Part shown: piece after piece, positions 1 through 33,486 of the stretch | Layout of the letters: each line of letters opens with the position of its first letter | Position numbering within the stretch: the stretch's first letter is position 1 | From: an uncultured Pelagibacteraceae bacterium | GTDB taxonomy: Bacteria > Pseudomonadota > Alphaproteobacteria > Pelagibacterales > Pelagibacteraceae | NCBI GenBank assembly: GCA_902588255.1 | Contig: CACIOK010000010.1 | Coordinates: 1-33,486 of the forward strand | Direction of reading: 5' to 3' | Length of the DNA: 33,486 bases | Made by a program: the position numbers and the translations under genes | Notes under the pieces: model-generated | What the model was told of the DNA's origin: nothing | The model's database searches: none | Seen by the model: the letters and a program-made list of their open reading frames with translations, nothing else

Positions 1-1
1 A

Positions 2-187
2 GATAAAAAAATAAATATTTTAAGTTTTTTGATTGTTTTAATTATTTCTTTTGTCGCACTTATAATTTTAGCAGATACTTTTGAAAACTCGATTAAATTG
101 TTAATTCCTGGATTTGATTTAATTCTTAATAGCTTATATGAAATACTAAAAGATGTAGTATTATTTATTAAAGATTTATTTAATTAA
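2..187 (+). CDS. C-terminal end of a membrane protein (partial)
   Basis: An open frame enters from the left edge and gives 61 residues before a TAA; the start lies outside the window. What is visible is one strongly hydrophobic segment (about residues 8-24 of the fragment) followed by a tail rich in Ile, Leu and Phe with a few acidic and lysine residues, which could be an amphipathic membrane-associated helix. The stop lies 2 nt before the nhaA start, so the two are probably co-transcribed. The single membrane anchor near a C-terminus would suit the alphaproteobacterial zinc-ribbon (MJ0042/DUF3426-like) proteins, but the diagnostic N-terminal cysteines are not in the window, so this is only a guess. 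Confidence 0.6.
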   Translation, partial: DKKINILSFLIVLIISFVALIILADTFENSIKLLIPGFDLILNSLYEILKDVVLFIKDLFN

Positions 188-189
188 TT

Positions 190-1362
190 ATGATTAATTA
201 TATTTCTAAACCATTTAAGTGGTTTTTTAAGTTAGAGGCAGCAAGTGGTCTTGTTCTATTGTTTGCTGCAATAATAGCATTAGTAGTTAGTAACTCAAAT
301 TTATCCAATTTATATTTTTCAACTTTAAACAAATACTTATTTATTGGAATTAATAATTTTGGATTAAAACTTTCTATAATTCATTGGATAAATGATGGTT
401 TAATGGCAATTTTCTTTTTCTTTGTTACTTTGGAAATTAAAAGGGAGTTTTTGCAAGGCGAACTTTCAAATATGAAACAAGCATTATTACCAATAATCGC
501 AGCTGTTGGTGGAATGCTAATACCAGCATTATTTTATGTATTTATTAACTGGGGTGATAGCGAAACGCTTAATGGATGGGCAATACCCTCTGCTACAGAT
601 ATTGCATTTTCATTGGGTGTTCTTTCATTGCTAGGAAAAAGAGTTCCTTTATCTTTAAAAGTTTTTTTAACGGCTCTAGCAATTATTGATGATTTGGGTG
701 CAATTTTAATAATTGCTATTTTTTACTCCGGTGATTTAAATATTAAATATTTAGCACTAATGGCTTTAGCTTTTATAATTTTATTAATTATAAATAAATT
801 TAATATAAAAAAATTTTTACCTTACTTGCTAATAGGAATATTTCTTTGGGATTTTACTCATAACTCTGGAATTCATGCGACAATAGCTGGAGTTTTACTG
901 GCTATGACTATACCTCACAGAAAAAAAGAAAAAGATTATTCTTTATTAATAAAGATTGAGCATGCAATAAGTCCATATGTGGCCTTTGCGATAATGCCGT
1001 TATTTGCGTTTGCAAATGCAGGTGTGTCTTTAGATGGGCTTTCATTTTCGTCTTTACTTGATAAAGTTCCTTTAGGTATATTGGTTGGATTGTTTTTTGG
1101 TAAACAATTAGGTGTTTTTGTATTTTCCTATATTTCTATAAAACTAAAAATTGCACAAATGCCTAACAACTCAAACTGGTATAACTTCTATGGAGTTGGA
1201 GTTTTAACTGGAATAGGTTTTACTATGAGTCTTTTTGTTGGAAATTTAGCTTTCGTTGAAAATGTCCAGTACATGGATGGAGTAAAAATTGGAGTTTTAA
1301 CTGGGTCATTATTATCCACTTTAACTGGATACTTCCTGATATTACTTACACCAAATAAATAA
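190..1362 (+). CDS. nhaA: Na+/H+ antiporter NhaA
   Basis: Inner-membrane antiporter that expels Na+ (or Li+) in exchange for protons, serving pH and sodium homeostasis; in a marine cell it would work with the sodium gradient. The 390 residues match the usual NhaA length and are almost entirely membrane helices. The family's functional residues are present: ATDIAFSLG with D137 (E. coli D133), the paired aspartates D167-D168 in AIIDDLGA (E. coli D163/D164) and K305 in FFGKQLG (E. coli K300). The ATG start lies 2 nt after the preceding stop; no separate promoter is visible. The glutathione peroxidase gene starts 8 nt after its stop, so the three plus-strand genes are probably one transcript. Confidence 0.96.
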   Translation: MINYISKPFKWFFKLEAASGLVLLFAAIIALVVSNSNLSNLYFSTLNKYLFIGINNFGLKLSIIHWINDGLMAIFFFFVTLEIKREFLQGELSNMKQALLPIIAAVGGMLIPALFYVFINWGDSETLNGWAIPSATDIAFSLGVLSLLGKRVPLSLKVFLTALAIIDDLGAILIIAIFYSGDLNIKYLALMALAFIILLIINKFNIKKFLPYLLIGIFLWDFTHNSGIHATIAGVLLAMTIPHRKKEKDYSLLIKIEHAISPYVAFAIMPLFAFANAGVSLDGLSFSSLLDKVPLGILVGLFFGKQLGVFVFSYISIKLKIAQMPNNSNWYNFYGVGVLTGIGFTMSLFVGNLAFVENVQYMDGVKIGVLTGSLLSTLTGYFLILLTPNK

Positions 1363-1370
1363 TAACATTA

Positions 1371-1919
1371 ATGAAGAAAATAATTGTTCTAACAATAACT
1401 ATATTTATGATTTTTTTTAAAAACTATGCTTCAGCCAATTATAACAAGTTAATTTATGATTTTGAAATAAATTCAATAACTGGAGAAATTATAAATTTTT
1501 CTGATTATCAAAATAAAGCAATTCTTCTTGTAAATGTTGCTAGTTACTGTGGCTTTACAAAACAATATGCTGATTTACAAAAACTTTGGGAACTTTATCG
1601 AGATAAAGGCTTTGTTGTTATTGGAGTTCCTTCTAATTCCTTTAAACAGGAGAAGAATAGTGAAAAAGAGGTAAAAAATTTTTGTGAGGTTAATTTTAAT
1701 ATTAACTTCCCTTTAACCTCAATTTACGAGGTTAAGGGTGATAATGCTCACGAAATTTATAAATGGGCAAAGAAAAATTATGGAAACTCAGCTGTCCCTA
1801 AATGGAATTTTCATAAAATTTTAATAGATAAGGATGGTAAAGTTATTGATACATTTGTGTCTTTCACTAATCCAATGTCAAATAAGATAACAAGTGCAAT
1901 TGAAAAGCTTCTTAATTAA
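1371..1919 (+). CDS. Glutathione peroxidase family protein, exported
   Basis: Thiol peroxidase of the GPx family (BtuE/BsaA-like) that reduces hydrogen peroxide and organic hydroperoxides. Residues 1-22 form a signal peptide (KK, hydrophobic stretch, then a small-residue region ASA), so the enzyme probably acts in the periplasm. The catalytic set is present: peroxidatic C60 in NVASYCGFT (cysteine, not selenocysteine), Q93 in FKQE, and W145-N146 in KWNF. A further cysteine, C105 in VKNFCEVNF, sits where the resolving cysteine of thioredoxin-dependent GPx proteins lies, which argues for thioredoxin-type rather than glutathione recycling (inference). The gene follows nhaA by 8 nt. Its stop codon overlaps the convergent epimerase gene within the palindrome TTAATTAA. 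Confidence 0.93.
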   Translation: MKKIIVLTITIFMIFFKNYASANYNKLIYDFEINSITGEIINFSDYQNKAILLVNVASYCGFTKQYADLQKLWELYRDKGFVVIGVPSNSFKQEKNSEKEVKNFCEVNFNINFPLTSIYEVKGDNAHEIYKWAKKNYGNSAVPKWNFHKILIDKDGKVIDTFVSFTNPMSNKITSAIEKLLN

Positions 1920-2796
1920 TTTTTTTCGTAAAATTTTCTATATAAGTTTTTAGATTTATTTTACCAAAATATTTATAAACTTTATTAGACAAATTCATAT
2001 TCGTTAATGCAGAAGCATATCTTTCGCCAGGACGTTTTGAAAGAAACTTGATTTTAGAATTAAACATTTTAGCAACTTCCAAAATAGAATAAGTTTTATG
2101 ATTTGCTATACTATAATGTCTACATAAATTTTTTTTCCATGCAATGTAACATATCTCTACAGTATCATTTATATGGGTAAACCTTCTAGTTTGATTTCCT
2201 GGTCTAACAACTGGTAACGGTTTATTTTTTCTGTAACAACTTTCAAAAATACCAATTACTGTAGCCATTTTTCCTTCACAAATCTGATTTGGCCCATATA
2301 CATTATAAAAATAAATAACCTCATATCTAAATTTAAACCATTTCTTTAGATTTTCCAAAAGTTCAAGATTTTTTGATTTTGTGAAAGCATAAGGAGACAA
2401 ATTTCTATCATTACCTTTATTGCCAAGACTGGCAGAAGTCGCAGAATATATAAGTTTAATTTTGTTTTTTAAGCAAAAATTAAATACTTCATTGCTACCT
2501 ACAGTATTTGAACTAATACATTCGTTCATTTTTAAAAAACTTTGATAAATTCTAGCAAACTCTCCAAAGTGGAAAATTGAAACAATCTTACTTGGATTAT
2601 TTAATAATTTAAAAATATTTTTTGTCTCACCCTTTATATATTTCACTCTACTTGATTTAACATGGTTTTTTTTAGAACCAGATGAATAATTATCTATACT
2701 AATTAACTTATATTTTGTTTTTTTTAATAATAAATCTATTAGATTACTGCCAACAAATCCTGCACCACCAGTTACAACTATAACATTTTTTTTCAT
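1912..2796 (-). CDS. NAD-dependent sugar-nucleotide epimerase/dehydratase (GalE-like SDR)
   Basis: Extended short-chain dehydrogenase acting on nucleotide sugars, most like UDP-glucose 4-epimerases. The Rossmann glycine motif TGGAGFVG is at residues 9-16, D35 or nearby in SIDNYSSG binds the NAD ribose, and the catalytic pattern shows as SATSAS followed by YAFTK (Tyr-x3-Lys). A GNQTRRFTHINDTVE segment corresponds to the sugar-binding part of GalE-type enzymes. At 294 residues it is shorter than GalE (about 330). The ATG directly follows the TAA of the MBL hydrolase gene (TAAATG), so it is probably translated from the same mRNA. The substrate cannot be told from sequence; a role in surface polysaccharide synthesis is inferred from the family. 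It looks like an addition at the end of a housekeeping operon. Confidence 0.85.
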   Translation of the reverse strand: MKKNVIVVTGGAGFVGSNLIDLLLKKTKYKLISIDNYSSGSKKNHVKSSRVKYIKGETKNIFKLLNNPSKIVSIFHFGEFARIYQSFLKMNECISSNTVGSNEVFNFCLKNKIKLIYSATSASLGNKGNDRNLSPYAFTKSKNLELLENLKKWFKFRYEVIYFYNVYGPNQICEGKMATVIGIFESCYRKNKPLPVVRPGNQTRRFTHINDTVEICYIAWKKNLCRHYSIANHKTYSILEVAKMFNSKIKFLSKRPGERYASALTNMNLSNKVYKYFGKINLKTYIENFTKKIN

Positions 2797-3570
2797 TTAG
2801 ATATAAAAAGATAAACCATCATAAGCAGGTATTACATTCTTCGGTAGAATTTTCAATAAATAATTATAATCTAAATCTGAATGCAAATTTGTTAGGATTG
2901 TTTTTTTTGGTTTAATTATTTCAATCAAAGTTAGTACTTGTTTTAAATGAAAATGTGAGGGATGAGGAGAAATTCTTAAACAATCAACTACAAAATATTT
3001 AAGTTTATAAAAATGTTTAAGATCTTGTTTATATATTTCATTTACATCGCTCGCATAAGCACATTTATCATTAATAATAAAAGCCAAACAATTAATTCTA
3101 CCATGTCTTACTTCTATAGACTTAATCGTTATCTTATTTTCACTATTATTAAACGAAAGCTTTTTTTTTAAATGTTTTAAATTCAAAATAGCTGGATAAT
3201 CTTTTTTATCAACAAAACAATAAGAAAAAAACTTTTTTAAATATTTTTTTGTAAATAAATTTGTATAAACATCAATTTTTTTTTTATTTTTTAAATAAAA
3301 TATTCTTAAGTCATTAATTCCATGAGTTTGATCGGCATGACCATGACTATAAAAAACTTTATCCACATTTTTTACCTTTTCTCTCAATAATTGGCTTCTT
3401 AAATCGGGCGATGTATCAAGCAAAATTGTGCAATTTTTACTTGAAATTAAAGCTGAACATCTTGTTCTATTGTTTTTTTTTTCTAAAGGATTGCAATTTC
3501 CCCAAAACCCATCTGCTCTAGGGACACCCATTGAACTACCACATCCTAAAATAGTGAATTTGATATTCAT
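2797..3570 (-). CDS. MBL-fold metallohydrolase (PhnP-like)
   Basis: Metallo-beta-lactamase-fold hydrolase of the group that usually follows tatD in Alphaproteobacteria; relatives include the phosphodiesterase PhnP, but the substrate here is unknown. The N-terminus has the group's GCGSSMGVPR and a Cys-containing loop (GNCNP). The metal motif reads SHGHADQTHG (H76, H78, D80, Q81), so the histidine that normally follows the aspartate is a glutamine. Further metal-ligand candidates are the His in VRHG, the Asp in ASDVN and the His in NLHSD near the C-terminus. Its ATG overlaps the tatD stop by one base (TAATG), a translational-coupling arrangement. 257 residues, usual length. Confidence 0.85.
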   Translation of the reverse strand: MNIKFTILGCGSSMGVPRADGFWGNCNPLEKKNNRTRCSALISSKNCTILLDTSPDLRSQLLREKVKNVDKVFYSHGHADQTHGINDLRIFYLKNKKKIDVYTNLFTKKYLKKFFSYCFVDKKDYPAILNLKHLKKKLSFNNSENKITIKSIEVRHGRINCLAFIINDKCAYASDVNEIYKQDLKHFYKLKYFVVDCLRISPHPSHFHLKQVLTLIEIIKPKKTILTNLHSDLDYNYLLKILPKNVIPAYDGLSFYI

Positions 3571-4334
3571 TAGTTAAAAAATAATTTATTGAAATTATTG
3601 GTCGTTATTTTTTCTAACTCAGATGAGCTAATATCTATTATCTCTGATAATTTTTTAAGTGTATATTTAATATAAGATGGTTCATTTTTTTTTCCTCTCA
3701 TAGGAACTGGTGCTAAAAAAGGACTATCCGTTTCTATTAATAATTTTTCTTTAGGTATTTTCTTAAAAGTTGATTGTAAATCTAAACTATTTTTAAAAGT
3801 AATAATTCCACTAGCTGAAAAAAAAGCATCTAAAGTTAATAACTTTTGTGCAAGATTTGAAGAACCTGTAAAACAATGCATTAAGATTTTCATTTTTTTT
3901 TTCTTATGGTATCTATTTAAAATTTCGAATGTCTCGTCTTCTGCGTTTCTTGAATGAACAACAAGAGGTATATTTAAGTCAATTGATGCTTCGATGTGAT
4001 TTATAAAGCTTTTAATTTGTGAATTTTTATCACTATTATTGTAGTAAAAATCTAAACCTGTTTCACCAACACCTATAATTTTTTCATGATTCTTTATTGG
4101 TTTTACAATTTCCTCGGTCTTGAGTATATTGCCACTTGTTTCATGAGGATGAATACCAAAAGTTCCATAGATAATCTTATCCTTTTTAACTATATTAATA
4201 ATGTTTTTAAAACTTTCAACTGTAGTGCATATAGTCAAAACTTTTTCTACACCTTCCCGTTTACAATTTAAAATTACATCATTTAAATTTTCAAAAAGTG
4301 GTTCGTGATCTAAATGACAATGTGAATCAATCAT
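3570..4334 (-). CDS. tatD: TatD family metal-dependent deoxyribonuclease/hydrolase
   Basis: TIM-barrel metallohydrolase of the TatD/YcfH family, with DNase or 3'-exonuclease activity in characterised members. From the ATG at 4334 (254 residues) the metal ligands are visible: DSHCHLD (H5, H7), GVGETGLD (E91), VVHSRNA (H127), MHCFTGS (H153) and ETDSPFLAP (D203). A TTG three codons upstream would also be in frame, but the ATG puts MIDSHCH at the N-terminus as is usual and gives the 8-nt ATGATTGA overlap with metG seen at other junctions here. Despite the name, TatD is not part of the Tat translocase. It lies between metG and the MBL hydrolase as in other Alphaproteobacteria. Confidence 0.93.
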   Translation of the reverse strand: MIDSHCHLDHEPLFENLNDVILNCKREGVEKVLTICTTVESFKNIINIVKKDKIIYGTFGIHPHETSGNILKTEEIVKPIKNHEKIIGVGETGLDFYYNNSDKNSQIKSFINHIEASIDLNIPLVVHSRNAEDETFEILNRYHKKKKMKILMHCFTGSSNLAQKLLTLDAFFSASGIITFKNSLDLQSTFKKIPKEKLLIETDSPFLAPVPMRGKKNEPSYIKYTLKKLSEIIDISSSELEKITTNNFNKLFFN

Positions 4335-5865
4335 TTTTTTCAATTTTTTTAAATAAGATGCTCATTCTATTTATTTTTTTACCATATTTTAAATAATTAT
4401 TATTTCTAATACTTTTAAATTCAATTTCATTTTCTTTAATTTCAAACACTTTTAATACTTTAAGAGCACTAGCAGGAATAATTGGGTAAAGTAAAATAGT
4501 AATTTTTCTAATTAGTTCCAATGAAACATATATTATTGTATTTAATCTAATAATTTCATCTTTCTTTTTCCAAGGCTCTTCATCATTAAAATATTTATTT
4601 GCTGCAAATAAACGTTCTAAAATATAATTAATGTAAGAATTAATATCCTGATCATCAATGTAATCTAATAAATTCTGATAACTATTATTAAAATTTTCTA
4701 AAATAGCTAAATCTTCATTGGTAAATTCAATTTTATTAGGAATTTGAGAATCTAGATTTTTTTCAATAAAAGCCATTACCCTTTGACAAAGATTTCCATA
4801 ATTATTTGCTAAATCACTATTAATGCACTTTTCTAATTTTTCTTGCGAAATATTGCCATCGTTGCCAAATGAAACTTCTTTAATTAGGTAATATCTTAAT
4901 GGATCTAAGCCATATTCTTTAATGATTTCTATAGGATCTAAAATATTTCCTTTGGATTTAGACATCTTTTCTTCTCCGGATAAAATCCACCCGTGACCAT
5001 AAACTCTTTTAGGTAGAGGTATATTTGCAGCCAAAAGAAATGCGGGCCAGTAAACTGCATGAAATCTTAAAATATCCTTACCAATTAAATGAAGTGATGC
5101 TGGCCAAAAATCTTTAAAAAGTTTATCTTTTACATCGGGATAATTTAAAGCACTTAAGTAGTTTGTTAATGCATCAAGCCACACATATATAACATGTTGA
5201 TCATTTGATGGAACTTTAATGCCCCAAGAAAAAGATTTTCTACTAACTGATAAATCTTTTAAACCACTTTTAACAAAACTTATAACTTCATTTCTTCTGC
5301 TTTCAGGTAAAATAAATTTTGGATTTTCATCATAAAACTTGAGAAGTGGTTTTTCCCATTTAGAGAGTTTAAAAAAAAAAGACTCTTCCTCGACCCATTC
5401 AACTTGAGAGCTTGAAATTTTTGACTTTCTAACACCATCAATATTTTCAACTTCATCATCGGTGTAAAATGCTTCATCTGAAACAGAATACCATCCTGAG
5501 TATTTTGATAAATAAATTTCATTTTTCTTTTCGAGAATATTCCATAAATTTTGAACTGACTTAAAATGCCTTTCTTCTGTCGTTCTTATGAAATCATTAT
5601 TGGTTAAATTAAGAGTTTTAGATAATTCTCTAAATGTAATACTAATTTCATCACAAAAATCTTTTGGATTCATCCCCTTCTTTTCAGCAGCTCTTTGGAT
5701 TTTCAATCCATGTTCATCAGTTCCTGTTAAAAAGAAAACGTTTGAACCTTGAATTTTTTTACTACGTGCAAAAAAATCTGCAATAATACTTGAATAAGCA
5801 TGGCCCATATGAGGTTTTGCAGAAGGATAATATATAGGCGTAGTTATATAAAAATTTTTATTCAT
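4327..5865 (-). CDS. metG: Methionyl-tRNA synthetase
   Basis: Class I aminoacyl-tRNA synthetase charging tRNA-Met in the cytoplasm. The Rossmann domain carries the HIGH motif as HMGH (residues 19-22) and the KMSKS loop as KMSKS (300-304). The connective-peptide region (about 115-165, SGWYSVSDEAFYTDDE) lacks the CxxC zinc knuckles of the E. coli form, as in the shorter bacterial MetRS type, and the protein ends after the helical anticodon-binding domain at residue 512 without the C-terminal tRNA-binding/dimerisation domain. The gene overlaps holB upstream by 8 nt (ATGAATAA) and tatD downstream by 8 nt (ATGATTGA), so the three are probably translationally coupled. Confidence 0.97.
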   Translation of the reverse strand: MNKNFYITTPIYYPSAKPHMGHAYSSIIADFFARSKKIQGSNVFFLTGTDEHGLKIQRAAEKKGMNPKDFCDEISITFRELSKTLNLTNNDFIRTTEERHFKSVQNLWNILEKKNEIYLSKYSGWYSVSDEAFYTDDEVENIDGVRKSKISSSQVEWVEEESFFFKLSKWEKPLLKFYDENPKFILPESRRNEVISFVKSGLKDLSVSRKSFSWGIKVPSNDQHVIYVWLDALTNYLSALNYPDVKDKLFKDFWPASLHLIGKDILRFHAVYWPAFLLAANIPLPKRVYGHGWILSGEEKMSKSKGNILDPIEIIKEYGLDPLRYYLIKEVSFGNDGNISQEKLEKCINSDLANNYGNLCQRVMAFIEKNLDSQIPNKIEFTNEDLAILENFNNSYQNLLDYIDDQDINSYINYILERLFAANKYFNDEEPWKKKDEIIRLNTIIYVSLELIRKITILLYPIIPASALKVLKVFEIKENEIEFKSIRNNNYLKYGKKINRMSILFKKIEKND

Positions 5866-6802
5866 TTAATATTTTAGTTTTAAATTCAATAAATAAATTT
5901 TCGTAATTTAAATTATATTTAATACAATTATAATTCATTTTAATAAACCTATTGTGCAACATATATATATTATCTTTGGTATTTGTTTTATTGAGTAGGT
6001 TTAAAAAATAATTTTGAATTATATTAAATATATATAACTTAATAAATTTATCTTTACTATAATAATTTTGATTTATCAATAAAAGAAGAAATTCCTTTAA
6101 AGAAATTTTTTTTAAATCAATATTATTATTTATTGAAAAATTAATAATATTTACTAGCTCACCTGGTGAAGCATAATAATTGATTAAATCTTCATTTAAG
6201 TAATCAAAAATATTTTTACCTAAAATTTTATTAGTTACATCTAAAGATTTATCGTAAGTTAGATTTAATTTAAAAACAATACATCTTGACTTAAGTGTGT
6301 CTAGAATTTTTTTTCTACTATCATGGATTAAAATAAAAAAAAGGTTTTCGTTAGGCTCTTCAACTATTTTTAATAATGCGTTAAGAGAGTTAGTGTTTAA
6401 ATTTTCAACATTATCAATTAAGACTAGTCTTGGTTTGTTATTAAAACTGGATTTATTGGCATAGCTTATCATTTCTCTTACCTGAGAAACATCAATACTT
6501 TTTTTATCATCTAGTAAATCTATGTTAAAAATATTTGGGTGTGACTGGTTTTCTATTAGCTTAAATGATCTATTTTGTTCATTAATGATAAAATCATTTA
6601 AATTATATGAACACATTTCATCTTTTGAAAAAATGTAATTGATAAAATGATATGCCAAAGTCGATTTACCTATTCCTTTAGGTCCCGAAAGCAATATTTT
6701 ATTGGATAGATTATTTTTTTCATAAAGTTGTATTAAAGTCTTCAAGTTAGAATGCAAACCATGTAATTGCTTTTGTAATTTTGGATTAATATTAATATTC
6801 AT
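5858..6802 (-). CDS. holB: DNA polymerase III subunit delta' (clamp loader)
   Basis: Clamp-loader subunit that helps place the sliding clamp on primed DNA. The AAA+ fold is recognisable: a P-loop GPKGIGKST at residues 40-48, a Walker B-like VLIDNVENL around 127-135, LNALLKIVEEP (about 140-150) and the SRC motif at 172-174 that contacts ATP bound to a neighbouring subunit. The N-terminal zinc knuckle of E. coli delta' is absent. The C-terminal collar domain is poorly conserved, as is normal. 314 residues. The gene starts within the tmk stop (ATGA, 4-nt overlap) and overlaps metG by 8 nt; tmk-holB-metG-tatD is a common alphaproteobacterial order and supports the call. Confidence 0.9.
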   Translation of the reverse strand: MNININPKLQKQLHGLHSNLKTLIQLYEKNNLSNKILLSGPKGIGKSTLAYHFINYIFSKDEMCSYNLNDFIINEQNRSFKLIENQSHPNIFNIDLLDDKKSIDVSQVREMISYANKSSFNNKPRLVLIDNVENLNTNSLNALLKIVEEPNENLFFILIHDSRKKILDTLKSRCIVFKLNLTYDKSLDVTNKILGKNIFDYLNEDLINYYASPGELVNIINFSINNNIDLKKISLKEFLLLLINQNYYSKDKFIKLYIFNIIQNYFLNLLNKTNTKDNIYMLHNRFIKMNYNCIKYNLNYENLFIEFKTKILNE

Positions 6803-7416
6803 TTAAGTAATTTATCAACCTCTGCTATTATTTTTTCTTTATTTTCTGATATTGGCTTATTTGAATCAATAACTACATATTTATTTTTTTTTTTATTTAG
6901 TATTTTAATATAGCCATTTTGGATTTTTTTATAAAAATCAATATTAAATTTATCATAACGATTTAGATTTTTACGCTTTGAAAGTCTTAAACGTAAGTTT
7001 TTAGGGCTTACTAAGTTTAAAAAAGTTACACTAATTTTAATATTTTTAATTAAAAAGTTATTTATTAGATTGATAAATTGATAATCGATACCCATACCAT
7101 AGTGTTGATATGCAACAGTTGAATCAATAAATCTATCTAATAAAATCAATTTTTTACCATAATTTTTTTTGATTAAATTTTCTAAATTTTCGTTTCTTGC
7201 TGCAAGATATAATAATAAGTCTGTCACTTTGTGTAAGTTTGATTTATTATTTAGTATTAATTTTCTTATTTTTTCTGAACCTTTATTTCCACCAGGCTCT
7301 CTTAATTTAATGAATTTAACTTTTCTTTTTTTTAAATACTTGGCTAAGTAGTTAATGTGGAGTGTTTTTCCAGATCCTTCTATGCCTTCAAAGACTATTA
7401 TGGGTTTTTTAAACAT
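6799..7416 (-). CDS. tmk: Thymidylate kinase
   Basis: Phosphorylates dTMP to dTDP for DNA synthesis. With the ATG at 7416 the protein has 205 residues. The P-loop EGIEGSGKT lies at residues 10-18, LREPGGN follows as the dTMP-binding motif, DRFIDST carries the DR(Y/F) motif, and RLSKRKNLNRYD is the LID region. The first possible start, a GTG one codon upstream, is less likely because the ATG gives an 8-nt ATGTTTAA overlap with the dac stop, the form shared by neighbouring junctions. The 3' end overlaps holB by ATGA. One tract of 11 adenines (coding strand; 6884-6894) encodes a lysine run near the C-terminus. Confidence 0.95.
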   Translation of the reverse strand: MFKKPIIVFEGIEGSGKTLHINYLAKYLKKRKVKFIKLREPGGNKGSEKIRKLILNNKSNLHKVTDLLLYLAARNENLENLIKKNYGKKLILLDRFIDSTVAYQHYGMGIDYQFINLINNFLIKNIKISVTFLNLVSPKNLRLRLSKRKNLNRYDKFNIDFYKKIQNGYIKILNKKKNKYVVIDSNKPISENKEKIIAEVDKLLK

Positions 7417-8566
7417 CACCCCATATTAAATAGTTAATTGATTTAATTAATCTGGAAAAAATATTTACTTTTTTTACATCCTCAAATGCTAAAACCTTAT
7501 ATTCATTTAGTAACTCATCCTTGTAAAAAACTTTCATTGTACCAACTATATCATTTTTTTTAATTGGAGCCTCTATTGGTCCATTATATTCAATAATTGT
7601 CTTGATATATCTCTTTCTAGCCTTGGGTATTGTTTTATATACATCCTGGTTAACATAAGTTTTAACTTTCTTTTTATACCCTAACCAAACATCAAGATCA
7701 GCTATAGGTATATTTTTCTTTGTAATTTCTATTAAATCAAAATTATTCATGCCCCAATTTAATAACTTGGCTGACTCTCTTGATCTATCACTTTTTGTTT
7801 TAAATCCACTTCCAACACCAATAAGTCTTCGATTTTTTTTTTTAACTGAAGATGCTAAAGAATATCTCTCAACAGCTAGATATCCAGTTTTTATACCATC
7901 AGCACCCATTTTTTTATACAAAAGTGGATTTCTGTTTCCCTGTGTAATTGGATCACCCCCTGTTCTGTCCCAGGTAAATTCTTTATCTTTATAGTATTCA
8001 TAATATGTAGGATAATTTTCTATAAGGTATCTAGACATTATTAAAATATCTCTAACAGTTGAATAGTTGTCAGGATCATTAATTCCTGAAGAATTAGAAA
8101 AATTTGTATTAACCATTCCAATTTCTTTAGCCTTAAGCGTCATAAGCATTGCAAATTGTTCCTCCGAACCAGCTATACCTTCGGCTAGAGCAACACAAGC
8201 ATCGTTACCTGACGCAATAATTATTCCCTTTAATAAATTTTCAACTGAAACTTCATCATTAACCATTATAAACATTGATGAATATCCTGATTGAGATAAA
8301 CGCCAAGCATTTTCTGAAACCATAAATTTATCATCTAAGCTTAAATCTCCTTTTTCTATTAAATCAAAAGCTATTATTGATGTCATAATTTTTGTCATGG
8401 ATGCGGGATAAATTTCACTATCCGCATCTTTCTCAAATAATATCTCTCCTGAAGAATAATCCTGAAGAATTGCAGTTCTAGCTTTAATGTCAAATTTTGC
8501 GTTCGCAGTATTTATAATTAATAAGTTTACTAAAATAGTAACAATATAGAAAAGTTTTTTAATCAT
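7409..8566 (-). CDS. D-alanyl-D-alanine carboxypeptidase (class C PBP, DacA/DacC type)
   Basis: Periplasmic serine DD-carboxypeptidase that removes the terminal D-Ala of peptidoglycan stem peptides. A signal peptide ends at ANA before K24. The three penicillin-binding motifs are complete: SMTK at residues 56-59 (nucleophile S56), SGN at 119-121 and KTG at 226-228. The last 130 residues fit the PBP5 C-terminal beta domain and end in a hydrophobic stretch (FSRLIKSINYLIW) likely to anchor the enzyme to the inner membrane's outer face. 385 residues, normal length. It overlaps the RlpA-like gene by ATGATTAA and tmk by ATGTTTAA. Its neighbours upstream also act on the cell wall. Confidence 0.95.
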   Translation of the reverse strand: MIKKLFYIVTILVNLLIINTANAKFDIKARTAILQDYSSGEILFEKDADSEIYPASMTKIMTSIIAFDLIEKGDLSLDDKFMVSENAWRLSQSGYSSMFIMVNDEVSVENLLKGIIIASGNDACVALAEGIAGSEEQFAMLMTLKAKEIGMVNTNFSNSSGINDPDNYSTVRDILIMSRYLIENYPTYYEYYKDKEFTWDRTGGDPITQGNRNPLLYKKMGADGIKTGYLAVERYSLASSVKKKNRRLIGVGSGFKTKSDRSRESAKLLNWGMNNFDLIEITKKNIPIADLDVWLGYKKKVKTYVNQDVYKTIPKARKRYIKTIIEYNGPIEAPIKKNDIVGTMKVFYKDELLNEYKVLAFEDVKKVNIFSRLIKSINYLIWGDV

Positions 8567-9317
8567 TTTTAATTATCTCAATATTTTCAAAATTCAATAA
8601 ACTTATATCATTAAATGCATTTTTAAGTGAATTTAAGTTGTTAAATGGACCTAAAAAAACTCTATAATTTGTTTCCGAAAGAGTCTTAATGTCAATTTTT
8701 TTGACTTCAGTTTCATTTATAATTCTTTTCATCATAAGTTTTGCAGAATCATAAAAATAAAAATCTCCAATTTTAATTATATAAGAAAATTTTTTTTTAA
8801 TATCTTTGTTAACTAATGTGTCATTAGAGTTTAGATCATTTATACTTATAGATTCGACGGGAGCTTTATTTGCAACATTTTTTTCTTCATCAAAAGTTTT
8901 TGCTTTTTTAGCTACAAATGATGAATTGTTTAAAATCTCTAAAATTTCTACATAAGGTTCATTCAAATTTAAGTCAATTTCAGAAGCTATTCTTTTAGTG
9001 ATTACAGAATTATTGAAAGCTGGATAGTTTGAATTCTTGCCAACTTTTGCAATTATAGATTTATTGTTAATATTATTTTTTATTTTAACTGTAGTTCCTT
9101 TTTTTAAATTTTTTTGAAAAATCAATAAATCTCTATCTTCTAATTTCAATGATACTAATTCATTCTTATAAAGATTATCATCATAAACTATTGTAAAACC
9201 ATTATTTTTAAAACCAGAAAGGGCTATAATTTCAGAGGTTTCATTTTTATTTATTGTATTTAATGAGCACGAACTTAATACAAATAATATCAAAATTAAT
9301 AGAAATTTAGAATTCAT
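8559..9317 (-). CDS. RlpA-like lipoprotein with SPOR domain, active site apparently lost
   Basis: Lipoprotein: residues 1-17 form a signal peptide with lipobox LSSC (C17). The middle (about residues 68-130) resembles the second half of the RlpA double-psi beta-barrel, with LKKGTTVKIKN, SIIAKVGKN and PYVEILEIL matching typical RlpA strands. The C-terminus (about 176-250) is a SPOR domain (SYIIKIGDFY ... YRVFLGPFNN), which binds denuded glycan strands at the division site. RlpA enzymes use a His in the AAH region and an Asp in the NDRGPF loop; neither is recognisable here, so it may only bind glycan. The position directly before dac is the usual rlpA position. Its start overlaps the end of the transglycosylase gene by 11 nt. 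Confidence 0.72.
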   Translation of the reverse strand: MNSKFLLILILFVLSSCSLNTINKNETSEIIALSGFKNNGFTIVYDDNLYKNELVSLKLEDRDLLIFQKNLKKGTTVKIKNNINNKSIIAKVGKNSNYPAFNNSVITKRIASEIDLNLNEPYVEILEILNNSSFVAKKAKTFDEEKNVANKAPVESISINDLNSNDTLVNKDIKKKFSYIIKIGDFYFYDSAKLMMKRIINETEVKKIDIKTLSETNYRVFLGPFNNLNSLKNAFNDISLLNFENIEIIKND

Positions 9318-10308
9318 TAGATATTTTATCCTTTAATGTGCAGACTGCTAATGCGAATCTTAAAGATCGATTCCATTTTAAAATTAATTCATAGTTATCA
9401 AACGTTAAATAAGCAGGACTTAAATTTTCCGCCTCAGGAATAATATCTTTATCAGGAGTTATTATACCAACAATTAAATTGGGATCTAAATTGTATATTT
9501 CAAAATCGAGTAAATATTTTTTAATTTTTTTAATTGAGGTTTTGTTTTTTATATTTCTAGCTGAAGTGTTAAGAAATTTTTTTGGTATTTTTTTTGAAAG
9601 TTTAACTTTTTTAAAACAGGGTTGATTTTTTTTCCATCCTATTTTTTTTAAATAATTTGCAGCTGAAGCAAAAGAGTCATTTGATTTTTTTAATTCAATA
9701 ATATTATTATTATCAAAATCTATTGCATAATTTTTAATAGTAGATGGCATAAATTGAAAATTTCCAAAGGCACCTGCCCAAGAACCATAAAGAATTTTGT
9801 AGTCTATAATTCCAGAATCAATTAATTGAAGCACTGTAATAAGTTCAGCTGTAAAAAAATCACTTCTTCTTTTGTCAAAACTTAATGTTGCTAAAGATGA
9901 TAAAATATCCATTTTACCTAAGTATTTACCAAAATTAGTTTCAATACCCATTAAAGCTAACAATAATTCTTTTTCTACTGAAAATTTATTTTCAACTTCG
10001 TCAATTAAATTTGAGTTGTTCTTATATATTTTAAAAGCATTTTTTACTTTATTATCAGATGATCTCTTTTCCACATAAGTTTTTGTATCTTCGTAAAACT
10101 CAGGCTGATAACGATCATATTCAATAACTTTTGGATTAAATTTAACTTTAGACATCGATAAGTCAAAAGTTTTTTCTGAAATACCATTTTTTAAAGCATA
10201 TTTTTTAAATGATTTAAGCCATGTTTCAAAAGAACCCTCATCTGAAATAGCATTAGAACTTTGAATTATCAAAAAAAAGGTTATTAAAATTTTATAAATC
10301 TTTTTCAT
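9307..10308 (-). CDS. Lytic murein transglycosylase, MltB family
   Basis: Exported lytic transglycosylase that cleaves the glycan strand of peptidoglycan with formation of 1,6-anhydro-MurNAc. The ATG at 10308 is chosen because it begins a clean signal peptide (KKIYKILITFFLII ... SNA); a TTG ten codons upstream (10338) is also in frame but would lengthen the leader without reason. The protein has 333 residues. The catalytic glutamate is E123 in LMGIETNFG, and GSWAGAFGNFQFMPST is the diagnostic MltB/SLT-2 motif. No lipobox is seen, so it is probably soluble. The start lies inside the end of the RarD gene (17-nt overlap), and the next gene encodes the RlpA-like lipoprotein. Confidence 0.93.
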   Translation of the reverse strand: MKKIYKILITFFLIIQSSNAISDEGSFETWLKSFKKYALKNGISEKTFDLSMSKVKFNPKVIEYDRYQPEFYEDTKTYVEKRSSDNKVKNAFKIYKNNSNLIDEVENKFSVEKELLLALMGIETNFGKYLGKMDILSSLATLSFDKRRSDFFTAELITVLQLIDSGIIDYKILYGSWAGAFGNFQFMPSTIKNYAIDFDNNNIIELKKSNDSFASAANYLKKIGWKKNQPCFKKVKLSKKIPKKFLNTSARNIKNKTSIKKIKKYLLDFEIYNLDPNLIVGIITPDKDIIPEAENLSPAYLTFDNYELILKWNRSLRFALAVCTLKDKISNEF

Positions 10309-11173
10309 ATAAATCTTTAAGATAAATAAATACAGCAATCCAAATTAAAATGAAACTAATGAACTTTTCGTTAGAAAAAGGCTCATTAAAATAAAAAAAA
10401 CCAAGTAAAAATTGAGCGGTTGGAGTAATAAAAAATACCATACCTGAGGCACCAAGACCCGCTAACTCGACTCCTTTTACGTACATAAATAAAGGAATCA
10501 CTGTCATGGGACCTGCAAGAAAAATTATACCCATTAATTCTATGTCGCTTAAAACAAAATCATTTTGATTTGTTGATATAGTTAAATAAAAAATAATAAG
10601 AATAATCGGAAGTATAAAAAGACTTTCAATTAATAAACCTATATCTGTTTCGACATTAATTTTTTTTCTAAGCAAGTTGTATAAGCTCCAAAGAATAGCA
10701 ACACTAAATCCTACCCATGGTAATGAAGAAAATTTTAACAACAAATAAATGGTTGAAATAATAACAAGTGATATAGAAATAATTCTCTTGACGTTTAGTT
10801 TTTCTTTTAAAAAAAGATAACCAAAAAAAACACTTATAATTGGAAAAATAAAATATCCAAAACTTGCATCTATAATTTTGTTAGCTGAAACTGCATAAAT
10901 CCATACAGACCAATTTCCAAATATCAATAAACTTGTAATAAATAAAACAAGTACATTTTTTTTATTATAAATAGATTTTTTAAATAACTTCCATTTTTTA
11001 AATATACTTGTGGTTATAAGTAATATTACACATGTCCAAAACGATCTATGAGCTACAATCTCAAAAACACCAATAAAACTTATATATTGAAAATATACAG
11101 TACCAAGAAAACCCCAAAAAAAGGATCCAGATGAAGAAGAAATTATTCCTTTTGAAAATTTTGTAAGTTTCAT
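10292..11173 (-). CDS. rarD: EamA/RarD family permease
   Basis: Inner-membrane transporter of the drug/metabolite superfamily. The 293 residues form about ten hydrophobic helices in two EamA repeats. FWGFLGTVYFQYI near the N-terminus, VAHRSFW, NWSVWIYAV and SFGYFIFPI are typical of the RarD subgroup, whose substrate is not firmly known. This is the first gene of the long minus-strand run, so a promoter should lie in the 96 nt between it and the tRNA-Ser gene; a TATAAT-like hexamer is present at 11207-11212 on the minus strand, but no convincing -35 goes with it. The 3' end overlaps the transglycosylase start. Confidence 0.88.
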   Translation of the reverse strand: MKLTKFSKGIISSSSGSFFWGFLGTVYFQYISFIGVFEIVAHRSFWTCVILLITTSIFKKWKLFKKSIYNKKNVLVLFITSLLIFGNWSVWIYAVSANKIIDASFGYFIFPIISVFFGYLFLKEKLNVKRIISISLVIISTIYLLLKFSSLPWVGFSVAILWSLYNLLRKKINVETDIGLLIESLFILPIILIIFYLTISTNQNDFVLSDIELMGIIFLAGPMTVIPLFMYVKGVELAGLGASGMVFFITPTAQFLLGFFYFNEPFSNEKFISFILIWIAVFIYLKDLYEKDL

Positions 11174-11229
11174 GAATTAATAAATAGAGTACCTTTATAA
11201 TGATTTATTATAAAAGAAAGTTAATTTTA

Positions 11230-11258
11230 TTGTTGAATTTGAAAATTTTACTTATAAA
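11230..11258 (+). promoter_or_regulatory. Probable sigma-70 promoter of tRNA-Ser
   Basis: TTGTTG (11230-11235), a 17-nt spacer and TATAAA (11253-11258) precede the tRNA 5' end by 11 nt, which fits transcription starting just upstream of the mature tRNA. Chance matches are frequent in DNA this AT-rich; the position immediately before a stand-alone tRNA is the main support. Confidence 0.45.
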
Positions 11259-11269
11259 AACTAGCAAAT

Positions 11270-11359
11270 GGAAGGATGGCTGAGCGGTTGAAAGCACCGG
11301 TCTTGAAAACCGGCAAAGGGGCAACTCTTTCCTGGGTTCGAATCCCAGTCCTTCCGCCA
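11270..11359 (+). tRNA. tRNA-Ser(UGA)
   Basis: A class II tRNA of 90 nt including an encoded CCA. The acceptor stem GGAAGGA pairs with TCCTTCC, followed by discriminator G and CCA at 11357-11359. The anticodon arm has CCGGT/ACCGG around the loop CTTGAAA, giving anticodon TGA (UGA, reads UCN serine codons). A long variable arm (AAAGGGGCAACTCTTT region) and the T-loop GGTTCGAATCC confirm a serine-type tRNA. Its end lies only 3 nt from the stop of the convergent sdhE gene. Confidence 0.97.
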
Positions 11360-11362
11360 CTT

Positions 11363-11626
11363 CTATTTTTTTAATTTAAAAGATATAAACAAGTTTGTAA
11401 CTTTATTATTGGGTATATCTTTAGTAATTTTTTTTTCTCTATTAAGGCTGTAAAGTTTTTCGTCTTCTAAATTCAATAAATTTGATAAATCAAGTAAATC
11501 ATCGTCGTCTAAAGAATCTATATATTTATTTGTAAATGATGTCATTAAAAAATCCATTTCTTTAGTACCTCGATAGCTGGATCTATAAAGAATTTTTTTT
11601 TTAAGTTCTTTCTTACTAAAGTCCAT
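11363..11626 (-). CDS. sdhE: Succinate dehydrogenase assembly factor SdhE
   Basis: Small cytoplasmic protein (87 residues) of the SdhE/Sdh5 (DUF339, YgfY) family, which promotes covalent flavinylation of the SdhA subunit. The family's RGxxE motif is RGTKE at residues 19-23, and the following MDFLMTSF ... DDDDLLDLSNLL matches the conserved helices with their acidic stretch. It is divergent from recG with only 24 nt between the starts, an arrangement (sdhE next to recG) common in Alphaproteobacteria. The 3' end abuts tRNA-Ser. Confidence 0.92.
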   Translation of the reverse strand: MDFSKKELKKKILYRSSYRGTKEMDFLMTSFTNKYIDSLDDDDLLDLSNLLNLEDEKLYSLNREKKITKDIPNNKVTNLFISFKLKK

Positions 11627-11650
11627 AATTTTTAATATAATATATTTATT

Positions 11651-13702
11651 GTGAAAACTACTAATAATTATAAATTTCTAATGGAAGATTTATCTAAATT
11701 AAAAGGTGTCGGCGATAAAACCGTTAAAATTTTAAAAAAAAAAAAAGTTAATAACATATTTGATTTGTTGTGGAGATTGCCTAAATCTTTTACAGACAGA
11801 TCAATTTTAAGTAAAATAAATGAATTACAAATAGGAAAAATACATACAATTAAAATTACTCCCGTCAAATATAATTTTCCCAGAATAAGGAACCTACCAA
11901 ATAGAGTTACATGTGAGGATGAAACTGGCAAACTTGACTGTATATTTTTTAATAGTTACGAAGGGTACATAAGAAAGATTCTTCCTTTAAATAAAGAAGT
12001 AACAATAAGCGGAAAAATAAATTTTTTTAAAAAAAAATACCAAATAACAAATCCCACATATGTTTCAACTAATGAGTCACTTATAAAAGGAGTGCATAAT
12101 AAATATTCCTTAACCGAGGGTATAAACGAAAAAATGTACAATAAAATTTTAAACCAAATATTAAATAATTTGCCTATTTTAAATGAGTGGCATGACAAAA
12201 AAATTTTAAAAAAATTCAATAATATTTCATGGTCAGAGTCTATTAAGAAATTACATATGCCAGAAAATATTGGTAAATATAATAGCAATTTTTATAAAAG
12301 ATTATCTTTTGATGAAATTTTATCTTCTTTATTAATTTTTTCTGAGATTAGGAAAAAAATTAAAAAGATTAAAAAAAATAAAAAAATTTTCACTAACAAA
12401 TTACATGAAAATATAATGAAAAAAATAAATTTTCGATTAACAAATGACCAAATGAGAGCCTTAAATGAAATAAACAATGATATTGGCTCACAAAATAAAA
12501 TGTTTAGATTGCTACAAGGTGATGTTGGAAGTGGAAAAACAATAGTTGCTTTACTATCTAGTTTAAATGTAATTGAGTCAGGATATCAAGTTGCTTTTAT
12601 GGCTCCTACAGAAATTTTAGCATCACAACATTATAACTTAGCAAAAAGAATTTTTCCTAAAAATATAAATATAGAAATTTTATCCAATAAAATTGATCCC
12701 AAAAAAAGAAAAATTGTAACTGAAAATTTAATAGAAAATAAAATTAATATTATATTTGGTACACATGCAATATTTCAAAAAAAAATTCTGTTTAAAAATC
12801 TTGGTTTTATAATAATAGATGAACAACACAAATTTGGTGTAAGGCAAAGAAAACTATTATCTGATAAAGGAGGAAAAAATTGCGATATTCTACTTATGTC
12901 AGCAACACCAATACCTAGAACTTTAACTATGTCTATTTATGGTGATATGGATGTATCTATAATAAGAGAAAAACCTAATCATAGAAAAGATATATTAACT
13001 TATAGCAAAATTGAAAATAAAATTGATGAAGTTTTAGATTTTGTTAAAAAAAATATTTCAGTAGGTAATCAAATATTTTGGGTTTGTCCTTTAATTGAAG
13101 AGTCAAAAAAGGTTGATCATGTTTCAGCTATTAAAAAATTTGAATATTTAAAAAAAATTTTTCCAAATCAAATTGGTATAATTCACAGCAAAATTGATGA
13201 TAATGAGAAACAAAAAATATTAGAAAATTTTCTAAATAATAAATTTAAAATATTAGTTTCAACAACTATAATTGAAGTCGGCATAGATTTTCCAAATGCA
13301 AATGTAATTGTAATTGAAAATTCAAACAAGTTTGGTTTATCACAATTACATCAACTAAGAGGAAGGGTTGGAAGAGGATCAAAACAATCTTTTTGTATAT
13401 TAATGTTCAAATCAAATTTAAGTGAGAATGCACGAAAGAGAATAAATATTTTAAAAAAAACTAATGATGGATTTTTAATAGCTGAAGAAGATATGAAATT
13501 AAGAGGATTTGGTGATGTTTTAGGTTTTAAACAAAGTGGTTTAAAAAATTATAGACTTGCGGATCCTGTTCATAATGAAGATTTATTTATTATGGCGAAA
13601 GAGGAAATAGAAAGGATAGAAAAAAATGAAAAAAACCTCAACAAATATAAACCATTGTTAAAACTTTATGATCAAGCTGATGTAATAAATGATATTATTT
13701 AG
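11651..13702 (+). CDS. recG: ATP-dependent DNA helicase RecG
   Basis: Branch-migrating helicase that remodels stalled replication forks. The N-terminal part opens with a helix-hairpin-like LKGVGDKT and an OB-fold wedge domain (about 50-150). The helicase core has Walker A GDVGSGKT at residues 290-297, MAPTEILA, DEQH at 390-393, MSATPIPRTL, and motifs V/VI as TTIIEVGIDFPNA and QLRGRVGRG. 683 residues from the GTG at 11651; the ATG at 11681 (MEDLSKLKG) is an equally plausible start giving 673. A run of 13 adenines at 11734-11746 lies in the coding sequence. The stop overlaps the convergent DUF502 gene by 8 nt, leaving no room for a terminator. Confidence 0.96.
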   Translation: MKTTNNYKFLMEDLSKLKGVGDKTVKILKKKKVNNIFDLLWRLPKSFTDRSILSKINELQIGKIHTIKITPVKYNFPRIRNLPNRVTCEDETGKLDCIFFNSYEGYIRKILPLNKEVTISGKINFFKKKYQITNPTYVSTNESLIKGVHNKYSLTEGINEKMYNKILNQILNNLPILNEWHDKKILKKFNNISWSESIKKLHMPENIGKYNSNFYKRLSFDEILSSLLIFSEIRKKIKKIKKNKKIFTNKLHENIMKKINFRLTNDQMRALNEINNDIGSQNKMFRLLQGDVGSGKTIVALLSSLNVIESGYQVAFMAPTEILASQHYNLAKRIFPKNINIEILSNKIDPKKRKIVTENLIENKINIIFGTHAIFQKKILFKNLGFIIIDEQHKFGVRQRKLLSDKGGKNCDILLMSATPIPRTLTMSIYGDMDVSIIREKPNHRKDILTYSKIENKIDEVLDFVKKNISVGNQIFWVCPLIEESKKVDHVSAIKKFEYLKKIFPNQIGIIHSKIDDNEKQKILENFLNNKFKILVSTTIIEVGIDFPNANVIVIENSNKFGLSQLHQLRGRVGRGSKQSFCILMFKSNLSENARKRINILKKTNDGFLIAEEDMKLRGFGDVLGFKQSGLKNYRLADPVHNEDLFIMAKEEIERIEKNEKNLNKYKPLLKLYDQADVINDII

Positions 13703-14315
13703 CTTTTGGGTTTGATGTACCAGCTGATACTATAAATTTTGAAGCTTCTTCAAATGTCATATTTAAAAAAATTAAATCTTTTTTTGGAAACATGATCAAA
13801 AATCCACTGGTTGGATTTGGTGTTGTAGGAATAAAAACATTTACTAATTGTTCTTTTGTTTTAGTAGACATTTCAGTTTTATTATCTTTTGTTGCAAAAC
13901 CTACAGCCCAAGACCCCTTTTTAGGATATTCAACTAACACAACAGATTTTTTAGTATTATCTTTTTTTGTGAAAGTTTCTGTCATTTGACCAATAGCTGA
14001 ATATATAGTTCTTAAAATTGGAATTTTTTTAAATAAATCATCAACAATTTGTAAAAATTTTTTCCCTAAAAAGGATAATGATAAACCTCCAATAACCGTA
14101 ATAAAAATTATTGTTAAAATTATTTCCAAACCAGGAATAGAAAAATGTAAATAAGTATTAGGATTAATTTTTTCAGGTATGAAATTTGATGAAATACCAA
14201 TTAAAAATTTAGTTAAGTATAAGGTAAAGCCAATTGGTATTAAAACTACAACGCCAGTGAAAAAATAATTACGAAGTCTTAATGCAATAGATTTCTTTTT
14301 TTTTTTAACAGCCAT
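13695..14315 (-). CDS. DUF502 family membrane protein
   Basis: A protein of unknown function with the DUF502 pattern: a basic N-terminus (AVKKKKKS), a first membrane segment in YFFTGVVVLIPIGFTLYL, a second around residues 57-84 (IILTIIFITVIGG), then a soluble domain containing PILRTIYSAIGQ and GFATK, with PTTPNPTSGFLIMFP near the end. 206 residues, as usual for the family. Many alphaproteobacterial genomes place this gene near recG. An 11-base homopolymer (14296-14306) encodes the lysine run after the start. It is divergent from the M48 protease gene with 43 nt between starts. Confidence 0.85.
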   Translation of the reverse strand: MAVKKKKKSIALRLRNYFFTGVVVLIPIGFTLYLTKFLIGISSNFIPEKINPNTYLHFSIPGLEIILTIIFITVIGGLSLSFLGKKFLQIVDDLFKKIPILRTIYSAIGQMTETFTKKDNTKKSVVLVEYPKKGSWAVGFATKDNKTEMSTKTKEQLVNVFIPTTPNPTSGFLIMFPKKDLIFLNMTFEEASKFIVSAGTSNPKAK

Positions 14316-14358
14316 TCTATATTGAGATTTATATCAAATTATATAATATATCAAAGAA

Positions 14359-15186
14359 ATGGATAGAAGAAAATTTCTTACTTATATGGGTTGTGGATGC
14401 TGCAATATAATGATTGCTTCTTGTGGAACCACACCAATAACAGATCGTAGACAATTGAAGATAATACCTGAGGCAAAATTGAATGCCCAAGCTGCTCAAA
14501 TATATGAAGAAGTAAAGAAAAAAGAAAAATTGATTATTGATACTAAAGAATTAAAACAAATAAAAAATATTGGTAAACGAATGCAAGACTCTATAAGTGA
14601 ATATTTTTATCAAACAAAGCAAAATGATCCAACTTTAAACTTTGATTGGGAATATATTTTAATTGATAATAAAAAAATTAAAAATGCTTGGTGTATGCCT
14701 GGTGGTAAAATTGCTGTCTACACAGGAATGTTAGAAGTTACTAAAAATGAAGATGGCTTAGCTGCTGTTATGGGTCATGAAATTGCTCATGCTGTAGCAA
14801 AACATTCTGTTGAAAGGGCTAGTAGAAACGTTGTTATTAATGTTGCAACACAAATTACAGATGTTTTATCTGGTGGAAAGTTATCTACAGTAAATAGAAC
14901 AACGGGAATGAATACGGTTGGTCTACTTACACAGATTGGTATATTTAATCCTTTTAATAGAAAGCAAGAAAGTGAAGCAGACTATTTAGGTTTAATTTTT
15001 TCATCACTTTCAGGTTATGATATACGTGAAACACCTTTTTTATGGGAACGTATGAAAGAGGCAAATAAAGGTAAAAATGTACCTGAGTTTATGAGCACCC
15101 ATCCTTCACCAGATAATAGAATTAAAAAAATAAATGATTGGATTTACCAAGTAATGATGGAGTACCCACCAAACTCAATAAGTTAA
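14359..15186 (+). CDS. M48 family metalloprotease, probable Tat-exported lipoprotein
   Basis: Zinc metalloprotease of the M48 (BepA/LoiP-like) family, likely involved in envelope protein quality control. The zinc site HEIAH is at residues 140-144, and the third ligand is E206 in ESEADYLG. STHPSPDNRI is the usual downstream motif. The N-terminus reads DRRKFLTYMG, a twin-arginine motif, followed by a short segment with a lipobox-like IASC (C22); four other cysteine-rich positions (GCGCC, 11-15) precede it. Tat export followed by lipidation is inferred. 275 residues. A TATAAT hexamer at 14342-14347 lies 11 nt before the ATG and could be the -10 box with a very short leader. tRNA-Lys follows 3 nt after the stop on the other strand. 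Confidence 0.92.
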   Translation: MDRRKFLTYMGCGCCNIMIASCGTTPITDRRQLKIIPEAKLNAQAAQIYEEVKKKEKLIIDTKELKQIKNIGKRMQDSISEYFYQTKQNDPTLNFDWEYILIDNKKIKNAWCMPGGKIAVYTGMLEVTKNEDGLAAVMGHEIAHAVAKHSVERASRNVVINVATQITDVLSGGKLSTVNRTTGMNTVGLLTQIGIFNPFNRKQESEADYLGLIFSSLSGYDIRETPFLWERMKEANKGKNVPEFMSTHPSPDNRIKKINDWIYQVMMEYPPNSIS

Positions 15187-15189
15187 TTT

Positions 15190-15265
<76 letters not shown>

Positions 15266-15277
15266 TAAACAAAAAAA

Positions 15278-15305
15278 CTTATAGACTTTTTTTTAAAACT
15301 TTCAA
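15278..15305 (-). promoter_or_regulatory. Probable sigma-70 promoter of tRNA-Lys
   Basis: On the minus strand, TTGAAA (15305-15300), a 16-nt spacer and TATAAG (15283-15278) stand 12 nt before the tRNA 5' end, in the 51-nt gap after tgt. The -35 is close to consensus, and the placement suggests the tRNA has its own promoter in addition to any read-through from tgt. Confidence 0.45.
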
Positions 15306-15316
15306 CGTTATAAATG

Positions 15317-16429
15317 TTACAATTTGTCTATGTATCTATCATGGAAATCATCAAAAGTACCATTTTTAATATTGCTTCTTATTGAGTCCATTAGTTCCTG
15401 ATAAAAATTAATATTATGCAATGTTAATAACATTGATGCAAGAATCTCGTTAGTATTGAAAAGGTGATTTAAATAATTTTTAGAATACTTGTTTAAACTA
15501 AAATTTTTACAATTTATATCCAATGGACTATTATCTTTCTGATACTTTGAATTTCTTATATTAACTCTACCATCCCAGGTGAAAGCAAGACCAGTTCTAC
15601 CTGATCTAGTCGGCAAAACACAATCGAACATATCCACACCTCTTTTTACAGCTCCTAGAATATCCGAAGGTGTTCCAACACCCATCAGATATCTAGGTTT
15701 ATCATTAGGCATCAAATCTTTTAAAAAATCTAAAACTTGAAACATCTCAATTTGTGTTTCTCCGACAGCTAAACCTCCAATAGCATAACCATCAAAATTA
15801 ATTTTAATAAGTTGTTCAAGTGATTTTTTTCTTAAATCCTCAAAAAGACCTCCTTGGACAATACCAAACAAGGCTTTATGAGGAATGGCTCCAAATTCTT
15901 TTTTTGATCTTTTGGCCCAATAAATTGATAGGTCCATAGATTTATTTATTAACTTATAGTCTTTAGATTTTTTTGGACATTCATCCATAACCATTAAAAT
16001 ATCAGAATTTAAAGCTTTCTGAATTTTAATACTTTCTTCAGGACTCAAAATAAATTTTTTTCCATCTATATGTGAATTAAATATAGCACCTTTTTCTCTA
16101 TCAATTTTATTTAGTTTTGATAAGGACATAACTTGAAAACCACCAGAGTCAGTTAAAATTGGTAGAGGACAATTCATAAATGAATGCAGTCCACCAGCAG
16201 ATTTAACTCTACTGGCACCGGGTCTTAACATCAAATGATAAGTATTTGATAAAATAATTTCAGATCCAGTTTTAATAATATCATCAATAAATGTAGCTTT
16301 GACTGTTGCCTGTGTTCCAACAGGCATAAATGCAGGGGTGTTTATATTGCCTCTATGTGTTTCTATAAGTCCACATCTAGCATAATGATCTTTTTTTATA
16401 ACATTAAAAGAAAATTTTTTTAATGCCAT
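15317..16429 (-). CDS. tgt: tRNA-guanine transglycosylase (TGT) with altered zinc site
   Basis: Exchanges guanine-34 of GUN-anticodon tRNAs (Tyr, His, Asn, Asp) for a queuosine precursor. The catalytic residues are present: D94 in DSGGFQ, D149 and C151 in MDEC, Q192 in VQGG, GGLAVGE (219-224) and the nucleophile D269 in DCVLPTRSGRTG. The valine in GGLAVG and C151 are the pattern associated with preQ1 rather than queuine use. The structural zinc site is changed: E. coli C302/C304/C307/H333 correspond to C307, N309, L312 and H338 here, so two cysteines are gone. 370 residues, full length, with no frame damage. It is the last protein gene of the ssb-gyrA-coaD-ppi-tgt run, 7 nt after ppi. The queA gene often found between ppi and tgt is absent. 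Confidence 0.93.
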   Translation of the reverse strand: MALKKFSFNVIKKDHYARCGLIETHRGNINTPAFMPVGTQATVKATFIDDIIKTGSEIILSNTYHLMLRPGASRVKSAGGLHSFMNCPLPILTDSGGFQVMSLSKLNKIDREKGAIFNSHIDGKKFILSPEESIKIQKALNSDILMVMDECPKKSKDYKLINKSMDLSIYWAKRSKKEFGAIPHKALFGIVQGGLFEDLRKKSLEQLIKINFDGYAIGGLAVGETQIEMFQVLDFLKDLMPNDKPRYLMGVGTPSDILGAVKRGVDMFDCVLPTRSGRTGLAFTWDGRVNIRNSKYQKDNSPLDINCKNFSLNKYSKNYLNHLFNTNEILASMLLTLHNINFYQELMDSIRSNIKNGTFDDFHDRYIDKL

Positions 16430-16436
16430 TAAAAGT

Positions 16437-16997
16437 TTACAATGATTTAAAACTGATAATTTTATCTGGATCTTCTACAGAACCATTTTTATTTTCATCA
16501 CCTCTTTTTATTTTATCTACAAATTCCATTCCCTCAATTACCTTTCCAAATACAGTATACTGTCTATCCAAAAAGGGTGCGGCTTTAAAACAGATAAAAA
16601 ATTGACTGTTTGCACTATTAGGGTCCTGCGATCTAGCCATGGATAGTGTACCTCTATCATGTGGAAGATTATTAAATTCTTGTTTTAAATCAGGAAGATT
16701 TGAACCTCCCATTCCAGCTCTATTTAAATCAAAATCACTTGATGAAGAGTTTCCAAATTTAACATCTCCTGTTTGAGCCATAAATCCATCAATCACTCTA
16801 TGAAAAACTACATTATCATAATCTCCATTGTTTGCTAATTTTTTAATTCTTTCGACATGATTTGGAGCTACATCAGGGAATAATTTTATTTTTACATCTC
16901 CATCTTTTAGTTTAATTATCATAATATTTTCTTCTCCTATTGAATTGTTAATTGTTAATATAAGTAAAATTATTACTCTTACAAAAATCTTATTCAT
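16437..16997 (-). CDS. Peptidyl-prolyl cis-trans isomerase, cyclophilin type, exported
   Basis: Cyclophilin-fold isomerase that speeds proline isomerisation during folding. Residues 1-21 are a signal peptide (FVRVIILLILTI ... SIG), so the enzyme probably works in the periplasm. Cyclophilin core motifs are visible: VVFHRVIDGFMAQTGD (active-site FHR), NSANSQFFI and LDRQYTVFGKVIEG. 186 residues, normal for the single-domain PpiA type. The start overlaps the coaD stop by 8 nt (ATGAATAA), and tgt follows after 7 nt. Many Alphaproteobacteria have two ppi genes here (one exported, one cytoplasmic); only the exported one is present. Confidence 0.94.
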   Translation of the reverse strand: MNKIFVRVIILLILTINNSIGEENIMIIKLKDGDVKIKLFPDVAPNHVERIKKLANNGDYDNVVFHRVIDGFMAQTGDVKFGNSSSSDFDLNRAGMGGSNLPDLKQEFNNLPHDRGTLSMARSQDPNSANSQFFICFKAAPFLDRQYTVFGKVIEGMEFVDKIKRGDENKNGSVEDPDKIISFKSL

Positions 16998-17484
16998 ATT
17001 TAAGCTTTAAAGCTTTTATGGTGCTTTTGGTAGTAAATTTTTTAATATCTCCACCCAAAGATATAATTTCTTTTACAAAATTTGATGAAATAATTTGATT
17101 TTCTACATTTGACATTAAAAAAATTGTTTCAATATTACTGTTCAATTTCCTATTCATTCCAGCTAACTGAAACTCATATTCAAAATCTGAAACTGCTCTT
17201 AAACCTCTTAGAATAATATTTGATTTATATTTTTTACAAAGATTAGTGGTTAAGGCGTTAAATTTTACAACTTTAATTTTATTTTTGTTTAATTTTAAAT
17301 CTTTATATAAAGCCTTTTTAACAATTTCAATTCTTTCATCTGAGTCAAAAAGATAATTTTTATTATTAATATCTGATATAGCTACTATAACTGTGTCAAC
17401 AATTTTTAGAGCTTTTTTAATGACATCTATGTGTCCATATGTTATTGGATCAAAAGTACCAGGATAAATTGCATTATTTTTCAT
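16990..17484 (-). CDS. coaD: Phosphopantetheine adenylyltransferase
   Basis: Fourth step of coenzyme A synthesis: joins AMP from ATP to 4'-phosphopantetheine to give dephospho-CoA. The nucleotidyltransferase motif is GTFDPITYGHID with T15-Y-G-H18 (T/HxGH). LRGLRAVSDFEYEFQLAGMN and the ISSNFVKEI segment (usual ISSxxVKE) complete the signature. 164 residues, standard length. The ATG overlaps the gyrA stop by one base (TAATG), and the end overlaps ppi by 8 nt. Confidence 0.96.
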   Translation of the reverse strand: MKNNAIYPGTFDPITYGHIDVIKKALKIVDTVIVAISDINNKNYLFDSDERIEIVKKALYKDLKLNKNKIKVVKFNALTTNLCKKYKSNIILRGLRAVSDFEYEFQLAGMNRKLNSNIETIFLMSNVENQIISSNFVKEIISLGGDIKKFTTKSTIKALKLKYE

Positions 17485-20063
17485 TACAACAAGTTATCAT
17501 CAATTTTTGTTGCTGAAACAACTTTTTCATCACCAGATAATTTTATTATTCTTACACCTTGAGTATTTCTTCCTGCAGTTCTAATTTCCTTAACTGCTAC
17601 CCTTATTACTCTACCTTTATTTGTAGATATTAATATTTCATCTCCATCATTAACTGGAAATGAGGAGGAAACGTTACCATTTCTTTCTGAATTGACAATT
17701 CCAATAATTCCTTTGCCACCTCTATTAGTTACTCTAAAATCATAGTGTGAGGTTCTTTTTCCAAATCCATTTTTTGTTATTGATAGAATAAATTTTTCTT
17801 TTGCTTTTATTTCAGATTTGTCATCTTTATTTAATTTTCCATTCTTTTTATTAGTATCTTGATCAATTATCGATAATGAAACTATGGAATCATCATTTGA
17901 TAAATTGATACCTTTAATGCCCTTTGATGATCTTCCTTTAAAAATCCTTAATTTTTTTGAATCAAATCTTATACATTTGCCATTTTTTGTGCTTAAAATG
18001 ATATCTTGATCATCTCTACATATTTTGACACCAACTATTGTATCGTTCGAATCTAATTTCATGGCAATTTTACCAGAAGCATTAATGGATGAAAAATCCT
18101 CTAAATAATTTTTTCTAACTTTTCCTTTGGCTGTAGCAAAGACAATACAAAGATTTTTCCACTCAGACTCATTGTCTGGAAATGGCATAATCGAACTTAT
18201 CGATTGATGATTTTTTAATGGTAAAATGTTAAATAAAGACTTGCCTTTTGAGGAAGTTGATCCCTCCGGAATTTTCCAAGCTTTTATTTTATAAACAAGT
18301 CCTTGAGTAGAAAAAAATAACACAGGTGTATGAGTGTTCACTGATAAAGTTTGAACAACAGAGTCTTCATCTCTGGTTTTAATTCCCGACTTCCCTTTAC
18401 CACCTCTTTTTTGTTGTTTTACACTACTTAAAGCACCTCTCTTTATATAGCCCTGTAAAGTAACAGTTATAATAACTGATTCTTTTTGAATAGTTTCTTC
18501 AATATCATAGTTTAACACTGCATCAATTATTTGAGTTCTTCTCGGAACAGAAAATTTTTCTTTAATACTTTTTAATTCGTCACTTATTACTCTTTGTAAT
18601 TCTTTTTTTGAACTTATAATTTTTTTATATTGAGTAATTAATTCAGAAAGTTTTTTAATTTCAATTTCAATTTCATTAATTCCTAGAGCTGTAAGTTTTT
18701 GAAGTCTTAATTCTAAAATTGATGTTACCTGGGGTTCGGTTAATGAATAAGTATTTTTTGATTTTTTTTCTTGAACTAAATTAATTAATTTAAGTGATTT
18801 ATTAATTTTCCAATTTGAATCTAATAACTTTTTTTTTGCCTCATCAGGGTTTTTGGAAGTTCTAATTATTTTTATCACTTTATCTAAATTTTCAACACTA
18901 ACGGATAAACCAATTAATATATGCGCACGATCTTCAGCTTTTTTTAAATCATATTTAGTTTTTTTTATTACAACATCTTCTCTAAATTTTAAAAAACTTT
19001 CTAAAAATTCTTTTAAATTACATGTTTTTGGTTTGTTATCTACAATTGCTAAAGTATTAAATCCAAAAGAGCTTTCAATTGAAGTGAATTTAAATAATTG
19101 TCTTTTAACAGTTTCTGGTTCAGTGTTAGATCTTAAATCAATTGCAACTCTAATTCCTTCTCTATTCGACTCGTCACGTATATCTCTTATCCCTTCAATT
19201 TTTTTTTCTCGTACAAGTTCAGCAATCCTCTCATTGAGTGATGATTTGTTTACCTGGTAAGGTACCGAAGAAATTACAAGTCTTTCTCTACCATTTTTTA
19301 ATTGTTCAATTTTAATTTCACCTCTAATCTTAAAAGAACCCCTGCCAGTTTTATAACCTTCCTTAATTATATTTTTTCCAATTATTATGCCGCCGGTTGG
19401 AAAATCAGGTCCTGGTATATGTTTCATTAATTCACCCAGTTTTATATCTTTGTTTCCTATAAGAGCTAAAGTACCATCTATTACCTCTCCCAAGTTATGT
19501 GGTGGTATACTTGTAGCCATACCTACGGCAATACCTCCTGCACCATTAACTAAAAGGTTTGGAAATTGAGCTGGTAAAACAGAAGGTTCTTTTTCTGTTT
19601 CATCGTAATTACTTTTAAAATCTATTGTTTCTTTATCAATATCATCAATTAAAAATTGTGATACTTTAGAAAGTCTTGTTTCTGTATATCTCATAGCAGC
19701 AGCGGGGTCTCCGTCTATGGAACCAAAATTACCTTGTCCATCAACCAATGGTAAACTCATAGAAAAATCTTGAACCATTCTAACTAATGCATCGTAAACC
19801 GATTGATCACCATGTGGATGGTATTTACCAATAACATCTCCTATTATTCTTGCGGACTTTCTAAATTGTTTTGACCAATCATAACCTCCTTTATGCATTG
19901 CATATAAAATTCTTCTATGAACTGGTTTTAAACCATCTCTTATATCTGGAAGCGCTCTGCTGATAATTACACTCATTGCATATGACAAATAAGACGAACT
20001 CATTTCGTCATGCATAGATATTAATTTAATTTTCTTATCTTTAATTATTTCGTTTTCTTGCAT
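17484..20063 (-). CDS. gyrA: DNA gyrase subunit A
   Basis: Breakage-reunion subunit of gyrase, which introduces negative supercoils. The active-site tyrosine is Y126 in AAAMRYTE. The quinolone region reads [15 protein letters not shown]: the residue matching E. coli S83 is Q87, while the aspartate matching D87 is kept (D91). The coiled-coil and tower region precede the C-terminal beta-pinwheel, whose GyrA box is [11 protein letters not shown], the feature that separates GyrA from ParC. 859 residues. ssb ends 5 nt upstream and coaD overlaps downstream, so it sits inside the ssb-gyrA-coaD-ppi-tgt operon. Confidence 0.97.
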
Positions 20064-20068
20064 AAGAA

Positions 20069-20527
20069 CTAAAAAGGAATATCATCATCTAAGTCATTAG
20101 ATGATTGGGGTATTTCTTCAATACTCTTTGGTGCATTAGATGATTTATCGTTTTGAATAGATGATCCTGAAGTACCACCACCAAGCATTGTGAGAGATGA
20201 ATTGTATCCCTGAATAATAATTTCTGTTGAATACTTATCTTGACCTGATTGTTCATCTTTCCATTTTCTTGTTGATAGCTGTCCCTCTACATAAATTTGA
20301 GCACCTTTTTTAAGATATTGCTGGACTACATTTACCAATCCTTCATTAAATACAACTATACGGTGCCATTCAGTTTTTTCTTTTTTTTCACCTGTATTTT
20401 TGTCTTTCCAAGATTGACTAGTTGCTAAACTTAAACGAGCCACACTTTTACCGTTAACCATTTGCTTAATTTCAGGGTCTGCGCCTAAACGACCAATTAA
20501 TAATACTTTATTTAAACTTCCAGCCAT
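20069..20527 (-). CDS. ssb: Single-stranded DNA-binding protein
   Basis: SSB protects single-stranded DNA and recruits repair and replication partners. The OB-fold spans about residues 4-110 ([48 protein letters not shown]). A short flexible linker rich in Ser, Gly and Asn leads to the conserved acidic tip DLDDDIPF, which binds partner proteins. 152 residues. It heads the minus-strand operon with gyrA and is divergent from uvrA across 90 nt, the same pairing as in E. coli. Confidence 0.97.
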
Positions 20528-20560
20528 AATATTTTATATTTTTATAATTAATGATTTTAA

Positions 20561-20590
20561 ATTATATCATAAATTTATTCTCATTATTAA
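20561..20590 (-). promoter_or_regulatory. Possible ssb-gyrA operon promoter
   Basis: In the 90-nt ssb/uvrA gap the minus strand has a perfect TATAAT (20566-20561) 33 nt before the ssb ATG, with a weak TTAATA (20590-20585) 18 nt upstream of it. No GTTC-N7-GTTC or CTG-N10-CAG LexA-type operator is visible anywhere in the gap. AT-richness makes this a tentative call. Confidence 0.3.
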
Positions 20591-20617
20591 TTTTATTAAA
20601 TTAAAGCAACAAAAAAT

Positions 20618-23494
<2,877 letters not shown>

Positions 23495-23524
23495 ATTTTA
23501 TGAAGGTTAGTGTATAGTTAATTT

Positions 23525-24127
23525 ATGGGAAATCTTTTATCATCGTTACCTAAAACAATTCATGCGTCTTTGGGTTTGGCGGTACTTCTTTTTTTAGGTT
23601 TGTTTTTCGGTAATGAAGGTTTTGAATTTGATAGATATTTTTGGAGTTGGTTATTTAGATTTATTCACGTAGTTGTAGCAATAATGTGGATTGGATTACT
23701 TTGGTACTTTAATTTTGTTCAAATACCAAATATGCCTAAAATACCTGATGATCAAAAACCTGCTATAGGTAAAGTAATTGCACCTGCAGCTCTATTTTAT
23801 TTTAGATGGGCAGCTTTTTTAACTGTTATATCTGGTTTAATACTAGGACATTTAAATGGTTATCTTCATGATGCAATGACTTTTGGTATTACATCAGGTG
23901 GTGGAAAAAATACTGCTATAGGTATAGGGATGTGGCTTGGACTAATAATGGCATTTAATGTGTGGTTTGTTATTTGGCCCAATCAAAAAAGAGCTTTAGG
24001 AATGGTTGAATGTGAACCAGATAAAAAAGCAAAATCAGCTAGGACTGCAATGCTATTCTCTAGAACCAATACTCTGCTTTCTCTACCAATGCTATTAACA
24101 ATGGTAGCAGCTCAAAACCTTTATTAG
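23525..24127 (+). CDS. PuuD-like (urate oxidase N-terminal domain) membrane protein without cytochrome domain
   Basis: A 200-residue membrane protein with about five helices. It resembles the N-terminal membrane domain of PuuD urate hydroxylase: FRFIHVVVAIMWIGLLWYFNFVQIP (shown in parts: H48, W55, and the NFVQIP end of the second helix), ALFYFRWAAFLTVISG, a central GLIMAFNVWFVIWPNQK and a final RTNTLLSLPML. H48 is a candidate haem ligand. PuuD enzymes end in a cytochrome c domain with CxxCH; it is missing here, so urate oxidation cannot be assumed, and a haem-binding or electron-transfer role is only possible. It follows uvrA by 30 nt, and its stop overlaps the convergent secF by 4 nt. Confidence 0.6.
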   Translation: MGNLLSSLPKTIHASLGLAVLLFLGLFFGNEGFEFDRYFWSWLFRFIHVVVAIMWIGLLWYFNFVQIPNMPKIPDDQKPAIGKVIAPAALFYFRWAAFLTVISGLILGHLNGYLHDAMTFGITSGGGKNTAIGIGMWLGLIMAFNVWFVIWPNQKRALGMVECEPDKKAKSARTAMLFSRTNTLLSLPMLLTMVAAQNLY

Positions 24128-25023
24128 TCTTTATCTTCTTTTAAAATAGTTTTTGGTGAAACGTTAAGAAATACAAGTATTGGATTTGCTATATATATTG
24201 AAGAATAAGTTCCAAAAAAAACTCCTAGTATCATTGCTAATGAAAAACCTTTTAATATCTCACCACCAAAGAAAAAAATTGAGAATAATGCAAGAAGTGT
24301 TGTTGTAGATGTAATAATAGTTCTAGATAAAGTTTCATTGATTGAAATGTTGGTAAGATCAAATATTTTTACATCAGAATATTTTTTAAGATTTTCTCTA
24401 ACTCTATCAAAAATTACAACGGTATCATTCATAGAATAACCAACTATAGTTAAAACAGCTGCAACTATAGATAAATTTATTTCTAAACTAAATAGAGAAA
24501 ATATACCAAGTGTAATAATTACATCATGAAATAAAGCAGCTATAGCTCCAAGGCTAAATTGCCATTCAAAACGTATCCAAATATAAAATAACATTGCTGC
24601 AAGTGAAAGACAAATTGCAATAATACCTGATCTTAATAGTTCTGAACTCACTTTGGGACCTACATTCTCTACTCTTCTAAATTCAAAAGTATTTCCCAAT
24701 GAGGAACTGAGTTTATCTTTAATTTCATTAATAAAATTTGGGTTATTGAAATCTTTTTTTTCAAATTTAATTAAATAATCGTCTTCTTTACCAAATTTTT
24801 TAACAGAAACATCGCCTAAATTAATTTTATTTAAAGAATCTCTAATTCTAGAAATTGTTACAGTTTTATCAATAGATCTAAGTTCAATTAAAGTGCCACC
24901 TTTAAAATCTACACCAAAGTTTAAACCCTTAAATAAAAGTAAAATAATAGATAAAAATATTAGTATTAATGAAATAAAATTAAATAATTTATAAAATCTA
25001 TTAAATGCAAATTTTTTTATCAT
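24124..25023 (-). CDS. secF: Protein translocase subunit SecF
   Basis: Accessory membrane subunit that with SecD uses the proton (or sodium) gradient to complete Sec-dependent export. The N-terminal helix is followed by the periplasmic P1-like domain starting at GVDFKGGTLIELR, then five helices with VGYSMNDTVVIFDRVREN, the SecF signature holding the conserved aspartates. 299 residues, normal length. The ATG follows the secD stop by one base, so the pair is probably translationally coupled. It is the last gene of the large minus-strand run, and its stop overlaps the convergent PuuD-like gene. Confidence 0.97.
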   Translation of the reverse strand: MIKKFAFNRFYKLFNFISLILIFLSIILLLFKGLNFGVDFKGGTLIELRSIDKTVTISRIRDSLNKINLGDVSVKKFGKEDDYLIKFEKKDFNNPNFINEIKDKLSSSLGNTFEFRRVENVGPKVSSELLRSGIIAICLSLAAMLFYIWIRFEWQFSLGAIAALFHDVIITLGIFSLFSLEINLSIVAAVLTIVGYSMNDTVVIFDRVRENLKKYSDVKIFDLTNISINETLSRTIITSTTTLLALFSIFFFGGEILKGFSLAMILGVFFGTYSSIYIANPILVFLNVSPKTILKEDKD

Positions 25024-25024
25024 A

Positions 25025-26584
25025 TTAAATAATGCTTTCTTTATTCTTATTTTTCATGACATATGTAGAAGTCAAAAGTCTTGCTATAAAATAAACTGAA
25101 AATAAAGTGGTGAATATTCCAACACCGAGAGTTACAGAAAAACCTTTAACCGGTCCTGATCCCATAAAAAAAAGTATAATAGCTGCTATTAAAGTTGTGA
25201 TATTAGCATCAATTACAGCAGTTTTTGATTTTTCGTAACCACTATCAAATGCAATTAGGTTATTTTTTTCACCTACTATTTCCTCTTTAATTCTTTCAAA
25301 AATTAAAACATTTGCGTCAACAGCCATCCCTACTGTTAGAATTATTCCAGCAATACCAGGCAATGTTAACGTCGCTTCAAACAACGTTAAAATACCAACT
25401 AAAAGAAATAAATTTAAAATTAAAGTAATGTTAGCTATCAGACCGAAAACTTTATATTTTACAATCATAAAAATAATTACTAAGAAAAAACCAATTGCTA
25501 ACGCAATAATACCTGCATTAATTGAATCTTGTCCTAAATCTGGTCCAACAGTTCTTTCTTCAATAATTTTTAGAGGAGCTGGTAGAGCCCCAGATCTTAA
25601 TAGAAGTGCGAGATCAGTAGCAGACTGGAAAGTAAAATCTCCACTTATTTGACCAGATCCACTCACGATCGCATCTCTAATAACAGGTGCACTGATAACT
25701 TTACCATCCAACACTATAGCTAATCTCTTGCCTATACCAGTGGATGTAGCTTTTCCAAATCTCTTCGCTCCTACTCTATCAAGAGTAAAATTTACAACTG
25801 TCTCGCTGGATTGAGAGTCTACGGATGGATTAGCATCAATTAAATTTTCTCCGCTTAGTATAATTCTTTTACTAACAATTGCTTCCTCTGAACCATCCTC
25901 AAAAACTAATTTTTCTGAACCAAAAGTTTCTTCGGTACCTTGTATAATAAATCTGAAGGTCAAGTTTGCAGTTTTACCTAATAAGTTTTTAACTCTTGAA
26001 GGATCATCTAAACCAGGTAGCTCTACTACAATTCTATCATTTCCTCTTTTTAAGATGTTTGGTTCATTTGTTCCAACTTCATCTACCCTTCTTCTTATCG
26101 TTTCTAAGGCTTGACTTTGAGAGCCATCTTTTAATTCTACTAAACCGTATTTTGAAAAATTTAACTTAAATAAATTATTTTCTACATTGAAATCGAATTC
26201 ATGAGATTTAAATTTTGGATAATAAGTATTGATTGTATTATTTTCTTTATCCTCTAAAGCTTCTTGAATTAATGATATTTGATCATCTTTTGCCTCAAAA
26301 ACTAAAAATTTATCTTCAATAATTTTGAAATTTCTAAGATTTATTTTTTTTTCTTTAAAAAATTTTTTTAATATAGGTATTGTGTTTTGAAGTTTTTGAG
26401 TAATAACTGGAGAGTTATCAATTTCTAAAAGTAAATATGAACCGCCTTGAAGATCAAGACCTAGGTTAATTTTTTTACTGAAAAATAAATCATCAGATTT
26501 AATAAAATTAGAAAGAAATATATATACGAATGTTAAAGTAAAAATTGTTATTAGAAAAATTCTAATTTTAGAAAAATATAACAC
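25025..26584 (-). CDS. secD: Protein translocase subunit SecD
   Basis: Six-helix RND-like partner of SecF. An N-terminal helix (LITIFTLTFVYIF) leads to the large periplasmic domain beginning NLGLDLQGGSYLLLEID; RRRVDEVGTNEP and VVELPGLDDPSRVK are further signatures. The membrane part includes TLPGIAGIILTVGMAVDANVLI split over the fourth helix region and ends FERIKEE, the SecD proton-pathway segment. 519 residues. The start is GTG at 26584; no nearby in-frame ATG gives a better N-terminus. yajC ends 12 nt upstream. Confidence 0.97.
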   Translation of the reverse strand: MLYFSKIRIFLITIFTLTFVYIFLSNFIKSDDLFFSKKINLGLDLQGGSYLLLEIDNSPVITQKLQNTIPILKKFFKEKKINLRNFKIIEDKFLVFEAKDDQISLIQEALEDKENNTINTYYPKFKSHEFDFNVENNLFKLNFSKYGLVELKDGSQSQALETIRRRVDEVGTNEPNILKRGNDRIVVELPGLDDPSRVKNLLGKTANLTFRFIIQGTEETFGSEKLVFEDGSEEAIVSKRIILSGENLIDANPSVDSQSSETVVNFTLDRVGAKRFGKATSTGIGKRLAIVLDGKVISAPVIRDAIVSGSGQISGDFTFQSATDLALLLRSGALPAPLKIIEERTVGPDLGQDSINAGIIALAIGFFLVIIFMIVKYKVFGLIANITLILNLFLLVGILTLFEATLTLPGIAGIILTVGMAVDANVLIFERIKEEIVGEKNNLIAFDSGYEKSKTAVIDANITTLIAAIILFFMGSGPVKGFSVTLGVGIFTTLFSVYFIARLLTSTYVMKNKNKESII

Positions 26585-26596
26585 TTTATATTGATG

Positions 26597-26884
26597 TTAT
26601 TTTTTTGGTTGTGGAGTATTTAAAAGTCCCTGAATTCCTGTTGATCTTATTACTTCAACTTTAACATCATCAGATATAGATATTTCAGCTCTATCGTTAT
26701 CCATTACTCTTTCTACTGTAGCAATAATTCCACCAGAAGTTATAACTTTGTCACCTCTTTTTAAACTTTCAACCATCAGCTTATGCTCTTTAACTTTTTT
26801 TTGCTGAGGTCTTATTAAAAAGAAATAAAATACCACAAATATAAGAATTAGTGGTATAAATTGACCTATTCCTGAATTTTCCAT
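26597..26884 (-). CDS. yajC: Preprotein translocase accessory protein YajC
   Basis: Small single-helix inner-membrane protein that associates with SecDF. The membrane segment IPLILIFVVFYFFLIRPQQKK is followed by KEHKLMVESLKRGDKVITSGGI, the standard YajC signature, and a short basic/hydrophobic end. 95 residues, typical. It precedes secD by 12 nt. A 52-nt gap separates it from serS upstream, the longest spacer in this operon, and could hold a promoter, but I see no convincing one. Confidence 0.96.
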   Translation of the reverse strand: MENSGIGQFIPLILIFVVFYFFLIRPQQKKVKEHKLMVESLKRGDKVITSGGIIATVERVMDNDRAEISISDDVKVEVIRSTGIQGLLNTPQPKK

Positions 26885-26936
26885 TTAACTCCTTATTTTT
26901 GTTTTTATTTATACTATCTATATTGTTAAAACAACT

Positions 26937-28196
26937 CTATTTCTTTGTTATTTTATCAAGATTATTCATATATGGTTTTAAGACATCTGGAATTTTTATT
27001 GATCCATCTGATTGCTGATAATTTTCTAAAATTGCAATTAAAGTTCTGCCAACAGCTAAGCCACTTCCATTCAAAGTTCCTAAAAAAACAGTTTCATTTT
27101 TTTTATTTTTATATCTTGATTTCATCCTTCTTGCTTGAAAAGAACCACAAGAGGAACAGCTAGATATTTCTCTATATTTATTTTCTGCGGGTAGCCAAAC
27201 TTCAATGTCAAAAGTTTTTTCTGCGCTGAATCCCATATCTCCAGATGATAAAATCATTTTTCTATACGGAAGTTTAAGTAAATCTAAAATTTTAGTTGCA
27301 CAATTAGTCATCCTATCAAGCTCAACAAGACAATTATCAGGTTCAACTATGCTAACTAGCTCAACTTTGTAAAATTGATGTTGTCTGATCATGCCTTTTG
27401 TATCTTTGCCATAACTTCCTGCTTCTTTACGAAAGCAAGGTGTGGAAGCAACTAATCTTAAAGGTAATTCATTTAGTTGAAATATACGATCTTTGACCAT
27501 ATTTGTTAAAATTACTTCTGCGGTTGGAATTAAAAATTTACGATCATTTTTATCATCGAATTTAATTTCGAACTGATCATTTTCAAATTTTGGTAATTGA
27601 CCCGTACCATACATTGTATTTTCAGAAGCAATTAATGGTGGTGAAATTTCTTGATAACCATTTTGATTTGTATGTACATCAATCATAAAGTTTGAGATCG
27701 CTCTCTCAAGTAATGCTAGCTTATCTTTAACGAAAACAAACCTAGAACCAGTAGTTTTCGTAGCTAAATCAAAATCAAGCATGTTCAGGCTCTCACCAAG
27801 CTCGTAGTGTGATTTAGGTTTAAAATCAAATTTAGCTATATTTCCTGATTTTGAGACTTCCAAATTTGAATTTTCATCTTTTCCAACGGGAACATCATCA
27901 TATGGAATATTTGGTAAAGAAGATAAAATATTTTCTAAATTAACTTTTGTCTCTTTTTGTTTATTTTCCAAAACATCAATTTTTTTTGAAATAGATTTGG
28001 ATTTTTCAAATAAATCTTTATTTTTTGATTTTGAAATATCTTTTTTTTCTTTCTCTAAATTTTCTTTTTCTTGAATTAATTTTCTGTTACTTTCATCAAG
28101 TTCTAGTATTTTATTTAAATCTAGATCTAAAAATCTTTTTTTTAAAGAGTCTTTAAATTTACTTGGGTTACTTCTAATATCTTTAATGTTATGCAT
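26937..28196 (-). CDS. serS: Seryl-tRNA synthetase
   Basis: Class II synthetase charging tRNA-Ser. The N-terminal antiparallel coiled-coil arm (about residues 30-100, very rich in Lys and Glu) recognises the long variable arm of tRNA-Ser. The catalytic domain has motif 2 in CFRKEAGSYGKDTKG ... RQHQFYKVE and motif 3 in NGSGLAVGRTLIAILENYQ, with EISSCSSCGSFQARR between. 419 residues. The start overlaps the tatC stop by 8 nt (ATGCATAA). surE and pcm, often found between serS and yajC in Alphaproteobacteria, are absent. Confidence 0.98.
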   Translation of the reverse strand: MHNIKDIRSNPSKFKDSLKKRFLDLDLNKILELDESNRKLIQEKENLEKEKKDISKSKNKDLFEKSKSISKKIDVLENKQKETKVNLENILSSLPNIPYDDVPVGKDENSNLEVSKSGNIAKFDFKPKSHYELGESLNMLDFDLATKTTGSRFVFVKDKLALLERAISNFMIDVHTNQNGYQEISPPLIASENTMYGTGQLPKFENDQFEIKFDDKNDRKFLIPTAEVILTNMVKDRIFQLNELPLRLVASTPCFRKEAGSYGKDTKGMIRQHQFYKVELVSIVEPDNCLVELDRMTNCATKILDLLKLPYRKMILSSGDMGFSAEKTFDIEVWLPAENKYREISSCSSCGSFQARRMKSRYKNKKNETVFLGTLNGSGLAVGRTLIAILENYQQSDGSIKIPDVLKPYMNNLDKITKK

Positions 28197-28953
28197 TATT
28201 TTTAGCTTTTTTTTCGATTATATTTACTGAAAATATAGACAATTCATACAAAATTAAAAGTGGTATAGCCAAGCCTATTTGTGTTACTGGATCAGGAGGT
28301 GTAAGTATTGCCGCAGCAGTAAATATAATTATAACAACATATTTTCTTCGTTCTTTCAAAAATTGAGAATCAACCACTCCAACTCTTGCTAACAAGCTTA
28401 AAACTATTGGTAGCTGGAAACTTAGACCAAAAGCAAAAATTAATTTCATAATTAATGATAAATATTCGTTTACTTTCGCTTCTAACTGAATGGGTAAATT
28501 TGTATTTAGTCCAGTTGACTCAAAGGATAAAAAAAACTTAATTGCTAAAGGCATTATCAAATAATAAACAAGCAATCCTCCTAGAAAAAATAAAATTGGT
28601 GTCAAAACCAAATATGGTAAAATTGCAGATTTTTCATTCTTATAAAGACCTGGCGCTATAAATTTCCATATCTGCATTAATATAAATGGACAAGTTACAA
28701 AAAATGCAGTGAAAAAAGAAACTTTTATATAAGTTAGAAAAGTTTCTTGAAGAGCAGTAAATATCAATCTTCTTTCAACACCATCATTTTTTACAGCTTT
28801 TGAATATGGTTCAACTAAAAATCCATATAAATATTCAGCAAAGTAATAACAAATGATAAAAAAAACAAACAAAAAAACAAATGAGTGAATTAATCTTTTT
28901 CTTAATTCCACAAGGTGTGAAATAAATCCAGTTTCGTTTTCAGCTTTTGTCAT
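28189..28953 (-). CDS. tatC: Sec-independent translocase protein TatC
   Basis: Six-helix core receptor of the Tat pathway, which binds twin-arginine signals and exports folded proteins. HLVELRKRLI near the N-terminus, FKVSFF-like first periplasmic segment (ETFLTYIKVSFFTAFF), PFILMQIWKFIAPGLY and FGLSFQLPIVL are family signatures, with conserved glutamates in the ELRKR and AALQETF segments. The ATG at 28953 (254 residues, MTKAENETGF) is preferred over a GTG two codons upstream. It overlaps the tatB end by 14 nt and serS by 8 nt. Confidence 0.97.
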   Translation of the reverse strand: MTKAENETGFISHLVELRKRLIHSFVFLFVFFIICYYFAEYLYGFLVEPYSKAVKNDGVERRLIFTALQETFLTYIKVSFFTAFFVTCPFILMQIWKFIAPGLYKNEKSAILPYLVLTPILFFLGGLLVYYLIMPLAIKFFLSFESTGLNTNLPIQLEAKVNEYLSLIMKLIFAFGLSFQLPIVLSLLARVGVVDSQFLKERRKYVVIIIFTAAAILTPPDPVTQIGLAIPLLILYELSIFSVNIIEKKAKNNA

Positions 28954-29176
28954 CTTCACCTTTACTTATTTTATTTTTTTCATGATTTTTTTTTTCATTT
29001 TCGTTATCGTTTTCACTAATTATTGAAACCTCTTCTTGTATTTGATTTACATATCTCTTGGCTGTACCTATCCAAGAACCTATTTTTTTTAACATAATTG
29101 GAAAATCTTTCGGACCTATTACAACAATTGCGATTCCGACAACGATTAATATTTCAAACCAGCCAATTTGTGGCAT
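28940..29176 (-). CDS. tatB: Sec-independent translocase protein TatB
   Basis: Single-helix Tat subunit that with TatC forms the signal-binding complex. The N-terminus MPQIGWFEILIVVGIAIVVI followed by GPKDFP is the TatB pattern (GP before the amphipathic helix). At 78 residues it is much shorter than E. coli TatB (171), keeping the membrane helix and amphipathic helix (LKKIGSWIGTAKRYVNQIQ) plus a charged tail of Glu, Asn and Lys. tatA ends 5 nt upstream and tatC overlaps downstream. Confidence 0.93.
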   Translation of the reverse strand: MPQIGWFEILIVVGIAIVVIGPKDFPIMLKKIGSWIGTAKRYVNQIQEEVSIISENDNENEKKNHEKNKISKGEDDKS

Positions 29177-29181
29177 CGGAT

Positions 29182-29385
29182 TTACTCTTTTTTATTATTT
29201 GTGTCTTGATTATTTTCAGAAATGTTCTTTGGCTCAGTATCTTCTGTAACGTCAGATGCCATACCTTTTTTGAAACTTTTGATACCTTTTGCAACGTCTC
29301 CCATAAGACTTGAAATTTTGCCTCTCCCAAACAAAAGGACAACTAGTATTACAACAACTGCTATTTGCCAAAATCCTATACTCAT
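29182..29385 (-). CDS. tatA: Sec-independent translocase protein TatA
   Basis: Pore-forming or membrane-thinning Tat subunit. The N-terminus [20 protein letters not shown] leads to the [23 protein letters not shown] amphipathic helix with the conserved FG hinge, then an acidic/asparagine-rich tail. 67 residues, standard size. The order tatA-tatB-tatC is complete, so the window encodes a full three-component Tat translocase. It starts 45 nt after scpB. Confidence 0.96.
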
Positions 29386-29430
29386 ATGTATTTATAACCT
29401 TTTTAAATTAATAATTCAAAGTTTCTTTTA

Positions 29431-30120
29431 CTATTTGTCATCATTTTTCAAGGTACCACTTAACATTTCATCTATGTTTGAATAGATATTTTCTTTTTTC
29501 TCTTCTTGTTTTTCTTGGTAAAATTTTCCTGTTCCAAATATTGAAGAATCAATGTTAGCACTATCAATTAAACCTGCAGATCCAAGTTCATCAACTGTTG
29601 GCAGATCGGATAATTTTTTAAGACTAAAATGGCTTAAGAAATTATCTGTAGTTACATACTGTATAGGTTTTCCTGGTACATCTTTTCTACCATGAGGCTT
29701 TACCCAATCTAGTTCCATTAATATTTCTAAAGTGTTGGTTCCAAAAGCAACACCACGAATTTCCTCAATTTCAGCCCTAGTGACAGGTTGGTGATAAACT
29801 ATTATTGCAAGTGTCTCAATAGCAGCTTTTGAAAGTTTTTTTTCAACATTTTTTTGTTGTGACATTAAACTTGATAAATTTTCTGCTGTTCTAAAAGACC
29901 ATTTTTTTGAAATACAAATTAGGTTAATGCCTCTGCTAGAATAAAATTTTTGAAGTTTTTCTAAAGTTTTCAATACATCTATTTTTTTTGAAACTCTAGT
30001 TTCTATAGTCTCGATATCAAGTGGTTCAGCAGCAGCAAAAACTACAGCCTCGACTTCCCTATCACCAGAGTTAAGTTTATCTGGAAAATTTAATACATTA
30101 TTTTTTTTTGTTTTACTCAT
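29431..30120 (-). CDS. scpB: Segregation and condensation protein ScpB
   Basis: Kleisin-associated subunit of the SMC condensin complex, with two winged-helix domains. Visible signatures are EAVVFAAAEPLDIETIE, RGINLICISKKWSFRTAENL, LSKAAIETLAIIVYHQPVTR with AEIEEIRGVA, and a second-domain GRKDVPGKPIQYVTTDNFLSHF. A lysine/glutamate-rich C-terminal tail brings it to 229 residues. The ATG overlaps the scpA stop (ATGA), typical of two-subunit complexes translated in step. Confidence 0.96.
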   Translation of the reverse strand: MSKTKKNNVLNFPDKLNSGDREVEAVVFAAAEPLDIETIETRVSKKIDVLKTLEKLQKFYSSRGINLICISKKWSFRTAENLSSLMSQQKNVEKKLSKAAIETLAIIVYHQPVTRAEIEEIRGVAFGTNTLEILMELDWVKPHGRKDVPGKPIQYVTTDNFLSHFSLKKLSDLPTVDELGSAGLIDSANIDSSIFGTGKFYQEKQEEKKENIYSNIDEMLSGTLKNDDK

Positions 30121-30854
30121 TTTTGTTTAATAAATATGTCAGAAAATAACTTTTCTTGTTTTATTATAAGATCACCTTCTTTAACCAATTCTAGTGAACC
30201 TGCAAAAATACCTGCTTTGCCTGTTCTCTTTGAGGATTTTTCAGATCTAAAACTTTTAGGAATTAAATCTTCAATATTCTTCCAGCTTGTTAAATTTGCA
30301 ATAAAATTTTTAATAGTTTTAATTCCATCTTCTGTGGTGAATACGGGCAACCTTGGGATATTAATTCTTTGAAAATCTTTAGTCATAATTATAGACGCAT
30401 AACTTTTTAAAAGTTCATATAATGTTAAAGAGTAACTATTATTATAAATAGATTTAATTCTACCTTTCATTCCTCTCATATAAACATCTTTACCCAGACG
30501 TTTTCTCTTAAGCATTTGATCAGAAAGCAATCTAATCAATTCTAATTTTTTTAACTGCAATTTAAGTTTTTCAGCTACCTCAAGAGCTTTAAATTCTTCC
30601 TCATCAGATTCTGGAAGCAACAACTTTGATTTTAGATAAGCTAGCCAAGTTGCCATTAATAAATACTCTGAAGCAATTTCTAAATTAATATTTTTAGCTT
30701 TTGTAATAAATTCATGAAATTGGTCAGCTAATTTTGTAATAGATATATTTTCTAAATTTACTTTTTGTGATTTAGCAAGATCTAGCAAAACATCAAGCGG
30801 ACCACTATACTGCGTAAGGCTTACTTTAAATTGATTAGAATCGTAATTTTGCAT
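30117..30854 (-). CDS. scpA: Segregation and condensation protein ScpA
   Basis: Kleisin subunit bridging the SMC heads for chromosome compaction and segregation. The N-terminal domain has YSGPLDVLLDLAKSQKVNL (typical FEGPLDLLL form), ISITKLADQF and ASEYLLMATWLAYLKSKLLLP; a winged helix lies at the C-terminus. 245 residues. Gap of 8 nt after nagZ; overlaps scpB by 4 nt. The order nagZ-scpA-scpB-tatA is the alphaproteobacterial one. Confidence 0.96.
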   Translation of the reverse strand: MQNYDSNQFKVSLTQYSGPLDVLLDLAKSQKVNLENISITKLADQFHEFITKAKNINLEIASEYLLMATWLAYLKSKLLLPESDEEEFKALEVAEKLKLQLKKLELIRLLSDQMLKRKRLGKDVYMRGMKGRIKSIYNNSYSLTLYELLKSYASIIMTKDFQRINIPRLPVFTTEDGIKTIKNFIANLTSWKNIEDLIPKSFRSEKSSKRTGKAGIFAGSLELVKEGDLIIKQEKLFSDIFIKQK

Positions 30855-30862
30855 AACAAATA

Positions 30863-31813
30863 TTAACTCAAAATTTTATAAAATTGTGACGTTTTTGTAA
30901 TTATAAACTTATTAATTTTAGGCGAATTTTTCGCAACAATCATCATTTCTCTATAATTTCCATTACAATGTAAAACAATATTACAACCTGCACTAAATGC
31001 TTTTTTCGTATTTTCCATAATTGAAAATTTTAAGCCCTTCATTGATATATCGTCTGAAATTATAAGGTTTTTAAACTTTATTTTGTTTCTTATTAGCTTA
31101 ATTATTTTTTTGGAATGAGTTGCAGGATTTATTTTGTCTATATGATCGTAAATAATATGTGCTGTCATCGCAAAAAAACATTTTTTATTTTTAAAAGGAT
31201 AAAAATCTTTTTTACTTAATACGCTAATTTTTTCTTTCACTACCGGTGTTTCCTTGTGACTATCGACTTCAGCTAAACCATGACCTGGTATATGCTTAAT
31301 GACTGTGCCAACTTGATTTTTTGTAAATTGATCAATACAAAAATCGCCAATTTTACTTACAATCTTGGGATCATAACCAAATGATCTATCTCCAATAATG
31401 TTATCGGAATAAGACCTTCTAACGTCCAGGACTGGTAGAGTATTTATATTAATACCAGTGCTTTTAATTATAAAAGATATTTGTTTAGAAAAAATTTTAT
31501 AATACAAGTAAAACTTCTTTTTATCCTTTTTATAAATATTCCCAAAAAAATTTCCCGTGAAAATAGTTGTATCAAAAAGTTTTTTTAAACGATTAACCCT
31601 ACCACCCTCTTCATCAATTAAAATTGGATAATTTTTATCATTAAATATTTTTTTAATATCAGCCGTTAAATTACTTAATTGACGGAAAGACTTTATATTT
31701 CTCGAAAAAATAATAACACCCCAAGGTTTGTATTTTCTCAAAAACTTTTTTTCAATACTGCTCAAATGGGTAGATTTTAATCCTGTAATAAAAGCTCTTC
31801 TATTTTTAATCAT
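30863..31813 (-). CDS. nagZ: Beta-N-acetylhexosaminidase NagZ (GH3)
   Basis: Cytoplasmic glycoside hydrolase of family 3 that removes GlcNAc from recycled anhydro-muropeptides. Signatures are WGVIIFSRNI, PILIDEEGGRVNRL (substrate-binding DEEGGRV), NTLPVLDVR, IGDRSFG, the KHIPGHG loop with the catalytic histidine, and LIISDDISMKGL with the nucleophilic aspartate. 316 residues, usual for the NagZ type lacking the C-terminal GH3 domain. It would act on products of the MltB-type transglycosylase also encoded in this window. Overlaps the preceding small gene by 8 nt (ATGATTAA). Confidence 0.95.
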   Translation of the reverse strand: MIKNRRAFITGLKSTHLSSIEKKFLRKYKPWGVIIFSRNIKSFRQLSNLTADIKKIFNDKNYPILIDEEGGRVNRLKKLFDTTIFTGNFFGNIYKKDKKKFYLYYKIFSKQISFIIKSTGININTLPVLDVRRSYSDNIIGDRSFGYDPKIVSKIGDFCIDQFTKNQVGTVIKHIPGHGLAEVDSHKETPVVKEKISVLSKKDFYPFKNKKCFFAMTAHIIYDHIDKINPATHSKKIIKLIRNKIKFKNLIISDDISMKGLKFSIMENTKKAFSAGCNIVLHCNGNYREMMIVAKNSPKINKFIITKTSQFYKILS

Positions 31814-32066
31814 TTTCTAGTAATTTCCAGAAAAGATAATTTTTTTTATCTTTTGAAAATTTATTTTCAACGTACTCTATAACATTATCAGTATCATTTT
31901 TAAGCAAAGGTAGGCGTGATGAATAAATACTAACTTTTTCATTGATATTATTAAAAGATCTATAATAGTTTTTTTTATTTTCATCAGAAAAATAAAATTT
32001 ACCTGTTAGAAATATAAAAAGAAATATTACTATCACATACAATACATACTTTAATTCTCTAAACAT
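31806..32066 (-). CDS. Small membrane-anchored protein in the SPOR-protein slot between argS and nagZ
   Basis: An 86-residue protein I cannot assign to a family. It has a short basic start (FRELKY), one membrane helix at about residues 8-22 (VLYVIVIFLFIFLTG) and a charged, asparagine- and lysine-rich outer part of about 60 residues. In related genomes the gene at this place encodes a membrane-anchored SPOR-domain protein of several hundred residues; no SPOR domain is seen here. The reading frame is supported by translational coupling at both ends: TAATG with argS and ATGATTAA with nagZ. A reduced descendant of the SPOR protein is an inference from position and topology. Confidence 0.78.
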   Translation of the reverse strand: MFRELKYVLYVIVIFLFIFLTGKFYFSDENKKNYYRSFNNINEKVSIYSSRLPLLKNDTDNVIEYVENKFSKDKKNYLFWKLLEND

Positions 32067-33486
32067 TACATTTTTTCAGGTGTTTCAACATTTAAAATTT
32101 TCATTCCAGATTTAATTACATTTGAAACCGATTTAAGAAAAACAAGTTTATCATCAGCTATTTTTTTGTCAGGTGTAATAAATCTTTTACTTTCATCATC
32201 TTTTCCCATATTCCAGTAAGAATGAAATTCGGAAGCCAGTTCATATAAATATACAGGCAATCTATGTGGTTCTAGTTTACTTGTAGCAATTTCAATACAT
32301 AGCGGCCATTCTGAAATTTTTTTAAGAATTTTTAATTCTTCATTTGTATAATTAAAATTATAATCTTTAATATTTATTTCATCGTCAATTTTTTTTCCAA
32401 CATTCCTAAAGACTGATGAAATTCTAGCATAACAATATTGAACATAATATAATGGGTTATCTCTTGATTTTTCTTTAACCTTGGTAAAATCAAAGTCTAA
32501 TTCAACATCGCTGCTTCTATTTAACATAATAAATCGTGTTGCATCTTTTCCAACCTCTTCAATCAAATCTTCAACTGTTATGTAGTCGCCTTTTCTTTTT
32601 GACATTTTAAAAGGTTTTCCATCTTTAATTAATTTAACAAGCTGACTTACTTTACAAATAAGTAAATTTTTTTTTCCAGAAATTGCCTCAACTACTGAAG
32701 TAATTCTTTTTATATATCCTGCGTGATCAGCTCCCAAAATATTAATTAAAACATCATATTTTCTATCTAATTTATTATTATGATAAGCAACATCGCTTGC
32801 AAAATAAGTCCATGATTTATCTGCTTTTTGTAAAGCCCTATCTTTATCATCTCCAAAGTCTGTTGATTTAAACAGTAACTGGTTTCTTTCAGTCCATTTA
32901 GAGCTTTTTTCACTCTCTGGTGCTTTAATTTTGCCTTCATAAACAAAATTATTTTTTTTAAGTTTATTTATAGTTTTTTCAACTTCATTATTATTTACAA
33001 TGTCCGTTTCGCTAATAAATTTATCGTGAACTATTCCGAGATTCTTAAGGTTAAATTTTATAATTTTTAAAGATTCTTGAACTGATAAACTTGTAAGTTT
33101 TGATGATATTTTTTCAAAGTTATCAAAATCTAAATCCTTATTATTATTGATAATATTTTTCGCAATATCAATAATGTAATCGCCGGGATATAAATCAGCG
33201 TTATCTTTAGGAAAAGCCTCGTTTTTGAGAATTTCTCTTATTCTGAAATAAACAGATTTTGAAAAATGTAAAATTTGATTTCCATAATCATTAACATAAT
33301 ATTCTTTGCTAACTTTATGATTATTAAATAATAATAAATTCGATAAAACGTCTCCTAGTATGGCTCCACGACAATGACCAACATGAAGTGGTCCTGTTGG
33401 GTTGGCAGAAACGAATTCAATAAGAAATTTTTTTTTTGTAATTTTATTATTCGCACCAAAATTATTACCACTTAAAATTACTTCTT
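32066..33486 (-). CDS. argS: Arginyl-tRNA synthetase (5' end beyond the window)
   Basis: Class I synthetase charging tRNA-Arg. The frame is open from the right edge (first full codon ends at 33482) to the TAA at 32066, giving 472 residues; about 100 N-terminal residues are outside. The entry motif reads EFVSANPTGPLHVGHCRGA with HVGH at 33385-33374, then KEYYVNDYGNQ, GADHAGYIKRI and the KMSK-type loop KPFKMSKRKGDYI. The DALR anticodon-binding domain ends NVETPEKM. There is no internal stop or ATG until late, so an ORF caller that needs a start codon may report only a short 3' piece beginning at a TTG (32737); the real gene is longer. The stop overlaps the next start by one base (TAATG). Confidence 0.97.
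   Translation of the reverse strand, partial: EVILSGNNFGANNKITKKKFLIEFVSANPTGPLHVGHCRGAILGDVLSNLLLFNNHKVSKEYYVNDYGNQILHFSKSVYFRIREILKNEAFPKDNADLYPGDYIIDIAKNIINNNKDLDFDNFEKISSKLTSLSVQESLKIIKFNLKNLGIVHDKFISETDIVNNNEVEKTINKLKKNNFVYEGKIKAPESEKSSKWTERNQLLFKSTDFGDDKDRALQKADKSWTYFASDVAYHNNKLDRKYDVLINILGADHAGYIKRITSVVEAISGKKNLLICKVSQLVKLIKDGKPFKMSKRKGDYITVEDLIEEVGKDATRFIMLNRSSDVELDFDFTKVKEKSRDNPLYYVQYCYARISSVFRNVGKKIDDEINIKDYNFNYTNEELKILKKISEWPLCIEIATSKLEPHRLPVYLYELASEFHSYWNMGKDDESKRFITPDKKIADDKLVFLKSVSNVIKSGMKILNVETPEKM

Follow-up and report, generated by a model that had tools for sequence, protein, structure and literature searches.

The zinc domain has been called a hallmark of tRNA guanosine(34) transglycosylases (TGTs) (PMC6165067, in the part available), and TGT has been listed among the enzymes requiring zinc (PMC9508795, in the part available). 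The TGT of Zymomonas mobilis (4ipp, 1pud, 1ozm) has cysteines 318, 320 and 323 and a bound zinc. The enzyme studied here resembles it in fold (55% identity for 4ipp), catalytic residues, preQ1 pocket and dimer hot spot, whereas C, N and L stand at its three cysteine positions. Human QTRT1 and mouse QTRT2 share the family and the C-terminal subdomain with this enzyme and, unlike it, keep the zinc domain (PMC6165067).

Another described system is the salvage by TGT and the transporter QPTR in Bartonella henselae (PMC10723273, in the part available). As in the genome of the window, tgt and QPTR are present, queA is absent and the substrate pocket has the motif GGLAVG; a Bartonella-like genome likewise encodes a TGT without the zinc site (SCAN at the four ligand positions). 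The lineage and the ligand replacements, however, are different. Salvage of preQ1 by TGT and QPTR in Pelagibacter has already been proposed from the GGLAVG motif in the same source, in whose text the word zinc is absent. The loss of the zinc site is apparently unreported: no account of TGTs without zinc ligands was found in the literature searched, most subscription papers lying outside its reach.

The tgt gene of the window

The window, i.e., the whole stretch of 33,486 nucleotides analysed, comes from an uncultured Pelagibacteraceae bacterium, and its tgt gene and neighbours are listed in Table 1. The product scores 466.9 bits against TIGR00430 (cut-off 306.75) over residues 8-369, as expected of a full-length bacterial Tgt, and 479.8 bits against PF01702 (cut-off 26.3). 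Its zinc-loop motif reads PLDINCKNFSLNKYS. In the alignment to an E. coli Tgt from a public record, C307, N309, L312 and H338 correspond to C302, C304, C307 and H333, and D269, D94 and V222 to D264, D89 and V217; the offset is 5 at the zinc ligands and D264, and 6 at D149 and C151 of the window protein. Mapping through the Zymomonas chains agreed. The Cys3His site (CxCxxC plus histidine) of the zinc metalloenzyme is thus incomplete, with C, N, L and H at its positions. The equivalents of Zymomonas D102, D156, Q203 and D280 are all present (D94, D149, Q192 and D269), as is the preQ1-type pocket of C158, V233 and GGLAVG (C151, V222 and GGLAVG).

An earlier sequence-only reading had proposed that two of the three zinc cysteines are replaced, at a constant offset of 5 that also places the nucleophile D264 at D269, in a protein of full length with its catalytic residues kept. 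Both alignments, the 370-residue length, the TIGR00430 score and the four catalytic positions confirm this. No second tgt copy with an intact zinc site was found in the genome of the window, the assembly of which is 73% complete.

Table 1. Features of the tgt locus and their positions in the window
Feature	Position	Strand	Basis
tgt, tRNA guanosine(34) transglycosylase, 370 aa	15317..16429 (including stop codon)	-	TIGR00430, PF01702
Degenerate zinc loop C307-K-N309-F-S-L312 (CxCxxC in E. coli and Zymomonas)	15494..15511	-	Alignments to both
H338, fourth zinc-ligand position (E. coli H333)	15416..15418	-	Alignment to E. coli tgt
Catalytic nucleophile D269 (E. coli D264, Zymomonas D280)	15623..15625	-	Alignment; invariant in family rows
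D94 (E. coli D89, Zymomonas D102), general acid/base	16148..16150	-	Alignment and conservation; role from the available part of PMC4425180
GGLAVG substrate-pocket motif, preQ1 type, with V222	15761..15778	-	Translation and conservation; motif meaning from PMC10723273
Y315...Y319..H322, conserved equivalent of the Zymomonas dimer hot spot W326/Y330/H333	15464..15487	-	Mapping; hot spot from the available part of PMC5395182
Cyclophilin-type peptidyl-prolyl isomerase, directly upstream of tgt	16437..16997	-	PF00160
coaD, in the same gene string as tgt	16990..17484	-	TIGR01510, 175 bits
gyrA, in the same gene string as tgt	17484..20063	-	NCBIfam match

Loss of the zinc site in Pelagibacterales

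A tgt match was obtained in 53 of the 61 genomes drawn as relatives (the genome of the window included) and in 265 of 297 genomes of the order. The genomes without a match thus numbered 8 and 32, respectively, and 10 of the 32 were at least 90% complete. The complete set of three cysteines and histidine occurred in none of 79 loci of the order (74 genomes, five of them counted twice). Because all 79 are incomplete, the loss is no sequence error; close relatives keeping CxCxxC, which the sequence-only reading had named as the sign of such an error, are excluded, and a fault of sequencing or assembly is ruled out since every member of the order that was read shows the loss.

Within the family of the window, 70 rows were compared, including nine named records and four extra genomes; a 72-row version counts two genomes twice. 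One of the three cysteines was kept in 52 of the 70 rows and none in 18, and never more than one. The set C, N, L, H of the window protein was found in 22 rows, other sets being VKLN, LILN, MYLN and similar, and neither cysteine nor histidine was left at any ligand position in 11. The position of H338 is occupied by N in 17 of the 72 rows. The remaining residue differs among lineages: either C302 or no cysteine is left in the genus of the window (g1) and in g5, g6, g9 and g12, where the usual form of the loop is LNKYS; C304 alone is left in g7, g8, g10 and g11, mostly as CPAS; and C307 alone in f2, the sister family. Nearest to the window among the best 80 named loci were records labelled Pelagibacteraceae (L202-L210, 68-83% identity), and an f2-like record with 57% identity (L223) carries that family name too. 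In one genome of the same genus (G025, locus L029) tgt was split over two frames and one of the pieces contained a TAA stop, which may reflect decay or an assembly fault.

Distribution in Alphaproteobacteria and beyond

A class-wide sample gave a TGT match in 121 of 133 genomes. Outside the order, 119 genomes had a match and 108 were read, the 11 left out being mostly fragmentary. Among these 108, which include a split gene (L192) and a loop with shifted cysteines whose call is uncertain (L179), the site was complete in 85 and incomplete in 23; three of the latter had lost one ligand only and 20 two or more.

Among the best 80 named loci, the site was incomplete in all Pelagibacterales (10/10), Hyphomicrobiales (8/8), Caulobacterales (6/6) and Parvularculales (1/1), in one of two Rickettsiales and one of four Acetobacterales, and in three of 11 records of order not given (six labelled Alphaproteobacteria and five without class), one of the three being cut before the histidine. 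It was intact, within the same 80 loci, in all Rhodobacterales (10/10), Sphingomonadales (5/5) and Rhodospirillales (2/2), in one SAR116 record and in the 20 records labelled outside the class. Zinc-less genera include Caulobacter, Phenylobacterium, Rhizobium, Mesorhizobium and Methylobacterium. Further zinc-less records came from Sinorhizobium meliloti (SCTN), Shinella (SCAN) and Methylobacterium (SCAN), and further intact ones from Paracoccus, Sphingomonas and Magnetococcus. In a Hyphomicrobiales-like order, that of genome G393, all 48 TGTs read lacked at least two ligands; 30 were taken because they matched the window protein best and 18 were hand-picked, a non-random selection from 384 matching genomes. 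In the tree this order falls together with named Hyphomicrobiales (SH-aLRT 88). In a plasmid record of Sinorhizobium sp. M103 (L200), the C-terminus of tgt shifts frame at the zinc loop, the result of either a broken copy or a sequencing error.

The tree was built without the zinc columns from 199 rows (86 with the site lost, 113 intact) and leaves out near-duplicates and most of the far TGTs (about 40% identity). On this quick tree, which has many weak branches and two long rows meeting, the state of the site needs 14 changes, at least five of them forced by well-supported branches. Pelagibacterales and two rows from 1.4 Mb genomes formed one zinc-less group of 47 (SH-aLRT 95), a grouping that is uncertain given the long branches and odd letter make-up. 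These two rows (L095 and L159) belong to genomes of other families with queA, have the loops LLSH and SFSH, and join the Pelagibacterales TGTs on long branches. Three records with beta-proteobacterial or Kiritimatiellia labels (L235, L236 and L227) were placed inside alphaproteobacterial groups and may be mislabelled. The zinc site was lost several times in Alphaproteobacteria, and the loss is not specific to the ocean.

The sequence-only reading had seen in the loss a plausible adaptation to the metal-poor open ocean. Pelagibacterales are largely aquatic, and all members of the order examined have small genomes and no site; the methionyl-tRNA synthetase of the window also has no CxxC pair, and its UvrA is perhaps one zinc ligand short. 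A sparing of zinc is nevertheless highly improbable as the explanation. The site is lost as well in Caulobacter, Phenylobacterium and the genera and order of Hyphomicrobiales type named above, and the habitats of Caulobacterales and Hyphomicrobiales are soil, plants and freshwater; it is intact in Rhodobacterales with marine names and in SAR116, among the best 80 named loci, and in 13 of the 17 genomes of the class that do not exceed 1.5 Mb, and UvrA keeps its C-terminal CxxC pair. The proposal of an oceanic adaptation is therefore unsupported. Genome streamlining as a general cause was rejected likewise: the median genome size was 2.8 Mb in zinc-less and 2.6 Mb in intact members of the class (Mann-Whitney p = 0.39, a test that ignores phylogeny).

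Queuosine pathway and the putative substrate

In the genus of the window, queA and queG were found in none of 37 genomes, many of which are incomplete and one of which (G012) is complete; queA was also absent from G079. In the sister family f2, by contrast, queA was present in 22 and queG in 21 of 24 genomes. For queC, no match over the cut-off was obtained in 61 genomes; the matches in 53 of them reached at best 31.1 bits against a cut-off of 150.3 and were taken as other ATPases of that fold. Weak PF14489 matches to queF occurred in 33 of 36 genomes, two of which narrowly exceeded the Pfam cut-off. These two and a third (L286, L287 and L288) proved on checking to be FolE, as the remaining 30 presumably are.

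The transporter QPTR (PF02592) was present in all 33 family genomes tested, including that of the window, and in six of eight f2 genomes. The QPTR of the genome of the window passes TIGR00697 (95.9 versus 50.95 bits) and is below the stricter preQ0/preQ1-transporter model NF008406 (113.5 versus 252 bits). With QPTR present and neither queA nor queG, the genome corresponds to the minimal salvage type of tgt plus QPTR described for Bartonella and Pelagibacter. Because queA is absent and the transporter is kept, the Tgt of this genus probably inserts salvaged preQ1. No Rfam match to a preQ1 riboswitch was found near QPTR or in the window among the sources searched. Near the QPTR of a family relative, a sub-threshold match to RT-17 RNA was observed (L283, 3277-3381; 30.9 bits against a gathering threshold of 40.4).

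The gene order in f2 (L049) is gyrA, a CoaD-type gene, cyclophilin, queA and tgt. In the window, cyclophilin is followed directly by tgt with no queA between, and in 28 loci no same-strand frame in the 1.5 kb upstream of tgt exceeded 209 aa, which is too short for queA. Since f2 has queA but no zinc site, the loss of the site preceded the loss of queA or was separate from it. Pathway truncation as the cause of the zinc-site loss is ruled out, as zinc-less TGTs coexist with queA.

Insertion of salvaged queuine instead of preQ1 would be another use of the enzyme in the family of the window. Genomes with tgt only were expected to salvage queuine as in Chlamydia, the TGT and QPTR of Bartonella salvage queuine above 500 nM, and preQ1 occurs only in trace or small amounts in tRNA of B. 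henselae, where added preQ1 changed nothing (all in the available part of PMC10723273). As preQ1 is found there in traces only, its standing as a well-filled end product is weakened. The pocket speaks against queuine: GGLAVG stands where the queuine-inserting enzymes of the Chlamydia and eukaryote type have GG[LS][AS]G (PMC10723273), V222 and C151 were present in 72 of 72 family rows, and the Zymomonas enzyme needs a Val233Gly exchange for a productive queuine pose (PMC3660597, in the part available). Queuine is therefore conceivable as the substrate but doubtful, and preQ1 is preferred.

Selection, predicted fold and compensation

Wherever the positions were present, D94, D149, C151, Q192, V222, D269, K44, Y319, H322 and E328 were invariant in the 72 family rows. 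Catalytic and base-recognition residues were equally conserved in zinc-less and intact TGTs. The same was true for the equivalents of Zymomonas K52 and E339, which we take to have roles in the dimer, and of Y330 and H333. The last two are part of the aromatic dimer hot spot of the Zymomonas enzyme (PMC5395182). Pairwise dN/dS was computed over 32 genes of the genus of the window. It was 0.03-0.07 in the three closest pairs, had a median of 0.107 in the 441 pairs with dS under 2 (highest value 0.24) and was 0.088 in codons 300-345 (152 pairs). The tgt gene of the genus is under strong purifying selection.

Functional loss was the other outcome offered by the sequence-only reading. In a decaying enzyme, the missing zinc site would be part of a loss of function after reduction of the queuosine pathway in streamlined genomes. 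Consistent with this are the missing queA and queG, queC matches only below the cut-off, the genomes of the order without tgt (32 of 297), the split gene in G025 and the fragmented tgt in strains of Bartonella quintana (PMC10723273). However, dN/dS is about 0.1, the catalytic residues are near-invariant, and no internal stop was seen in full-length family tgt matches, among the matches listed. The site is lost also where the pathway is present, as in f2, and queA occurred in 19 of 23 zinc-less and 67 of 85 intact class genomes (p = 0.78, a comparison that ignores phylogeny). Decay is therefore disfavoured and very unlikely.

The sequence-only reading had proposed predicting the structure of the C-terminal subdomain, and its fold is predicted to be intact. 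The model, built from 36 sequences of the order, all zinc-less, has a mean pLDDT of 86.5 and a pTM of 0.89, with blocks 301-340 at 89-92; it is poor at residues 91-130, with pLDDT under 50 at 97-106. It superposes end to end on Zymomonas TGT 4ipp (VIA-align; Z 52.5, rmsd 1.5 A over 367 residues). The sequence is thus compatible with the TGT fold, which does not imply stability without metal.

Cysteine changes in the E. coli TGT reportedly impaired zinc binding and activity in work by Chong of 1995, and compensating changes are for this reason assumed. A contrast scan for a compensating substitution shared across the independent losses returned lineage-typical positions only and no clear candidate. 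The sequence-only reading had also named another cysteine pair taking over zinc binding as a finding that would count against it. No support was obtained for this and no such cysteine or histidine pair was accepted: in the C-terminal region, H322, which lies at the dimer interface, is the only other cysteine or histidine that at least 80% of the family share.

A metal could still be bound with altered ligands: the remaining cysteine and histidine might act together with other residues, or the site might span the dimer. In the window protein C307 and H338 are left, its ligand set recurs in the family (22 of 70 rows), and C304 and H333 were each retained in 16 of the 23 zinc-less TGTs of the class. 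The remaining ligands drift among relatives, on the other hand, as in VKLN, LILN and MYLN, and H322 is the sole further conserved candidate in the C-terminal region. This kind of metal binding is quite unlikely, and a subdomain without metal is preferred.

Comparative evidence for activity

The Tgt of S. meliloti strain Ak57 (L195, in a record labelled pSymB) is, like that of the window, zinc-less (SCTN) with a V222-type pocket; it differs in its ligand replacements, and strain 1021 has queA, queC and queF (PMC3568095, in the part available). Strain 1021 presumably shares the zinc-less sequence of Ak57. In S. meliloti, mutation of tgt leads to cytoskeletal and symbiotic phenotypes, and preQ1 fails to relieve the HeLa-cell phenotype of the tgt mutant (PMC3568095). 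A separate observation is that the queA mutant of S. meliloti had little symbiotic defect, in contrast to the queC, queF and tgt mutants (PMC3568095). Partial function of preQ1-tRNA would be consistent with this; the authors' own suggestion is that the plant provides complementation (PMC3568095).

The TGT of B. henselae complements an E. coli queDF tgt mutant at as little as 10 nM preQ1 and has its motif at G216-E222 (PMC10723273). Within the Hyphomicrobiales-like order, the complete genome G625 (1.5 Mb; locus L324) encodes a zinc-less TGT (SCAN) with GGLAVGE at 217-223, in a frame starting with two Met codons. Its gene row consists of a CoaD-type nucleotidyltransferase, two cyclophilins and tgt, with no frame of at least 100 aa between the last two. 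The match in motif position suggests that this genome is Bartonella. Judged by analogy, taxa without the zinc site would then have published genetic evidence of a working tgt, namely S. meliloti and, by this putative identity, Bartonella.

Interpretation

Of the two outcomes offered by the sequence-only reading, the active zinc-free form is the better supported, by selection, conservation, the predicted fold and the working tgt of zinc-less taxa, although the activity itself was deduced. The Tgt of the window is probably an active, metal-free variant of the bacterial enzyme that has arisen repeatedly in Alphaproteobacteria. The C-terminal subdomain would dispense with zinc, its fold and dimer contacts being held by packing and hydrogen bonds (LNKYS, the ligand positions being taken by Asn, Lys, Val, Thr or a lone Cys). 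The active site of the barrel would still swap G34 of GUN tRNAs for a 7-deazaguanine. In the genus of the window, with tgt and QPTR and no queA, queG, queC or queF found, imported preQ1 would be inserted as the final modification. We infer from these comparisons that metal is absent, that the lost site is compensated, that the enzyme is catalytically active and that preQ1 is its substrate in vivo. Taken together, a working Tgt that needs no zinc after repeated losses in the class, and that inserts imported preQ1 in this genus, is considered likely.

A wider claim is put forward tentatively, as possible though somewhat doubtful: TGT may not be inherently a zinc enzyme, metal-free forms having been fixed in Hyphomicrobiales, Caulobacterales and Pelagibacterales, and the pathway of Pelagibacteraceae may be reduced to the enzyme and one transporter, with the tRNAs of this highly abundant group ending naturally at preQ1 and not queuosine. 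If large groups run a zinc-free TGT, the need for zinc would be a property of the lineage, and the link between queuosine and zinc supply would be weaker at the TGT step in zinc-less groups. The natural ligand replacements would offer a direct test of what the structural zinc site contributes, and a natural end point of tRNA modification at preQ1 could be tested cleanly as well.

Other putative zinc proteins of the window

UvrA (20618-23494, + strand) retains C-terminal CxxC pairs at 750/753 and 773/776. Its N-terminal zinc module has C260, C284 and C287, and the pattern of this module presumably expects a cysteine at 257; because no partner cysteine is present there, the module may be one ligand short. 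Methionyl-tRNA synthetase (512 aa; 4327-5865, - strand) has no CxxC pair and is therefore probably of the zinc-free type.
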